This document shows positions 1 to 64,000 of a DNA stretch of 64,000 bases, in pieces (the first letter of the stretch is position 1; every line of letters starts with the position of its first letter). The translations under genes were made by a program, and so were the position numbers. The stretch comes from an uncultured Thiotrichales bacterium (GTDB lineage: Bacteria; Pseudomonadota; Gammaproteobacteria; CAIRSR01), in assembly GCA_903881315.1 (NCBI GenBank), contig CAIRSR010000122.1:1-64000 (forward strand), given 5' to 3'. The notes below the pieces were generated by a model. It did no database searches. It saw nothing but the letters and a program-made list of their open reading frames with translations, and was not told the origin of the DNA.

Positions 1-2759
1 AACATATCGTACAGCCCCCACGGGTTCGGTTTAAATGATCCGACTGGCGCGGTCAGTTTGTCCCACTGACTGCCACAACCATCACAATTGGCGTTATTGC
101 GCCCAACCTCGTTTCCCCAGTAGTAAGCAGTCGTTGTTCCCGCCCGCGCTGCGTATTCCCATTCGGCCTCCGTCGGTAGCCGATACCTCTTGCCAGTCTG
201 TTGCGATAACCACTGCGCGTAGGCGGTTGCATCCTCCCAGCTTACGTTGATCACAGGTCGATTGGCCCTACCCCAGCCTCGATCACCTGGCCTCTCTCTT
301 TTGGTTGCCTCAACGAACCGATCGTATTCCGCAAACGTCACCGCATACTTGCCCATGGAGAAAGCCGATACGCTGACCTGGTGCTGGTTTTCATCGTCAC
401 CTCGACCCGTCTCACTCGTCGGCGAACCCATCCTAAAGGTACCGGCGGGGATGGCAACCATCTCCGGATCGAGTGGATGGCGTATTGCCGAGGGCTGATC
501 CCCTTGCCCTCCCGCGCCAAAGACCCGGGCAACACGCCCCACCCAGCCACGGCCACCGGGCCGCTGTGCAACCCGACGGCCTTCTTCCTCCGTGCGTTGC
601 ACCTCCAGGCGGGCCACTTCCTCTTGCCGCTGGCGTTCTGCCTGGACGGCCTCTTCTCTTCTTGCCGCTTCCTCAGCAGCCTTCTTTTGCCGTGCGACCT
701 CCTCTTGTTGACGCAGACGTTCTGATTCAATGGCTCTCTGTCGTGTAGCCTCTTCCTCCGCACGACGTATCGCTGCCTCGTCCCGTGCCGGTTCGCCCGT
801 TTGCCGCAATGCTTGCAGCACCTCACCAAAATGTTGCGGTCGGTCGCTCGGCTTCTGTTCCAGACATTCGCTCAGCAGATCAGCAAATGGGTGATCGCCC
901 AGTGTTTTATAATTCTTGCGGGACGGCACCGGCGTTGCAAAGAGCGCCTGGCTTAGGGTCTTGCCAAACGCATAGACATCCGACCAAGCGCCAATCTTGC
1001 CCGTAACCAGGCCCAATTGCTCTGGCGCAGAATAGAGAAAGGTGCCACCCAGACTATCGCCCGCGAGCGATTGGCCGAGATTCCCCGCCGCCGCCGTGGC
1101 AGTGACCACCTTACCGCTCACCGCAAGACCAAAATCAATAACCTTGATCTCCCAATCACCCCCTTGGCTGCGCCGCACCAGCAGGTTGTCTGGTTTTAGA
1201 TCACGATGAATAACGCCTTGGTCATGCGCCGACTGGATTGCTTCTGCAATCGTTCGTGCCAAGGAGAGGGTTTGTTCCAGGGTCAAGCTACCCTGCTTGG
1301 CCAGATAGACATCCAGGGTGGGGGCGTCAAAATACTCTAGCACCAGGTAAGGCCGCTGCCGCTCGGGTTCGTTGGTATACCCCCCCTCGATCACCTTGAT
1401 GATAGAACGGTTCTCCAGACCGGTGAGGACTGCACCTTCCTCGAAGATGGTGTCAAAACCACGCTCAAGGGACTCTATATGAAAGGTTTTGACGACCACA
1501 TCATCGCGCAGGTAGGTGCGTTTGCAGAGAAAGGCCACCCCAAACCCACCCGCCCCAAGAATACGCAATGGTTTGTATCTCGTGAGCGGAAAGGGCGCGA
1601 GGTTGGTGTCTAGGTCAATCGCGACCAGCAGGGCCGCCAGGGCAGCCGACCAGTTCTTTTGTTCAAGGAGTGCGCGATAGCGGTTGTAATGGGCCTGCGC
1701 CTGCGCCAATTTCGGGCCCGACAACGCCGCCGCTTGTGCAAAACGCGCCTCGGCGTGGGGAAACACCCCAACCGCCATCGCCAAACGACCTGCCCTGTCC
1801 AACATCTCTGGTGTGCGCGACTCGGCGGGCACTGCATCAATCCGGCGCTCTAGTTCCTCCAGCAAATGAACATCCGATGCACTGCGACAGATCGCCGAGA
1901 GACTGGGCGGGACGTTACCGGAACGGGCGTTTTCTGGCAGACGCTGCAGGACATCGCGCAGCAGGGATTCAATAACCCGCAACCCCCCACCAATACGTTC
2001 TAACTCGGCTCCAAACTCGGTGCCGTATTTGTCGAATAACTGCCCCAATGCCTCCCAGCCGGAGGCTTGGTTGCTCCAGACCTGAGACAGCATCTCGAAT
2101 TGCAGTTCATCGCGCAGTTTCGGCTGCGCCAAGATCGCTTGGCGCAGAAAATAACCGAAGGCGCTGACCAACAAGGTGCCAGCACGCCCCTCAGAACCGG
2201 TTAAGAGTCTTGCCAGGTTGGGATAATCGGCACGTAGTTCAGCGCCGACATCCATCATGAGCGCCTCTGCCTTGTTGATCACAGTCCCGGGCGCGTTGAT
2301 TCTGGACTCATCAAAACGAGTGCCCGCCGCTACCAGGTCTTGACCGGTCTCGGCGGGTGTCAGCAGACCTGCCGCTTGTGCCGCTTGCAGTTCTGCCAAG
2401 CAGCCCCGCCGGAACTCTTCGCCTTGCGCCTGCACCCAGCCCTTCAGCGGGTCGAGTACGCCCCGCTCCACACCACTTGCAATCTTGCCCTTGAGCCAAC
2501 CCATCATTGAATCCCCGGCAAGGGCGAGTTCAATCACGCGCCAGGTCTGGGTGTTGGCCTGCGCAATGGCATTCGGTAAGGCCTTGGTCGGATCGGCGTA
2601 GTAGCGCTCAATCCACTCCGCCGCCTTGCCCCCAACCTCACCAAATGAGTGGTGTAGCACTTGGCGCAGGCCAAACGATGCAACTCGGTTCGCTAGATTC
2701 TTGGCAAGCGTATCTGGGGGCATGGCGTGGTAATCTCTGGTTAGGAAGGCAGCCAACAT
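1..2759 (-). CDS. Serine/threonine protein kinase with C-terminal FGE-sulfatase (SUMF1-type) domain, partial
   Basis: The gene is open from an ATG at 2759 to the left edge, so its C-terminus is missing; about 919 residues are visible. Residues 1-390 are helical and not recognised. A Hanks-type kinase follows: a glycine-rich loop (GAGGFG) near residue 403, HRDLKPDN near 518 and DFGLA near 543, so the catalytic residues look intact. Residues about 660-720 are a charged Arg/Glu/Gln-rich coiled coil. From about 766 an FGE-sulfatase domain starts (MVAIPAGTFRMGSP, then RLPTEAEWEYAARAGT). Such kinase-FGE fusions are known in sulfur bacteria and cyanobacteria, probably as signalling or ligand-binding proteins rather than sulfatase activators. 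The FGE part closely matches the one in the caspase gene at 31100-32833. An in-frame stop at 2793-2795 limits upstream extension. Confidence 0.85.
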   Translation of the reverse strand, partial: MLAAFLTRDYHAMPPDTLAKNLANRVASFGLRQVLHHSFGEVGGKAAEWIERYYADPTKALPNAIAQANTQTWRVIELALAGDSMMGWLKGKIASGVERGVLDPLKGWVQAQGEEFRRGCLAELQAAQAAGLLTPAETGQDLVAAGTRFDESRINAPGTVINKAEALMMDVGAELRADYPNLARLLTGSEGRAGTLLVSAFGYFLRQAILAQPKLRDELQFEMLSQVWSNQASGWEALGQLFDKYGTEFGAELERIGGGLRVIESLLRDVLQRLPENARSGNVPPSLSAICRSASDVHLLEELERRIDAVPAESRTPEMLDRAGRLAMAVGVFPHAEARFAQAAALSGPKLAQAQAHYNRYRALLEQKNWSAALAALLVAIDLDTNLAPFPLTRYKPLRILGAGGFGVAFLCKRTYLRDDVVVKTFHIESLERGFDTIFEEGAVLTGLENRSIIKVIEGGYTNEPERQRPYLVLEYFDAPTLDVYLAKQGSLTLEQTLSLARTIAEAIQSAHDQGVIHRDLKPDNLLVRRSQGGDWEIKVIDFGLAVSGKVVTATAAAGNLGQSLAGDSLGGTFLYSAPEQLGLVTGKIGAWSDVYAFGKTLSQALFATPVPSRKNYKTLGDHPFADLLSECLEQKPSDRPQHFGEVLQALRQTGEPARDEAAIRRAEEEATRQRAIESERLRQQEEVARQKKAAEEAARREEAVQAERQRQEEVARLEVQRTEEEGRRVAQRPGGRGWVGRVARVFGAGGQGDQPSAIRHPLDPEMVAIPAGTFRMGSPTSETGRGDDENQHQVSVSAFSMGKYAVTFAEYDRFVEATKRERPGDRGWGRANRPVINVSWEDATAYAQWLSQQTGKRYRLPTEAEWEYAARAGTTTAYYWGNEVGRNNANCDGCGSQWDKLTAPVGSFKPNPWGLYDM

Positions 2760-2994
2760 CTCATCGAGACAACGTAAGCGAGTACGGTTCGCTCAATACC
2801 TACTCAAGGGGCATCAGCCAGGCGCGAATGGGCTGTCGAAGGGTGGCTTATTTCGCGTATCATGGCGCGATGCCCCCGATCTCTGCACGTCCCTTGGATA
2901 GGTGTATTCTACGACACTTGCCAATGCGTCAGCCCTAATTTTAGTAACTACTTGCCCGAGCACCTTGCCACCCCCAATCCGAGAGAGGTCTGCA
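2760..2994. other. Divergent intergenic region
   Basis: About 235 bases lie between the kinase-FGE start (minus strand) and the ComFB-like start (plus strand). Both promoters should be here, but no convincing -35/-10 pair or operator was found. No further coding sequence is supported. Confidence 0.4.
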
Positions 2995-3264
2995 ATGTTT
3001 AGTTCAGTCCACAACTTCTACGAACAACTGGTCTTTGAAAGAATCTTAACCATCATCAAAGAAAACAACGAACCGATGACCCAAGACTTCGTGGAGGACA
3101 TCGCGTGTATCGCGCTCAATCATCTGCCACCGCGTTATATCCGCCACCACGTAGACCTATCGTTTAGTATCAACGACGTGGAACGCGCCAACATGCATGA
3201 GCAGGTCGTGCAGGCAGTCGAGGACGCAATAGAGTTTGCTAAGCGGCGGCAAACCTCGCACTGA
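2995..3264 (+). CDS. ComFB-family small protein
   Basis: An 89-residue protein beginning MFSSVHNFYEQLVFERI. The segment EDIACIALNHLPPRYI is the hallmark of the late-competence ComFB family. Members are small and helical; some are reported to bind cyclic dinucleotides, and in many proteobacteria they sit near motility or c-di-GMP genes. The ATG at 2995 is chosen over the in-frame ATG at 2902 because GAGAGAGG lies just upstream and the family start matches. It is a single-gene unit followed by a clear terminator hairpin. Its role here is unknown; the FimX-like c-di-GMP protein at 33297 is too far away to imply a link. Confidence 0.8.
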   Translation: MFSSVHNFYEQLVFERILTIIKENNEPMTQDFVEDIACIALNHLPPRYIRHHVDLSFSINDVERANMHEQVVQAVEDAIEFAKRRQTSH

Positions 3265-3280
3265 GTTCACCACCGCAAGA

Positions 3281-3320
3281 GAAACCCCTCGCCAATGCAG
3301 ACCGGCGAGGGGGTTGTTTC
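3281..3320 (+). terminator. Rho-independent terminator after the ComFB-like gene
   Basis: A perfect 9-bp GC-rich stem (CCCCTCGCC at 3285-3293 with GGCGAGGGG at 3304-3312) has a 10-nt loop and is followed by GTTGTTTC. It starts about 20 nt after the stop codon. Confidence 0.8.
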
Positions 3321-3410
3321 GTTCTTCCGTTGCTGACCTAGCACCAAGGTAGCCCGATGCCGCAAGGCGAAGGTCGTACCCCCCTTGATCTGGATTTTCA
3401 GATCCTGCCG

Positions 3411-4439
3411 ATGAGCCGTAGCGATGAGGCCACCCCTCTTCGTCGCCCCACGCCGACCACACCAGCGCTCGCCATAACCCACGCAGGCACAGCGGGTTCG
3501 CTTGGCCCGATTACGGGGGGGGCTCGCAGCACTCACAACACACCACCCCACACCGGCGGGCTCTTTCCCAGCGCGCAAGCGGTACTCACCTTTCTCGCGG
3601 TCGCAACCGGGGCTCGTCTCAGCAGCGAGGCGGTGCGCGTCCGCCGAGGCCCCGACGGGCTCTGGTGGGCGGAGATCATGGTGCCCTGGCACATCGCGGG
3701 GATTCTGGTGAATGCTGCGCACGGCCAACCCTACACGGGTCTTGCACCTTTGTGGCGCGCCGTCCCGACCGACGGCACCCCAGCACAAGCCCCCGTCAGC
3801 CATGCCCCGTTTGACGGCACAATCCTGCTAGAGAATCCTGACCGAACGCTACGCCTAGCACCCGCAGACTGGTCTGATGCGACGGTACGCGACCTCATCC
3901 ACGCGACACCACTGCAGCCGGTCACCAGCGAAGAGCGATCGATCGCCGAGGCCGTGATCATCACGACCGGCACACTTGGCCGTGCTTGTCTACGCCGCAT
4001 TCTAGGATTTGACTGCGAAACCACGGTAGCGGTAGTGGAACGAGAGCCCCTGAACGACGCACCACCCGCCCCTCAGCTTGGTACACCACCAGCCAACCAA
4101 CCGCTTGGTGCGCTGCTCATACACCTGCGTTGGCGCGGGGGATACCTGTCCCCATCGTGTCTCGCCTACCTGCACGGGCTGTTTTACCTGCCAAGCACAA
4201 TGGTCGCCCGAGCGGTAGACCTGACAGAAAGCACACCGCGCCCCCCGCATCAACCAGACCATGGTCGGTTATTGGTCGATCTGCGCTATCGTAGCCTACT
4301 TGCCATGTCCTTGGTGGCTTCCCTGGTTCCTGCGGGAGAATCGTGGTTGTTGAGCGACGCCGAGTTTGGCCAGTGGCGTTTGCGCACGGTGAGTCGTCCG
4401 GTCGCAGGCGAGGATTTCGTTATCCCCAGTAGCCCCTAA
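3411..4439 (+). CDS. Hypothetical protein
   Basis: About 342 residues from the ATG at 3411 (an upstream in-frame ATG at 3357 is possible; neither has a strong ribosome site). No family recognised. The protein is rich in Pro, Thr and Ala at the start. It has two better-ordered parts: around residues 60-130 (WWAEIMVPWHIAGILVN) and a C-terminal block from about 230 (LLIHLRWRGGYLSPSCLAYLHGLFYLP). No signal peptide or clear membrane segment. The reading frame stays open in GC-rich DNA and its stop lies 3 nt from the convergent metZ stop, which supports a real gene. The opposite-strand ORF at 3267-3803 is regarded as a shadow. Confidence 0.55.
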   Translation: MSRSDEATPLRRPTPTTPALAITHAGTAGSLGPITGGARSTHNTPPHTGGLFPSAQAVLTFLAVATGARLSSEAVRVRRGPDGLWWAEIMVPWHIAGILVNAAHGQPYTGLAPLWRAVPTDGTPAQAPVSHAPFDGTILLENPDRTLRLAPADWSDATVRDLIHATPLQPVTSEERSIAEAVIITTGTLGRACLRRILGFDCETTVAVVEREPLNDAPPAPQLGTPPANQPLGALLIHLRWRGGYLSPSCLAYLHGLFYLPSTMVARAVDLTESTPRPPHQPDHGRLLVDLRYRSLLAMSLVASLVPAGESWLLSDAEFGQWRLRTVSRPVAGEDFVIPSSP

Positions 4440-4442
4440 GGG

Positions 4443-5639
4443 TTACGAGAATGCGGCACGCAAGCCGCGTTGTAGGTCGGCCTCAAGATCGCCCACGTCT
4501 TCTAGCCCCACCGAGACTCGCACCAAGCCATCGGTAATCCCGGCTGTCGCCCGCGCCTCGGGTGCCAGACGACCGTGGGTGGTGGTCGCCGGATGGGTAA
4601 TCGTACTCTTGGTATCCCCAAGATTGGCCGTGATCGAACAGAGACGCACCGCGTCGATAAAGCGCCAGGCGGTCTCGCGCCCCCCTTCTAGTTCAAAGGC
4701 CAGGATACCGCCAAAGGCCTTTTGCTGGCGTAGCGCAAGACTGTGTTGCGGGTGCGTGACAAGCCCCGGATAATGGACGCGAGACACACCAGGCTGCTCC
4801 ACCAACCAATTCGCGAGGTGCTCCGCCGAGGCGCAATGCGCCCTCATGCGCAGACCCAGCGTCTCTAATCCCTTGAGAAAAACCCAAGCGTTAAAGGGAC
4901 TCATACTCGGCCCAGCGGTACGCACAAACCCATACACCCCGTCTTTGACCAAGGCGCGGTTGCCCACGACCGCCCCGCCAAGGCAACGCCCCTGCCCATC
5001 CAGGTATTTGGTCGCTGAGTGGATGACGAGATCCGCCCCGAGTTCTAGTGGGCGCTGCAACGCTGGGGTACAAAAGGCATTGTCCACCGCAAGCCACGCC
5101 CCGTGGGCATGGGCAATCTCCGCCAACACCGCAATGTCCGCAAGCTCACAGAGCGGATTAGACGGGGTTTCTATAAACAACAGGCGCGTGTTGGGGCGCA
5201 ACGCCGCCCGCCACGCAGTCGCATCCGAGAGCGGCACAAAGCTTGTTTCCACGCCAAAGCGGGCCAGGATGTTGGAGAACAGCAAGACACTCGCACCGAA
5301 GATGCTGCGGGAGGCAATCACATGATCCCCAGCACGGAGCAGCCCCATGCAGGTGGCCAGGATCGCCGCCATTCCCGATGCGGTCGCGACACACGCCTCG
5401 CCCCCCTCCAAACTTGCCAGGCGCTCTTCAAAGACACGCACCGTCGGGTTGGTGAACCTCGAATAGATGTTCCCTGGGACACTTCCCGAGAAACGCGCTG
5501 CGGCCTCGGCGGCATTGGTAAAGACATAACTCGAGGTCGTAAAGATAGGCTCTGATTGTTCCCCTTCCGAGGTGCGTATTTGGCCCGCGTGGATTGCGCG
5601 TGTCGCAAATTCATCACCCGACTCATAGTCATCAATCAT
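4443..5639 (-). CDS. metZ: O-succinylhomoserine sulfhydrylase
   Basis: A 398-residue PLP enzyme of the Cys/Met-metabolism family. It makes homocysteine directly from O-succinylhomoserine and sulfide in methionine synthesis. The N-terminus (FATRAIHAGQ), FTTSSYVF, SATKYLDGQGRCLGG with the PLP lysine near residue 211, and the SLGDTKS-like NLGDTKSTITHPATTTH segment are diagnostic. The ATG at 5639 is chosen because GGAAGG lies about 7 nt upstream; an upstream extension to 5684 would overlap purF. It lies just after purF on the same strand, the order seen in Pseudomonas and relatives. Assignment as MetZ rather than MetB/MetY rests on sequence likeness and the purF neighbourhood. Confidence 0.93.
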   Translation of the reverse strand: MIDDYESGDEFATRAIHAGQIRTSEGEQSEPIFTTSSYVFTNAAEAAARFSGSVPGNIYSRFTNPTVRVFEERLASLEGGEACVATASGMAAILATCMGLLRAGDHVIASRSIFGASVLLFSNILARFGVETSFVPLSDATAWRAALRPNTRLLFIETPSNPLCELADIAVLAEIAHAHGAWLAVDNAFCTPALQRPLELGADLVIHSATKYLDGQGRCLGGAVVGNRALVKDGVYGFVRTAGPSMSPFNAWVFLKGLETLGLRMRAHCASAEHLANWLVEQPGVSRVHYPGLVTHPQHSLALRQQKAFGGILAFELEGGRETAWRFIDAVRLCSITANLGDTKSTITHPATTTHGRLAPEARATAGITDGLVRVSVGLEDVGDLEADLQRGLRAAFS

Positions 5640-5680
5640 ACACACCCTTCCAGACACCAAGGAGAAATAGGCAGCCCTGA

Positions 5681-7204
5681 TCAACCATCGTCATGGTGAG
5701 GCGACAAACAGTTCACCTTACAGATACCTTCACGTTGTCGTTTCGCGCTGTCCGATCGGATAACAGAAAGATTGGCCAGGTATTCAGCCGTGACATCACC
5801 CGTAACATAGTCACCCGTGAAACAAGAGGTATCGAATCGCTGAATAGCGGAATTCCCTCTGCCCACCGCCGAAACCAACCCTTCCAGATCTTGATAGACC
5901 AACCAATCCGCTTGAATCAGTGTTGCTACCTCTTCTTCGGTGCGCCCATGGGCAACCAATTCTTCGGAAGAGGGCATGTCGATACCATACACATTGGGAT
6001 AACGCACCGGTGGTGCTGCCGAGGCAAAAAAGACCTTGCGTGCACCAGCATCCCTGGCCATTTGGATGATCTGGGCACGGGTCGTGCCACGTACTATCGA
6101 ATCATCCACCAACATAACATTCTTGCCACGGAACTCTAAACCAATGGCATTCAGCTTCTGGCGCACCGAACGAGAACGCTCGTCCTGCCCAGGCATAATA
6201 AAGGTTCGACCAATATAACGGTTCTTGATAAACCCCTCCCGATACACAACCCCCAATTCGTACGCGAGCTGTAACGCTGCGGTGCGACTGGTATCCGGGA
6301 TAGGAATCACGACATCAATATCGTGTTCAGGACGTAACCGCAAGATCTTCTGGGCAAGATTGACACCCATGCGCAACCGTGCCTTGTACACCGAAATACC
6401 ATCTATGATGGAATCCGGCCGGGCAAAATAGACGTGTTCAAAGATACAGGGCGTCGTCACCGGATGCTCTGCACACTGGCAGGCATGAAATTCGCCATCT
6501 GTCGTTACGAATACCGCCTCCCCCGGCTGTACATCGCGTACCGTTTGGTAGCCCAGGGCATCAATCGCGACACTCTCCGAAGAGATAATCCACTCCTTTC
6601 CTTCGGGGGTTTCACGGCTCCCAAATACCAGCGGACGAATACCGTAGGGGTCGCGAAAGGCCACAATGCCATAACCCGTGATCAACGCAACGACCGCATA
6701 CGCCCCACGGATGCGACCATGGACACGCCGCACGGCGTCGAACACGTCCGTTGCATTGATACGCAATTTCCCCCGGCCAGAGGCAAACAGCTCGTGGGCA
6801 AAGACATTGAGTAATACTTCAGAATCGGAATCCGTGTTGAGGTGACGCAGGTCGTCGCGGAACAGATCGCGCTTCAATTCCTCAACATTGACGAGATTGC
6901 CATTGTGCGCGAGAGCAATGCCATAGGGCGAATTGACGTAAAAGGGCTGGGCCTCCGCAGCACTAGAACGACCCGCCGTAGGATAGCGCACATGCCCGAT
7001 ACCGAGATTCCCGCGCAAGCGGAACATGTGCCTGAGGTGAAATACATCCCGGGTGAGCCCAGTATTTTTGCGCAGAAAAAGATGGCCACCAGCACTCGTG
7101 GCAATGCCAGCGGCATCCTGACCTCGGTGCTGCAAAGTAATCAGCGCATCATAGAGTAGCTGATTTACCGGCTGTCGGGCAACTATACCAACGATACCAC
7201 ACAT
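5681..7204 (-). CDS. purF: Amidophosphoribosyltransferase
   Basis: A 507-residue enzyme for the first committed step of purine synthesis: PRPP plus glutamine to phosphoribosylamine. The start MCGIVGIV exposes the catalytic Cys after Met removal, and [11 protein letters not shown] is the class II glutamine amidotransferase signature. The PRPP-binding loop [13 protein letters not shown] lies near residue 365. Length is normal. It sits between cvpA (11 nt upstream) and metZ (41 nt downstream), the usual gammaproteobacterial cvpA-purF unit. Confidence 0.97.
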
Positions 7205-7215
7205 AGAACGGCACC

Positions 7216-7707
7216 TTAGCCGCAGAAAGACTTGTTATGTAGTTCTGCCGGGAGGAATTGACAACTCCAATGCGCCATGTCCGTGAATGGTTGCAGGAGT
7301 TGCGACTCTTTCCACCACGGATCCTTTGGAAAGGGAGTAAACCCTAACAGAAATACCAGCGCCACCACCATGACCACGCCCCGCGCCACACCAAAAATCA
7401 TACCCAACAAGCGGTCGGTTCCACCCAGATCAGCCAAAGAAATTACACCCACCAAAACATAATTCAAGAGCGCCATCGCAATAAGCACTACAAAAAACAA
7501 AAGCGCAAAGGCTGCAATTTGGCGCATTGATGGGAGGCTAATGTAATTCTGTAACACCGGATCGAGCCTGTCACTAAACCCATACGCCACGGCCAAGGAC
7601 ACCCCGAGCGCCGCCAAAGACAACACCTCCCGCACAAACCCACGCTGCAACCCGATGAAGGTGGAGAGTAGGATAAACCCCAGGATGCCATAGTCAAACC
7701 AATTCAT
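7216..7707 (-). CDS. cvpA: CvpA family inner-membrane protein
   Basis: 163 residues with four membrane segments. It begins [31 protein letters not shown], the CvpA signature. Required for colicin V production in E. coli and linked to envelope stress tolerance elsewhere; molecular function unknown. It lies 12 nt after the DedD-like gene and 11 nt before purF, consistent with a dedD-cvpA-purF operon. Confidence 0.93.
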
Positions 7708-7719
7708 AGGATCTGTCCG

Positions 7720-8937
7720 TTATGGGTACGGCAACACCTGACCAGGCAAGTGCGCTTCGTGGTTCAAGCGTACACGCAGAGCGTCTATCTCGGCGTGATC
7801 GGTACTCGGGCCAACTCGTACCCGCCACTGCTTGTTCGCGCCATCGTAAAGACTCTCTAGGTAGACCGGAAACCCTTTACTACGCAAACTATCCTGAAGG
7901 GCACGGGCATTTTCCTCACGTTTCAGGCTAACAATCTGTACCACCCAAGCGGTAGCAGTATTCGCACGACGTGCAGAACCCGCATGGGGTGGTGCGGATG
8001 CCGCCACCGGAGGAGCTGCTGCCGCAGGACGAACGGACACAACCGCTGGGTGAGCGGGCACCGGCTGGGCAGGCACTGCCGCAGGACGAACGGGCAGAAC
8101 CGCAGGGTGTCCTGGTGCCGCTACCGGATGAAGGGGCACAGCCGCCGGGTGAGCTGGTAACTTGGCTACCGACGAGCCCTCCCGTGCCGGAGGTTGCGGG
8201 ACACTCGGTTCGGTCTTGGCTGCAGACTTCGTCTGCGTCTGGGGTTCTTGTGCTGTCAATACCCTTACCGCCGAGGCAGAATCGGCTAACTGGAGACGAT
8301 TGCCATGCCGCATTACGTGCGTATATATCGTATGTCCGGGGCCATAATAAATTAGCTCAACGAGTTCCCGCTCCGAACCCGTCTTGATCCACAGTTCACG
8401 TCCGGCTTGGATATTCGATAGATTCTTCGTTGACGCACCGAGTCTCAGCAAAGATCGCACCTGATCAGCGCCAAGGTTCGCCTTAGCAAACACGGTATAA
8501 AGGGAGGCACCGTTGCCAATCTTGGTGGTGTAGATACTCGTTCGGGCAGGAGGCGGCGCAGAGGCTGGTGATGGCTGCGCTGTCTGCGCAGAGGGCGCGG
8601 CTTGATTTTGCGGAACCGAACCTGGAACAGTCGGCGAACTTGAGGCAGACGCTTCCGGCTTCGTAACCGACGCGCCAGCCGCAGGGGGCACCGCGCCAGC
8701 GCCTACATTCGGAGCAGCATTCGGTGTCGTGGTTGGGGGTGGCGTGACCGCTTGGTGCTCTTCCTTTTCTGAGGAAAAGAAATGCCACTGGGGTTTGGTC
8801 GGAATGTTTGTCTTTTCCAGACGTGTCCCTGGGCCCGGGCGCATGTCCATCCACACGGGCAGAAATACAACCCCCAAGGCAACCAGTACAGTCGCCCCAA
8901 TCAATCGATGTTTAAGTCTGTTGTCCTCCACCGCCAC
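7720..8937 (-). CDS. dedD: DedD-like SPOR-domain protein
   Basis: 405 residues: a short cytoplasmic start, one membrane segment (LIGATVLVALGVVFLPVWMDM, residues about 12-32), a long Pro/Ala/Ser-rich periplasmic region and a C-terminal SPOR domain (from about residue 325, AWVVQIVSLKREENARALQDSLRSKG). SPOR domains bind denuded septal peptidoglycan, so it probably acts at the division site. The linker holds about 60 residues of near-repeats of HPAAVP/RPAAVP type (about residues 260-315). A second ordered segment around residues 130-215 (TKIGNGASLYTVFAKANLG) resembles a LysM/OapA-like cell-wall domain. E. coli DedD is about half this length; the symbol is given by domain plan and by the cvpA-purF context. 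Confidence 0.85.
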   Translation of the reverse strand: MAVEDNRLKHRLIGATVLVALGVVFLPVWMDMRPGPGTRLEKTNIPTKPQWHFFSSEKEEHQAVTPPPTTTPNAAPNVGAGAVPPAAGASVTKPEASASSSPTVPGSVPQNQAAPSAQTAQPSPASAPPPARTSIYTTKIGNGASLYTVFAKANLGADQVRSLLRLGASTKNLSNIQAGRELWIKTGSERELVELIYYGPGHTIYTHVMRHGNRLQLADSASAVRVLTAQEPQTQTKSAAKTEPSVPQPPAREGSSVAKLPAHPAAVPLHPVAAPGHPAVLPVRPAAVPAQPVPAHPAVVSVRPAAAAPPVAASAPPHAGSARRANTATAWVVQIVSLKREENARALQDSLRSKGFPVYLESLYDGANKQWRVRVGPSTDHAEIDALRVRLNHEAHLPGQVLPYP

Positions 8938-9089
8938 CTCGGGGCTACAGCCCAGAAACAGAGAGACAGAAGTATAGGGCGTCCCTTAGGCACACCGCTA
9001 TGGTTGGCAAGAACACCAACGCTGTTTTTCCGAAATGTCGCCACCACACCCACACGCTGGGTGACAACCTCCCCCTCGCGAGCAATCCG

Positions 9090-10637
9090 CTAGTAGACTA
9101 CTACAGCAATCCCCGCATGGATGAGCAAGGTCGCCGTTACCCCCATGACAATCGAGCGGGCGATCGCATAATTCACCGAAATCACTGAGTTCTTACGGGA
9201 GAATCCAGCACGGATCGCCAACCATGAGCCACAGGCACCACTCAACAAAACCTTTACCACTACCCAGAACAGGTTCCGCCAGGTTGCATCAGGGTCGCGT
9301 AACAGCACATAAAAAAAACTTTCCTGCCAAAGTTCAAACGGTTGCTCTTTAAACAGGAATTGCCAGGTCTTAAAGGAAGTCCAGCCCGCCACCATCAGGG
9401 AGGCACTCACCAACACGAGCGATCCCACAATGGTATTGATCAAGATTGCCGCTGTCAGATAGCCGCGCCCGGGAATACGCAGATTGCGCATCGCCAGAAA
9501 TTGTGAGGAAAGGACCCGATTCCCAACATCGGCAGTAATGATGGCATTATTGCGCGCCACCATGAGGATACAGGTAATTAGGGGTATCGCAATATAGCAC
9601 TCGATAAAACCGATACCCCCCAGGGACTCATCGTGGATGAACGAACGGATCGCATCACCCAGTAGTTCGTAGTTAAATCCAAACCAAAGGGTCACAAACC
9701 CGACGATGGCCGCCCCAGAGAAGATATAGAGCAGCATCAGCGGCGAACCCCAGAGTATCCAAAAATACTCGTGCAGGTAGCGTAAGAACCAGCGTTGCGG
9801 GGGGTGCACCTTCATGCGCCGCCGCCAACGATCGGCGATCTCGGCATTAACCGACAGAGACTGCGCCACCGGCACGACCGGCAATTGTCCGGAGTCTGCC
9901 CCCTCTTCTGCTGCTCCCACCGCCAACAGGGCATCGTTGACCGCATCGCGGTCACGCGGCAGGGGCCGTAACGTACGCGAGCCACTATCTAACAGGTACA
10001 CGGCATCTACCAGTGGCAGAATGTCGTCCACATGATGTGCAACGATGAGCGCTGGACGCCCCATCCGCCGACACAAATCGTGGATCAATGTACCCAAGCG
10101 TTGCGCAGTCGCTGGATCAAGACCAGAATTGGGTTCATCGAACAACAGCAAAGGCCGATTGGCCAACAACGTACGTGCGATGGCAAGGCGCTGGCGCTGC
10201 CCCCCACTCGCCGACGCAACGGTCTGGTGCGGATCGATATCCACAAGCAGATCCAACAAGTACTCCAGCATTGATGGATCCACATGCTTCGCGTGATCCA
10301 GGGCAATACTGAGATTTTCCAAAGCCGTCAGATCATCGAACAGTGCATGATTCTGGAATACCAAGCCACCGATATCGCAACGCTCGTGGACAAGATCATG
10401 CACCCGACCATTGTGGGTCAGTTTTCCGGCAATCTGCCACGGCTTACCATCGTCCTCGAGTAATCCACTGAGCAGTTTGATAATCGTCGACTTACCGCTG
10501 CCGCTCGGCCCCACCAGCAGAACCACCTCGCCATCCGCAAGGGTGAAGGCTGCATTCTCTAGCAGGGTTTTACCCGCTGGCGTCGTTACCGCAAGTCCCT
10601 CAACGGCCAGACCTGACAAAGGCGGCGCTACACTCAT
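9090..10637 (-). CDS. Single-chain ABC transporter: ATPase fused to MlaE-type permease
   Basis: 515 residues. Residues 1-230 are an ABC ATPase with Walker A GPSGSGKST, signature SASGGQRQR, Walker B LLLFDEPNSGLD and a switch histidine in IVAHHVDD. Residues about 285-515 are a membrane domain; the block ARNNAIITADVGNRVL through LRIPGRGYLTAAILINTIVG resembles the conserved MlaE/YrbE permease core of MCE-type lipid transporters. MlaF and MlaE are normally separate chains, so this is a fusion. No MCE (MlaD) protein was seen nearby. It is the last gene of a minus-strand operon of four overlapping genes (13715 to 9090); its start overlaps the previous stop by 4 nt. The substrate is unknown; lipid or another envelope component is an inference. 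Confidence 0.8.
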   Translation of the reverse strand: MSVAPPLSGLAVEGLAVTTPAGKTLLENAAFTLADGEVVLLVGPSGSGKSTIIKLLSGLLEDDGKPWQIAGKLTHNGRVHDLVHERCDIGGLVFQNHALFDDLTALENLSIALDHAKHVDPSMLEYLLDLLVDIDPHQTVASASGGQRQRLAIARTLLANRPLLLFDEPNSGLDPATAQRLGTLIHDLCRRMGRPALIVAHHVDDILPLVDAVYLLDSGSRTLRPLPRDRDAVNDALLAVGAAEEGADSGQLPVVPVAQSLSVNAEIADRWRRRMKVHPPQRWFLRYLHEYFWILWGSPLMLLYIFSGAAIVGFVTLWFGFNYELLGDAIRSFIHDESLGGIGFIECYIAIPLITCILMVARNNAIITADVGNRVLSSQFLAMRNLRIPGRGYLTAAILINTIVGSLVLVSASLMVAGWTSFKTWQFLFKEQPFELWQESFFYVLLRDPDATWRNLFWVVVKVLLSGACGSWLAIRAGFSRKNSVISVNYAIARSIVMGVTATLLIHAGIAVVVY

Positions 10638-11758
10638 GGTGCCACCCTCCTCAGAGCAGGCCCTGCTGGTAGATCACTGTTGGCCAATTGACGCTCCTGC
10701 TGTGGGCTCAGCATCAGTACCAGAAAACCCTGATGGCCACGGATCATCGTGCGCAAGACATAGGTCGCAAGCGGATTGTGATCTAACCGATGGCGCAATC
10801 TTAAAAGACGCACCGGCAAAACACGCAACAGATGCTCTGCCTCCGGCGAGAACGGATGCAGATCTAAGAACCGTTGATCGGTCAACAAGCGCCCTACCAA
10901 GGGTAAGGTACGCGGGTCGCCAAGGATTGCCTTGCTCGACTCTTTTGCCAACACCGCGCCAACGGTAATCACCTCCCTGCTGGTCAACACATTCGGCATG
11001 GTGTCCGCGAGGTGCGTACGCACACGGGGATCAGCAAAAACCTCCGCACCCAGTTTCGCCATCGCCTCCTCGTTCACCTTATCACCACTACCGAGCATCG
11101 CTTCCCCGTAGGTGTGTAGCGTCTGCCATAGGTTCTTCCTGGCCTTTTCTACAAAGATTGGGATAATCCCCTCCACTAATTGATCCACCTGGCGTCGGTC
11201 GAAGGTCTCTGCCGCCCGCGCTAACGCCTGATCGGTTGCTGGAGCAATCCAGGCCTGACGAATGGCACCACGCAAGACATCCCTAAATGTGGGCGCGTAG
11301 TTTTGCGCAAAAAACGCGCTGTGGAATAGTTCTTGGCTCACCAGTTCCCACTGCGCCATAACGGTACCCGCACTATCGCGTAAGTCTCTCCGTTCGTCGG
11401 GAGGAACCACCGCCCAGGGCACCCGCAGATCCGCCGCCAACAGATAGGGACGCAACGCAACCACACCGTCACGACAGACGGGATCGGCATACGCATACAG
11501 ACGCAACCTTCCCTCACGCGCCAAACGGGCCTTGCCACACTGATGGGGAAAGAGATCGTCGCCCAAAGTGAAGACCGGCCCATCGCCCACCGGGGCATTG
11601 AGACTGCCCAAGGTCGCATAGACCGCATCTGGGTAATCGAACCCGCGCCAGGGAAGGATGCTAATCGCTGCCACGACAACAGCACCCATCAGCACCAGGC
11701 TAGCCAAGGCCATCAGGTTCCGGTGATCGTCCCAGCCACCGTTCACGGCATACTCCAA
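10634..11758 (-). CDS. Membrane-anchored hypothetical protein in the ABC/MlaE-type operon
   Basis: 374 residues, family not recognised. One membrane segment near residues 14-34 (LMALASLVLMGAVVVAAISIL); the rest should be periplasmic and mostly helical. It includes a segment with two Cys (HQCGKARL near residue 75; YADPVCRDG near 95) that could form a disulfide. The C-terminus has the Arg-rich stretch RLLRLRHRLDHNPL. It overlaps its upstream neighbour by 16 nt and the ABC gene by 4 nt, so translation is probably coupled. By position it could replace an MCE or periplasmic partner of the ABC protein, but no MCE motif is visible. Confidence 0.65.
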   Translation of the reverse strand: MEYAVNGGWDDHRNLMALASLVLMGAVVVAAISILPWRGFDYPDAVYATLGSLNAPVGDGPVFTLGDDLFPHQCGKARLAREGRLRLYAYADPVCRDGVVALRPYLLAADLRVPWAVVPPDERRDLRDSAGTVMAQWELVSQELFHSAFFAQNYAPTFRDVLRGAIRQAWIAPATDQALARAAETFDRRQVDQLVEGIIPIFVEKARKNLWQTLHTYGEAMLGSGDKVNEEAMAKLGAEVFADPRVRTHLADTMPNVLTSREVITVGAVLAKESSKAILGDPRTLPLVGRLLTDQRFLDLHPFSPEAEHLLRVLPVRLLRLRHRLDHNPLATYVLRTMIRGHQGFLVLMLSPQQERQLANSDLPAGPALRRVAP

Positions 11759-12933
11759 GTACCTTCACCTCGTGCCGCCAACCCCAACTGGACGCGATCC
11801 AACTCCGTGGCGATGAACTCGTCACAGGTATGTTGTAAGCGATTCGTAAGGTCAGGCTGGAGTTGTTCGATGGCTTTACGCAGGGTCTCGCGAAACCGCG
11901 AGCGCCAATGACGACCGTCTAGCTGCTCGCCCACCCGACGCGCCAAAATCCGCGTATTGGCAATATAACTAACAAACGCCGCCGTCGGGTGCGCCCAATT
12001 TCTGGAAAGCCCCCACCTACCAAGCGTTGCCGTGGTGTCCTCAGTGTACTTATCCACTTCGAGGGCACTCGTCGCCATCGCACGCACTAAGCCCAGGGCT
12101 TCGCTACGCACTGGCGGTTCCGCATTCGCAAAGGCCTGCAACAAGGAAGCCTCCGCCAGATAAACACCAGGATCGGTATACCGCAAACCCGCGCAAAGGG
12201 AGCGAAAGGTTGCTGTTTCTGGTCGCCACGCGATATCGACCTGCCAACCCGCCTTCGTATCCAGCGTTTCCATGGTCGTGGTCGATTCCAACACAAATCC
12301 ACGGAATGCCCGGTCGTATCGATCGCAGTCTTGCAACAAATCCTTCCTCAACAAAGCGAGTGAACGATCCGCAGCCGTCCGCAGTGCACGCAAGGTAGTC
12401 TCGGGAGCGATTAGTTGCGCACGAAAGAGACTGACCACCTCATCCGCAACGGTTCCCTGCACTATGCTGAGCGCCTGCGCCCTATCCTCCAGCTTCCCCG
12501 CCTTGTCTGCCGCCGTCAACGCCGTCCCCAGCAACGAAAAACTGGTGCCAAACGCCGAATTGTTACTATAGGCAAACAGCGTAGCCAGAAAGGTCTCTTG
12601 GCGCGCAGCCAACTCAGCAAAAACGGACTGCAGGTCAACACGCAGGTAACCAGTCGCCAGATCGGACAGACGGTGCCGGTCTTCCTCTTGCGCTTGACGC
12701 AAGGATCGCTGTAACTCACTGTAACCACTGGCATCCACCTGTTGCCGATGCACACGGTCATCGTCCCCGTACCACACCACCCACCGTTGCGCCGTCGTCG
12801 GCACGGCAAGGGCCACTGGGCTCGCCAGCAACATAGCCCCCCCCGCCACCTCCGCCTGCTCCATAGGCCATCTGATTAGCAAAGCAACCAATATCAATGC
12901 CCTACTTGCGAGAGGGGAAGAAAACAACCTCAT
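11743..12933 (-). CDS. Secreted or anchored helical hypothetical protein
   Basis: 396 residues with an N-terminal hydrophobic stretch (about residues 8-45) ending near SPVALAVPTTAQ, compatible with a signal peptide. The rest is almost all helix, with blocks such as LATGYLRVDLQSVFAELAARQETFLATLFAYSNNSAFGTS. No family recognised. Its ATG overlaps the stop of the upstream His-rich gene by 4 nt (ATGA), and its end overlaps the next gene by 16 nt. The protein has the same general plan (one N-terminal hydrophobic segment, long helical domain) as those at 14015 and 15066, which may be distant relatives. Confidence 0.65.
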   Translation of the reverse strand: MRLFSSPLASRALILVALLIRWPMEQAEVAGGAMLLASPVALAVPTTAQRWVVWYGDDDRVHRQQVDASGYSELQRSLRQAQEEDRHRLSDLATGYLRVDLQSVFAELAARQETFLATLFAYSNNSAFGTSFSLLGTALTAADKAGKLEDRAQALSIVQGTVADEVVSLFRAQLIAPETTLRALRTAADRSLALLRKDLLQDCDRYDRAFRGFVLESTTTMETLDTKAGWQVDIAWRPETATFRSLCAGLRYTDPGVYLAEASLLQAFANAEPPVRSEALGLVRAMATSALEVDKYTEDTTATLGRWGLSRNWAHPTAAFVSYIANTRILARRVGEQLDGRHWRSRFRETLRKAIEQLQPDLTNRLQHTCDEFIATELDRVQLGLAARGEGTWSMP

Positions 12934-13715
12934 GACGTCTTCGCTTCCATAGACCGTTCGATTTGTTCCTTGATGCGATAGAGTCCTCGGTTATCAAACA
13001 CACTCATCAACAACGCATTGTCGGCCATCATATCATGCAAGTGGTTACCGCTTTCCCGTGGCGCACCCGGGTAACAAAAACGCACGTAATGGAAGAATAA
13101 TCCGTGTTTTTCAAACTCAATGGCAGAGATGTCACTCACTCGGATGGTTTGGTGAGCATGCCCCCCATGGAGACCAAGCAACGTCACAAAAAAACCAAAC
13201 ACCCCCCCTTTCGTCAAGTGAAGGGTATTACCGTGTAGTTCCAAACGTCCTCCGGTTCCCTTTGCCACCAACACGGCGTGATGACCGTGGTCGTGCCCAT
13301 GGCCGTGCCCGTGCTCCGCATGAGCAAGAGCACCATGCTCCTCATGCACAGACACACCATGCCCATGTTCTGCATGTTCTGCATGGACAGGATCCGTGTG
13401 CGTACGTTCAACGGGCATCTGATGCGCATGCTCCTCCGTCACGGGCTCCTCATGATGACCATTGGTCGTCACAGCACCTGCGCGGGCTCGATCCCGACGT
13501 CCTCGGCGCATCGGATCGGCATTGGGACGCTCCGCATGGGCAAGACCCGCATGCGTAGGATCCGCTACTAGAGAAGGCCGACGCGGTCGCGAGTGAGAAT
13601 TCGTCCTCTCCTCGGAGACAGTCTCCACATTTTCGGAAAATCCCCGCAACCACGCCACCAACCGACTCAAACCACCTTTATTTGGATTGTCCACGACCGC
13701 AGCCCCCCACCTCAA
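12930..13715 (-). CDS. Histidine-rich protein with bacterial PH-like domain
   Basis: Up to 261 residues. The middle (about residues 70-150) is very rich in His, Glu and Ala, with runs such as HAEHGHGHGHDHGHH, and probably binds Zn, Ni, Cu or Co. The C-terminal 110 residues (GGRLELHGNTLHLTKGGV, then TIRVSDISAIEFEKHG) look like a bacterial PH/DUF4429-type domain. No signal peptide or membrane span, so probably cytoplasmic. The start is uncertain: TTG at 13715 or GTG at 13694. It is the first gene of the four-gene operon that ends with the ABC fusion. Confidence 0.65.
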   Translation of the reverse strand: MRWGAAVVDNPNKGGLSRLVAWLRGFSENVETVSEERTNSHSRPRRPSLVADPTHAGLAHAERPNADPMRRGRRDRARAGAVTTNGHHEEPVTEEHAHQMPVERTHTDPVHAEHAEHGHGVSVHEEHGALAHAEHGHGHGHDHGHHAVLVAKGTGGRLELHGNTLHLTKGGVFGFFVTLLGLHGGHAHQTIRVSDISAIEFEKHGLFFHYVRFCYPGAPRESGNHLHDMMADNALLMSVFDNRGLYRIKEQIERSMEAKTS

Positions 13716-14014
13716 CCACCCCGCCCCAACGAGACAAACGGTGCCCGAAGCGATCAGTACACGCTAAAGAAGGTTGATTACCGCACACTCACCCATGCAC
13801 AAGGCACAACGCAACCGCACAAACTGTAGCATACCTGATGTACGCCCTCCCCGCACGTTACGCCTCACCCGCACACCCCCCGACGGAAGTGGTACCCTAC
13901 CGCCGGGTGGATGGGCTATTATAGCGTGGGTTGTTTGAAAGTAACGGGTTCTCTTCCCGCCTCTACCATCCCAAACACGGTCGATTTAGTGTAGCTGTTT
14001 TCGTCGAGGATACC
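13716..14014. other. Divergent intergenic region
   Basis: About 300 bases between the His-rich protein (minus) and the hypothetical membrane protein (plus). It should hold promoters for both operons. A TATTAT element at about 13917-13922 could be a plus-strand -10, but no good -35 is present. A tRNA T-arm-like segment at 13944-13968 was considered and rejected. Confidence 0.35.
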
Positions 14015-15136
14015 ATGAGCGCCGTTCGCAACTGCGAGACCGCAGCAATCCCCTCAGCGCATCAACCCGCGAAACCACTCGCGCCAACCGACAACACCCA
14101 CCCGGCCTTACCCCGCCCCCGTCTGGGGACGGCAATGGCTGGTATGGGGCTCCTTGCACTATTGTCACTCAGCCTCTCGCATTATCCGCCGAAGGAGGTC
14201 GCCGCAGGCACCACACCGACCCCAGCGCAGATGACGACCCCCATCCAGACGCTGATCGAGCGCGACAGAAATCTCCTCGCCGCCACTGCAGCCGAGCGTC
14301 TGGACGCAGCCATAGATCCTCTGTTTGCGGATTTTCACGATCGTGTGCCCGCCTTTGGCGAATGGGCCTTTGCCTGGCGTACCGGCTATCGAATGTTACG
14401 CGACGGGATGTTGACCGCAATCACCATCCCCTTTTCCGATCCTCCTCGGGTAGAGAAGATCGATTCGGCATGGGACGAACTGATCGCCGGAAAATTCGAT
14501 GAACTCGTACTCCACCCGGCCGGTGGTGTCCCTGCACTGCGAAGCGCACACGAGCGCTGGCTTGCCGACATGCGTCCCATTGTGGATGCCGTCCTGGCGG
14601 ATACCCTGCGTACCGTCACCCTTCTTCACGGCGAGACCCACGCGCTCCCACCCAAAGAGGCCCAGGCAACACCCCTAACTGAAAAGGTACACATCCTAGA
14701 CAACATTCCGGATACGACCGATCCGGTGAAAGTGAACGCGGCCCGACCTCTGCTATCGCGCTTCTTGATACGACCACACGTTGCAACCGCAGTAGCTGCC
14801 GCCGGAGCCGCCATCGGCAACCAGGGAGAAACCTGGCTCGGATGGACGAGCCAGTTGGGGGCAACCATTACGTCCTATTTGATGATCGACTTTATCCTCA
14901 GCCAGACCGGAGCCGGTATCTACCGCCCTGGATTAGAAGCAGACGTGCATCATGTGCTGGAGAACGAACAACAGAATCTCCGCAAGACCTGGCTCGCAGA
15001 AGAACAGGAAAGGATCGACGCACGACTGGCGCAGATACGCCCCCTCCTCAACGGAGAAGGTACTACTACCCCCCCTCCCAACTCTGTTCCAGCAAATGCA
15101 GCACCTGGAACGGCCCATCCGGCCCCGGGTCAGTGA
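14015..15136 (+). CDS. Hypothetical membrane protein
   Basis: 373 residues from ATG 14015, preferred over an in-frame TTG at 13931 because GAGGA lies 4 nt upstream. Family not recognised. A membrane segment near residues 38-57 (TAMAGMGLLALLSLSLS) is followed by a helical domain (about 75-250) and a second hydrophobic region (about 255-305, HVATAVAAAGAAIGNQ to SYLMIDFIL). The C-terminus is a charged helix and then a Pro/Ala tail. Its last 71 bases overlap the end of the opposing gene at 15066-16301. Resemblance in layout to the 15066 protein suggests a common family, not proven. Confidence 0.6.
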   Translation: MSAVRNCETAAIPSAHQPAKPLAPTDNTHPALPRPRLGTAMAGMGLLALLSLSLSHYPPKEVAAGTTPTPAQMTTPIQTLIERDRNLLAATAAERLDAAIDPLFADFHDRVPAFGEWAFAWRTGYRMLRDGMLTAITIPFSDPPRVEKIDSAWDELIAGKFDELVLHPAGGVPALRSAHERWLADMRPIVDAVLADTLRTVTLLHGETHALPPKEAQATPLTEKVHILDNIPDTTDPVKVNAARPLLSRFLIRPHVATAVAAAGAAIGNQGETWLGWTSQLGATITSYLMIDFILSQTGAGIYRPGLEADVHHVLENEQQNLRKTWLAEEQERIDARLAQIRPLLNGEGTTTPPPNSVPANAAPGTAHPAPGQ

Positions 15137-16301
15137 GCGTAGAACGCATCCCAGCAAAGTAGACGTCTGCGTGGTGGATGATGAGCGGTTGCAACTGCAG
15201 CCGCGTCTGCTCGAAATCTAGTGATTCCCAGATGATCCAGCCACTCCAGCTACAAGCCTCCCAGATGAACCACCCGACCAATGCGCCAGACACGTTGATT
15301 GGGATGAGTCCGCTGCGGAACAACATAATTAATATGATCCAGTAGATCACGTAGGAACCATAATAGGCCCATGCGTCTCTGCCCACCTCGAAGACGCTCC
15401 GCCCCTCCCGTACCTGGAGGTCGTGGTACTCAGTGGCGACACTCGGGTACGCCATAAACCGATCCACCAAGGTTTTTCCGATATTCTCGCCGATAACCTC
15501 GCGCAGCGGATCCGGAGCAGCCAGTGCCGAGATAGGCACCACCACCGGCTTACCGCCAATAGGGATTTGCCCAGGTGGTAGACTGCCGAGATATTTTTGC
15601 CATTTGGCAAAGGGAATGGAGCGACGCTCCTGGAGGTTTTGAAGCGCCACGGTTACCCGCGTCCCATAGTCCTGCGCAACCTCGCGACCAATCGCCTCAA
15701 GCGCCTGGCGCGTCTCCATCGGGGTTAGTACTCTTGCGGCAAATTCATTTTCAAAGGTCTGGATGAGGATTCGGCGCGATTCATCCTGGAAGTTACCGGA
15801 GGCAATCCCCCCGATCCAACTCATTGCAAAGGTGTTATAGGCACGAATCTCCTCAAGCTTACTCCGCCCGAAAGAGAGATACCACGGGATAAACACGGTT
15901 TGAACCCGTTGATCCAGCGTCCCCATCAACGCCGCAACCCGCCGCTGCCCGAGACCAACCGACTCCTGCCGCGCACCAGCAAGAGCCGTAACAACACCAG
16001 CATCCATTCCCGTACTGAGCTTTGGGACGGCCACAACCGCAGTCGATGGCACCGTCCGGTGTACCAAAGACACCGGAGGAGATGGCCCACGCGCCAAGAT
16101 AAGGACAATGATCAGCAACGCAAGCGCTACCAACCACACCGGATGTTGCCACGAAGACCAAGCAGAGAAACGTCGCTTCTGTGCCGCTACCCACGCAGCA
16201 AACCGCCTACGCCGTTTCTCTACCCACGCCTCAACCCACGCACCCAGAAACCGCGTGCCCCAGCCAACCACACGACCATACCAACGAGAAGACGATCTCA
16301 T
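15066..16301 (-). CDS. Hypothetical membrane protein
   Basis: 411 residues, family not recognised. The first 50 residues are very rich in Trp and Arg (amphipathic, KRRRRFAAWVAAQKRRFSAW). A membrane segment follows at about 51-70 (WLVALALLIIVLILA), then a helical domain (about 90-300) and two membrane segments near 312-358. It lies directly downstream of the DUF6524-type gene (one base between the stop codon of that gene and this start is consistent with coupling). It overlaps the opposing gene at its 3' end by 71 bases. Confidence 0.6.
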   Translation of the reverse strand: MRSSSRWYGRVVGWGTRFLGAWVEAWVEKRRRRFAAWVAAQKRRFSAWSSWQHPVWLVALALLIIVLILARGPSPPVSLVHRTVPSTAVVAVPKLSTGMDAGVVTALAGARQESVGLGQRRVAALMGTLDQRVQTVFIPWYLSFGRSKLEEIRAYNTFAMSWIGGIASGNFQDESRRILIQTFENEFAARVLTPMETRQALEAIGREVAQDYGTRVTVALQNLQERRSIPFAKWQKYLGSLPPGQIPIGGKPVVVPISALAAPDPLREVIGENIGKTLVDRFMAYPSVATEYHDLQVREGRSVFEVGRDAWAYYGSYVIYWIILIMLFRSGLIPINVSGALVGWFIWEACSWSGWIIWESLDFEQTRLQLQPLIIHHADVYFAGMRSTLTDPGPDGPFQVLHLLEQSWEGG

Positions 16302-16721
16302 TTAAAGGGTAACGTCGTTAGAGTCGGATTGACCGGAAAGACGGCCACGGATATGGGACCAGGACATACCGAGCGCCAAGATACTACCCGCCAACACCAA
16401 CACCACCGTAATCCAGGTCTGGAAGGTAAGCGTCTGCAGGTAGCCATAATCCAGTAGCGTCCAGATCGCCGTGATACAAAAGACAGCGGCGGCGAACATC
16501 CCACTACTCCGTAGTGAGCGCATACTGGCGTAATAAAAAGTCATATTCACGACCACCAAGAGCACACCCACCAACGCCTTCAGTGACCAACGGTGATCGG
16601 AAAGATCCACGAGCCAGTGAACGTAGGAGCTGCCACTCGGATTGTAGGTGGCCAATACAGCAAACAGAGCGCCCAGCCAACGTACGGCCAAGCTAGGAAT
16701 ACCAAAGGCCGGTCCGCTCAC
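16302..16721 (-). CDS. DUF6524-type four-helix membrane protein
   Basis: 139 residues with four predicted membrane segments. The motif ATYNPSGSSYVHW near residues 22-36 and the ending LGMSWSHIRGRLSGQ match the protein at 17100-17729 (MTYNPFGHSYYHW; LSWPHLRTRLTGQ), so the two are paralogues. The family (DUF6524 as I recall it) has no known function. It begins a minus-strand unit with the 411-residue protein downstream. Confidence 0.7.
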   Translation of the reverse strand: MSGPAFGIPSLAVRWLGALFAVLATYNPSGSSYVHWLVDLSDHRWSLKALVGVLLVVVNMTFYYASMRSLRSSGMFAAAVFCITAIWTLLDYGYLQTLTFQTWITVVLVLAGSILALGMSWSHIRGRLSGQSDSNDVTL

Positions 16722-17099
16722 TGCTAGCCCTCACTTTCCTGGACACCAAGACCACGCAATGCGGGTCTTGAGAGTACCATGGCCAATCCTCGACCCACCA
16801 CACCGTCCGGAACTCGCGCCCCAGACAATCGACAGGCCCCCCAGCGGCCTATGCCGCCACAACACATACTTGCTCTTCTCATCGACTGCCCCCATACAGC
16901 GATCGTGAACCGACGGAGAATGGTACTACGAAACACGGACTCGTAGGACGCATACTAAGCCTTCTCACTAGCTTTTGGAAAGTGGGTAAGATAGCGTAAA
17001 ATTCCCCGAGGTTTTTGCGGCTGACACTACCCGTGTCTTGGCTGTAACCTTCCTTCAAAGGGTTAGCGAGCCTTCGGTTCAAAGAGGTATCCCCCACCA
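16722..17099. other. Divergent intergenic region between the two DUF6524-type paralogues
   Basis: About 380 bases. A 7-bp hairpin (CAAGACC at 16747-16753 with GGTCTTG at 16764-16770) lies close to the start of the minus-strand gene. Towards the plus-strand gene, AGAGG about 13 nt before ATG 17100 could serve as ribosome site. No coding sequence is supported. Confidence 0.35.
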
Positions 17100-17729
17100 A
17101 TGGCAATGGTATTCACCGATTTCACGCCTCGTCGCTATCTAATTCATTGGCTATCGAGCGCTGCGCTGGTTCTCATGACCTACAACCCCTTCGGTCACTC
17201 CTATTACCATTGGGTAGTGAGCGGACAGGGTTCGGTTGTCCTCAAGGTTCTTGGGGGACTGGCCTTGCTATTCACCCAAACATTCACGTTGTGGTGGATT
17301 ATTTCCTCCGTGGGCCGCATCGGCTTAGCCGCTGGGGCCGTCATCTGGGGGCTCACCTCCTACGAGATACTCACCTGGTACCCGGATCTGTCTCCGGTCA
17401 TCAAACATCTGGTAGTCCAGCTCTTGTTGGCGACGATGCTGGCCATCGGGCTCTCTTGGCCACACCTCAGAACCCGACTCACTGGCCAGATTGAGAAGCG
17501 CTACCTTTTGTATCAAGGTAAAGCAGAAAAGAAGAAAAGGAAGTATGCTGCCATCCGTGCGGCCCGACGCGCAGAACAACGTGCTCGGGCAGCCGCCGCG
17601 CGTGCTGCTGCCGCACAAGCCGCCGCTCAGCGCGCTGCTGCCGCCGCCCGAGCGGCGGCTCGGGCACCTGCAATGCAGGCCCCCATTGGTAGTATCCCAA
17701 TAAGACCACCCACCCCCCCCATCCTCTAA
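17100..17729 (+). CDS. DUF6524-type membrane protein with Ala/Arg-rich tail
   Basis: 209 residues. Residues 1-135 are a four-segment membrane domain paralogous to the protein at 16302-16721 (shared TYNP.G.SY.HW and LSWPHLR.RLTGQ). Residues about 140-190 form a highly charged, Ala/Arg-rich helix (RAARRAEQRARAAAARAAAA) with a Pro-rich end, so it should project into the cytoplasm as a long helix. First of five closely spaced plus-strand genes (17100-21002). Function unknown. Confidence 0.7.
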   Translation: MAMVFTDFTPRRYLIHWLSSAALVLMTYNPFGHSYYHWVVSGQGSVVLKVLGGLALLFTQTFTLWWIISSVGRIGLAAGAVIWGLTSYEILTWYPDLSPVIKHLVVQLLLATMLAIGLSWPHLRTRLTGQIEKRYLLYQGKAEKKKRKYAAIRAARRAEQRARAAAARAAAAQAAAQRAAAAARAAARAPAMQAPIGSIPIRPPTPPIL

Positions 17730-17755
17730 ATTTTGCTTAACCGTGGGAGTATTGC

Positions 17756-18862
17756 ATGACGCGACACATGCGCTTGATGAGCATACCGTGGCTGGTAGCA
17801 GCCACCCTATTGATGGCGATCGCCTCTGTCCCTGTGCGTGCGACAGATAGCCAAGCCCTCCCACCAGAACGAGCGAACGGCCACACGATATACATGATCG
17901 GCTCCACCCTGATGGCTGATTACACGACAGCCATCATCGATCACCTAAAGAAAAACACCGACCTGCCACCACCCATCGTTTCTGAGGGAGGCTCGACGCG
18001 CGGGGTCTCGGTCTTTTGTGCCGGTATCGGCTTGAATACCCCCGACATCGTCGCCATGTCGCGCCGCATCCTCACCACCGAGCTTGAAAATTGCCGCGAT
18101 CACGGGGTAACTGACATCATCGAGATCCAGATTGGCTACGACGCCGCCGGGATTGTCTCGCGCCGCGACGATCAGGATTATCCATTAACGCTCGTGTCGA
18201 TGTACCACGCCATTGCCGCTGAACTACCCGATACCGCTGGACGCTTTACCCCCAACCGTTACCAGCGTTGGCATGATGTGGATCCAAGCCTTCCCGACAC
18301 TGAGATCCGCTTCATTCTTCCTGTCCCGAGCTTAGGTGGGCGCGCCTTCCTCGAGAATAGGATGCTACAAAGCGCCTGCCGCCACATTCCAGCCATCTCC
18401 ACTATCTTTGGTGCCGAGGATCGAGTAAGGCAGTGCGTCTCTCTGCGAACAGATAACCGCATCGTTGAATTAGATACCCCCTACGCCCAAAACGTCGTGA
18501 CGGCACTTGCGACCTCTCCGCCAGGTACGCTCGCGAATCTCCCCTTACATTTTGTTCTCGCGCACCAAGAATTCCTGAAGGTTCAACCCTTCGACGGGGT
18601 GCTGCCTGACCATGAAACAGTCTCCAACCACCAGTATGGCTTCATCCGACCTCTCTACTTCCTGGTCAAAAAGGCCCATATCAAAAACTACCTGGGAAGA
18701 GGATTGGTCGTTGGTCTACGCGAGTTCATTACCGAGATTACCCGCGAGTCCACTATCGGCCCGAGTGGCTACTTGGTAAAGATGGGGCTTTTCCCCCTGG
18801 ACGAGAAGAATCGTAAACAGACCCGCGAGACCAGCCTACGGCTCGACACTACTAACCGCTGA
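17756..18862 (+). CDS. PstS-like periplasmic substrate-binding protein
   Basis: 368 residues with a signal peptide (IPWLVAATLLMAIASVPVRATD). The mature protein has the PstS/PBP-like-2 layout: IYMIGSTLMADYTTAIIDHL, SEGGSTRGVSVFCAGIG, DIVAMSRRI, and IEIQIGYDAAGIVSRR, matching the phosphate-binding-protein family order. It may bind phosphate or another anion; no PstCAB genes are here, so it may act as a sensor or with a remote transporter. GGGAG lies 6 nt upstream of the ATG. It follows the DUF6524-type gene by 26 nt. Confidence 0.75.
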   Translation: MTRHMRLMSIPWLVAATLLMAIASVPVRATDSQALPPERANGHTIYMIGSTLMADYTTAIIDHLKKNTDLPPPIVSEGGSTRGVSVFCAGIGLNTPDIVAMSRRILTTELENCRDHGVTDIIEIQIGYDAAGIVSRRDDQDYPLTLVSMYHAIAAELPDTAGRFTPNRYQRWHDVDPSLPDTEIRFILPVPSLGGRAFLENRMLQSACRHIPAISTIFGAEDRVRQCVSLRTDNRIVELDTPYAQNVVTALATSPPGTLANLPLHFVLAHQEFLKVQPFDGVLPDHETVSNHQYGFIRPLYFLVKKAHIKNYLGRGLVVGLREFITEITRESTIGPSGYLVKMGLFPLDEKNRKQTRETSLRLDTTNR

Positions 18863-18894
18863 CGCTTCACCTTATATTAGGGAGTACGAACGAG

Positions 18895-19596
18895 ATGCAA
18901 ACTAACCAACTCACCCGTCGTTGCGTGGGCATAATGCTGGCGGTGACCCTATCTCTTGTGCCACTTATCGGCATCAGCGACACCATTTTTCCAACGACAG
19001 CAAAAACGCTCGACGGGACTAACAATCCCCCCACGGATCTCATCGACGATCGACCGACCGCCATTGGCAGCCTATTCAGCCATTCTGTGCAGGCAGTAGA
19101 ATGGGTCTGGGGTACCTTACGTGACAATGTCTTCTCCTGGATCACCCCACCGACCCCAACCAGTCTGACCCACTCCGTATCAAAACAGGATGCCGTCCAA
19201 CTCTTCAAACTGCTCGGCGACACCGGCTATAAGCTCAAGGAAATCCACACAGATGTCGGCATCATCCCAAGCTTGAGTTTCAAATTCAGTCAGTCTCGCG
19301 AACTCAGCGATGCCGACTACGAATACCTTGAAACCCAGTTGGACGAGTGGGAGCACAAAAGCCCCGGCATGTATGCCTCGCTGCAGCGGAAGATCATCAG
19401 CACCATCATGACCGTCAATCTCGGTGGTGAGTACCAGGTATCTACACTGAATGTATCGCTCTTACCATTGCCCGACGTAGCATTCACCATGTCCGCCAAC
19501 CCAAGAGCGCTTGGAGACGAAGGCCGCATCCTGATGCGCGCCATTCAACAAATCGATCGCGATGTGCAAACAATTGGGCAAGGACAAAAGAATTAG
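18895..19596 (+). CDS. Hypothetical exported protein
   Basis: 233 residues, family not recognised. N-terminal signal (RRCVGIMLAVTLSLVPLIGISDT), then a segment with aromatic residues (AVEWVWGTLRDNVFSWITPP) and a helix/strand domain (SKQDAVQLFKLLGDTGYKLKEIH to SLLPLPDVAFTMSANP). It lies 32 nt after the PstS-like gene and shares its direction. The middle is unusually polar for a membrane protein, so it is probably periplasmic. Confidence 0.6.
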   Translation: MQTNQLTRRCVGIMLAVTLSLVPLIGISDTIFPTTAKTLDGTNNPPTDLIDDRPTAIGSLFSHSVQAVEWVWGTLRDNVFSWITPPTPTSLTHSVSKQDAVQLFKLLGDTGYKLKEIHTDVGIIPSLSFKFSQSRELSDADYEYLETQLDEWEHKSPGMYASLQRKIISTIMTVNLGGEYQVSTLNVSLLPLPDVAFTMSANPRALGDEGRILMRAIQQIDRDVQTIGQGQKN

Positions 19597-19707
19597 TGTA
19601 GTATCTATGGTATGAGGGTTCTCTGTTCCTGTTGGCTCTGTCGGGCAGACAATCTCTCCCCAAATCCCTATTTCACACCAGAGATTTAGCATGATCGGGG
19701 GATTGTT

Positions 19708-20523
19708 GTGTTGTGCGAGAAAGGTTGGTTCATCCCCGCATTTAACGGAGCCCCAGGGGTATTGGCTGCCTTTGCGCTATTGAGTCTTGTGGCCTTTGTC
19801 TTGTTAGGGGGGGTGTCGTTATCGCCAGCATCCCGTGACGGCGTGTTGCATCGAATCGATTCGCTGGAAACGGCAAACCATGCGATCAACGCACGGCTCG
19901 CTGAAACTGAGCGGATGTTGGCCGAACTCCAACATGGAACGGGATCATTTGTCGGGACTCTGCCGCTCGCTGATCGGACAATTGCCGAGCAGCTTCGAGT
20001 CAACCGCCTGGCACTGGCCATCCTGCAATTGCGCATTGCTAGCCAGACCCACCTGCCGTTCGGGCCAGAGCTGGCGCTTGTACAGCAACTGGGCCGAGGT
20101 GAGGCTGGGCTGTCAGCGGCACTCACGGCACTGACCCCCAATGCGACGACGGGTGTTGCGACAGTACCTGAATTGCGAGACAGCTTCGGGGTAATCCTGT
20201 TCCCGAGGTTGCAGCCTCTACTTGAGGGAAGGGATACGGGCTCATGGACTAGCTCGGCGCTCAACTGGGTGAATCAGGTCATCCCGTTGTTCACACCATC
20301 GACTGGGAGCAACAATGCACAGAAGAAATTGGTCGTCTCCGCAACGGATAGACTAACCTCAGACGACTTACGCGGTGCCGTTCTGCAACTCTCGGAGCTA
20401 AATGGCCCTGCCGCCGCCCTCGTTGCACGCTGGCTCAAGGAAGCCAACGCGCGGCTTGCTGTGGATACCGCTTCTAATGCCCTATCCGAGATTACGGTGG
20501 CACTGTTCAACCACACCCCGTAA
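19708..20523 (+). CDS. Hypothetical membrane-anchored coiled-coil protein
   Basis: About 271 residues from a GTG preceded by GGGGGA. One membrane segment (LAAFALLSLVAFVLLGGVSLS, residues about 18-40) is followed by a coiled coil (LHRIDSLETANHAINARLAETERMLAELQ) and a helical domain; probably periplasmic. No family recognised. The opposite strand carries a 192-codon ORF at 19686-20264, judged a shadow because this frame is longer, carries a clear anchor and continues the plus-strand operon. Confidence 0.6.
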   Translation: MLCEKGWFIPAFNGAPGVLAAFALLSLVAFVLLGGVSLSPASRDGVLHRIDSLETANHAINARLAETERMLAELQHGTGSFVGTLPLADRTIAEQLRVNRLALAILQLRIASQTHLPFGPELALVQQLGRGEAGLSAALTALTPNATTGVATVPELRDSFGVILFPRLQPLLEGRDTGSWTSSALNWVNQVIPLFTPSTGSNNAQKKLVVSATDRLTSDDLRGAVLQLSELNGPAAALVARWLKEANARLAVDTASNALSEITVALFNHTP

Positions 20524-20564
20524 TGCACCTAATTTGTAGCGAAACCAACTGGAGAATGTAACCA

Positions 20565-21002
20565 ATGAAGCCAAAGATGCTAGTTCTTGCCGCCCTTTCC
20601 CTAGCCCTCGCCGGGCCTGGTGTCGTCCTTGCCGATCCAGTACCGGCACTGGCCCCCCAGGCTGTCCCCGTTGAGGCCATTCAAGCCATTGATGCCGTCA
20701 ACCAGGCCTCAGAGAACGGCAACGTACCCGTTTTCGATGGACGGGCGTTGTCCATTAGTCTTGGCACCATCGCTGGCGTACTGGTCTACAACCTGCTGCC
20801 CGGCGGCATGTTGACCGGTAGGGCTGTCCCCGCAGCGATTGGCAGAATCGGTGCCGCCGTCTCCGCACGCACAGCAGCAACCAGCCAATTACCTATGATG
20901 CTGAGCGCTGTCGCCGGCGGATTGGTTGGGGACTACTCGTATCGCAAGAGCAACCGCGTACCCAGTATCCCCGCCGGGGTCGCCGGGCGCGTCACCCCCT
21001 AA
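20565..21002 (+). CDS. Small exported protein with glycine-zipper-like segment
   Basis: 145 residues: signal peptide (MLVLAALSLALAGPGVVLADP) and a Gly/Ala-rich C-terminal half (ISLGTIAGVLVYNLLPGGM, then MLSAVAGGLVGDYSY) that resembles glycine-zipper membrane or aggregation segments. Last of the plus-strand run 17100-21002. GGAG lies about 9 nt upstream of the start. Function unknown. Confidence 0.6.
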   Translation: MKPKMLVLAALSLALAGPGVVLADPVPALAPQAVPVEAIQAIDAVNQASENGNVPVFDGRALSISLGTIAGVLVYNLLPGGMLTGRAVPAAIGRIGAAVSARTAATSQLPMMLSAVAGGLVGDYSYRKSNRVPSIPAGVAGRVTP

Positions 21003-21003
21003 T

Positions 21004-21126
21004 CGACACCGAAGAGGTGGGCTGCGGTTCATCTCTTGTGTCGTAGGACACCAACCGCTCGATGAGACGGTCATCGGGCGGGACTTTTGCCGCTCCTCGC
21101 CCGTCCGCACGGGGGGTGGTTTTTTA
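21004..21126 (+). terminator. Structured 3' end with T-run after the 17.1-21 kb operon
   Basis: The first hairpin pairs CGACAC/AAGAG (21004-21016) with CTCTT/GTGTCG (21033-21043), directly after the stop codon. A second GC-rich structure uses CGGGCG (about 21075-21080) and CGCCCG about 17 nt later. Six T residues follow at about 21120-21125. This is terminator-like; a structured 3' UTR is also possible. Confidence 0.45.
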
Positions 21127-21320
21127 TGTCTGAGAAATAGTGTTCTCGCGAGCAACATTCCCTTGTGATTTCGCACAGGTAGCGGCCTGTCCGAGCACTT
21201 GGCGCAAAAGCCTTGTGCTCTCACGCGAGGGCATCGGCTCATGCTGCGGCGCATTTTCCTGTTGGTATCGGTTCTCTGCCGCGCTATTACCTCACTCAGC
21301 CCACTAGCAGATCGTGCCTC

Positions 21321-21722
21321 TCATTTTGCGAGCGGCGGATGAATGGGCGCTCCACCACGCTCTGGCCCTCTCATACCCATGCGATCCTCTCGTCCCCACC
21401 TTGCCGCATTTTCATTAGAGCCACCGCCCATCATCCTGGGGCCAGGTTCACGCAAAACCAAACCCCTTGCAGCCGCACGCCTTTGCAACTCGGCATATTT
21501 TTGCGCCCACAGTTGAACTCGTTCCTCCGGCGTCCGAGCCGCCCTCATCTTGCGCCACATATCGAAACGCTCGGTAACGGTCATTAGATCGCGCGGGGAT
21601 ACCTCTCTCGGGGGTGCCACTTGCGCCGATGTTACAACTGCCTCTTGCGCCTGTGTCAGCACCGGGAATGCGGCCAGTGTTGAACATAACAAAGCAACAG
21701 CAACCAACGGTGATTTATTCAT
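21321..21722 (-). CDS. Small periplasmic protein of the metal-response module
   Basis: 133 residues with a signal peptide (LVAVALLCSTLAAFPVLTQAQ). The middle has a helix (RFDMWRKMRAARTPEERVQLWAQKYAEL), then a Gly/Met/Arg-rich tail with MMGGG and MGMRG. Its ATG overlaps the CDF transporter stop by 4 nt (ATGA), so the two are probably translated together. The Met-rich tail and position suggest a metal-binding helper; no family recognised. Confidence 0.65.
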   Translation of the reverse strand: MNKSPLVAVALLCSTLAAFPVLTQAQEAVVTSAQVAPPREVSPRDLMTVTERFDMWRKMRAARTPEERVQLWAQKYAELQRRAAARGLVLREPGPRMMGGGSNENAARWGREDRMGMRGPERGGAPIHPPLAK

Positions 21723-22417
21723 AAACGCCTCTCTTTAACCACCATGATATTACTTAAGTGGGCCTTCTTCTCCGGTACAGAAACCGCAACGGATTGCGAC
21801 TCTTGACGAAGCTCGGCCATTGCCTGCCGCAGTATCTGGAATGAGCCACTAAGGGCAAGTGTCGCCATCACTCCCGCAACGGCGAAGTCTGGCCAACCGC
21901 TACCGGTCACAAAGACGCCACTCGCCGCGAGCAGCACCGCGAGATTACCAATCGCATCATTGCGTGAGCAGATCCACAGGGAGCGCATGTTGCTATCCCC
22001 CCCACGAAAGGCATACAACAGACCCGCAACCGATCCGTTGGCCAAGAGGGCTATCACGCCGATGGTTCCCATAATCGGTGCCTCGGGCACAGTGCCAGCC
22101 AGCAGATGATAGAGCGTGTTCCCGACAACCCAGAGTCCAAAGACCCCCATCGTCGTCCCTTTCACCACCGACGCCATTGCTCGACGCCGCAGCGTCATCC
22201 CTAACACAAACAAGCTAATCGCGTAATTTACCGCATCGCCCAAGAAATCCAGGGCATCGGCCTGAAGCGCAGAAGAACCCGCGACGAGCCCCGCGACGAT
22301 CTCGACTAAGAACATCGTCGCGTTAACGGCCAACGCCACCCACAATATCCGCCGGATGCGGGTAGTATTGCCGTCCAATCCACTGCATCCCGCATTACAA
22401 CTACAATTTGCGCCCAT
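21719..22417 (-). CDS. Cation diffusion facilitator (CDF) family metal transporter
   Basis: 232 residues. A Cys-rich start (CSCNAGC) precedes about six membrane segments. The segment SALQADALDFLGDAVNYAIS aligns with CDF helix 2 (metal-site Asp residues) and ICSRNDAIGNLAVLLAASGV with helix 5 (Asn-Asp...Asn). The usual cytoplasmic C-terminal domain is missing, so the protein is shorter than the family norm of about 300. Probably exports a divalent heavy metal, driven by protons. Its promoter (22444-22474) has the MerR-type 19-bp spacer and the merR gene is next upstream. Confidence 0.85.
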   Translation of the reverse strand: MGANCSCNAGCSGLDGNTTRIRRILWVALAVNATMFLVEIVAGLVAGSSALQADALDFLGDAVNYAISLFVLGMTLRRRAMASVVKGTTMGVFGLWVVGNTLYHLLAGTVPEAPIMGTIGVIALLANGSVAGLLYAFRGGDSNMRSLWICSRNDAIGNLAVLLAASGVFVTGSGWPDFAVAGVMATLALSGSFQILRQAMAELRQESQSVAVSVPEKKAHLSNIMVVKERRL

Positions 22418-22443
22418 ATTGTCCCTTCTGCTGTAATCCGACC

Positions 22444-22474
22444 AGCATGAACCCTATAGCGGCTACAGAGTCAA
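22444..22474 (-). promoter_or_regulatory. MerR-type promoter/operator of the CDF gene
   Basis: On the minus strand, -35 TTGACT (22474-22469) and -10 CATGCT (22449-22444) are separated by 19 bp. The spacer contains the dyad CTGTAGCCGCTATAG. A 19-bp spacer with a central dyad is the hallmark of promoters that MerR-family activators untwist. It ends about 27 nt before the CDF start codon. Confidence 0.8.
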
Positions 22475-22522
22475 GCATCCCAACCAAAAAATCGCACCCA
22501 CCGCTCGCGTCTACCACATGTG

Positions 22523-22942
22523 TTATGGAAACGGGGCGATATCGGCTAGGGCTTCAATAATGCGACATTCCGCAATACAACACGCCTCACAACGCGCCAT
22601 ATCTAGCAGCGCATCGCGTAACCGGTTGAGTGATTCTATCTTCCCCTCCACCTCTTTCAGGTGTTCGACAGTCAGGCGGTTGGCATCCACGCAGGGTTGC
22701 TCAGGATGTTCGGCAAGACGTAGCAAGGCACGGATCGCATCAATGGAAAACCCCAGATCCCGTCCCCGGCGGATGAACAACAAACGACGAACGTGACCGG
22801 AATCGTACTGCCGATAGCCAGATGACGTCCGCGCGGGCGCAGGCAACAGACCGATGCGCTCGTAATAGCGGATCGTTTCGATAGTAACCCCGGTAGCCTT
22901 ACTCAAGACACCAATAACGATTTTATCGGTTTTTTGGGCCAT
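22523..22942 (-). CDS. MerR-family heavy-metal-responsive regulator (ZntR/CadR/PbrR type)
   Basis: 139 residues from ATG 22942. Residues 5-75 are the MerR winged helix (IGVLSKATGVTIETIRYYERIGLLP, then YRQYDSGHVRRLLFIRRGRDLGFSIDAIRALLRL). A dimer helix follows with Cys in QPCVDANRL, and a C-terminal metal loop CEACCIAECRIIEAL. This matches Zn/Cd/Pb sensors. The earlier in-frame ATG at 22975 lies inside the upstream palindrome (22948-22978), so 22942 is preferred. It should activate the CDF promoter downstream and the mirrored promoter at 22948. Confidence 0.9.
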   Translation of the reverse strand: MAQKTDKIVIGVLSKATGVTIETIRYYERIGLLPAPARTSSGYRQYDSGHVRRLLFIRRGRDLGFSIDAIRALLRLAEHPEQPCVDANRLTVEHLKEVEGKIESLNRLRDALLDMARCEACCIAECRIIEALADIAPFP

Positions 22943-22947
22943 AACAC

Positions 22948-22978
22948 TTGACTCTGTAGCCGCTACAGAGTTCATGAT
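22948..22978 (+). promoter_or_regulatory. Second MerR-type promoter, facing mlaA
   Basis: Plus-strand -35 TTGACT (22948-22953) and -10 CATGAT (22973-22978) with a 19-bp spacer holding a perfect dyad ACTCTGTAG-N3-CTACAGAGT. It is almost the same as the CDF operator and lies just upstream of merR but points the other way, towards 22998 and mlaA. It may also repress merR. Confidence 0.7.
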
Positions 22979-22997
22979 AATCGGAAGGACACGGTCG

Positions 22998-23141
22998 ATG
23001 GAAGGTCATCGATCGGCAAGTTGCGCAGTCGGCACATTCGGCCCTGCATACTGGCCGCCACCTAGCGACGTGGCAGCGTTCTGTTGCGTATCGTTGCTGC
23101 AAGACAATACGTCGTTCCCTTCCAACGTGAGTGAGTTCTAG
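22998..23141 (+). CDS. Possible 47-residue small protein
   Basis: An open frame of 47 codons starting at ATG 22998, ending TAG 23139-23141, right after the plus-strand MerR-type promoter. GGAAGGA lies about 8 nt upstream. It contains three Cys residues (SCAV; FCCVS) and no recognised domain. It could be a small metal-related protein or just chance; mlaA starts 4 nt later. Confidence 0.25.
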   Translation: MEGHRSASCAVGTFGPAYWPPPSDVAAFCCVSLLQDNTSFPSNVSEF

Positions 23142-23144
23142 GCG

Positions 23145-23870
23145 ATGAATAACATCATGAGGTTGTGTCTGGTAGCCTGTGTTTTATGGGTGGGTAGCGC
23201 CCTGGCGCTACCGGACACAATCACCCAAACCCAACAACCAACCGATACGCCCCCAGACCTATTCAAATCATTCAACCGCGCCATGTTTGGGTTCAATACC
23301 TTTTTTGCCTACTATATCGTTGATCCCACCGCCAGCACTCTCGATCAGATAACCCCCGCTTGGTTAAGAACAGCAGGCGCTAATTTCTACGAAAATCTTA
23401 CCGAACCCGAGTTCTTCTTTACCAATCTTGTTGATGGCAATATAAAGGATTCTGCCATCTCCGTTGCCAGACTTGCCGTGAATAGCACGATCGGCATTGT
23501 CGGCATATTTGATGTCGCCACCCCGCTTGGGCTAAAACGGCATCAGATAGAGATCAGTGAATCTTTCTGCAAAGCGGGAATTCCACCAGGGCCCTATGTC
23601 GTACTGCCGCTTGTCGGGGAAACCAATATCTTGGGCGGCGGCTTGATGGGGGCGCTATTAGCGACTGAGTGGTACCTGCTGAGCTTTATTGATGCTGCAG
23701 TAGCCGCAGGCGACGCCATCCTCGACACCACGGTGGGTGCTGCGAGCCTGCGCCACGTTGGCGACGTACCAGAATCTAGTCAGGGCGATCTCTACACCAA
23801 TCAGCAGAATAAATACTGGAGCGATCTCAAGAAGGCGTGTCCGTCTAAACCAGCAACCGCAAAGAACTAG
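23145..23870 (+). CDS. mlaA: MlaA (VacJ) family outer-membrane lipid-asymmetry protein
   Basis: 241 residues. A signal peptide ends near SALALP, and the MlaA core follows: PPDLFKSFNRAMFGFNTFFAYYIVDPTA, NFYENLTEPEFFFTNLVDGN, and GPYVVLPLVGETN. MlaA removes misplaced phospholipids from the outer leaflet with a porin and passes them to the Mla ABC system. A clear lipobox is not seen (the Cys at residue 12 is too early), so it may not be a lipoprotein. Other mla genes are absent, though an MlaE-type ABC fusion lies at 9090-10637. Its promoter may be the MerR-type element at 22948. Its stop shares the palindrome CTAG with the thiE stop. Confidence 0.85.
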   Translation: MNNIMRLCLVACVLWVGSALALPDTITQTQQPTDTPPDLFKSFNRAMFGFNTFFAYYIVDPTASTLDQITPAWLRTAGANFYENLTEPEFFFTNLVDGNIKDSAISVARLAVNSTIGIVGIFDVATPLGLKRHQIEISESFCKAGIPPGPYVVLPLVGETNILGGGLMGALLATEWYLLSFIDAAVAAGDAILDTTVGAASLRHVGDVPESSQGDLYTNQQNKYWSDLKKACPSKPATAKN

Positions 23871-24508
23871 CCCCCCAAGGACGCCCCCTCAACCACTCGC
23901 CGAAACCTCTCCGCTGTCCCCCGCACATCGGGCGTAACAAACAGGGCGTGGATCACCGCGAGGAGATCCGCGCCAGCCGCCACCAGAGGGGGCGCATTCT
24001 CAGGCGTAATGCCGCCAATCGCGACCAGTGGGATCGATAGGCAGCGTTTCGCTTCGGTCAAAAGGGAAGGTTTCGCCTGCAGCGCATTCGGCTTGGTCTG
24101 TGATGGAAAAAACCGACCGAAGGCGACATAGCTCGCCCCAGCACGTTCTGCCGAGAGTGCCAAAGAAAGGTCGTTATAACAAGAAACGCCAATGATGGCG
24201 GATGGGCCAAGGCGGGCGCGGGCTTGATGGAGCGGCACATCGCCCTGCCCCAGATGAACCCCCGCCGCACCAACGCGCAGCGCAAGCTCGACATCGTCAT
24301 TGATGAGCAGTGGGACATTACAACATCGACACAGCGCTTGCAGCGCCTGCGCCTCACGTTCGCGTTTTGTGTGGTCATTGCCCTTGTCGCGATACTGGAC
24401 AACGCGCACCCCACCAGCGAGGGCAAGTGTTACGTTCGCCACCAGCGCCTCCTCTGCCAGGAGGCTCGTGTCGGCGATGGCGTAAAGCCCTCTGCGGATG
24501 CTCTCCAT
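23867..24508 (-). CDS. thiE: Thiamine-phosphate synthase
   Basis: 213 residues from ATG 24508. It joins HMP-PP and thiazole phosphate to thiamine phosphate. Motifs: VVQYRDKGND, PLLINDDVELALRVGAAGVHLGQGDVP, VAFGRFFPSQTKP and VAIGGITPEN, all in the TIM-barrel order of ThiE. A longer frame to 24700 overlaps thiD and is not needed. It follows thiD by 11 nt; last gene of the rsfS-rimO-hemW-thiD-thiE run. Confidence 0.93.
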   Translation of the reverse strand: MESIRRGLYAIADTSLLAEEALVANVTLALAGGVRVVQYRDKGNDHTKREREAQALQALCRCCNVPLLINDDVELALRVGAAGVHLGQGDVPLHQARARLGPSAIIGVSCYNDLSLALSAERAGASYVAFGRFFPSQTKPNALQAKPSLLTEAKRCLSIPLVAIGGITPENAPPLVAAGADLLAVIHALFVTPDVRGTAERFRRVVEGASLGG

Positions 24509-24519
24509 GTGGCCGCCCC

Positions 24520-25347
24520 CTAGTGGTTGCCCCGACGGGACGGAATAATCCCCAAACGGCGATTGGGTACAAGCTGCCCCATCCCCACCCGATAGCCATG
24601 ACGCAACGCCGTCCAGGTAAACCCTTGGGCCTCCCGCACCGCCGTGATGAGGTCTAGGCCCTGCGCCAAAAGCGCCGCGATGGCCGAGGCCAGTGTGCAA
24701 CCCGAGCCATGATAGGTCTCAGCCAAACGCTCCCAGGTGAATTGCTCACGGACGCGATCGTTACCGTATAGGGTGTTAATCACCTGCGCGGTGCGCTCGT
24801 GACTGCCCGTAATCAGCACGTTGCGACAGCCATACGCAAGGAGTTGGTGGGCGCAGGCGTCTAGGGTATCCGCTTCGGGTGCCAGGACACGCGCCTCTTG
24901 GCTGTTGGGTGTCAGCACCGTCGTGAGCGGGAGCAACAACTCGATCATGGCCTCCGCCAGTTCGTTATCCGCGAGCAAAGCCCCACCCCCAGCCCGCACA
25001 ATCGGATCGAGGACGACCGGCAGGGTCGGATAGTCGCGCAGGATGGAGTGGATGGCCGCCACGTTCTCCACGCTGCCCACCATGCCAATCTTGATGGCGT
25101 CAACCTTCATGTCCTCCAACACGGCCCGCGCTTGCGCCACGACGAGGCTAGGGGAAACCGAGGAGAAGCTCTTTACATCGACCGTATCCTGCACCGTGAT
25201 GGAGGTCACCACCGGACTCGGGTGACCGCCAAGACACATCACGGTCTCTATGTCTGCGGCAAGCCCAGCCCCAGCGGTTGCATCATGACCAGAAAAACAC
25301 ATGACCACCGGATGGGTTGCAGGTTCTGGTAAAGGGTCTGTCGTCAT
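24520..25347 (-). CDS. thiD: Hydroxymethylpyrimidine/phosphomethylpyrimidine kinase
   Basis: 275 residues, ribokinase fold. It phosphorylates HMP and HMP-P for thiamine synthesis. CFSGHDATAGAGLAADIETV (N-terminal HMP-binding block), VLDPIVRAGGGALL, LTPNSQEARVL and the anion-hole GSGCTLASAIAALL near residue 235 are all present. Length is normal. It lies between hemW (51 nt) and thiE (11 nt). Confidence 0.94.
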   Translation of the reverse strand: MTTDPLPEPATHPVVMCFSGHDATAGAGLAADIETVMCLGGHPSPVVTSITVQDTVDVKSFSSVSPSLVVAQARAVLEDMKVDAIKIGMVGSVENVAAIHSILRDYPTLPVVLDPIVRAGGGALLADNELAEAMIELLLPLTTVLTPNSQEARVLAPEADTLDACAHQLLAYGCRNVLITGSHERTAQVINTLYGNDRVREQFTWERLAETYHGSGCTLASAIAALLAQGLDLITAVREAQGFTWTALRHGYRVGMGQLVPNRRLGIIPSRRGNH

Positions 25348-25398
25348 GGCGTCTTGTTGGGATAGTCGTGGGGGGGAGAAAGTAACTGCTCTGTTGCC

Positions 25399-26643
25399 TT
25401 ACGCCTGGTCTGCATCATCGGGCAGAAACAGCTCAAGCAGGTTATTCAGAAATTGCCGTCCAGTCTTGGTCGCAACCAAACGATCCTCGCGCGGGTCTAA
25501 CCAGCCTCGCGTGCGCGACAGCGCCAGTTTGTCGGAAATGCGTGAGAGCGACAACCCGGTACGTTCCGCATAGAGCGCTGACGGCACACCCTCCACCAAG
25601 CGTAGCGCATTCAGCATAAACTCCACAGGAAGGTCGGACGGAGATACCCATTCCTCATCCGCGAGATACGCCCCGTTCGCTTGGATCCCCTCGATATAGG
25701 TGCGGGGATTCTGGTATTTTGCGCGGCGACGCACACCCTCCGCGCCGGTAATCTTGCCATGCGCCCCGGCGCCGATACCGAGATAATCGCCGAACTCCCA
25801 ATAGTTCCGATTGTGCTGACATTGCCGGTTTGGTTGAGCGTAGGCAGAGACCTCGTATTGGACAAACCCAGCGGCTGCGAGCATGGCCACACCTTGCGCC
25901 TGCATAGCGAGACAGGTCTCCTCGTCGGGTAGCTGCGGCGGCCTACGGTAAAAGGCGGTTTCTGGTTCGATGCCAAGCTGATAGTACGAGATGTGTTCGG
26001 GTGCCAAGGCCAGGGCAGCCGCAAGGTCGGCCTTCGCCCCCACCAAGTCCTGCCCGGGTAGACCAAACATCAGATCCAGATTGATATTGTCGTACCCCAC
26101 CCGACGTGCCAGCGCAAAAGCAGCAATGGCCTCGGCGCGGTTGTGGATACGCCCAAGGCGCGAGAGGGAAGCATCGTTAAAACTCTGGATGCCGAGCGAG
26201 AGGCGATTGACGCCCGCCGCCTTAAAACCCGCAAAGCGCTCCACATCCACTGCGCCAGGATTGGCCTCAAGCGTCACCTCAGCGCTCGCAGATATTGGCA
26301 AACGATCCCGCAGACTGGTCAACAGGCGGTCTAACCCGGCGCAGGACAACAGGCTCGGCGTACCGCCACCAATGAAAAAGGTAGCGACCTCCCGCCCCGC
26401 CACAAAGGGCAGTTCCTGTTCGAGATCCCGACACAGCGCATCAAGATAAGGTGCCTCGAGGGGTAACGCCTGGTGGTGCGATAACGGCAACCCCTCAGCA
26501 AGAAGCGCGTGCGAATTAAAATCGCAGTAGGGGCACTTGCGTAGGCACCAAGGGATGTGCACATAAAGGCTTAGTGGGATGGCGCGGCGCGGAAAACTCA
26601 AGCGTTTCTTTCTTCGGTTGCTTGCGGGATCGGCACGGCCCAC
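25399..26643 (-). CDS. hemW: Radical SAM haem chaperone HemW
   Basis: About 414 residues. Radical SAM cluster motif CLRKCPYC preceded by YVHIPWC, then [38 protein letters not shown], and a C-terminal HemN-like winged helix ([15 protein letters not shown]). HemW transfers haem to target proteins; older databases call it oxygen-independent coproporphyrinogen oxidase, but the extra HemN Cys is missing. The start is unclear: ATG 26643 lies 46 bp inside rimO; a TTG at 26601, overlapping the rimO stop as TTGA, is an alternative. Confidence 0.9.
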
Positions 26644-27962
26644 AGGTCATGCTCGTCGGTATCGGTAATCTCAACCTCGTAAAACTCCCCGACCTGCAGA
26701 CTGCCTTCCTGCTCGACATCGATATAGACAACGCCATCGATCTCCGGGGCATCGCCAGCGCTACGGGCGATGGCACCGTCCTCGTTCACCTCATCGACCA
26801 ACACCACAAGCCGATTGCCGATGTGCCGCTCTAGGCGCACCGCAGAGAGATCCGCCTGGCGCATCATGAGACGATCAAGGCGCTCCTGCTTGACCTCCTC
26901 GGGCACTTGGTTCGGGAAGGCGTTGGCCGCAGCGCCAACAATCGGGGAATAGGTAAAACAACCCACCCGATCCAATTCGGCCTCTTCGAGAAAATCAAGC
27001 AACCTTTGAAAATCGTCTTCGGTCTCGCCCGGAAAACCAACGATAAAGGTACTGCGTAGGGTCAGCTCAGGACAGACCTCTCGCCAATGACGAATACGCG
27101 CCAACGTATTCTCGGTATCCGCCGGACGACGCATCGCCCGCAGCACCGCCGGACTCGCATGTTGGAGCGGCACATCCAGGTAGGGCAGGATGGCACCCTC
27201 GGCCATCAGAGGAACCACCTCATCCACCAGGGGATACGGATAGACATAGTGCAGCCGCACCCAGACCCCGAACTCACCCAAGGCGCGAGCGAGTTCTGGC
27301 AAACGACTTCGTAGCGGCTGCCCCTTCCAGAATCCGCGTCGATATTTGAGATCGACGCCGTAGGCGCTGGTATCCTGCGAGATCACCAGCAGTTCCTGCA
27401 CCCCGGCATCAACCAGGTGCTCGGCCTCGGTCAACACCTCACCAATGGGACGGCTGTGTAAGTCGCCACGCAGGGACGGAATGATACAAAAGGTACAGCG
27501 GTGACTACACCCCTCAGAGATCTTAAGGTAGGCATAGTGAGAGGGGGTGAGTTTCAGCCCAGCCGGTGGGATCAATGACTGATACGGCTCGTGTGGTGGT
27601 GGAAGATGGTTGTGCACGGCAGCCATCACCTCTTCCAACGCATGAGGGCCCGTCACTGCCAAAACCGAGGGGTGGAGGGTACGCACCATCTCGCCCCTCG
27701 TCCCCAAACAACCGGTGACAACCACTTTACCGTTTTCGGCGAGCGCCTCACCGATGGCCTCCAGGGACTCCTCCACCGCCGCATCAATGAAGCCGCAGGT
27801 ATTGACCACCACCAAATCAGCCCCGCGATAATCCGGGGAGAGCAGGTAGCCCTCGGCACGCAATCGACTCACGATGCGCTCGGAATCAACCAGCGCCTTC
27901 GGACACCCAAGACTGATAAGCCCCACCGTTGGCGGAGTTGTAAGGACAACTGCATTTCCCAA
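26598..27962 (-). CDS. rimO: Ribosomal protein uS12 methylthiotransferase RimO
   Basis: 454 residues. It adds a methylthio group to Asp89 of ribosomal protein S12 (E. coli numbering). N-terminal UPF0004 domain with Cys in [22 protein letters not shown] and VTGCLGTRG; radical SAM motif [17 protein letters not shown]-terminal TRAM domain (about 385-445). The start ([22 protein letters not shown]) fits. It follows rsfS by 10 nt. Confidence 0.95.
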
Positions 27963-27972
27963 GCATCACCAC

Positions 27973-28362
27973 CTAGAGGGGACGAGCGAGCGCCTCAGCC
28001 TTGCCCCTTGAAGAAGAATCGCCAATTTTCATACGAGGGCCTTCTTCACCCCACAATTGCTCTAGGTTGTAGAAAGCGCGCACATGGGGCTGCATCACAT
28101 GGACGATAACATCCCCGAGATCCACCAAGATCCAATCACCGACACCCTCCCCTTCTACGCCGATCAATCGCACGCCTTGCGCCTTTGCCTTGATGATGAG
28201 GTGATTGGCAAGCCCCTTCACCTGCCGATCCGAGATGCCACTTGCCATGACCATAAAATCGGTCACCGGACTTTTTCCCCGCACATCCATCACCTGGATC
28301 TCTTTCCCTTTGAGGTCATCAAGTGCATCAACCGCCAAGTCTTTCAGTCGTTCCGCCTGCAT
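27973..28362 (-). CDS. rsfS: Ribosomal silencing factor RsfS
   Basis: 129 residues from ATG 28362. It binds uL14 and blocks subunit joining when nutrients are low. LAVDALDDLKGKEIQVMDVRGKSPVTDFMVMASGISDRQVKGLA and the ending DWILVDLGDVIVHVMQPHVRAFYNLEQLWG are diagnostic. An upstream in-frame ATG at 28410 would add 16 residues that are not part of the family; the internal start has GGAAAAAG before it. nadD, its usual upstream partner, is not here. Confidence 0.93.
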   Translation of the reverse strand: MQAERLKDLAVDALDDLKGKEIQVMDVRGKSPVTDFMVMASGISDRQVKGLANHLIIKAKAQGVRLIGVEGEGVGDWILVDLGDVIVHVMQPHVRAFYNLEQLWGEEGPRMKIGDSSSRGKAEALARPL

Positions 28363-28514
28363 TCTTTTTCCATCCCAAGACTCGGCATTGTCCGCCGAAT
28401 CGGTTAGCAATAACCTACAGTGGGGGTTCAGTAAACTACCTACGAAACTAAACCATACATTGACTCACCTATCCAAACCAACAAAAACTGGACACATCCC
28501 CGACAATGAAACCT

Positions 28515-29804
28515 TCAAAGACGCCATACCGGATGACCCGCAGCACGAATATTTGCCGGATCAAATATTGACTTGATATCGACCAGCACACCATTTGGTT
28601 TGAGAATACGCAAAAACTCGTCGCAGCCTTTCTCCTGATACGCTCGATGAGCAACGGCGACGACTAGCGCACCTACCTGCTGTGGCAACTGTTCCCACGG
28701 AACGAGGTTGATGCCATATTCGTGCATCGCCTGTGCCGGATCGGCGATCGGATCATGCACCACAACATTCAGGCCAAAAGATTGTAGGCTAGTCACCAGA
28801 TCCGCCACCTTAGAATTGCGCAGATCGGAACAGTTTTCTTTGAAGGTGAGACCAAAAACCACGACTGTAGCGCCTTTATTGCAGCCACCGGACTGGATCA
28901 TCAGCTTTACGGTTTCTTTGGCGATATAACTCGCCATCCCATCATTGATACGACGCCCGGCAAGGATGACCTGGGGATGATAGCCCAGCACCTCGGCTTT
29001 ATGGGTGAGGTAGTATGGGTCAACACCGATACAGTGTCCCCCAACTAAACCAGGACGAAAGGGTAAGAAGTTCCATTTCGTGCCAGCCGTCTTCAACACC
29101 TCCAGCGTATCAATCCCCATCCGATGGAAGACGATCGCAAGCTCGTTCATCAGGGCAATATTGAGGTCGCGTTGGGTATTCTCAATGACCTTGGCCGCCT
29201 CGGCCACCTTAATCGAACTCGCAGGATATACCCCCGCTGTAATGACTGACGCATACAGCTCGCTAATCGTGTTGAGCGTCTCTTCACTATCACCGGCAAC
29301 AACCTTTTTGATCGTCGTGATGGTATGCTCCCGATCGCCCGGGTTCACCCTTTCCGGTGAATAGCCAACATGAAAGCCTTGCTTCCATCTCTTGCCAGAG
29401 AGTTCCTCAAGGATAGGAATGCACACCTCTTCGGTCGCACCAGGGTACACCGTCGATTCATACACGACGATGGCCTTCTCCTTCATGAATCGACCAACCG
29501 TAGTGGTAGCGCTGATTAAAGGAGAGAAGTCAGGATTGTGCGCCTCATCCACCGGTGTCGGAACCGCAACAACAATCACATCGGCCTCACGTAAAGTGGC
29601 CGGTTCGGTGGAAACAATGAGATGGATGGCGGCCCTTAGATCCTCCGAGCGGATCTCTCCGGTTGGATCACAATAATTCTGGTAATGATTAATCTTGTGC
29701 TCGGAGAGATCATAGCCTATCGTCCTATACCGCTTCCCGAATGCTACCGCCAAAGGCAGCCCAACGTAACCAAGACCAACAACTGCAACAATAGGATTGA
29801 ACAT
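28515..29804 (-). CDS. Nucleotide-sugar dehydrogenase (UDP-HexNAc 6-dehydrogenase, TviB/WbpO type)
   Basis: 429 residues of the UDP-Glc/GDP-Man dehydrogenase family. NAD-binding GLGYVGLPLAVAFGK at the start, STVYPGATEE, GYSPERVNPGD, catalytic Cys at residue 258 in GGHCIGVDPYYLTHKAE, and the C-terminal domain (GLTFKENCSDLRNSKVADLV). The pattern fits the group that oxidises UDP-N-acetylhexosamines for capsule or O-antigen (Vi/B-band type). No other polysaccharide gene is adjacent, so the polymer is unknown. Confidence 0.9.
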   Translation of the reverse strand: MFNPIVAVVGLGYVGLPLAVAFGKRYRTIGYDLSEHKINHYQNYCDPTGEIRSEDLRAAIHLIVSTEPATLREADVIVVAVPTPVDEAHNPDFSPLISATTTVGRFMKEKAIVVYESTVYPGATEEVCIPILEELSGKRWKQGFHVGYSPERVNPGDREHTITTIKKVVAGDSEETLNTISELYASVITAGVYPASSIKVAEAAKVIENTQRDLNIALMNELAIVFHRMGIDTLEVLKTAGTKWNFLPFRPGLVGGHCIGVDPYYLTHKAEVLGYHPQVILAGRRINDGMASYIAKETVKLMIQSGGCNKGATVVVFGLTFKENCSDLRNSKVADLVTSLQSFGLNVVVHDPIADPAQAMHEYGINLVPWEQLPQQVGALVVAVAHRAYQEKGCDEFLRILKPNGVLVDIKSIFDPANIRAAGHPVWRL

Positions 29805-29918
29805 ATATCTTCCATTAGATGGTTACTAATGAAACGCCCACAACATTCCGCACAACAAAGGAATCAGTTTCTGATGGTCACTCCGGTTGCAGTTAGCAAC
29901 CCCCCGTTCCTACCCACA

Positions 29919-30794
29919 TCAATGCAAATCAGCGCCACTATTCGCCAATAAAGCTTTGAGTCGTTCTATTTCAGACAAAGCCTTTTCCCGCTCCATTAAC
30001 GCAGTGCCCAACGCTTCATCCTTCTCTTTCAACGCTTCATCCTTCTCTTTCAGCGCCTCATCCTTTTCCTTCATTGTCTGCAATACCTGCTCCAACTCCC
30101 ACTGCATCGTATTCTGCTCGCGTATAAAGTTCTGGCGGGCTTGGTAGGCGTGGTAGTCGCGTTCTTTCTCGGAGAACTTGCGTAGTGTGCTCATGGCTTG
30201 CCTCATTTCTGGAGTCGTCATCCAATCGGGTAGGGTGGCGTCATCTAGCTGCTCACCATCCTTGAAGAATTGTAACCAGCGCTGCTGTTCGTTCTTGATG
30301 CTTTGCGCAGAAAATTTCTCCAGCTCCAATAACCAGACACCACCATGATCCACCAATCTTCGGCCTTGCTCGTCCCGAAACTGGTAGACGTGGAGATAAT
30401 CGCTATCCGTCTGGATCAAATTATCGCCCAGCAACCAGATGGCGTAGGTCGGTTTTAGTAGGTGACAGTCGTGCCCACTTTGTAGCTGCTGGCTATAGAT
30501 GTCCGCCCAATTGTAGAGGATGCGGGCAGGCAAATGACGGTAGCCACGCAACTGGATCTCGATCTGATACATCTCGTCGCGGGAATCCCGAGCCTTCACG
30601 CCAACCACACTCAGTTTATCATCCAGAAACTCTCGCTCGTTATACGGGTTCAGGATCTCAACGGTGGTAATCGGCGCGGCCAGGTCGCTTGCCAAAATAG
30701 CGTTCAGAAAATGGACAAGAAGGTTACGGTTCTCCTCTGAGCCAAGCAGGGCCTTGAATACGCAATCAATCTTCGGATCAATGCGGTGTTTCAT
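29919..30794 (-). CDS. Rpn/PD-(D/E)XK-type nuclease (transposase-like family) with heptad-repeat tail
   Basis: 291 residues from ATG 30794, which has CAGGAA about 6 nt upstream. The start DPKIDCVFKALLGSEENRNLLVHFLNAIL and the block DDKLSVVGVKARD...YQIEIQ (catalytic Asp...Glu-X-Gln) mark the Rpn family of recombination-promoting nucleases, PD-(D/E)XK type, once listed as transposases. The C-terminus has about three exact copies of the heptad KEKDEAL followed by more coiled coil (residues about 245-290). Such repeats vary in copy number among relatives. A longer frame to 30971 would run through the inverted repeats at 30936-30975 and is rejected. Confidence 0.85.
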   Translation of the reverse strand: MKHRIDPKIDCVFKALLGSEENRNLLVHFLNAILASDLAAPITTVEILNPYNEREFLDDKLSVVGVKARDSRDEMYQIEIQLRGYRHLPARILYNWADIYSQQLQSGHDCHLLKPTYAIWLLGDNLIQTDSDYLHVYQFRDEQGRRLVDHGGVWLLELEKFSAQSIKNEQQRWLQFFKDGEQLDDATLPDWMTTPEMRQAMSTLRKFSEKERDYHAYQARQNFIREQNTMQWELEQVLQTMKEKDEALKEKDEALKEKDEALGTALMEREKALSEIERLKALLANSGADLH

Positions 30795-30935
30795 TGGGGG
30801 TTCCTGGCGACTTGACTCGTCTGACATCAACAGCGCTTGTGGCTGACAAATGTATGACAAGCATTCTAAACGACTTATCTGGCGCTTGCCGCTACGTGAG
30901 CAGATTTCTGTCTGACAGCTTGTCTGTCGAGGGAC

Positions 30936-30975
30936 AGGTTTGTCAGACAAAACTACCTTCTTGTCTGACAAACCT
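30936..30975. repeat. 15-bp perfect inverted repeat with 10-nt loop
   Basis: AGGTTTGTCAGACAA (30936-30950) and its exact reverse complement (30961-30975) flank AACTACCTTC. Just to the left, CTGTCTGACAG (about 30908-30918) and further GTCTGTC/GACAG copies share the same core TGTCAGACA. It lies between the rpn-like start and the end of the caspase-FGE gene. Possible operator, cruciform or retro/transposition-linked structure. Confidence 0.7.
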
Positions 30976-31000
30976 TCCCATCCGTCTGGTAACTACTCCC

Positions 31001-31027
31001 AAAAAGTTGCGCCAGCGCTTCGCGCTG
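31001..31027 (-). terminator. Weak terminator-like hairpin after the caspase-FGE gene
   Basis: Read on the minus strand, CAGCGC-GAA-GCGCTG (31027-31013) forms a 6-bp stem with a GAA triloop. Seven bases later there is a run of five T (31005-31001). The distance to the T-run is longer than ideal. Confidence 0.4.
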
Positions 31028-31099
31028 AATGGTAAAACCCAAATCCACATCAAAAACAGCGAACTCAAAAAGGTAAAAAGGTTAAAATCCAAAAGGTAA

Positions 31100-32833
31100 T
31101 TAGTTAGTTCTGGCCAGACGGAAGCCAAGGTTGTCGTTGCGGTAAGAAGGTGCGCCGATGCCGCGGTAGGCCGCACGCACGCGCCTCGGAAGGCGGTTCC
31201 AACTGCCGCCGCGAACCACCCGATAGGCATCGCCTGTTGTCTGACAACGCTGCTCACTACCATCATACGAGTTTGACCAAGCCGAACACGTCCACTGCCA
31301 AACATTGCCCAACATATCGTACAACCCCCACCGGTTCGGTTGGAACGAGCCGACCGGTGCGGTTTGTCGACCATCCCACTGGCTACCACAACTATTGCAA
31401 TTGGCGTTATTACGTCCAACCTGGTCACCCCAATAATAGGCCGTCGTCGTGCCCGCCCGTGCCGCGTATTCCCACTCGGCTTCGGTCGGTAGCCGATAGC
31501 GCTTGCCGGTCTGCTCACTCAGCCATTCGGCATAGGCCATCGCATCCAACCAGCTCACATTGATCACCGGTCGCCTATCCCTACCCCAGCCCTGATCGCC
31601 TGGTTTTTCCCGACCCGTGGCTGAAGCAAAACGGTCATACTCAGCAAAGGTCACTGCGTACTTGCCCATCGCAAAATCTTGCACGCACACCTGGTGTTGT
31701 GTCTCATTATCAAAACGACCGGCCTCCGAAGTGGGGCTCCCCATCTGAAAACAACCACCACGGACTGACACCATGTTTGCCCCATCGCTAGCGCTAGCAG
31801 GGCGCGATACTGGTGGTGGGGGCTCAGCAATTCGCGCTGATGGAGTCGCGGCAATCCTCTCTCGCGCCTCCGCCGCTTGGCGCTCCAGGTCTGCGAGGCG
31901 CGCCTCTTCCGCCTTGCTCTTCGCCTCGGCCTCCGCCAGCCGTATCGTCTCTTCCGCCTCTTTACTCTTCTGCGCCAACACGGCCAGGCGCGCCTCTTCC
32001 GCTTTGCGCTTTTCCTCTAACCCCGTGAGGCGGGTATTATCCGGCGCCTCTGGCGTAGTCAGCGCATCACCCACCGTAAAGACAAACTGCCCGGCAATCG
32101 GCGACGAAGAAAACCACGGCTTCTGTTCCTCGCCGGTGGCCTCGGCGACCAGCAGCCCCACCTGATTAAAGGTGGAGAACACGTCCAAACCTGGACGACG
32201 AATCGCCTCCGCCAATGCTGCCGTATAGGGGCTGTTCGCGCCCTCCCCATCACGCGCCACGTTCCCGGGCTGGGTGGCGTAGCTGATGATCGTGCCGGAG
32301 GGCGCCGACACCTGCGCAAGACCGGAAGACAGCGCCCGCAGTCCACGACCACCGAAGGGGTTGTTACGACAGGCATCCAGGATCACGATATTCAAGCGGT
32401 TATTCGCTGCCTCCATGGCCTTCAGCACCAAGCCCGCATCCACCAGCTCGTAGTCCACATCCACCTCGGCCGTAAGGTTCGCCGTCACCGGCACCAGATA
32501 GTTGGCCCCTTTGACCTGCACCCCATGTCCAGAATAATAAAACAGCCCAACCGCGCCACCGCGCAGCTCCTGACCAAATTTGCGGATTGCCTTTTCTAGC
32601 GTGGGCTTATCCACATCAATCAATGGCTTGCCGTCAACCAACTGAAAACCCGCCCCTTCGAGCACCCGCGCCATCAGCCTGGCGTCGTTGGGTGGGTTCG
32701 GCAGTTGCGAGGCGTGTTGATAGGCTGCGTTACCAATCACCAAGGCCACGCGACTCATGTCCCCAGCGCTCACGGTTTGCAGGGGGAGCAACAGCAAGCT
32801 CGCGATTAGCCAGAATTTTTTGATGCCCATCAT
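31100..32833 (-). CDS. Caspase-like protease (C14 family) with C-terminal FGE-sulfatase domain
   Basis: 577 residues with a signal peptide (FWLIASLLLLPLQTVSAGD). The caspase p20 domain (about 26-260) has the catalytic His103 in YYSGHGVQ and Cys155 in ILDACRNNPF. A charged coiled coil (about 270-340) leads to an FGE-sulfatase domain (about 350-577: GGCFQMGSPTSEAG, RLPTEAEWEYAARAGT, LYDMLGNVWQWT, RGGSW...GFRLAR). It is closely related to the FGE part of the kinase at 1-2759. The last 35 codons resemble a diversity-generating-retroelement variable region. Such secreted caspase-FGE proteins are frequent in sulfur bacteria; biological role unknown. Confidence 0.9.
   Translation of the reverse strand: MMGIKKFWLIASLLLLPLQTVSAGDMSRVALVIGNAAYQHASQLPNPPNDARLMARVLEGAGFQLVDGKPLIDVDKPTLEKAIRKFGQELRGGAVGLFYYSGHGVQVKGANYLVPVTANLTAEVDVDYELVDAGLVLKAMEAANNRLNIVILDACRNNPFGGRGLRALSSGLAQVSAPSGTIISYATQPGNVARDGEGANSPYTAALAEAIRRPGLDVFSTFNQVGLLVAEATGEEQKPWFSSSPIAGQFVFTVGDALTTPEAPDNTRLTGLEEKRKAEEARLAVLAQKSKEAEETIRLAEAEAKSKAEEARLADLERQAAEARERIAATPSARIAEPPPPVSRPASASDGANMVSVRGGCFQMGSPTSEAGRFDNETQHQVCVQDFAMGKYAVTFAEYDRFASATGREKPGDQGWGRDRRPVINVSWLDAMAYAEWLSEQTGKRYRLPTEAEWEYAARAGTTTAYYWGDQVGRNNANCNSCGSQWDGRQTAPVGSFQPNRWGLYDMLGNVWQWTCSAWSNSYDGSEQRCQTTGDAYRVVRGGSWNRLPRRVRAAYRGIGAPSYRNDNLGFRLARTN
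31110..31205 (-). other. Possible DGR-type variable region at the 3' end of the caspase-FGE gene
   Basis: The segment from RGGSW to GFRLAR has the family pattern in which retroelement-diversified FGE/C-type-lectin proteins carry AAC codons in the template. Here several predicted sites are CGC, GGC, ATC, TAC and GAC, all reachable from AAC by changing only A, while nearby fixed codons are kept. No template repeat or reverse transcriptase is in the window. Confidence 0.3.
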
Positions 32834-33296
32834 GTCGCGCCATCCATCTGTCTGTGAAGATACTACCTAACAAAATTAAGGCGTAATCCTTAGGCCCCAA
32901 AAACCACGCGCCGACCCTTCGCGCGAATGGGAGGATAGGGATCTCCGTCAATACAGCGCCACGCCAACCATAAACAACCGAGCACAGTGTACTGAGACGT
33001 CACAGCACAAGAAACGAGCAACGCACACAGCCCACATATTATCGGTCGTAGTGTTGAAAAAACACCCCACATCCAGCATCATCACGGCTCATGCACGTTT
33101 AAGCGTCGCCACAATGATTGCTGGTCTGCGACATTACAAAGCCTAGCGACTACCTCAGCGAGGGTGCTGCAGGGATACCTTCATCGGTTCGCACCTAACG
33201 TCCCGGCTCGGCAAAAGCAGCTTCCTCCTCGGGGAACCACAGTCCTTCGGGCTACCATAACATGCAGTTCATTATCATTACATCGAGTGTGTCTCT
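32834..33296. other. Divergent intergenic region upstream of the FimX-like gene
   Basis: About 460 bases between the caspase-FGE start and the FimX-like start. No coding sequence, tRNA or known riboswitch could be supported; in particular the GEMM c-di-GMP riboswitch core is absent. TATCAT at about 33274-33279 is a possible -10 for the plus-strand gene but lacks a good -35. Confidence 0.3.
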
Positions 33297-35357
33297 ATGC
33301 GGCAAGACGATTCCCTTCTTCTGCTAATGATTAGCCAGTCGCGGAACGAAACCGAGGTACTCACCAACCACCTACGTAATGCTGGCTACATGGTTCACCC
33401 GCTGCGGGTCGATGATGAGAAACGCCTAACGGCGGCATTACAAGGCCAGGATTGGGACTTACTGATACACTTACCTGATGCGTTGGATTTACAGATTACC
33501 ACCGTTCTCGCACTGTTGGCCAAGAGCCAAAAAGACATCCCAGTCATCATGGTAGCCGATGATGCAGCGCCTACGCAAAAACTCCAACTTCTGAACGCTG
33601 GTGTGCATGACATCGTGCCGCTCGATCCCCCTGGGCTTTTGCAAAAGGCAGTACGGCGCGAACTAGAAGGACTTCGTTTACGCCGTCGCCTCCGCGCCTG
33701 CCAAGACGATCGGGAGGCCATTGAGCAGCGCAGCCGACTCCTATTAGACAGCACGAAGGACGCCGTCGCCTACGTGCAAGAGGGGATGCATGTCCTCGCC
33801 AATCCCGTTTACCTGCAAACATTCTTGTTTTCGGACGCCAACGAGGTAATTGGGGTGCCGCTCTTGGACGTAGTGCCAATCGCTACCCATCACCACCTTA
33901 AAGGGCTGTTACGCACCACAGAACGCACCGATAGTGCAGCGCAGTGCCTAGAAGTAACCGCACTACGCGCCAACGGTGAACAATTCCCGGCACGCTTCCA
34001 CTTCACCCCTACGGTATTCGATGGTGAGGCTTGTATCCAGGTGGTGGTTCACGACCTATCCCTGACCGGCGAATTTCAGAAACAGCTCGACAAGCTGAAA
34101 GAGCGCGATCCCTTTACCGGGTTATACCATCGTCAGTATTTTCTCCAAGAACTGGAGCGGATGTTGCCCGCCCGCCCGGGCTTGATCTATCTCACCCTGG
34201 ACAACCTAGCGACACTGCGCAGCAAGATCGGCATCGTTGGCACCGATACCCTACTCAAGGCAATGGCCACGCTTATTGGGCAACACGCAGAGCCGGACGA
34301 TCTGGTGGCCGTTTTTGGTGACGGCATATTCATTCTCCTCGCCGCCAGAGGAGAAGAAGCTCGATTGCACCCCTTAGCCGAGAGGATGCTGAAGGCGCTC
34401 GGTAATTGCCTGATTGAGGTCGGCGGCGTAACCGTTAGTCCCACCAGTAGCCTCTGCATCCATCCCGCACACCTTCGCGTTAAGGATAGCCAGACCCTGT
34501 TAGCGCGGCTCGCGGAGACCGTCACCACAGCAGCCCGACAACCTGGCGGGAACGGTATCGTGGTGTGTCAACCTGAAGTATCGGTAGCCCCCCCGGCTGT
34601 CGGGAATATCCTCAGCGCAGCCCTTGATAAGAGAAAGTTGTTCCTTGTCTATCAACCGATCGTGTACCTGCGGGGCGACGGGCGCGAATTTTACGAGGTC
34701 TTTCCTCGCATTATTGGCTCCGGTGGTGGACACCCGATCCCCGAGCAAGCCATGCGGGCCCTAGATGATGCGCATCTACCCGCAGCAACCGATCGCTGGA
34801 CTATTTCCCAGGCATTAGAGGTTCTCGTCCTACGCCGCACACAAGGCAGCAAACCAGTACACTTGTGGATCGAAATATCCCACGACACCCTGATGGACGA
34901 AACTTTTCCGAGCTGGTTGACAGGCAAACTCCACGCATCAGGCATACCCGCGACAAACCTCATCTTCCAGATCCACGACTCCCTTGCCGTTGACTATTAC
35001 CTGCGGGTAAGAGACTTCGTACCCTCGCTACATGGTTTGGGTTGTGGTTTTGCCCTGGCGCGTTGCCGAGGAGACGCCAGTGTGTATTCGCAACTGCGAC
35101 AACTGGACATCGATTTCTTCCGGATCGACGGCACACTGATCCATGACCTCGCCACCAATCGCGAACACCAAGCCCTGGTGCGCACCATCAACGAACGGGT
35201 ACACGCCCTAGGCAAACACACCCTTGCCGAATCTGTCCGCGACGCCAACACCCTCTCTGTACTGTGGCAGTATGGGACAGACTACATCCAGGGTGAATAC
35301 CTACAGAAACCATCCGAAGCAATGGACTACGATTTCTCTAGTATGTTCATTGAATAG
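33297..35357 (+). CDS. fimX: FimX-like c-di-GMP receptor for type IV pili (degenerate GGDEF-EAL)
   Basis: 686 residues: receiver-like domain (about 1-130) without a clear phosphoacceptor; PAS (about 145-260, RSRLLLDSTKDAVAYVQEGMHVLANPVYL); GGDEF-like (about 270-420) with FGDGIF near residue 338 in place of GGDEF; EAL-like (about 440-686) with EVF at residues 467-469 in place of EAL. The ending YIQGEYLQKPSEAMDYDFSS closely resembles Pseudomonas aeruginosa FimX, which has the same length and the same kinds of changes. FimX binds c-di-GMP through its EAL domain but lacks activity, and localises type IV pilus assembly and twitching. Expect a catalytically dead, ligand-binding protein. Confidence 0.85.
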   Translation: MRQDDSLLLLMISQSRNETEVLTNHLRNAGYMVHPLRVDDEKRLTAALQGQDWDLLIHLPDALDLQITTVLALLAKSQKDIPVIMVADDAAPTQKLQLLNAGVHDIVPLDPPGLLQKAVRRELEGLRLRRRLRACQDDREAIEQRSRLLLDSTKDAVAYVQEGMHVLANPVYLQTFLFSDANEVIGVPLLDVVPIATHHHLKGLLRTTERTDSAAQCLEVTALRANGEQFPARFHFTPTVFDGEACIQVVVHDLSLTGEFQKQLDKLKERDPFTGLYHRQYFLQELERMLPARPGLIYLTLDNLATLRSKIGIVGTDTLLKAMATLIGQHAEPDDLVAVFGDGIFILLAARGEEARLHPLAERMLKALGNCLIEVGGVTVSPTSSLCIHPAHLRVKDSQTLLARLAETVTTAARQPGGNGIVVCQPEVSVAPPAVGNILSAALDKRKLFLVYQPIVYLRGDGREFYEVFPRIIGSGGGHPIPEQAMRALDDAHLPAATDRWTISQALEVLVLRRTQGSKPVHLWIEISHDTLMDETFPSWLTGKLHASGIPATNLIFQIHDSLAVDYYLRVRDFVPSLHGLGCGFALARCRGDASVYSQLRQLDIDFFRIDGTLIHDLATNREHQALVRTINERVHALGKHTLAESVRDANTLSVLWQYGTDYIQGEYLQKPSEAMDYDFSSMFIE

Positions 35358-35388
35358 CTGTTGTGCAGGCGTCCGCTCGGTTGCCATT

Positions 35389-38300
35389 TCATACTAGATC
35401 TTCAAGATAGATAGCGTTGGACTTGAGCCATGCTTCCCAGTCGCTGCAATCGAGCAACTCAACCTCGTTGAGAACCGCCTGTTTGCGAGCATTTTCGTTA
35501 AAGGTTTGGTTCGTCGCCGCCATCAGACGAAAAGTGACATCAGGATGCTTCCTTTGATAGGCAACAGTACCACCGACCACCTCGCCTACTGCCTCCCATC
35601 CCAGCGCCTTGCCCGATTTGGTGCTGGACTTACATTGCACAAGGTAGCCCCTTTTTTCGATCACGGCAACCACATCTACTCCTCCGTCGTTGCTCGTTGG
35701 CGTACGATAGGTGGTATACCCCAAATGTTTGAAATATACCTCGCATAGGCGTTCAAAGACCTTTGGTTGCAGTCGCTCAAGGGATTCCACTGTGAGGCGG
35801 GCGCGAGAGACCAATGGGACACCACTGGAATCGGAGAGGTCGCCCCAGTCAGAAGGATCAATGTTCGATGCTCCATTCAACATATCATCCGCGATCCTCC
35901 TCTTCGATTCTAGCAGGGCATCCAGTTTCGCCTCGAAGGTAACAAAATCCTCGGCGATGACCGTTGGATAATAGACAGTGACCTCTTTCTCTTGACCGAT
36001 ACGATAGGCGCGATCCGTTGCCTGGTCTTCCTTGGCAGGGTTCCAACTCCGCGTAAAATGGATGACATGATTGGCTGCTTGAATGTTGACACCAAATCCT
36101 ACTGCCGTAGTAGATAAAATAATGACCCCGAAGCCTGTCTTTTCCTGGAATACGTTGATGAGCGCCTGCCGTGACTGCTCGCCTACCTCGCTGCCGACTT
36201 TGGTACTGCCGTTTACGATGGCCGGGCTGAAACCGAAATGCTGTTGTATGCGGCGCTGGAGCATTCGCTGAAGATCGCGAAATTCTGTGAATACAATAAC
36301 CTTCTCACTACGGCTGCGGATGTTTTCTAGCGTGCTGATGAGCCAATCTAGCTTTGGCGATTGACTGCGGTGTGCATTGATAGTCTGTCGTAGGTTTGGT
36401 TCGGTGCCGGGTTCCCGTGGATCGGCGCAAATGGATCGCAGCCGATGCAGCAGACCGAGCAGGGCCGCTTCGCTATCCGCGCCACCTTCCGCTGGACGGC
36501 CAGACGCCGCAACGACACCATACAACCCGCGCTGATAGGCAGAGAGCATCAGACGACGGCAGTCGTTATCGGTACTCTTTGGTTTTAGTTCGGCGACCTC
36601 TGCTTTCATCCGCCGGAGCACTTGCGGCTCGACCAGTTTGCGCAACTCACTCAATTGCACACCTTGCTGATCGGTTTGCATCTCGATCGGTTTCCGATAG
36701 GTCGCGCAGAACTCGCTCAGCGAACCAAGCAGGCCCGGCTGAAAGAAGTCAAACAGACACCACAGATCAGCCAAGCTATTCTCGACCGGTGTACCCGTAC
36801 ACGCCACCTTAAACCTTGCCTTTTGGGCCTTGACTGCGTGCGTCACCAAAGCACCTGGCGTCTTTATCTTCTGCGCCTCATCACACACCATCACAGACCA
36901 GCGCACCGATGAAAATGCGAACTCAAGATCACGCAGGGTTTCGTAGGTCGTGAGCACGATCCTTCGGCCATCCACCCATCCGTGGCGGAGATAGGTACGG
37001 ATGCCCTCTGCAACCAATTGCGGATCGATATCCTTCTGTTTTATCTTCCAGCGCTCTAGGTCGCTTCCGTACAAAAGCAGCAACCCCTCGGCTAAGAAAG
37101 GCTCAAAGAACTTGGCCAGTTCCGCCCGCCAGTTTTCCAACAGCGAGACCGGTGCCACGATCAGCACTGGGTCTTGGTCATTGGCGTCACGCGCCTCTAG
37201 ATACCGCGCGATGAATGCCAGCAGTTGCAGCGTTTTACCAAGCCCCATGTCATCGGCCAACAATGCGCCACGAACACCAACCTCGGTGCGCAGTGACCAG
37301 AGGTGCTGGAGCCACGCCACACCCCGCTCTTGGTGAGGCAGCAACCCTACGCTGGCCTTCATGCAATGAGGGATATCGGGTCGGGCACTGTTCGGAAATT
37401 GGAGCCACCGAGCACGTTCCTCGGCGTACTCTATGCCCTGCACATTTTGCCAAATCGCTAGGGCTGGTCGAGCCTTTTTGGGAGACGCAAACGGCGCTGG
37501 GGATTCAGGACTGTCAGGAGTGCCGGGTGGTTGCGGGGCTGAGACCGGAAAGGCGTCCAATATCCCTTGCGCATCATCGCGCCGGATGGGGCACGAGAAT
37601 CCCGGCGGGGTGAACTCCGCATCAGGCGCAGGGTTCCCCGCGATCCAGGCCCGAATCGCTGTTTCCGCCCCCTTGGTGACCGTCTCTTCACCGCCTGGCA
37701 GAGGGAATACCATCGTCGACTCTAGGTGGTCGGGTCTCCAGGGGACATCAACGTCTTCGCGCCCAATGAACGGAACAGACTGTGGGTTGTGGGCACCAAT
37801 CCCGGTCACTCGGGGGCCATAACCGGACAGATCGTGGATGGTATCATAGGTAACAAGGGGCTCACCTTCCCAGGGCTGGCACAACAGCCCCTTAAGCCGC
37901 TCCAAGCGATCCTCAGCATCGCCACGAAGTTCAAATACCTGATTACCAAACCGGAAACAGGGTTCCTGCGCATTGATGCTGTCTGCGATGACCGTGGTGA
38001 ACTGCGTGAGTGACGCCTTGCCGATGAGGTCAACCGATGGCAGGCTGGGGAGCGTCACTATCGAGTGGGTAGGGGTCAGCCGAACGGAAAGGAGCCTGCC
38101 GTCCCTGTCGCGGGCAGGGGTCACGTCAAAGTCAAAGAAACGAATCCCCGATTTGTCACGCGCCGCTTCAAACTGTTCAGGTGGCACAACCTGGTGCATG
38201 ATCTCGCCAAGCATAGCATAGGGGTTACGCAAGAAGCGCTCGGCACGCTGACCGGCAATCCTGCGACCTGGCATGGCTTTGATCTCAGAGAGAACCGCCG

Positions 38301-39132
38301 CAGCCTCTGGTTCGATGATGACGCGGATGCGTGTATCGCGCTCGATCAAGTCATAGTGGTCTTGCACATCTTGCAGGCCATCAAACTTCTTCAGCCATAG
38401 CCCATCGGAAACGCCATTGATACCAGGCTGCACCTCGATCACGGGAGTCCCGCTAATCTCTGTGCGTCGCAAGCTGAGGTTCAGGGTCGCAGCGGTCACG
38501 ACGATGGTCTTCTCCAGGTAGGGGACGAGGCGAGCGCCCACCGCCCGTGCGAGCTTCCTGATGTTTCCCCAAGCGCGCTCTTGGCATTTCTGGTTCCGCT
38601 CTGCGTCCGTTCTCCTTGCGAACTCGCGCACCGCTTCCGCGAGTCGCCAAGAGGCAGCGCTCAGCAGGGCCTCGCCTGCGGCGGTATGCACTACCGCACC
38701 AACACGCCGCACCGGTACGGATTCGATCGCGTGTTTTGAGGGCAGCCATTCCAACGCAATCGTAAAATTGTGGTCACTGACAGCACCCTTGGCACTGAGG
38801 TGTGGCGTCAATGACGATGCGGGTGGGATGCCAAGCAGTTTCCGAGCCCCCCGATAATCATCAGGCTGGTCAATGATCCGATAAAGATCCTCCCACCCCA
38901 AGATCGCAGCATCATCGACTGCAACGGCCAATCCTTCGCTCTCCAGTTGCCCCAAGAGCGTCACCAGATCCCAGTTTGCAAAGTTTTCTGGCGTGCGGAG
39001 CCAGGCGCTTGCCAGAGCAGGCGATCTAGGACTAACGGGCCGATATTCCGGGCCACCCTCCGCGAAGGTCACTTGGATGCGGTTCGACGGCGCTGGCGCA
39101 GCAACAACGCGAGGGCGGAGCCATGAGAACAT
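35389..39132 (-). CDS. zorD: Zorya type I ZorD: SNF2 helicase with Mrr-like nuclease domain
   Basis: 1247 residues. N-terminal 600 residues are the ZorD-specific part. The SNF2 helicase follows: motif I LLADDMGLGKTLQ near 628, DEAQKIK near 752, and the C-terminal motif QATDRAYRIGQ near 1044. Residues about 1110-1247 are a PD-(D/E)XK Mrr-type domain (FERLCEVYFKHLGY, GGVDVVAVIE near 1150, VQCKSS near 1165), with Asp and Gln-X-Lys catalytic residues. In Zorya, ZorAB senses phage at the envelope and ZorD attacks incoming DNA. Last gene of the zorA-B-C-D operon, 3 nt after zorC. Confidence 0.93.
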   Translation of the reverse strand: MFSWLRPRVVAAPAPSNRIQVTFAEGGPEYRPVSPRSPALASAWLRTPENFANWDLVTLLGQLESEGLAVAVDDAAILGWEDLYRIIDQPDDYRGARKLLGIPPASSLTPHLSAKGAVSDHNFTIALEWLPSKHAIESVPVRRVGAVVHTAAGEALLSAASWRLAEAVREFARRTDAERNQKCQERAWGNIRKLARAVGARLVPYLEKTIVVTAATLNLSLRRTEISGTPVIEVQPGINGVSDGLWLKKFDGLQDVQDHYDLIERDTRIRVIIEPEAAAVLSEIKAMPGRRIAGQRAERFLRNPYAMLGEIMHQVVPPEQFEAARDKSGIRFFDFDVTPARDRDGRLLSVRLTPTHSIVTLPSLPSVDLIGKASLTQFTTVIADSINAQEPCFRFGNQVFELRGDAEDRLERLKGLLCQPWEGEPLVTYDTIHDLSGYGPRVTGIGAHNPQSVPFIGREDVDVPWRPDHLESTMVFPLPGGEETVTKGAETAIRAWIAGNPAPDAEFTPPGFSCPIRRDDAQGILDAFPVSAPQPPGTPDSPESPAPFASPKKARPALAIWQNVQGIEYAEERARWLQFPNSARPDIPHCMKASVGLLPHQERGVAWLQHLWSLRTEVGVRGALLADDMGLGKTLQLLAFIARYLEARDANDQDPVLIVAPVSLLENWRAELAKFFEPFLAEGLLLLYGSDLERWKIKQKDIDPQLVAEGIRTYLRHGWVDGRRIVLTTYETLRDLEFAFSSVRWSVMVCDEAQKIKTPGALVTHAVKAQKARFKVACTGTPVENSLADLWCLFDFFQPGLLGSLSEFCATYRKPIEMQTDQQGVQLSELRKLVEPQVLRRMKAEVAELKPKSTDNDCRRLMLSAYQRGLYGVVAASGRPAEGGADSEAALLGLLHRLRSICADPREPGTEPNLRQTINAHRSQSPKLDWLISTLENIRSRSEKVIVFTEFRDLQRMLQRRIQQHFGFSPAIVNGSTKVGSEVGEQSRQALINVFQEKTGFGVIILSTTAVGFGVNIQAANHVIHFTRSWNPAKEDQATDRAYRIGQEKEVTVYYPTVIAEDFVTFEAKLDALLESKRRIADDMLNGASNIDPSDWGDLSDSSGVPLVSRARLTVESLERLQPKVFERLCEVYFKHLGYTTYRTPTSNDGGVDVVAVIEKRGYLVQCKSSTKSGKALGWEAVGEVVGGTVAYQRKHPDVTFRLMAATNQTFNENARKQAVLNEVELLDCSDWEAWLKSNAIYLEDLV

Positions 39133-39135
39133 TCG

Positions 39136-40848
39136 CTATTTTCTCCACCATCCGCGACCTTTATGGGATCGGAATTGGTATTGTTCCAACACTTTTCGTA
39201 CCGCCTCCGGGATCTGGTGCTCCTGACGAGCGGTAGGTATCACCCAAAAAGCTCCACCCTCTCGACGTTCGTCATTAACCTGGCACCCATGCTGCTTTGC
39301 AATGGCGGTTACTTCCGTCACCCAATCAATAGGCGCAGCCTGCTGAAGAAGCTCCGGCGTTGGGATTGGTCGCTGTGAACTTTTCGATGGCAAGGGGGAT
39401 GAGATTCTCTCTCGACTTTGATCAGGATAGATGCCGAGATCCGCCAATTTACCATCAAACTTATTCTCCCATGTCTTGTGCTCACGGGTTTGGCTATGGC
39501 TTTCCCGTAGCACCGCTTTTTCCTTCACCTTCAGCTCGGATGGCAGATCAAGAGGTCTCTGACCTATCGGAACAGGCAAGGGAAGATTATCCTTGTGGTA
39601 GCCGTAGCAGGCATGACCGGTAACGCCGAACTCGACAAACACATAATCGCCCATCCAGAAAATAAAGGCATTGTTATCCTCTGAAGAGGGGCGCTCCATC
39701 TTGCTGATATGGTGCTGGTAGGTATTCTGTATTCCGATGTAGTCTGAATGCTTATTCTTTAGTGCAGAACCACCCAGCGCGAAATGGAAAAGGGTAATAG
39801 AATCTTGGTAGCGCAGCCAAAAATTCAGGCGGCGTTCATCCGTGGCGCGGTCGCTTTGCAGCAGGGTAAAGAAATCGTTGAGTGCACGATCAACGATCCA
39901 TTTCTTGACCATCGTACCGGTTTCCGCGCTGACTAAACCCCACCTGTTATTCCGGCTCAGGTAGGGACTGCCCCAGGTACAGATAGCAAAGTCGCGTAGC
40001 CCATAGTGAAGAACGGCCTTAAAAGAAGTTTGAGAGTAACGCTCCAGCAGCAGACGCAGCGCATCGTCACGCACAGCAACATGTTTTTCGATTTCGGGAA
40101 GCAGATACTCCAAGGTATCACGGAACTTCTCGTCATTATATTTTGTGGCAGTTTCACTTTGAGAGAGGATGAGCTGTTTCCAGAACCAGGACTCCAGTGG
40201 AATTCTCAATTTCTCTTCAATATCGCGTACCGCCGTCCGGTCACCCTTTCCGGTAAGAATGGTTGCGGCGTAACGATTGCAAGGGTCTTGGCTCAGTAGA
40301 TTGGCATGGTCGCGCAGGCATAGCAGCCAATCAGGGCATAGCAGCCAATCAGGAACGATTCTGGCGCGCTCTACTATCCGTGGCAGTGTCTTGTTGAGGT
40401 ATTCCCTGAGAAGCTGCCAATTCCGTTCGGCTATTTCGTATTTCTCGGATCGGGGATAGCGAAAATAGGCGTCGAGTAATCCGCCCCAAGCCGGTAGTGG
40501 CAGTCCCCTGGTACTTTCATCAAGTGCACGGATAATCTCCGCGAAGTACCGCTCCTCATTGAACAGGCATCCCGGGGGCTTCGGGTACTTCTCCAGCAAG
40601 GCCCAGCAGAGGTGGCGTTCATGGATACGCAGAGCCGCCGCCGCTCCTTCGTGAAACAACACCGACAGCGCCTGTCGCAGTCTATCCACCGGAGGGCGGG
40701 TAGACGTCTCCCCCTGAGTAATAGTAGAAACTGCTTGATTGAACCTTGTCAGTGGCGCTATTCTCGCAAGCTCCGGTTGGAGGCGAGCTAAGGTTTCTGC
40801 AAACCCAGCGGAAAGTTGGCGCAAAGTCGGCGTTAGTTCATTTGGCAT
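39136..40848 (-). CDS. zorC: Zorya type I ZorC
   Basis: 570 residues, soluble, alpha-helical, with the EH-signature-type layout known for ZorC; e.g. LLEKYPKPPGCLFNEERYFAEIIRALDE near 90 and FIFWMGDYVFVEFGVTGHACY near 390. The last 60 residues form a small separate domain (VTEVTAIAKQHGCQVNDERREGG...VIPTARQEHQIPEAVRKVLEQYQF). ZorC is reported to bind DNA with ZorD after ZorAB activation. Identification rests mainly on position between zorB (16-bp overlap) and zorD. A short duplicated stretch near 40318-40350 (CAGCCAATCAGG repeated) gives PDWLLCPDWLLC. Confidence 0.85.
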   Translation of the reverse strand: MPNELTPTLRQLSAGFAETLARLQPELARIAPLTRFNQAVSTITQGETSTRPPVDRLRQALSVLFHEGAAAALRIHERHLCWALLEKYPKPPGCLFNEERYFAEIIRALDESTRGLPLPAWGGLLDAYFRYPRSEKYEIAERNWQLLREYLNKTLPRIVERARIVPDWLLCPDWLLCLRDHANLLSQDPCNRYAATILTGKGDRTAVRDIEEKLRIPLESWFWKQLILSQSETATKYNDEKFRDTLEYLLPEIEKHVAVRDDALRLLLERYSQTSFKAVLHYGLRDFAICTWGSPYLSRNNRWGLVSAETGTMVKKWIVDRALNDFFTLLQSDRATDERRLNFWLRYQDSITLFHFALGGSALKNKHSDYIGIQNTYQHHISKMERPSSEDNNAFIFWMGDYVFVEFGVTGHACYGYHKDNLPLPVPIGQRPLDLPSELKVKEKAVLRESHSQTREHKTWENKFDGKLADLGIYPDQSRERISSPLPSKSSQRPIPTPELLQQAAPIDWVTEVTAIAKQHGCQVNDERREGGAFWVIPTARQEHQIPEAVRKVLEQYQFRSHKGRGWWRK

Positions 40849-41672
40849 TTTCCCATATCCATTGGCGCTGACATCTCCGGCCCAATGATCCCAGGATCCT
40901 TCTGATCAATCGCCGTTTGGTCGAGGTCTTTAACCGGCCGGAACTCCAACCGCCACTCAACACGGCGACTTTCCTCCATGGAAGCACGTTTCGAGTTAAA
41001 GGAGAACCCGCCAACGAGGAACAATTCACTAACACGCCGCTGTTGCTCAATAGTCAGCGCAGATCCATTGGTCGGGGGTGCCATCAGCGCACACACGACA
41101 CTCTGGGCACGTTTGAGGCTCAGATTGAGGTTGTAGAGGTACGAGCCATCGGTATCGGTAAAACCCTCCACAACCACCCGGCGAAACCATTGCCTGCCTT
41201 CCGGAGAATCAGCCGCTGTTAGGATGGCCGGGGTAAAGGAACGGAGCAGTACGGAACCATCGTTGGTCAGATGATAATCGCCGCGCTGGAATCTGGCCGC
41301 ATCGCCAAAACCAAGCGTCAACTGATCACGAAAGATCGTGATCTGCCCCTTGAAGCGCTCTTCCGCCGCCGCAGCCTCAAGCTGCTTCATCACACTATCG
41401 ATAGCCTTTTGGCGTTTTTCTCTGACCTGCTTGAACTCATCCATCATCCGTTTGGCAAGCGCCAATTCCGCATTTTTACGTTCCAAATCCTTTTGCTGGG
41501 CGATCAGGCGATCTTGTTTTTCAAGCAACTCTTGGGTGATGGTCAGAATCGAAACGCTCATCACGACCAAGAACAACACCATCAGCGCGGTCATGAGATC
41601 GGAGTAAGAAATCCAGAAAGGCTTTTCTCCTTCCTCGCGGAATTTCGTCCGTGAAATGTGCATGCCCAACAT
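40833..41672 (-). CDS. zorB: Zorya ZorB: MotB-like stator subunit with OmpA domain
   Basis: 279 residues. FWISYSDLMTALMVLFLVVMSVSIL (about 19-43) is the MotB-type membrane helix with the ion-carrying Asp at residue 25. A coiled coil follows (about 45-100), then an OmpA/MotB peptidoglycan-binding domain (VVVEGFTDTDGSYLYNLNLSLKRAQSV near 165-190). ZorB pairs with ZorA (5:2) in a proton-driven motor that anchors to the cell wall. Start 3 nt after the zorA stop; end overlaps zorC by 16 bp. Confidence 0.93.
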   Translation of the reverse strand: MLGMHISRTKFREEGEKPFWISYSDLMTALMVLFLVVMSVSILTITQELLEKQDRLIAQQKDLERKNAELALAKRMMDEFKQVREKRQKAIDSVMKQLEAAAAEERFKGQITIFRDQLTLGFGDAARFQRGDYHLTNDGSVLLRSFTPAILTAADSPEGRQWFRRVVVEGFTDTDGSYLYNLNLSLKRAQSVVCALMAPPTNGSALTIEQQRRVSELFLVGGFSFNSKRASMEESRRVEWRLEFRPVKDLDQTAIDQKDPGIIGPEMSAPMDMGKCQMN

Positions 41673-41675
41673 TGA

Positions 41676-44291
41676 TTAACGTCCTACTCGTGAATTGATT
41701 GTGCCGATAAGACGATCCAGCACACCATCGAGGTCACTCACTTGGCGGGAGAACATACCAACGGCTTTCCCCAGATCCGTATCAAAATTTCCACGTTCTT
41801 TGCGCAGGCTACTTCCGACCGCTTCAGAAAAATCATTGAAACCCTTATGAAGAACGCCCGTCACCTGACCAAGATATACGTTCGCCTCCGTTTGCAGTTC
41901 CTTCACGTTAGCGACGAGTCGCTCCATATCGGCAACAAGACTGCGGCTCACGCCCACCCTGCCCTCCGTATCCCTAACCAGCGTCTGGAGGGTTCCTACT
42001 AGGGCATCGATTTGACCACGCTGCTGCATATATCCATTAACCACTTCGCGCAGGCGGTTGGTCGCATCGATCATCACGGTAGAGGTGCTGGCGATTTGCT
42101 CATGGATATTGCCAAATTGGGTGAGCGTTTTGGCTGTGTCGTTTCCGGCGTCCATCATATCCAGCGCTGCTTTCTGGACAGAATCTGCACCTCGCGCTAA
42201 GGCATCGGAACCCGTCACAGTGACCATCTCTAGTTTAGAAACCGACGACCGAATCGCAGAGACACTTTCATTGACCACGTTGGCGAGGTTGCGGGTATCC
42301 GTCGCAAGCCTATCGATGACTGCATTGACCGTTTGGATGAAGCGCTCTCGGTGTGCGGATTCGTTCTCTAAGCGGCGGTTGTCCGTTTCCTCCATGGCCT
42401 TGCGAATCCGTTGCAACTGTTGGGATGCCTCATCATTGAACACCTGCTGTCCCCGCACCGACTCTTCCAGAAGATTTTTGAGTTTCTCGCCAAATAGATT
42501 ACTTGTATCCGTCGCTGATTTACGTGTTTCTTTAATAAACTCGGCGAAATCGCTGTGTAATCTACCCATAGCCTCATTCCCGACCTGATCCATGGCATTC
42601 CGCTTGTGGGCCACGTCATCAAACAGTGCCGTAACCTGTGCGGTGACATTGTTCATAGACGAGGTAAGACTGGCAACCAGTTGGTGAGTCTCGCTGCTGA
42701 GCTGTTCCTGGCGTCTCGCCTCATCTTCCCGGCGCGTGTTATCCAATTCCTCCGTTCTCTGTTTCATTGCCTCCAACTGCGCAGCCATTTCCGTGCTAAG
42801 CGTCTTCTGGCCACTGGCAACCTCAGCCATCAGAATTCGGAACTCATCACCGTACATAGAAGAGGTTTCCGTAGCCGATCGGCGCATCTCCGCAACGAGG
42901 TCGGCCAGGCCCGCTTGTAATTCGGCCATAGACGTTTTTTCTGCCTCCCCCATGGCCTGACGCTGTCTGGCCAGATCTTGCATCAGCGCCCCGACGGTCT
43001 CACCAATGCCTGCCATAGCATCGGCGAGTTTTTTGGCGCTCTCCTCCTCTGATTCCCTGATAGATCCGCGTATCTGGTCGAGTATCGACAGAATAGCGTC
43101 GTTCATCCGTTGTTGACGTTGCTCTGCATCGTTCATCAACGCCTGCATTTGCGCTGCAACCGCAGCCGTGGTGCTTTGTCCGGTTGCAGCCAATTGCTCA
43201 ATGAGCGTACCAAATTGTGCCTGCACATTCTGCATGGCCGCCGCATTAGCCGTCATGAGATCGCCAAGCCCTTTCATTTGGCCGCCGAAGGTGCCCTCCA
43301 TCTTCTCCATCATGGCACTTAGCAGGTCGTTGATCGCCTCCCCTTGCGACCCACCCAGGTTCTTTGCTACCCGTGACATCTCCTCCACAGGCGTTTTGAT
43401 ACTCTCCGAGATCGCGCTACTAATTGCCGTCGACAACTCATCTTGCTTTTTCTGGTGGGATTCGATCTGGCGGTCAGTGTGACGCGCGATACTATTCTCG
43501 AAGGCAAGAGCGATACTGCTGGAGAGATTGGTGAGCAGATCCTTCAGATCACCGACCAGCGAATCCTTGAGTTGCTTGGTCTGATCCGAGCTTTGCTCCG
43601 AGGAATCCGCGAGGCGTTGCAGATATTCTTCTCCGGCACCGGCCTCGTATAGCCCATCTATCTTCTTAACGAGCCGATCTAATTCCTGGTAGCAGAGATT
43701 GAGCAGGAGCTTCTCTACGAAGGTGACCACGATAGCCGCAACAATCGCACCGGTAGATGCCAAAAATGCGTCTCTCACACCGTCGAGTAGCGTTTTGAGT
43801 TTATCTCTCAGATGTTCGACACTACCCCCGGCGTCAAACCCTTGCAGTCCGCTGATGAGACCAAAGAAAGTGCCAATGATGCCAATACCCGTCAGGATGC
43901 CGGGCAGGTGCTTGAAGAAATCTGCCCCAAGCGCGGTATCGACAATGGACGAGGCATTAAAGAACGCATCGGCAGGTACTGTCGAACGTAATCTAGCGGT
44001 TTTCTTTTCACCATCCACCGTTTCTTTTTGCGGGTGCAGGGTTTCGGCATATTCACGCCAACAATGGAGCAGATGATCCGCGTGTTGGAAATTGCGTTCC
44101 ATTGCCCTTTTGTCTGTTTTATCTCCGCCGAATGTCTCCAAGCAATCGTGCGCCTTTTTCAGGCTTCCTTTGATCTTGATTGCTCGCACCACATAAAGTG
44201 CGATGAATATCAGGACAAGAATGCCTACAACGCACAGTACGATAGCAACCTTGTGTTCCGATAATCTGTCTAGCAATATGCCCCACATCAT
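41676..44291 (-). CDS. zorA: Zorya ZorA: MotA/ExbB-like motor subunit with long cytoplasmic tail
   Basis: 871 residues from ATG 44291 (AGGAG 6 nt upstream); an upstream TTG at 44315 lacks a ribosome site. Membrane segments near 14-37 and the MotA/TolQ/ExbB pair near 122-150 (HLPGILTGIGIIGTFFGLISGLQGF) and 174-197 (STGAIVAAIVVTFVEKLLL). Residues about 240-871 are a long helical tail with repeated units (for instance HQLVASLTSS...NAMDQVGNEAM and KTSMAELQAGLADLVAEMRRSATETSSMYG versus RLHSDFAEFIKETRKSATDTSNLFG). The ZorA tail is thought to signal phage attack from the membrane. First gene of the operon. Confidence 0.93.
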   Translation of the reverse strand: MMWGILLDRLSEHKVAIVLCVVGILVLIFIALYVVRAIKIKGSLKKAHDCLETFGGDKTDKRAMERNFQHADHLLHCWREYAETLHPQKETVDGEKKTARLRSTVPADAFFNASSIVDTALGADFFKHLPGILTGIGIIGTFFGLISGLQGFDAGGSVEHLRDKLKTLLDGVRDAFLASTGAIVAAIVVTFVEKLLLNLCYQELDRLVKKIDGLYEAGAGEEYLQRLADSSEQSSDQTKQLKDSLVGDLKDLLTNLSSSIALAFENSIARHTDRQIESHQKKQDELSTAISSAISESIKTPVEEMSRVAKNLGGSQGEAINDLLSAMMEKMEGTFGGQMKGLGDLMTANAAAMQNVQAQFGTLIEQLAATGQSTTAAVAAQMQALMNDAEQRQQRMNDAILSILDQIRGSIRESEEESAKKLADAMAGIGETVGALMQDLARQRQAMGEAEKTSMAELQAGLADLVAEMRRSATETSSMYGDEFRILMAEVASGQKTLSTEMAAQLEAMKQRTEELDNTRREDEARRQEQLSSETHQLVASLTSSMNNVTAQVTALFDDVAHKRNAMDQVGNEAMGRLHSDFAEFIKETRKSATDTSNLFGEKLKNLLEESVRGQQVFNDEASQQLQRIRKAMEETDNRRLENESAHRERFIQTVNAVIDRLATDTRNLANVVNESVSAIRSSVSKLEMVTVTGSDALARGADSVQKAALDMMDAGNDTAKTLTQFGNIHEQIASTSTVMIDATNRLREVVNGYMQQRGQIDALVGTLQTLVRDTEGRVGVSRSLVADMERLVANVKELQTEANVYLGQVTGVLHKGFNDFSEAVGSSLRKERGNFDTDLGKAVGMFSRQVSDLDGVLDRLIGTINSRVGR

Positions 44292-44387
44292 CCTATTCTC
44301 CTGGGTTAGCGCCAATCACCGAGGACGTGGGTGCTTGCACACCCTAATATTCACCACCCCACACCTTTGCGGCTTGTCACGCGCCCA

Positions 44388-44987
44388 TCACGGGCGCAAG
44401 GTGGCTTGGAGCGCACGACGAATCAGATCCTCGACAGACAGATTCTCGCCTCGCACGGATTGCACCAGACTACTTGCCTCAGCCGGACGATAGCCAAGGG
44501 TAATGAGCGCGTTGATCGCATCACTGACAATGCCTGACGCCTTGACTGTGGGCCGTTGTACCTCAGATGCCGATGGCATCGGCGATGCCAGAATCCGATC
44601 GCGCATCTCAACCACCAAGCGATCCGCCGTTTTCTTGCCGACTCCGGGCAACCGTGTGAGGGTCGCTGTGTCTCCCTCGGTGATACAGCGGGCGAAACCC
44701 GCCGCATCAATACCAGAAAGAATGGTCAGTGCCAAACGCGGGCCCACCCCATTCACCCGGATGAGATCACGAAACAAGCCCCGCTCCTCCAGGGTCGCAA
44801 AACCATACAGCAAATGGGCGTCGTCGCGCACCACGAGGTGCGTATACAGGGTCACCGCTTGCCCAACATCCTGCAGTTGGTAAAAGGTGCTCATCGGGGC
44901 CTCTAGCTCGTACCCCACCCCTTGCACATCCACCAGCAATGCTGGGGGTTGTTTCAGTACCAGTATCCCCTGTAATCGCCCAATCAC
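44388..44987 (-). CDS. ruvA: Holliday junction DNA-binding protein RuvA
   Basis: 199 residues. OB-fold start [31 protein letters not shown], helix-hairpin-helix [16 protein letters not shown] and [21 protein letters not shown], and the C-terminal UBA-like domain that contacts RuvB. It overlaps ruvC by 4 nt. ruvB normally follows but zorA lies there instead, about 100 bp downstream. Confidence 0.96.
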
Positions 44988-45499
44988 CGCCGCCTCCGCT
45001 GTTCTCCGGTTCTGCCCAACGCCGCCAACCCATGGCTATTACAGTGACAATGACACAAGGCAACCGCAAGCGCATCGGCAGCATCTGCGCCAGGTGCAAC
45101 AGGCAGGTTTAGGATCAACCGAACCATATACTGAACCTGCTCCTTGGTGGCATTCCCCTTCCCCACCACCGCCTGTTTGATGCGTGCCGGCATGTACTCG
45201 GCGACCGCAAGCCCGGTAGTCAACACAGCACTCAAGGCCGCCCCCCGCGCCTGCCCCAGTTTCAGCGCCGAATCTGCGTTACGGTACATAAAGACCTGTT
45301 CCACCGCCACCTCGGTTGGCGCATAGGCCGCAACCACCTCCACCACGCCATCGAAGATGACCTTCAGGCGCGTCGCAAGATCCGTTGCCGTCGCCCGGAT
45401 ATTGCCACTTGCGACATAGACTCCCTCGCCCTGCACGACATCGATTACCCCAAAACCGGTTATCCGCGATCCGGGATCTAGGCCAAGAATACGTCCCAC
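44984..45499 (-). CDS. ruvC: Holliday junction resolvase RuvC
   Basis: 171 residues. [20 protein letters not shown] with the first catalytic Asp; [24 protein letters not shown] (Glu); [19 protein letters not shown]; and [17 protein letters not shown] with the last acidic pair. It cuts Holliday junctions after RuvAB migration. The C-terminal His/Cys-rich end (CHCHCNSHG) is slightly unusual. It is 4 nt overlapped with ruvA; yebC, often upstream, is about 12 kb away. Confidence 0.96.
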
Positions 45500-45658
45500 G
45501 CGCTCTCTCCAGAGAAATTCTCACAACCCCACGGGGAGCCTTCCCCAAACCATTGCGAAGTGCGCCAGAAACTGCAGAAAAACTCAGGCACCATTGGGGA
45601 ACAGAACCGCCCCCTCGCCCGAAAACCATCCTAAGCCTTTACTGCAACACCACCCTCT

Positions 45659-46618
45659 CTACATCATGCGAGGCCGAGCGAGATCGGCAAAGATCTGCGG
45701 GAAGATATGCGCCAACGTAGTCCCTATGTGTTCTAGCGCTCGATCCAGGAAATCGGTACGATGGGTATAGTCCTCAATGGTCTCGGTCTTGAATACCTCG
45801 CGAGCGACCAGATCCGACGAACCCAATTCGTCCACCAACCCCAAAACCTTCGCCTGCTCACCTGTCCATACCAAACCGCTAAATAGCGCAGGGTCTTCCT
45901 TTAACCGATTACCACGCCCCTTCTTGACGACCGCAACAAATTGCTTGTGGATCTCCGCGAGCAGCCCCTTCATATAGGAGACCTCCTCAGGGCGTTCTGG
46001 GAGAAACGGGTCAAGAAAGCCCTTATGCTCTCCGGCAGTCAACAATCGGCGCTCGATACCCAGCCTTTGCATCGCATCCACAAGCCCAAAGGAATCCATC
46101 CGTACGCCAATCGAACCCACAATGCTACCCTTATCCGCGTAGATCTTCTGCGCAGCCGCAGCGATGTAATATCCCCCCGACGCACAGATATCGCTCACGA
46201 CCGCGTACAGCGGCGTCTTAGGATATTTTGCGCGCAGACGCCAGATCTCATCGTTGATATAGGCGGACTGCACCGGACTGCCACCAGGACTATTAATCCG
46301 CAGCACCACCCCAACCGTACCCGAATCTTCAAAAGCAGCCCGCAATCCAGCGATGATGTCGTTGGCATTGGCATCCGTACCGTCGGAAATAACCCCCTTG
46401 ATCTCCACCAGGGCGGTATGCTTCCCGGCCAGATGAAAACTCGCAAAGTTGTTCCACAGATACATACCGAGCAATGAAAATAGGTAGATAAAAAACAGAC
46501 TCTTAAAAAAGACGCCCCAGCGCCTAGTGCGACGCTGCTCGTCAAGCGCGGCAAAACTTAAGCGATTGATGAGATCGCGCTCCCAACTGGCATTTGCGGG
46601 TGAACTCTCTTGCGTCAT
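45659..46618 (-). CDS. sppA: Signal peptide peptidase SppA (S49 family)
   Basis: 319 residues. One N-terminal membrane anchor (about 45-65, FFIYLFSLLGMYLWNNFASF). S49 core: GVVLRINSPGGSPVQSA, nucleophile Ser in VSDICASGGYYIAAAA, GSIGVRMDSFG, and the likely general-base Lys in TAGEHKGFLDPF. It degrades cut signal peptides in the inner membrane. Single-domain, as in the short SppA (SohB-like/GSPII) type. It lies 53 nt after gspE. Confidence 0.9.
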   Translation of the reverse strand: MTQESSPANASWERDLINRLSFAALDEQRRTRRWGVFFKSLFFIYLFSLLGMYLWNNFASFHLAGKHTALVEIKGVISDGTDANANDIIAGLRAAFEDSGTVGVVLRINSPGGSPVQSAYINDEIWRLRAKYPKTPLYAVVSDICASGGYYIAAAAQKIYADKGSIVGSIGVRMDSFGLVDAMQRLGIERRLLTAGEHKGFLDPFLPERPEEVSYMKGLLAEIHKQFVAVVKKGRGNRLKEDPALFSGLVWTGEQAKVLGLVDELGSSDLVAREVFKTETIEDYTHRTDFLDRALEHIGTTLAHIFPQIFADLARPRMM

Positions 46619-46671
46619 AACGGTGCCTTAATGAAGATCAACAAATCACAGAGCCGGAAAAACTAGTACCC

Positions 46672-48231
46672 TCAATCCTCTCGGGTAACACGCAACACCT
46701 CATCCAGCGTGGTGTACCCATCCAAGATGCGTCGAAATCCGTCTTGGCGAATACTCAGCGTACTTTTTCGAGCATAGCTCTCCATCGCATGTTCGCTTGC
46801 GTTATCGTGGATCATGGTGCGCAGGGCGTCATCCACCTCGATGAGTTCGAAGATTCCCATGCGACCACGGTAACCAATCTGTTTGCAGTGATCGCACCCA
46901 ACCGGCGACCACAAAGGGGGATGTTCCTTGCTGATATGATCCGCCATAAGACCGACCGCCGCACCAAACTGAGCGCATTCGACATCACTCGCCGTATAGG
47001 TTCGCTTACAACGAGGACAGAGTAGCCGCACCAGGCGCTGCGCAAATACACCGATCAGGGAGGATGAGATCAGGAAAGGCTCCACACCCATATCGCGCAA
47101 ACGGGTAATCGCACCAATCGCGCTGTTGGTATGCAGGGTTGAAAGTACCAAGTGGCCCGTCAGAGAGGCCTGGATCGCAATCTGCGCAGTCTCTAGGTCG
47201 CGAATCTCACCAACCATCACGACGTCTGGGTCTTGGCGCAGAATGGCACGCAAGCCCCGCGCAAAGGTCATACCCACCTTGGGATTCACATTCGTCTGTC
47301 CAACCCCGTCTAGGTAGTACTCAATGGGGTCTTCCACGGTCATGAGATTGCGCGAATGATCGTTCAGGGTGGTAAGTACTGCATAGAGGCTCGTTGTTTT
47401 ACCGGAACCCGTGGGGCCCGTCACCAGTACTATGCCGTGCGGACGCCGGATGATGCGATCCATAACGGCCAGCCGCTCGGCATCCATCCCAAGCTGGGTC
47501 AGGTCAAGACGCCCGCCTTGCTTATCGAGCAGGCGCAACACCACCCGCTCCCCATGACCGCAGGGGATTGTCGAGACCCGCACATCCACCGCCCGTCCCG
47601 CAATACGCAACGAGATGCGACCATCTTGCGGCAGGCGTTTTTCCGAGATATCGAGCTTCCCCATGACCTTGATACGCGAGACCAACAGTGGTGCCAATAC
47701 CCGCCGCGGCTGAAGCACCTCGCGCAGTACGCCATCGACTCGGTAGCGCACCACCAGACGATCCTCAAAGGGCTCAATGTGGATGTCAGAGGCGTCTTCC
47801 TTGAGGGCCTGGGTAAACAAGGCATTGATGAGCCGGATGATTGGCGCATCATCCTGGGTTTCTAGGAGATCCTCGGGCTCCGGGAGCTGTGCTGCGATGT
47901 GCTGTAGATCGAGATCCTCCTCTAGATCCCCCATCATCTGCATCGCCTCCCCCGAATCCTGTTCGTAGGCACGCTGCAACGCAACCTCAAAATGCTCAGG
48001 ATCCATCCGCCGTAACCGAAGCGGACGACCAACAAAGCGCCGCACCTCTGCGAGACTCCAGACACTGACATTGTGCCGACACAAAACGACAGCGGTCGAC
48101 CCATCCCCCTCTTCTAGGATGACACCATGACGCCGCGAAAACCCGTACGACAAGCGTGGCTGAACAACACTCTCAGCGATCACAGACGCCGGAAGTGGAT
48201 CCGACCGAGCGGGAGCATCATGGTTTTCCAT
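46672..48231 (-). CDS. gspE: Type II secretion ATPase GspE
   Basis: 519 residues. N1E domain (LSYGFSRRHGVILEEGDGSTAVVL), then the secretion ATPase: Walker A VTGPTGSGKTTSLYAVL near 275, Asp box, Walker B-type VGEIRDLETAQIA, and the zinc tetracysteine CPRCKRTYTA...CDHCKQIGYRGRMGIFE. It powers T2SS pseudopilus assembly; PilB is less likely given the adjacent gspD and gspC. Its start overlaps gspD's end by 14 nt. gspF and the pseudopilin genes are not present downstream; sppA is. Confidence 0.93.
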   Translation of the reverse strand: MENHDAPARSDPLPASVIAESVVQPRLSYGFSRRHGVILEEGDGSTAVVLCRHNVSVWSLAEVRRFVGRPLRLRRMDPEHFEVALQRAYEQDSGEAMQMMGDLEEDLDLQHIAAQLPEPEDLLETQDDAPIIRLINALFTQALKEDASDIHIEPFEDRLVVRYRVDGVLREVLQPRRVLAPLLVSRIKVMGKLDISEKRLPQDGRISLRIAGRAVDVRVSTIPCGHGERVVLRLLDKQGGRLDLTQLGMDAERLAVMDRIIRRPHGIVLVTGPTGSGKTTSLYAVLTTLNDHSRNLMTVEDPIEYYLDGVGQTNVNPKVGMTFARGLRAILRQDPDVVMVGEIRDLETAQIAIQASLTGHLVLSTLHTNSAIGAITRLRDMGVEPFLISSSLIGVFAQRLVRLLCPRCKRTYTASDVECAQFGAAVGLMADHISKEHPPLWSPVGCDHCKQIGYRGRMGIFELIEVDDALRTMIHDNASEHAMESYARKSTLSIRQDGFRRILDGYTTLDEVLRVTRED

Positions 48232-50506
48232 CAGTTGTGATCTTTTCGTCGTTCTCGAAGGGCGGCGGCAGTTCGAGCGCAGGATTCAGCGGCACGGACA
48301 CCGCCGGTGGCGCATCACTAGTCCTCGCCGCAGCCAACGCTCCCGTCATCATCCCATGGCCCTCGATCTGGGACACCGGTGGCAGCACCAACTCATTATC
48401 CCTAGGAGAGGCTTCTAGCGGGCGCATGGCCTCGACCTGCCGATCGCGCATATAACTGTACTTAGCCCCACTAATTTGGGCGGTCAGGTTAGCATCGCGC
48501 AGGATGACGGGATGCAAGAAGATCATCAAATTACTCTTGGTCACGTTATTGCTGGTAGAACGAAACAGTGCCCCAAGGAGTGGAATATCCCCCAGCAAAG
48601 GCACCTTGCTGCGGTTTTCTTGTACCTGATCATCAATGAGACCACCCAACACCACTACCTGCCCATCATCGATCAGTACGGTTGTTTTGAGGGATCGCTT
48701 ACTCGTCACCACGTCAGACGTGCTGATCCCTTGCGGCGGGGTCGTCAAAGCCGAGACCTCTTGATGGATCTCAAGCTTCACCGAACTACCCTCATTGATT
48801 TGTGGTTTAACCTTGAGGGTTAGGCCGACATCTTGACGCTGAATAGTCTGGAAGGGATTGCTCACATACCCATTCGAACTGGAACTACCCAGCGAACTCA
48901 TGCCAGAGGCGCTCTCGAGACTGCTCAGTCCACTCGCCCCGCTCACCCCACTCATAGAATTAGAATAGGAACCAGTAATAAAGGGGACATTCGTGCCGAC
49001 CACGATCTCCGCTTCTTGGTTATCGAGGGTTAACAGATTCGGCGTCGAGAGGATGTTGGTCGAGCCATCCGAAGACAACGCCCTTAGCAGGGCAGCAAAA
49101 CGAAAACTGCCCGTTAGTTTCCCTGCCGCCAGATTGGCACCGGTTCCCATGAGACTACTAAGCCCTGCGATCTCAGCAGCCTTTGTCCCAACCGAGGATC
49201 CGGCGGCGGCAGCGGACAGCGCGTTGGTAATCCCACCGCTACCGCCAGAACCTGGGAAGCTCACAACACCAATCGGCCCGTTTGCGGTACCATCAACAAT
49301 CCACTGCACACCCAATTCGTTGGCGCGGGTCGCAGAGACCTCGGCGATAATGGCCTCTACCAATACCTGGGCACGACGAATATCCAACTGACGAACCACC
49401 GACAACAGCGTGTGTAACTTGTCGGGTGGAGCGGTAATCACCAGGGAGTTGGTGGCTTCGTCGGCCTCAACACTGACATCCCTGAATATGCCCCCTGAAG
49501 AGGAACCGCCCGCGCCGCCGCCCATCGGAGCGGAACCATATTGCGCTTGTTGTTGGCTGGTATCACTGCCAGAACGGCTTTTAGAACTTGTCGACCCCCG
49601 ATTCACACCGGTAAGAACACCCGCCAGATCTTTTGCCTGGGCATAGTGCAGGTAGACCACGGTGGTATTGCCGCCAGCCTCATCGAGTGGGGTATCTAGA
49701 TGAGAAATAATCGCCCGCAAACGCAAGCGCTCTTCCTTGTCACCCCCTAACAGCACGGTATTGGTGCGGTCATCCGCGACCAGCGTCGTACTGGAACCCC
49801 CGCCGCCGCCTTCTTTGGCCTTGTCTTGCTGCGTCAGGCCGGTCAGTACCCGCACGACCTCCCCAGCCGAAGCGCGGCGCAAGGGGATCAGCTCAACCTC
49901 GTTACGGGAGGGGACATCGACGCGCTGGATAATCCCCACCACCCGTTGCACGTTAGCCGCACGATCCGAAAGGATGATGACGTTACTCTGGGGATAGGCC
50001 GCCAAATGCCCCTCTTGGGCAACCAGTGGACGCAAGATCGGCACCAATTGCGCCGCCTGAATGTTCTTGACCACGATAACGCGGGTCACAACCTCGTCCC
50101 CCTCGCCCGGGTGCTCGGAGGTGCTAAAGGCCGTCGCAGACTGCTTGGCGTTGGCATTGGGGACAATCTTGATGACATCCCCCGCTGCCACCGCCGCAAA
50201 ACCATGAACATCAAGCACCGACAAGAAGACCTGGTAGACTGCCTCTTTGTCGAGGGGGTGTGAGGAGATAATCGTCACCTTACCCTTCACCCGAGGATCG
50301 ATAACGAAATTCTTGCCCGTTATTTCCGCAACCGTGGACACCACCGCAGAAAGGTCAGCATCAGCCAGGTTGAGCGTAATACCATCGGCGCTACGCCCGC
50401 GCACACCTTCCCGCGCAATGCTACTTGGGGTAGCCATCAGCATCAGCACAAAGGACAAACCAACAACCAAAGCGACACAACAACGGATTGAATAGGGCCG
50501 TACCAT
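48218..50506 (-). CDS. gspD: Type II secretion outer-membrane secretin GspD
   Basis: 762 residues from ATG 50506, which has GGAGAG upstream; the longer frame to 50587 runs into gspC. Signal peptide (CCVALVVGLSFVLMLMATPSSIA), N0 domain (ITLNLADADLSAVVSTVAEITGKNFVIDPRVKGKVTI), N1-N3 repeats, and the secretin core (about 420-700, with NLLTLDNQEAEIVVGTNVPFITGS and VVVLGGLIDDQVQ). Two Gly/Ser-rich stretches (near residues 265 and 330, DKAKEGGGGGS; SSKSRSGSDTS) interrupt the N domains. It forms the pore for folded exoproteins. Confidence 0.95.
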   Translation of the reverse strand: MVRPYSIRCCVALVVGLSFVLMLMATPSSIAREGVRGRSADGITLNLADADLSAVVSTVAEITGKNFVIDPRVKGKVTIISSHPLDKEAVYQVFLSVLDVHGFAAVAAGDVIKIVPNANAKQSATAFSTSEHPGEGDEVVTRVIVVKNIQAAQLVPILRPLVAQEGHLAAYPQSNVIILSDRAANVQRVVGIIQRVDVPSRNEVELIPLRRASAGEVVRVLTGLTQQDKAKEGGGGGSSTTLVADDRTNTVLLGGDKEERLRLRAIISHLDTPLDEAGGNTTVVYLHYAQAKDLAGVLTGVNRGSTSSKSRSGSDTSQQQAQYGSAPMGGGAGGSSSGGIFRDVSVEADEATNSLVITAPPDKLHTLLSVVRQLDIRRAQVLVEAIIAEVSATRANELGVQWIVDGTANGPIGVVSFPGSGGSGGITNALSAAAAGSSVGTKAAEIAGLSSLMGTGANLAAGKLTGSFRFAALLRALSSDGSTNILSTPNLLTLDNQEAEIVVGTNVPFITGSYSNSMSGVSGASGLSSLESASGMSSLGSSSSNGYVSNPFQTIQRQDVGLTLKVKPQINEGSSVKLEIHQEVSALTTPPQGISTSDVVTSKRSLKTTVLIDDGQVVVLGGLIDDQVQENRSKVPLLGDIPLLGALFRSTSNNVTKSNLMIFLHPVILRDANLTAQISGAKYSYMRDRQVEAMRPLEASPRDNELVLPPVSQIEGHGMMTGALAAARTSDAPPAVSVPLNPALELPPPFENDEKITTDGKP

Positions 50507-50534
50507 CTGTCGTACTCTCCAAAAAGGCTGATCG

Positions 50535-51419
50535 TTACCGAGCAAAGCGCAACACGATGCTCTCGGTACGACCCTGACGTAAAACATCCACGTTTAAGGT
50601 TGGCAAGTCACGTAATTGCTGCAACAAGCTGGGGATCTTCATGGGGTCATCCAGCGCGATACCATTGAGCCGAGTAACCAGGTCGCCGGACTCAAGCCCA
50701 ATGCGCCGCAAAAAACCGGCGTCATCCTGACCTGGTCGCACCCGGAACCCCTCTAGGCGACCATCGTGGTAAACCGGTTCGGATTGAACCAACTTCAGAA
50801 AACTGATCGGGTTTGCCAAAATCTGCTCACGAACCTGACCCAAGGACTGATGCGACCCGACCGCCCCATTGCTAGCCCCTTCAGCACCCTCCGACGGCAC
50901 ATTCGCGTTGGGCAGCCGCAAGACCTCTAAACGATGGTCGCGGAGCAGAAATACCTGCTTTTGCTGAATCTCTTGGAGGACAGCGCCACTAGGGAGCGCA
51001 TCACCCCGACGATAGAAATGATCCTCGCCACCCACCTCAGCAATAATAGCCCCGCCTCGCGGCGGTATAGACATAATGATACCACGCAGGACGAGCTTCA
51101 GCGGGGTCTCTGGCACCGCTGTTGGGATCGGTGCTTGGGGCTGAGGTGCTGCCACATCCACCCTACCGAAGAGGTGAGACTGGACGATAGCATTGATGTT
51201 CGAATCTTTGGCGGTAACGAGACCTGCCACCACCACCGGAGGGGGGGCAGCACGGCTCTCGGGTTCTGGCAGCAAACGCCAGGTAAGCTCAGCGGCGGTG
51301 CGCGAGAGAACGAAGACCAACAACAAAGTGGATAACACGGCCAAGCGGCGTAAAAAATCGACCGACGGGCCCTGAACCGGTATCGAGAGGGAAAATATGC
51401 GCCAACTGAGGACGGACAT
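50535..51419 (-). CDS. gspC: Type II secretion inner-membrane protein GspC
   Basis: 294 residues. One N-terminal membrane helix (LRRLAVLSTLLLVFVLSRTAAELTW), HR domain (LFGRVDVAAPQPQAPIPTAVPETPLKLVLRGII...PRGGAIIAEVGGEDHFYRRGDALPSGAVLQEIQ), and a C-terminal PDZ domain (FRVRPGQDDAGFLRRIGLESGDLVTRLNGIALDD). Links the secretin to the inner-membrane platform. First gene of the gspC-D-E run; divergent from the HAD-IGPD gene at 51526. Confidence 0.92.
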   Translation of the reverse strand: MSVLSWRIFSLSIPVQGPSVDFLRRLAVLSTLLLVFVLSRTAAELTWRLLPEPESRAAPPPVVVAGLVTAKDSNINAIVQSHLFGRVDVAAPQPQAPIPTAVPETPLKLVLRGIIMSIPPRGGAIIAEVGGEDHFYRRGDALPSGAVLQEIQQKQVFLLRDHRLEVLRLPNANVPSEGAEGASNGAVGSHQSLGQVREQILANPISFLKLVQSEPVYHDGRLEGFRVRPGQDDAGFLRRIGLESGDLVTRLNGIALDDPMKIPSLLQQLRDLPTLNVDVLRQGRTESIVLRFAR

Positions 51420-51451
51420 AACGTGTGGTTAGGCCTGGGTGATGATTCCGC

Positions 51452-51474
51452 GTGTGCTGTGCTATGCTGCACAC
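51452..51474. promoter_or_regulatory. Inverted repeat in the gspC / HAD-IGPD divergent region
   Basis: GTGTGC (51452-51457) and GCACAC (51469-51474) flank TGTGCTATGCT, which contains the -10-like TATGCT. This may be an operator or a plus-strand promoter of the his-like cassette; no strong -35 is seen. Confidence 0.35.
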
Positions 51475-51525
51475 TAGTCTACACGATCGATGCACCCTTG
51501 CGATGGCTATTCCTGAGGCACCAGT

Positions 51526-53439
51526 ATGATCTTAGCAAACCGCCTTGATATCCCCGACAGCGCCGTCGCGTTGCTGTGGGATATGGACGGCGTTCTAATT
51601 GACAGCCTGACTTTTGACTACGAAGTATGCAACCAGATCCTGCAATCTCAGGTAGGCGCGGACGTTCGCATTCCGCATTCTCTCATAAAAGAGTTATTCC
51701 CTCTCGATATACATCAATTCTGGCAGAAGATTCTTGAACGGATCGGCGTGTCAGCAACCACTGAGGTGATTGCACGCCTAGCGACAAGTCACGACCTCGC
51801 AAGACAGGGTGCGCGCTTTCCATTAAATCCAGGCATTACCGAGATACTTGAGGCAGCTCGACGCCAGGGGTTACTTTTGGCGGTCGTCTCGAATAATCAA
51901 ACCGAACAGGTCAAAGAGATTCTTCATCATGCCGATCTGCTCAACTTCTTCGATGCCATCGTCGGCAACGACATCGAACACATCGCAAAGAAACCAGCAC
52001 CCGACACCTATTTGTTGGCGGCGAAGCTCCTCGTTGTCGATCCCGTGCGGTGCGTGGTGGTCGAAGACTCTTTGTTTGGTGGCGCCGCCGGGCGTTCTGC
52101 CGGGTGTTATACCATTGGCGTCGCAACCGGAGCGGATAGCTTCGCACAACTCAATGCCTCCCCTCTGATCGACTGCGCCTACACCTCTTTTGCGGATCGG
52201 GAGATTGTCTTCAGACCAGGCACAGTAACCGAGAAATTCATCGTCACACCAAATGAATTTGTCAGTCACATGCTTGAGCACTTGGCCTGGCGGCTCGGCT
52301 GCTCTATAACAGTCCGCTGGAACAATGCCGACTGGGTATCTTTGGGGCAAGCGGTGGGGACGACACTCGCCAAATTCCCGAGAAAGGCAGGCTCTGCCGC
52401 AGTCCTTGGCATGATTGATGACGGAAGTGCTGAGGTTCGTGTCACAACCAGCGACGAGCACACCCTCTCTATCCAGGGGACTGCCCAGGTCGATGTCGAC
52501 TGGTTCTTGGCGAGCCGTTGCGAACAGTTGTCATCCGGAAAACCCTTGGTGGATTTCCTCAAGGGAATGGCAGCCGCATTCCCCATGCGCCTGGATATCC
52601 TGGTTTGTAATTTCGAGGATCCTCACCATACCTGGGAGGGGATATTCCGATCGGTTGGCATCGCGCTGAACGCCATGGTGATGACGACGCTACCAGACAC
52701 CAGCATCACGCCCATTGGCCCGGTCGGGAACAGTGCGGATGCAGAAACCCGCCATTGGACGCTGGTTCACGAATCACCAATCGCCGTTGAATTGTTACGA
52801 AAAACCGCCGAAAGTGAGGTGCGGGTGGTGCTTGATTTCTCCCGCAACGGCCCACCCCAGTGCCATTTTGATGTCGCCAACTCGATTAACATAGACGGCC
52901 TCCCCGCTCTGCTAGAAGAACTCACCCACCAGGCACAGTGCCAATTAGAACTTTGGTTTAAGGCAACCAGGATCAATTCTAGTCATGTTGTCATGGAGGA
53001 CACCGGAATGGTCATTGGCCGCGCCTTGAAGACAATACTCATCCAACGCATGTTGCATTCCGGCATCAATGGCGCTGGCAGCAGTGTCACAACCAGTGAC
53101 GACCTTGGGGCAGCCCCAATTGGGGTTGGTCTTAGCATTGAAGGCAGAAAGTTCTGGACGTTCGTCCCCTTTCAGACAAATTATGCAGAGTTTCGACGAC
53201 GATTCCTCATTGGCCACACCATAGGAGCTGGTCTTTTCTCGGAGGATCTGGATGATTTTCTCGATGGGTTTGCGGGTGGAATCAGCGGAAGCATCATCGT
53301 GCATGTGCGCCGTACTATTTCTCCACAGGAGGGGTGGCCTTTAATCTTCCGCAGCCTGGGCCAGGCCATCCATGAGGCAATAACACCAAACCCTGCAAGA
53401 AAAGGGCTACCGCCAGGGGTAAAGGCGACTCTTGACTAA
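51526..53439 (+). CDS. HAD phosphatase fused to two divergent IGP-dehydratase (HisB-like) domains
   Basis: 637 residues. Residues 10-215 are a HAD phosphatase of the phosphoglycolate/beta-PGM type with all motifs: DMDGVLID (Asp19/Asp21), VVSNN, KKPAPD and VVEDS. Residues about 230-400 resemble IGP dehydratase: FVSHMLEHLAW (His248, His252) and DPHHTWEG (His367-His368), but the middle HHTVED motif is lost. Residues about 440-625 form a second IGPD-like copy that keeps part of the middle motif (SHVVMED, 486-492) and lacks the others. E. coli HisB is also a HAD-IGPD fusion, but with another HAD subtype and one IGPD domain. Likely acts in a histidine-like pathway with the HisC- and HisD-like genes. 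Confidence 0.75.
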   Translation: MILANRLDIPDSAVALLWDMDGVLIDSLTFDYEVCNQILQSQVGADVRIPHSLIKELFPLDIHQFWQKILERIGVSATTEVIARLATSHDLARQGARFPLNPGITEILEAARRQGLLLAVVSNNQTEQVKEILHHADLLNFFDAIVGNDIEHIAKKPAPDTYLLAAKLLVVDPVRCVVVEDSLFGGAAGRSAGCYTIGVATGADSFAQLNASPLIDCAYTSFADREIVFRPGTVTEKFIVTPNEFVSHMLEHLAWRLGCSITVRWNNADWVSLGQAVGTTLAKFPRKAGSAAVLGMIDDGSAEVRVTTSDEHTLSIQGTAQVDVDWFLASRCEQLSSGKPLVDFLKGMAAAFPMRLDILVCNFEDPHHTWEGIFRSVGIALNAMVMTTLPDTSITPIGPVGNSADAETRHWTLVHESPIAVELLRKTAESEVRVVLDFSRNGPPQCHFDVANSINIDGLPALLEELTHQAQCQLELWFKATRINSSHVVMEDTGMVIGRALKTILIQRMLHSGINGAGSSVTTSDDLGAAPIGVGLSIEGRKFWTFVPFQTNYAEFRRRFLIGHTIGAGLFSEDLDDFLDGFAGGISGSIIVHVRRTISPQEGWPLIFRSLGQAIHEAITPNPARKGLPPGVKATLD

Positions 53440-53457
53440 CTGAAAGGAAGACGGCTC

Positions 53458-54541
53458 TTGATCCCAGTAAAACCCAACATCTGCGCCATTAATACCTACA
53501 CGACCCCGTGGGCCGCGCTCGATCGCACGGAATATCTGCGCTTAGATCTCAATGAAAGCACCCAGCCCTTACCAGAATATGTCCTGGAAAGCATGGTGCG
53601 GTTTATTCGAGATACCGGCGTAGAATGCTACCCCGATTACTGTGGGTTTTATGAGAAATTGTCTTCTTACTGTCCGGTTCCGGCAGACTGGCTGCTCGCA
53701 ACCAATGGTTCTGATCAGGGGATCGATGTCATTCTGCGAGCCTTCCTCGCCCCAGGAGACGAGATGGTAGTTGCTCGTCCTGAATTCGCGATGTTTGGCA
53801 ATATTGCCAACCTACTGGACGCCAAGATTGTCGGCGTACCCTACGCCGAACAGTTCCAATTTCCCTACGAAACCTTCCATGAGGCGGTCTCAGCAGCAAC
53901 CCGACTCATCGTCATCATTAATCCAAACAATCCGACCGGAACGCCGGTATCTTTAGAGTATATCGAATGGCTGCTCCTGAAATTTCCTACTATCCCAATC
54001 TTAGTAGACGAGGCCTATTACGAGTATACCAAGACCACCTCGCTAGATCTTTTAAAGCGCCACGATAACCTCATCGTGCTGCGCACCTTCTCCAAGGCAT
54101 TCGCCATGGCGGGACTGCGCATCGGTTATATCATCGCCCGACCAGAGCTGATTGCGCACTTCGAGAAGATTCGCGGCCCGTTTGCCGTCAATAGCGTTGC
54201 TCTGGCAGCAGCAACCGCCCAGATTGAAAACCAAGACCCTATGCAAAAGCACGTCGAAGAAGTCATGGAACGCTCGAAACCCTTTACCAGAGAATTCCTC
54301 AGCGCAAGCGGCGTATCCTTTAATCGAGGGTGCCGCGAACTTTTTCCTAATTGCCGCGCCAGAGACCGAAGCTTTTGTTTCTCATCTGCGATCACACAAG
54401 ATTCTGGTGCGCTCATTACACGGCCCGCGACTCGATGGCTGGATCCGCATGAGTCTTGGGAGACTATCAGAGATGCACCGGGTAAAAATTGCCATCACCG
54501 AATTTCTGTTAAAGGCGCAGGGGTCTTACTATGCAAGGTAA
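53458..54541 (+). pseudogene. HisC-like aminotransferase broken by a one-base insertion
   Basis: Starts at TTG 53458 (AAGGAAG upstream). PLP fold type I enzyme like histidinol-phosphate aminotransferase: LDLNESTQPLP, NGSDQGID, NPNNPTG, DEAYYEY and the PLP lysine at about 213 in TFSKAFAMAGLRIGY. At about 54322-54323 an extra A in TTTAATC shifts the frame; after it, EGAANFFLIAAPETEAFVSHLRSH and WIRMSLGRLSEM continue in the next frame to the stop at 54541, giving about 360 residues, the normal HisC length. The uncorrected frame runs to 54639. It may be a true mutation, a sequencing error, or a programmed shift. The stop overlaps the Sel1 gene start. Confidence 0.75.
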
Positions 54542-55829
54542 TGACAAAGACATGCGGCAGGATGACAATGATACGTCGAATTGGTTTTACAAAGCCGCCG
54601 AGCATGGTTATGCCGATGCCCAATGCAATCTGGGCGTAATGTATGCAGACGGCCAAGGTGTACCGCAGGATTATACAGAAGCAGCAAAGTGGTATCGCAA
54701 GGCCGCTGACCAAGGCTACTCCCGCGCCCAATTCAACCTTGGTTTGCTGTACGCTATGGGTCAGGGCATAACGCAGAGTTATGCAGAAGCAGCGAAATGG
54801 TATCGCAAGGCCGCTGAACAAGGGGATGCAAAGGCCCAATACCACCTCGCCATGCTATATGCCGATGGTCGGGGTGTGGCGCAAGATCACACAGAAGCCG
54901 CCGCTTGGTATCGCAAGGCCGCCGATCAGGGAGACGCCAACGCCCAAGATTGCCTCGGCGAGATGTACCACCTCGGGCAAGGTGTCGCGCAAAGTGATGT
55001 GGAGGCATTTAAATGGACGCGCAAGGCCGCCGAACAAGGCCATGCCAACGCACAGAACAGCATCGGCCTTATGTATAGAATTGGCCAAGGGGTAAAGCAG
55101 GATTATGCTGCGGCAATAAAATGGACGCGCAAGGCCGCCGCGCAAGGTAATATCGGCGCGCAAAACAACCTCGGGCTGATGTATCAAAACGGCCACGGCG
55201 TAGCGCAAGATGATGCAGAAGCGTTGAGGTGGTATCGTGAAGCTGCCGAGCGCGGCCACGCCACCGCGCAAAACAACCTTGGACTCATGTATAAAAATGG
55301 TCAAGGGGTAGAACAGGACGCTGCTGAGGCAGTAAAGTGGTATCGTAAGGCTGCTGAACAGGGAAATTGCATTGCACAATTTAACCTCGGCGTGATGTAT
55401 AAGAATGGCCAAGGTATCGCGCAAAGCGATGTGGATGCGTTAAAATGGTATCATAAGGCTGCCGAACAGGGAGATACCGATGCGCAATACAACCTTGGCG
55501 TCATGTTCAAGAATGGCCACGGCGTCAAACAGAATCTCACGGAAGCCGCGAAATGGTATCGCAAAGCCGCAGAGCAAGATGACGCCGATGCGCAATTTAG
55601 CCTTGGCGTTCTGTGCCAACAGGGAAAAGGGGTTGAGCAAGACTATGTTGAGGCGATGAAATGGTATCGCAAGGCCGCTGAACTGGGCCATGCGGAAGCA
55701 AAAAAGATATGCAGCAAGAACCCCGAGCGTAGCGCTACCAAGAAGCGAGGCACTGTTGGTGCGACACCAGGGAAACAACAGTCACCAGGGTTCTGGGCGA
55801 GTATCCTGGCAGCGATTCGTGGTAAGTAA
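54531..55829 (+). CDS. Sel1-repeat protein
   Basis: 432 residues, almost all tandem Sel1-like repeats of 36 residues (about ten full units, pattern A..NLG.MY..G.GV.QD..EA..WYRKAAEQG), from residue 15 to about 395. The end has a short basic then hydrophobic stretch (GFWASILAAIRGK). No signal peptide, so probably cytoplasmic. Sel1 repeats mediate protein-protein contacts. The start overlaps the corrected end of the HisC-like gene by 11 bp, placing it inside the his-like cassette. Confidence 0.92.
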   Translation: MQGNDKDMRQDDNDTSNWFYKAAEHGYADAQCNLGVMYADGQGVPQDYTEAAKWYRKAADQGYSRAQFNLGLLYAMGQGITQSYAEAAKWYRKAAEQGDAKAQYHLAMLYADGRGVAQDHTEAAAWYRKAADQGDANAQDCLGEMYHLGQGVAQSDVEAFKWTRKAAEQGHANAQNSIGLMYRIGQGVKQDYAAAIKWTRKAAAQGNIGAQNNLGLMYQNGHGVAQDDAEALRWYREAAERGHATAQNNLGLMYKNGQGVEQDAAEAVKWYRKAAEQGNCIAQFNLGVMYKNGQGIAQSDVDALKWYHKAAEQGDTDAQYNLGVMFKNGHGVKQNLTEAAKWYRKAAEQDDADAQFSLGVLCQQGKGVEQDYVEAMKWYRKAAELGHAEAKKICSKNPERSATKKRGTVGATPGKQQSPGFWASILAAIRGK

Positions 55830-56184
55830 TAGTCTTACGATCCCCTGAATGCCATCTCGCTCGTAACCAAACCAACGCACACCGTAACTCGACGGCAGGT
55901 TCTATCACGACATGGTTACTCATGCGCCACATAAAACCCTTACCAGAGTATCTCTCAGAAAAAGAAGCACCCGCGATACGCATGATTTTTCTAATGCCCC
56001 AAGCCCTATCAGCGAATAGTGCCTCTGGGCAGCACACACCCGGCTAGAGCAATCCGCATATAACCTAGAATCAGATGAACCCGCAGGTATGATTGTGCAT
56101 TTACCATGACCGCATCGCTTTGGTAGCAATAGGAACCACTGGTTCAAGAACTGCCCTTATCACAATGATACGAGACGACACCCG
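55830..56184. other. Intergenic region before the HisD-like gene
   Basis: About 355 bases with no supported gene. A weak promoter-like pair (TTCAAG, 17 nt, TGATAC) at about 56143-56171 could serve the HisD-like gene. No terminator or repeat was recognised. Confidence 0.3.
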
Positions 56185-57486
56185 ATGAAGATCAACCGAT
56201 TTACTCTCTCACAAATGAGCGAGGCAGAGATAAAAGAGCTGCTGCGTCGCTCCGAAATAGACATCTTGGCCTTCCAAGACGTGGTACAGCCAATCATTGA
56301 CGATGTTCGCACTCGTGGCGACCATGCCCTGATCGATCATACCGCACGTCTTGATGGGGCGACGTTGTCCCTAGACGGCATTAAAGCAACGCCAGAAGAA
56401 TTTATCACAGCAGAGAAGAACCTTTCCGATGACATTAAAGAGGTCATCCAGCGTTCGGCGGCCAATATCAGAAAATTCCATGAGGCGCAGATGCCCCAGG
56501 AGATGTGGTTCCTCGAGATAGAACCAGGGATACTAGCCGGAGAAAAAAGCACCCCAATACCGTCTGTTGGTCTTTATGTGCCACGCGGCAAGGGCTCATT
56601 TCCCTCAGTGATGCTGATGCTCTGTATTCCTGCAGTGGTCGCCAAGGTGCCCAATATCCAGGTATGCACCCCGCCCACCCCTACTGGCGCTGCCGATGAT
56701 GCGTCCCTTTACGCGGCGAAGGTTTGTGGTATTGAGAATGTCTACAAGGTTGGCGGCGCACAGGCCATTGCTGCCTTTGCCTATGGGACAGAAACAATGC
56801 CTGCCGTCCGCAAGATCCTCGGGCCTGGCAATTCTTACGTCTCTGCCGCAAAGCGAATACTCTTTGGCACCGTAGATGTCGGCACACCCGCAGGGCCAAG
56901 CGAATCGATTATCCTCTGCGACGACACCACCGACCCCCGCATCGCGGCCATGGATCTGCTCATTGAGGCCGAACACGGGCCCGATTCTTGCGCTCTTTTG
57001 GTGACTAGCTCCACAGCCCTGGCCGAACAAGTGGAAAAATATCTGCCAGAATTCATCGATGCCCTGCCACCGGAACGCCGCACCTTCTGTCAGAAGGTAT
57101 TATCCGGCTATGGCGGTATTGTGGTCGCCCCCAATGACGCAGCCGCGATTGCCTTCGTCAACGACTTTGCGCCCGAACACCTCGAAGTCCTGGTGGCAGA
57201 ACCCTTCGCTGCACTACAAAAGATTACCAATGCGGGCGAGATCCTCCTTGGAAAATATTCTCCCATCACGATCGGAAATTTTTCGCTGGGCGTAAATGCC
57301 ATCCTACCCACCGGTGGATTTGCAAAGACCTACTCCTGCGTGACCGTACACGACTTCCTAAAGCGCGCCTCGATTGGCTACCTCACCAAAGAGGGCTATA
57401 CCGGCATCGCAGAGACCGCACGGCGTTTTGCAGAATACGAAGGATTCGCCGCACACGCGGCTGCCATTGCTAACCGGAATATCTAA
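56185..57486 (+). CDS. HisD-like (histidinol dehydrogenase family) protein with altered active site
   Basis: 433 residues, full-length HisD fold. Shared motifs: VGLYVPRGKGSFPSVMLM, VGGAQAIAAFAYGTET, DVGTPAGPSES, AEHGPDS and FAPEHLEV. By alignment from memory with E. coli HisD, the catalytic Glu-His pair is kept (Glu331-His332) and so are two Zn ligands (His264, His424). The other two ligands change: Gln259 to Glu261 and Asp360 to Asn365. His367 in GTNH becomes Ala372 (GVNA). So the metal site and substrate pocket differ from true HisD. Sulfopropanediol dehydrogenase and other HisD homologues also vary, so the substrate is open. It probably oxidises an amino alcohol or polyol, completing the neighbouring his-like cassette. 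Confidence 0.8.
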   Translation: MKINRFTLSQMSEAEIKELLRRSEIDILAFQDVVQPIIDDVRTRGDHALIDHTARLDGATLSLDGIKATPEEFITAEKNLSDDIKEVIQRSAANIRKFHEAQMPQEMWFLEIEPGILAGEKSTPIPSVGLYVPRGKGSFPSVMLMLCIPAVVAKVPNIQVCTPPTPTGAADDASLYAAKVCGIENVYKVGGAQAIAAFAYGTETMPAVRKILGPGNSYVSAAKRILFGTVDVGTPAGPSESIILCDDTTDPRIAAMDLLIEAEHGPDSCALLVTSSTALAEQVEKYLPEFIDALPPERRTFCQKVLSGYGGIVVAPNDAAAIAFVNDFAPEHLEVLVAEPFAALQKITNAGEILLGKYSPITIGNFSLGVNAILPTGGFAKTYSCVTVHDFLKRASIGYLTKEGYTGIAETARRFAEYEGFAAHAAAIANRNI

Positions 57487-57581
57487 AGGCATTGGCCGAC
57501 GTTGCCGTGTTCAGGGATAGTCTGCATAATTCGTTATTCACAAAAACCCCGCACATTACTTGTGGGATGCGCGAGAAAGAT

Positions 57582-58334
57582 ATGGCCGGACATAGCAAAT
57601 GGGCAAACATCCAACACCGCAAGGGTGTCCAGGATTCAAAACGTGGCAAGCTGTTCACCAAGCTGATCCGCGAGATAACCGTCGCCACCCGTCATGGCGG
57701 GCCTGACCCTGCGGGTAATCCCCGTCTGCGTTTGGCGATTGAAAAGGCCTTCGTGCAGAACATGACTCGAGACACTGTCGATCGCGCCATCAAGCGTGGC
57801 TCGGGCTCGATTGACACCGATAACTACGAGGAGATCCGCTACGAGGGGTACGCCCCTGGCGGGGTCGCGGTGATCGTTGACTGCATGACGGACAATCATG
57901 TGCGCAGCGTAGCCGATGTACGTCACGCACTGACCAAGTGCGGCGGCAATCTCGGCACCAGTGGTTCGGTGAGCTATCTATTCACCAAGGTGGGTCTGCT
58001 CAATTTTCCACCCGGCACCGACGAGGACGCACTCATGGCAGTTGCCATTGAGACCGGTGCCAACGACGTAGTCAGCCATCCGGATCACTCCATTGAGGTC
58101 TTCACCAACCCAGAGGATCTGGCCGCCGTCAGCCAGGCCATGACCAAAGCCGGTTTTCAGCCCGAATCGGTCGAGGTCACCATGCACGCAGCGACACAGG
58201 TTACTCTAAGCGACCTGGATCATGCCAAACGCATGATACGTTTGCAGGAAATGCTCGACGATCTGGACGATGTGCAGCACGTCTACTCTAACGCAGACAT
58301 CCCCGACGCGATCCTCACCCAACTGGGTCGATGA
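57582..58334 (+). CDS. yebC: YebC/PmpR family protein
   Basis: 250 residues from ATG 57582 (MAGHSKWANIQHRKG); a longer frame to 57492 lacks support. Motifs GNPRLRLAIEKAF, RYEGYAPGGVAVIVDCMTDN and GGNLGTSGSVSYLF are typical. YebC proteins act as regulators and, as recently shown, help ribosomes through polyproline or stalling sequences. In many gammaproteobacteria it sits just upstream of ruvC; here it is 12 kb away. Its TGA overlaps the next ATG. Confidence 0.95.
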   Translation: MAGHSKWANIQHRKGVQDSKRGKLFTKLIREITVATRHGGPDPAGNPRLRLAIEKAFVQNMTRDTVDRAIKRGSGSIDTDNYEEIRYEGYAPGGVAVIVDCMTDNHVRSVADVRHALTKCGGNLGTSGSVSYLFTKVGLLNFPPGTDEDALMAVAIETGANDVVSHPDHSIEVFTNPEDLAAVSQAMTKAGFQPESVEVTMHAATQVTLSDLDHAKRMIRLQEMLDDLDDVQHVYSNADIPDAILTQLGR

Positions 58335-59575
58335 TGTTGCCTAGGCAGAGCGCCAGCAAAGGGTACGAGGTCGAGGCCTACCACCAGAAAGTACTGCGCC
58401 TACCTGTTCGCCTACGTTCGCTCTGGTATCGCGTTGTGGTAGGGTGCTACGTATCCTTTGGGGGCGCATTGTGGTGGGGAACCACGACAACAGCGCCCGA
58501 ACCAACCCATTGGCGTTGGCAGCCCGGGCAAGAATACAGCGGATTATTCGACTTGGCTGGCCACCAACTGCCACTGCCCCATGGGGCCTGGACGCTGGTC
58601 GGCATTGGCACCGATCCGGTTAAACTGCCCTCCCGCCAACCCTACGGGGTCATCTTTACCTTGGTTCTGTTCCAACTGGGCGGTTCTGTGGTCAAGGCCT
58701 TTGCTGTCATCCATACCAATGCCATCCCTACTGGCGACAACTGGGGTCTCAGCGCCGATTGTCTGCGCACGGATCTCCCCTTTGTCAAGGTCTACGACAA
58801 CACCGAGCGCCATGCGTCCTGCGCCTTTATACGCCCCCTCGTCGTCGCACCACACCAAACCCTACCGGCCTGGCAAAAGGCGGTTGCGTTCGCACACCAT
58901 GAGGGCTGGCAATTGGCATCATCGTGGTTAGAGGCCGGCTTCCGGGTCAGCGACCCCTACGATTTCCTTGATGTTCGCTACGCTTTCCAGTCCAAAGCCA
59001 CCACCACTACCGAGGTTGATCCAAACACCTCGGCACACCAAAAGGGCAGCGCTCAATCCCCAGAACCAGCATTATCCACCACAACAACGCTGGCTGGTGT
59101 TTGGCATGGCGTCAATCCCTGGGGCAAAACGAACCCGCCACCACCCACCGCACCGGACAAACCTGCCGTGGATAACCTCTCGCACTGGTCAGAAGAGGCG
59201 CTACCGCTGCTGGCGCTCGGATTTAAGCGCCTACTAACAAACACCAACGTGCAAAGAATGCCAGACGAGCCACCTCCCGCCGAGAAAAGCCTTGCCCCAC
59301 CGTGTACACCGGAAAATCACACCCCCGAAGAGATGTCGAACGCCAAGCTTGGTTTACTAAAAACCCTAAGCAGCCGTGTCACCAACATCACCACCAGCCT
59401 CGGTATTGATTACCTGTTTATCAGGGACATCTACACAGTCTCTGGCCTACAGGTCGTCTCCTCTACGCTACACGGCGGTGTCGATTACCTCGAAGAACTG
59501 ATGTGGAATACCTACGGCCCACAGCGCCTGCGACAATCGGGCACTATCGACTTCACCTACCTGAATTCACCATGA
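58331..59575 (+). CDS. Hypothetical membrane-anchored protein downstream of yebC
   Basis: 414 residues, family not recognised. One membrane segment near residues 30-55 (LWYRVVVGCYVSFGGALWWG). The soluble part has a conserved-looking domain (WTLVGIGTDPV, AIPTGDNWGLSADCLRTDLPF, FVKVYDNTERHASCAFI), with two Cys that could pair, then a Pro/Thr-rich linker (about 235-330). A final domain (about 340-414) ends in FTYLNSP. It overlaps the yebC stop by 4 nt (ATGATG), so the two may be co-translated. Confidence 0.65.
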   Translation: MMLPRQSASKGYEVEAYHQKVLRLPVRLRSLWYRVVVGCYVSFGGALWWGTTTTAPEPTHWRWQPGQEYSGLFDLAGHQLPLPHGAWTLVGIGTDPVKLPSRQPYGVIFTLVLFQLGGSVVKAFAVIHTNAIPTGDNWGLSADCLRTDLPFVKVYDNTERHASCAFIRPLVVAPHQTLPAWQKAVAFAHHEGWQLASSWLEAGFRVSDPYDFLDVRYAFQSKATTTTEVDPNTSAHQKGSAQSPEPALSTTTTLAGVWHGVNPWGKTNPPPPTAPDKPAVDNLSHWSEEALPLLALGFKRLLTNTNVQRMPDEPPPAEKSLAPPCTPENHTPEEMSNAKLGLLKTLSSRVTNITTSLGIDYLFIRDIYTVSGLQVVSSTLHGGVDYLEELMWNTYGPQRLRQSGTIDFTYLNSP

Positions 59576-59696
59576 ACCTTTCCCCACGCATCTTGTCAGA
59601 GCAGTGGCTTAGCCACTACATTGCTGGTGGTTCGGTAGTTCCAAGGCACAAACACACAATCTAAGTAGTCGATAAGGCAATCCCCAAGAGGTCTAC

Positions 59697-60668
59697 ATGC
59701 TAAAAGTAGAGGATCTAACGCGAAGCTACGGCGATTTCAAAGCGGTGGATGGGGTCTCATTCGAGATCCAGCGCGGTGAAGTCGTTGGTCTGCTCGGCCA
59801 CAATGGGGCCGGCAAGACCACCATCATGAAGGCGCTCACTGGGTTTCTTGAGCCCTCCGCCGGACGTATCACGATAGAGGGCTACGATCTCGCCACACAA
59901 CGGCGGGCCGCACAACGCCTCATCGGTTATCTGCCAGAAAACTGCCCAGTCTACCCCGACATGACGGTCATCGACTTCCTCGAATACCAAGCGGGTATGC
60001 ACGGCATCCCCGAGGAGCAGCGACTTGCGGCAGTGCGCCACGCCATCGCTCATACCGAATTGGAAGCTAAGGCCGCCGATCTCATCGGGACACTCTCCCG
60101 TGGATACCGCCAGCGGGTCGGGGTTGCCCAAGCTATCCTGCACACCCCAAGTGTGCTCATCCTGGATGAGCCCACCAATGGCCTTGACCCAACCCAGATC
60201 CAACACATGCGCTCGCTCATCCGTAAGCTCGCGCTGAACGCCATTGTGTTGCTCTCTACCCACATCCTCCACGAGGTCGAGGCGATGTGTGACCGCGTCT
60301 TGATCATCCGCAATGGCAAGCTCGCCCTGGACGCACGCCTCGGCGACCTCAATACGACCCAACACCTAGTCGTCGATGCAGACGCAGAACCCGAAAAGAT
60401 ACGCAGCCTAATCAAGGACATCCATGGGATACGCGGCATTCGCTCGTTGCCCGGGGCAAGCGATGGCCGCCATCAATACGCCATGGAAACCGCCGATCCG
60501 GTGGCCATGGCACCCCTCGTCGCCCAAGTGGTGTTAGGGGGTGGGCACAAACTCTACCGTCTGCAACCCGAGCGACGTGATCTAGAAACCATTTTTGGTG
60601 AGATCAATGATCCGCTCGCCATGGTTGCCCTCAACAACGACCCAACCAAGGAGGCCGTCCATGCCTGA
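59697..60668 (+). CDS. ABC transporter ATPase, GldA type
   Basis: 323 residues. Walker A GHNGAGKTTIMKAL, signature LSRGYRQRVGVAQAI, Walker B VLILDEPTNGLD, and a switch His (LLSTHILHEVEAMCDR). The family is that of GldA; in Bacteroidetes this belongs to gliding, but homologues with GldG/DUF4340 partners are common in proteobacteria with no known function. Next gene starts 8 bp before its stop. Confidence 0.9.
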   Translation: MLKVEDLTRSYGDFKAVDGVSFEIQRGEVVGLLGHNGAGKTTIMKALTGFLEPSAGRITIEGYDLATQRRAAQRLIGYLPENCPVYPDMTVIDFLEYQAGMHGIPEEQRLAAVRHAIAHTELEAKAADLIGTLSRGYRQRVGVAQAILHTPSVLILDEPTNGLDPTQIQHMRSLIRKLALNAIVLLSTHILHEVEAMCDRVLIIRNGKLALDARLGDLNTTQHLVVDADAEPEKIRSLIKDIHGIRGIRSLPGASDGRHQYAMETADPVAMAPLVAQVVLGGGHKLYRLQPERRDLETIFGEINDPLAMVALNNDPTKEAVHA

Positions 60669-63597
60669 GGTAATCCGCATCGCCCGCAAAGAACTGTGGT
60701 CATTCTTTGCCTCCCCAGTCGCCTACCTCTTCTTGGGTGCCTTCCTCGCCGTTTCGATGTTTGCCTTTTTCTGGGTAGACACCTTCTTTGCCCGCAATAT
60801 CGCCGATGTACGCCCCCTGTTCGAGTGGATGCCGGTGTTGCTCATCTTCCTGGTTGCGGCACTCACCATGCGCCAATGGAGCGAGGAGCGTCGCGCCGGC
60901 ACCCTTGAGATCCTGATGACCATGCCGGTTTCGACCCAGAGTCTCGTGCTTGGCAAATTCTTCGCAAGCCTCGCCCTAGTCGCCGTTGCGTTGTTATTGA
61001 CCTTGCCTCTGCCGCTAACCGTGAGCCTCCTCGGGCCGCTTGATACCGGGCCGGTCATCGGTGGCTACGTGGCGGCACTGATGTTGGCCGCAGCCTATAT
61101 CGCCATTGGCCTATTTGTCTCTGCCCGCACCGACAACGCCATCGTCAGCCTGATCGGCACCACGTTGATCTGTAGCCTCTTCTATCTCATCGGTGCCGAT
61201 TCCCTAACCCACCTCTTAGGGCATCGCGCAGGCGAGGTTTTACAACTGTTGGGCACCGGATCACGCTTCAGTTCCATCACCCGTGGGGTGATCGATCTAC
61301 GCGACCTCTACTATTACCTAAGCCTCGTCGGGGTCTTCCTCCTCCTCAACATCTACACCCTAGAGCGCCTGCGTTGGGCCCCCGATTGCAAAGACACTCG
61401 CCACCATAGCCATTGGGGCTGGCTCGCCGTGCTGGGTGCCGCCAATTTCCTCGCCGCCAACCTGTGGCTCGGCCAGATCGGTTGGGCGCGCACGGATCTG
61501 ACTGAGGGCCAGGTCTATTCGATCTCCGACGCCACCCGTCATTACCTGGGGGAACTCCAAGAACCCTTACTGATCCGTGGTTACTTCAGCGCCCAGACCC
61601 ACCCCCTGCTGAGCCCGCTGGTGCCCCAGATTCGGGATCTCCTCAAGGAATATGAGATAGCAGGTCACGGCAGGATTCGCGTGGAATTCGTCGACCCGCA
61701 AGAATCCCCCGAGGTGGAACGCGAGGCCAACGAAAAATATGGGATCAAACCCGTATCCTTCCAGAATTCCGGCAAATACCAAGAATCTGTTATCAGTTCC
61801 TATTTCGATGTCTTGGTGAGTTACGGCGATCAGACCCAAAAGCTCGGTTTCCGTGACCTCATTGAATTAAAGGCCCATGGTGAACAAAGCCTAGAGGTGC
61901 GTCTCCGCAACCCAGAGTACGACATAACCCGCGCCATCAAAAAGGTTCTCTACGCCTATCAATCTGGCGGTGACGTATTCTCTGGATTACGTAACCCGGT
62001 CGTATTTCATGGCTTCATCTCGCCGGATACCAAACTGCCCAATCCGCTCCCCGCACTCCGCAAAAACCTTGACCAGGTATTGGATGAAATGAAACAGAAA
62101 TCGAGCGGAAAATTCACCGCAGTAATCCAGGATCCGGACGCTGACGATGGGGTATTGGCCAAAGAGATCGCAAAGAAATATGGCTTTCGCCCCCTTGCGC
62201 TTGGGCTGCTTGATGAAACAACCTTCTATTTCTACATGATGCTCGAATCAGACGGGCAGACCATCCCCATTCCGCTCCCCGAGGGTCTGGACGCTGCAGG
62301 GTTCAAACGCGCTATCGAGGCCGCCCTGAAACGCATGAGCCCGGGCTTCCTCAGGAACATCGCTCTATATGCACCGATGAGTAATCCGCAAATGGCCCAA
62401 TTCGGAATGGACAGCGGCCCCGCCTATGAGCAGCTACGCCGCAAACTTGGTGAGGATGCAACGCTACGCCCAACCGATCTAAAATCGGGTGTCATCCCCA
62501 ACGATGCGGATCTGCTGGTCGTGCTCGCCCCTGACTCCTTGAACGAGAAACAGGTGTTCGCCATCGACCAATTCATGATGCAGGGCGGAACCGTAATTAT
62601 CGCCGCATCGCCCTACCATATTGAACAAGGTCAACAGGCCATCACGGTTCGGGCCAAAGCAACCGGACTTGAGCAGTGGCTAGGAGGGATGGGCGTGACC
62701 CTGGATAAAACCATGGTGCTCGACCCGCAAAATACGCCCTTCCCGATACCCGTACAGCGTGAGTTGGGTGGTTTCACGGTACAGGAATTGCGATCCGTCC
62801 CCTACCCCTACTTCCCTGATCTCCGTGAGGCTTCGATGAGCCGAACGAATAGCATTACCGCTAGTCTTGGGCAATTGACCATGAGTTGGGCATCCCCCAT
62901 CAAAGTCGACCAAGAACTAAATAAGGACAGAAAGGTGACCGAATTGTTACACAGCTCCCAACGCTCATGGACTTCACCGTCCGAGGATATTCAGCCAAAT
63001 TTCTCTGCCTACGGGGATCTCGGCTTTCCTGCCGGGAAATCAACGGGTACGAATCTCCTGGGCGTTGCTATTGAGGGCAGCTTCGATAGCTACTTTAAGG
63101 GAAAACCATCACCGCTCTTAAAGGCGGAGAATAAGGCAAACTCAACCGACGCCGCGTCTGATGAAAATGCCACCCCCGAGAAAAATGCGGACGCTCCCAA
63201 AGATAAGTCCGCCAAAGAGAAACCTGTGGTGGCTAGCAAGATTGAGCACTCGGGTGCCTCGGCACGCCTCATCCTGTTCAGTTCTTCTGATTTTCTCAGC
63301 GATACCGCACTCGATCTCGCTGCCGCAGCGACCGGCACCCACTACATGAAACCATTGCAGTTAATGCAAAATGCGGTGGACTGGTCTCTCGAAGATCAAA
63401 GCCTGCTCGCCCTACGTGGCCGGGGACAATACTCTCGGATGCTCCAACCAATGGATCGGGGTTCCCAGATCTTTTGGGAGTATCTCAACTATGTCCTGGC
63501 CTTAGGCGGTTTGGCGTTGGTCTATCTCCTACAACGGCGTAGTCGGATGGAACGAGTACGTCATTACCAAACCGTGCTAAATCTCGGGAGCGCATGA
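60661..63597 (+). CDS. ABC-2 permease fused to GldG-like auxiliary domain
   Basis: 978 residues from ATG 60661, chosen because it overlaps the ATPase stop by 8 bp and starts MPEVIRIARKELWSFFASPVAYLFLGAFLA. Residues 1-240 are an ABC-2/GldF-type permease with six membrane segments. Residues about 270-930 are the GldG-like periplasmic region (LTEGQVYSISDATRHYLGELQEPLLIRGYFS, then a family-typical domain). An Asn/Asp/Lys/Ala-rich linker lies near 830-870, and a last membrane segment near 940-965 (YLNYVLALGGLALVYLLQRR). In Flavobacteria GldF and GldG are separate. Substrate unknown. Confidence 0.88.
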   Translation: MPEVIRIARKELWSFFASPVAYLFLGAFLAVSMFAFFWVDTFFARNIADVRPLFEWMPVLLIFLVAALTMRQWSEERRAGTLEILMTMPVSTQSLVLGKFFASLALVAVALLLTLPLPLTVSLLGPLDTGPVIGGYVAALMLAAAYIAIGLFVSARTDNAIVSLIGTTLICSLFYLIGADSLTHLLGHRAGEVLQLLGTGSRFSSITRGVIDLRDLYYYLSLVGVFLLLNIYTLERLRWAPDCKDTRHHSHWGWLAVLGAANFLAANLWLGQIGWARTDLTEGQVYSISDATRHYLGELQEPLLIRGYFSAQTHPLLSPLVPQIRDLLKEYEIAGHGRIRVEFVDPQESPEVEREANEKYGIKPVSFQNSGKYQESVISSYFDVLVSYGDQTQKLGFRDLIELKAHGEQSLEVRLRNPEYDITRAIKKVLYAYQSGGDVFSGLRNPVVFHGFISPDTKLPNPLPALRKNLDQVLDEMKQKSSGKFTAVIQDPDADDGVLAKEIAKKYGFRPLALGLLDETTFYFYMMLESDGQTIPIPLPEGLDAAGFKRAIEAALKRMSPGFLRNIALYAPMSNPQMAQFGMDSGPAYEQLRRKLGEDATLRPTDLKSGVIPNDADLLVVLAPDSLNEKQVFAIDQFMMQGGTVIIAASPYHIEQGQQAITVRAKATGLEQWLGGMGVTLDKTMVLDPQNTPFPIPVQRELGGFTVQELRSVPYPYFPDLREASMSRTNSITASLGQLTMSWASPIKVDQELNKDRKVTELLHSSQRSWTSPSEDIQPNFSAYGDLGFPAGKSTGTNLLGVAIEGSFDSYFKGKPSPLLKAENKANSTDAASDENATPEKNADAPKDKSAKEKPVVASKIEHSGASARLILFSSSDFLSDTALDLAAAATGTHYMKPLQLMQNAVDWSLEDQSLLALRGRGQYSRMLQPMDRGSQIFWEYLNYVLALGGLALVYLLQRRSRMERVRHYQTVLNLGSA

Positions 63598-63600
63598 TCC

Positions 63601-64000
63601 ATGAATCAACGCATTAGTCTATTGGGTGTGGTGCTAGGGGCACAATTGGCACTGGCGGTATTCCTCACGCTGACCACCAGTGGTGTCGGTGGTGTCACCA
63701 GTAGCGAGCCGCTCCTTCATTTCGATGTCAAAGCAATCAATCGCGTGATCCTCGAACAACCGAAGAAAACGGCGCTGGTGCTGGAACATAAAGGAAATAC
63801 CTGGTCGATACCCGTCTTGGCCGAATTCCCGGCCTTTACCTCTCGGGTCGATGCACTCCTTGAGCGTTTGTCGGATCTCCGCAAACGCCTACCGGTTGCA
63901 ACGAGTCACGGTGCCATCGCACGCTTCAAGGTAAGTCCAACGGATTATGAGCACAAGCTCGTATTAACTGCCGGTGATAAAACCGTGGCAACACTTTGGC
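63601..64000 (+). CDS. DUF4340-domain protein (partial)
   Basis: About 133 codons visible, open to the right edge. An N-terminal hydrophobic anchor (LLGVVLGAQLALAVFLTL) precedes DVKAINRVILEQPKKTALVLEHKGNTW, typical of DUF4340 proteins that follow Gld-type ABC genes. It starts 3 nt after the permease-GldG stop, so the three genes probably form one operon. Confidence 0.8.
   Translation, partial: MNQRISLLGVVLGAQLALAVFLTLTTSGVGGVTSSEPLLHFDVKAINRVILEQPKKTALVLEHKGNTWSIPVLAEFPAFTSRVDALLERLSDLRKRLPVATSHGAIARFKVSPTDYEHKLVLTAGDKTVATLW

What the first reader, a model, noticed from the sequence alone, without database searches (positions are those of the whole stretch)
51526..53439. HAD plus double IGPD fusion with complementary loss of metal motifs
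The first IGPD-like domain keeps HMLEH (248-252) and DPHHTWE (366-371) but not the middle HHTVED. The second keeps SHVVMED (486-492) but not the first or last. Normal IGPD builds two Mn sites from all three motif sets. The two copies may thus form one working site, or one copy may be structural. The HAD part has intact catalytic motifs and differs from the HAD of E. coli HisB.
Basis: partly seen in the sequence, partly recalled or inferred. Interest (0 to 1): 0.68.

Follow-up and report, generated by a model that had tools for sequence, protein, structure and literature searches.

The report
Histidine enzyme with one split site
A bacterial histidine-making enzyme has been doubled within one chain, and each copy has kept only the half of the active site that its partner lost, so the two copies must work together; this fills an apparent gap in histidine synthesis in sulfur bacteria and others.

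Summary
Window 51526-53439 encodes a 637-aa protein: a HAD phosphatase domain plus two imidazoleglycerol-phosphate dehydratase (IGPD) domains, A and B, that have lost complementary active-site motifs. It is a conserved family, not an oddity of one genome: 35 aligned tandem sequences (Thiotrichales, Beggiatoaceae, Desulfobacterota, Thermoleophilia, one Streptomyces, others) share the same pattern without exception.

The loss follows the chain roles of the solved IGPD 24-mer. Domain A keeps what chain A gives to a site (H47, H169, H170, E173, D108). Domain B keeps what chains A' and C give (H73, E77, an acid at 145, R121, K201). One residue, catalytic E21, breaks the rule.

The tandem is the only IGPD found in 24 of 29 genomes, including the window's, which also carries HisG, HisA/F and HisD. 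Undivided single-domain relatives carry all the partitioned residues; one sits in a hisD-HAD-IGPD-hisH-hisA cluster. Most likely it is the organism's HisB with one composite site per chain, fused to a probable HAD-I histidinol-phosphate phosphatase. I found no description in the literature searched.

The parts
51526..53439 (+). hisB-like gene: HAD + IGPD domain A + IGPD domain B, 637 aa
51562..52140 (+). HAD subfamily I phosphatase domain (about residues 13-205), probable histidinol-phosphate phosphatase; D19, D21, S122, K156, E180/D181 invariant
   Evidence: 41% identical to a stand-alone HAD inside a his gene cluster
52210..52707 (+). IGPD domain A (residues 229-394), in the role of canonical chain A; lacks the first beta hairpin
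   Evidence: Pfam IGPD 31.4 bits; AF2 pLDDT 96.0 and Foldseek hits to IGPD
52267..52281 (+). HMLEH 248-252: H248 = Arabidopsis H47 (Mn1 ligand), H252 at the Q51 position
   Evidence: 35/35
52411..52422 (+). MIDD 296-299: D298 = D108 (holds the catalytic water)
   Evidence: D298 35/35
52618..52638 (+). DPHHTWE 365-371: H367, H368, E371 = H169, H170, E173; R375 nearby = K177
   Evidence: 35/35
52756..53436 (+). IGPD domain B (residues 411-637), in the role of canonical chains A' and C
   Evidence: Pfam IGPD 32.8 bits; IGPD fold match TMt 0.80 in the two-domain model, above what A alone reaches with the same target
52798..52815 (+). RKTAES 425-430: E429 = E21, the one residue that breaks the partition
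   Evidence: 35/35 in B, absent in A
52981..53001 (+). SHVVMED 486-492: H487 = H73, E491 = E77, D492 = D78; V488 stands at H74
   Evidence: 35/35
53140..53151 (+). EGRK 539-542: R541 = R121 (phosphate)
   Evidence: 35/35
53239..53259 (+). SEDLDDF 572-578: D577 at the H145 position (Mn2 ligand site)
   Evidence: 35/35
53410..53433 (+). PPGVKATL 629-636: C-terminal loop, K633 = K201 (phosphate)
   Evidence: 35/35
53458..54639 (+). hisC-like aminotransferase, 18 bases downstream; frame disrupted near 54300
   Evidence: TIGR01141 216 bits over residues 6-279; intact in close relative L033
56185..57486 (+). hisD, the only HisD found in the genome
   Evidence: TIGR00069 461.7 bits

Best explanation
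The protein is the organism's HisB: an IGPD fused to a HAD-I phosphatase that probably serves as histidinol-phosphate phosphatase. The IGPD part is an internal heterodimer. Domain A plays chain A and domain B plays chains A' and C of the canonical site, so each chain contributes to one composite di-metal site instead of two. The site that the other half would have formed has lost its metal ligands. It arose once, by tandem duplication of a divergent undivided IGPD (already without H74 and R99), followed by complementary loss and fusion to a neighbouring HAD gene. Shown: domain content, invariance, partition by chain role, undivided relatives, sole IGPD in the genome, linkage to hisC and hisD. 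Inferred: catalysis, the metal, the HAD substrate, whether the site forms within or between chains, and the oligomer.
For: (1) Partition by chain role. In solved IGPD, Mn1 = H67A', H40A, H162A, E166A and Mn2 = H66A', E70A', H138A', H163A, with K170A, D101A, R114C and K193C around the substrate (PMC6029752; Arabidopsis equivalents in PMC4509728). In 35 tandem sequences domain A keeps H47, D108, H169, H170, E173 and a base at H55 and K177 in 35/35, and B has lost these; B keeps H73, E77, D78, R121, K201 and an acid at 145 in 35/35, and A has lost these. (2) Undivided relatives (Monoglobus L082, L122, Thermoleophilia L067/L068) hold H47, H73, E77, H169, H170 and E173 in one domain and share the H74 and R99 losses. 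(3) Tree: tandem A, tandem B and undivided together separate from canonical with 100/100; A and B each 100/100. (4) Undivided L122 lies in hisD-HAD-IGPD-hisH-hisA, is that genome's only IGPD, and its HAD is 41% identical to the window HAD. (5) The tandem is the only IGPD in 24 of 29 genomes, including the complete Paraconexibacter antarcticus genome; HisG, HisA/F and HisD are present in the window's genome. (6) Linked to hisC and/or hisD in most loci. (7) AF2 pLDDT 90.6, pTM 0.91 for A+B; IGPD fold.
Against: E21, placed on chain A in the solved site, is kept only in B (E429) because A lacks the first hairpin. The fourth Mn1 ligand H74 is Val, and phosphate-binding R99 is Gly, so the site is not canonical. 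Five genomes have the tandem beside a canonical HisB, most without the HAD, and three of them with an SDR and an ABC transporter in the same operon, so the family may have a second function. No coordinates, so no ligand distances. The hisC next door is out of frame in this assembly.
Confidence: 0.82

Rival explanations
1. One IGPD copy is the enzyme and the other is only structural.
For: Many duplicated enzymes keep one active copy (general knowledge); site residues are lost from each copy.
Against: Neither copy holds a full site: A has no H73/E77, B has no H47/HHxxE, and both remainders are invariant in 35/35.
Confidence: 0.04
2. The tandem is an IGPD-like paralogue with another substrate, for example part of an uptake pathway, and histidine comes from elsewhere.
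For: In five genomes a tandem coexists with canonical HisB; L048, L049 and L057 place it with HisD, an SDR and an ABC transporter. Thermoleophilia L067/L068 put an undivided relative beside a lyase resembling histidine ammonia-lyase. H74 and R99 are lost.
Against: In the window's genome and 23 others it is the only IGPD, HisG and HisA/F are present in the window's genome, and an undivided relative sits in a his cluster.
Confidence: 0.1
3. The composite site forms between A of one chain and B of another, not within one chain.
For: Canonical sites join three subunits around 2-fold axes of a 24-mer, and domain B must also play the chain C role.
Against: pTM 0.91 for a single chain suggests a defined A-B contact, but which contact it is was not visible.
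Confidence: 0.35
4. Assembly or annotation artefact, or a decaying gene.
For: The neighbouring hisC is out of frame; the genome is a 221-contig draft.
Against: Intact in 30 or more genomes, including a complete one, with invariant site residues.
Confidence: 0.01

Closest known systems
Canonical IGPD (HisB/HIS3/HISN5, PF00475), 24-mer with di-Mn site
   Same: Same fold in both domains; same ligand positions once A and B are combined.
   Different: Two diverged copies in one chain with complementary loss. A published survey of 535 IGPDs found both HHxxE motifs in all (PMC7284861); here neither copy has both. H74 is Val and R99 is Gly.
E. coli-type bifunctional HisB (HAD + IGPD)
   Same: N-terminal HAD phosphatase fused to IGPD.
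   Different: HAD is subfamily I (beta-phosphoglucomutase-like), not the HAD-III histidinol phosphatase; IGPD is duplicated and split.
Undivided divergent IGPD of Monoglobus (L082), L122, L067/L068
   Same: Same clade (100/100), same H74 and R99 losses, next to hisD and a HAD gene in L082 and L122.
   Different: One domain with all motifs; HAD not fused. The Monoglobus copy is annotated only as a hypothetical protein.
Thiomargarita HisC-like-HAD-IGPD-IGPD frame (L043)
   Same: Same HAD-IGPD-IGPD core.
   Different: An aminotransferase is joined in the same 991-aa frame.

Membership tests
IGPD (PF00475) | Pfam gathering score | tested here: met
   A 31.4 and B 32.8 bits against 27
IGPD (PF00475) | IGPD fold | tested here: met
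   A alone: 29 hits with E<=0.001, all IGPD. A+B: top 29 hits all IGPD, with TMt 0.80 to 9m85 where A alone gives 0.60, hence B
IGPD (PF00475) | Two HHxxE motifs in one domain | tested here: not met
   Neither domain has both; one per domain, and the first is SHVxxED
IGPD (PF00475) | All eight Mn ligands | tested here: not met
   Six of eight identical over A+B, position 145 is Asp, H74 is Val
IGPD (PF00475) | 24-mer and Mn-dependent dehydratase activity | not testable with these tools
   needs protein
NCBIfam HisB equivalogs | Curated cut-off | tested here: not met
   Best 44 bits against 231; undivided relatives also below
E. coli-type bifunctional HisB | HAD-III histidinol phosphatase domain | tested here: not met
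   Best matches TIGR02009 and others of HAD subfamily I
HAD-I phosphatases | DxD, S/T, K, E/D-D catalytic motifs | tested here: met
   Invariant in 23 of 23 rows
Histidinol-phosphate phosphatase | Acts on histidinol phosphate | not testable with these tools
   Only position in his loci; no HisN above cut-off in the window's genome; HisJ-type and HAD-III-type not searched genome-wide

The most novel reading that the evidence does not exclude
A dehydratase that has become an obligate internal heterodimer with half the sites of its ancestor, a reshaped metal centre (H74 lost, Asp at 145), and a second pseudo-site that kept E21 and other invariant residues and may now do another job such as regulation.
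Probability: 0.3. Interest if true: 0.78.

Novelty: new variant of a known kind. Interest (0 to 1): 0.62.

Why it matters
IGPD is a textbook enzyme and herbicide target whose double HHxxE motif was reported as universal. This family shows how a homo-oligomeric site can be divided between two fused copies along subunit roles, with the undivided form still living in a his gene cluster. It also explains apparent hisB gaps in Thiotrichales, Beggiatoaceae, cable-bacteria relatives and some Actinomycetota, where standard models do not name the gene. [quoted passage not shown]

Tried and rejected
Structural-copy-only and pseudogene readings: rejected by complementary invariance. Canonical hisB elsewhere in the genome: none found. 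Plasmid carriage: only the undivided Monoglobus relative on a 518-kb replicon. Phage records were not searched. Direct distance measurement: model coordinates are not released by the tool. PDB sequence search found only weak IGPD matches. Papers: six searches gave no tandem or split IGPD. Hairpin swap as an explanation of E21: B's better match (TMt 0.80) suggests that its hairpin is in the normal place, so this is left open. The A4 search in Actinomycetota mostly returned canonical IGPDs; the 30 loci fetched from it all show canonical motifs and served as the comparison set.

Full report
What is there. The ORF at 51526-53439 (+) encodes 637 aa. Pfam finds HAD_2 at 17-199 and two IGPD stretches; each IGPD half passes the Pfam cut-off alone. 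The downstream genes are hisC-like (18 bases away), a Sel1-repeat protein, hisD and yebC. The genome is a draft; the nearest named relative is an uncultured Thiotrichales bacterium (L033).

It is a family. Close relatives are 68-72% identical, and G035 is 50%. A scan of genome contigs gave 25 loci in Thiotrichales, Beggiatoaceae (Thiomargarita, Parabeggiatoa), Desulfobacterota (including Candidatus Electronema), Thermoleophilia, one Streptomyces and one alphaproteobacterium. A phylum-level sample added nine genomes of one further genus. Sampling shows that the spread is patchy: one of 149 genomes of the Paraconexibacter class and one of 395 of the phylum of L035 carry the full tandem; in both cases that one is the reference genome used as the centre of the sample.

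The partition. I aligned 35 tandem proteins, split into A and B, with 36 canonical IGPDs, 5 undivided relatives and Arabidopsis IGPD1. The solved Acanthamoeba enzyme assigns the ligands to chains: Mn1 = H67A', H40A, H162A, E166A; Mn2 = H66A', E70A', H138A', H163A; substrate contacts K170A, D101A, R92C, R114C, S191C, K193C (PMC6029752). In Arabidopsis numbering, domain A keeps H47, D108, H169, H170 and E173, with Arg at H55 and K177, all 35/35, and B keeps none of these as a set. Domain B keeps H73, E77, D78, R121 and K201, with Asp at 145, all 35/35, and A keeps none of these as a set. So the division follows the subunit roles of the canonical interface. Position 145 is Glu in 30 of the 36 canonical sequences as aligned, so an acid there is not strange.

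Deviations. H74 is Val in B (L, V or T in undivided relatives), R99 is Gly or Ala, S199 is Gly. E21 is invariant in B (E429) and absent in A, whose model lacks the first hairpin; in the canonical site E21 is on chain A (PMC4509728). This is the one unexplained residue.

Structure. AF2 on the two IGPD domains gave pLDDT 90.6 and pTM 0.91; domain A alone gave pLDDT 96.0. Among Foldseek hits in PDB, the 29 best are all IGPDs for both models. The A+B model matches 9m85 with TMt 0.80 where A alone reaches 0.60, so the better match must be B. pTM this high suggests a defined contact between A and B. No coordinates are released, so I could not measure distances.

Origin. Undivided relatives carry H47, H73, E77, H169, H170 and E173 in one domain: Monoglobus L082 (hisD, IGPD-like, HAD in a row; annotated hypothetical protein), L067/L068 and L122. 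In the tree, A, B and undivided together separate from canonical at 100/100, and A and B are each monophyletic at 100/100. L122 lies in hisD-HAD-IGPD-hisH-hisA (hisD, HisH and HisA above NCBIfam cut-offs), is its genome's only IGPD, and its HAD is 41% identical to the window's. This ties the clade to histidine synthesis and suggests the pre-fusion gene order.

Function in this genome. PF00475 finds nothing but the tandem in the window's genome and in 24 of 29 genomes in all, including the complete Paraconexibacter antarcticus genome and an isolate Streptomyces; the list counts G035 and G037 separately although they show the same match coordinates and appear to be one genome. HisA/F-family matches are in all 28 genomes examined, although in G046 only weak ones. 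HisG is in 13 of 16, including every genome known to be at least 90% complete. HisD is in all 28, and in the window's genome it is the neighbour of the tandem. In the Streptomyces, HisA/F-family genes, tandem, hisC and hisD share one contig. HisN is below cut-off in the window's genome but above it in the Streptomyces, so the HAD as histidinol phosphatase is likely but not proven.

Second context. Five genomes (G047, G051, G052, G055, G060) have both a canonical HisB and a tandem in a shorter frame; L044, L048, L049 and L052 lack the HAD, and L057 is a truncated or broken copy. L048, L049 and L057 show hisD, SDR, ABC transporter, tandem in a row. Site residues are kept in the four complete ones, so a second use of the same chemistry is possible.

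Novelty. Six literature searches found no tandem or split IGPD; the library misses most subscription journals. PMC7284861 reports the HHxxE motifs in all of 535 IGPDs. I rate it a new variant of a known kind.

Noticed in passing
window 53458-54639: hisC-like gene goes out of frame near 54300; the C-terminal part continues in another frame (ORF 54152-54541). The same gene is intact in L033. Draft error or real lesion is not decided.
   Followed up: partly
L043 3852-6830: Thiomargarita: an aminotransferase resembling HisC is joined in frame to HAD-IGPD-IGPD (991 aa).
   Followed up: no
L048, L049, L057: HAD-less tandem IGPD in a conserved operon with HisD, an SDR and an ABC transporter, in genomes that also have canonical HisB: possible second pathway.
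   Followed up: partly
L067, L068: Undivided IGPD relative next to a lyase resembling histidine ammonia-lyase and a zinc alcohol dehydrogenase in Thermoleophilia.
   Followed up: no
L069 1447-2139: Another single-domain IGPD paralogue (THTIAED, NPHHVWE), next to an amino-acid permease-like gene.
   Followed up: no
L082 5911-6531: Monoglobus pectinilyticus protein annotated as hypothetical is a divergent IGPD between hisD and a HAD gene.
   Followed up: yes
window 54531-55829: Sel1-repeat protein with ten repeats lies between hisC and hisD.
   Followed up: no
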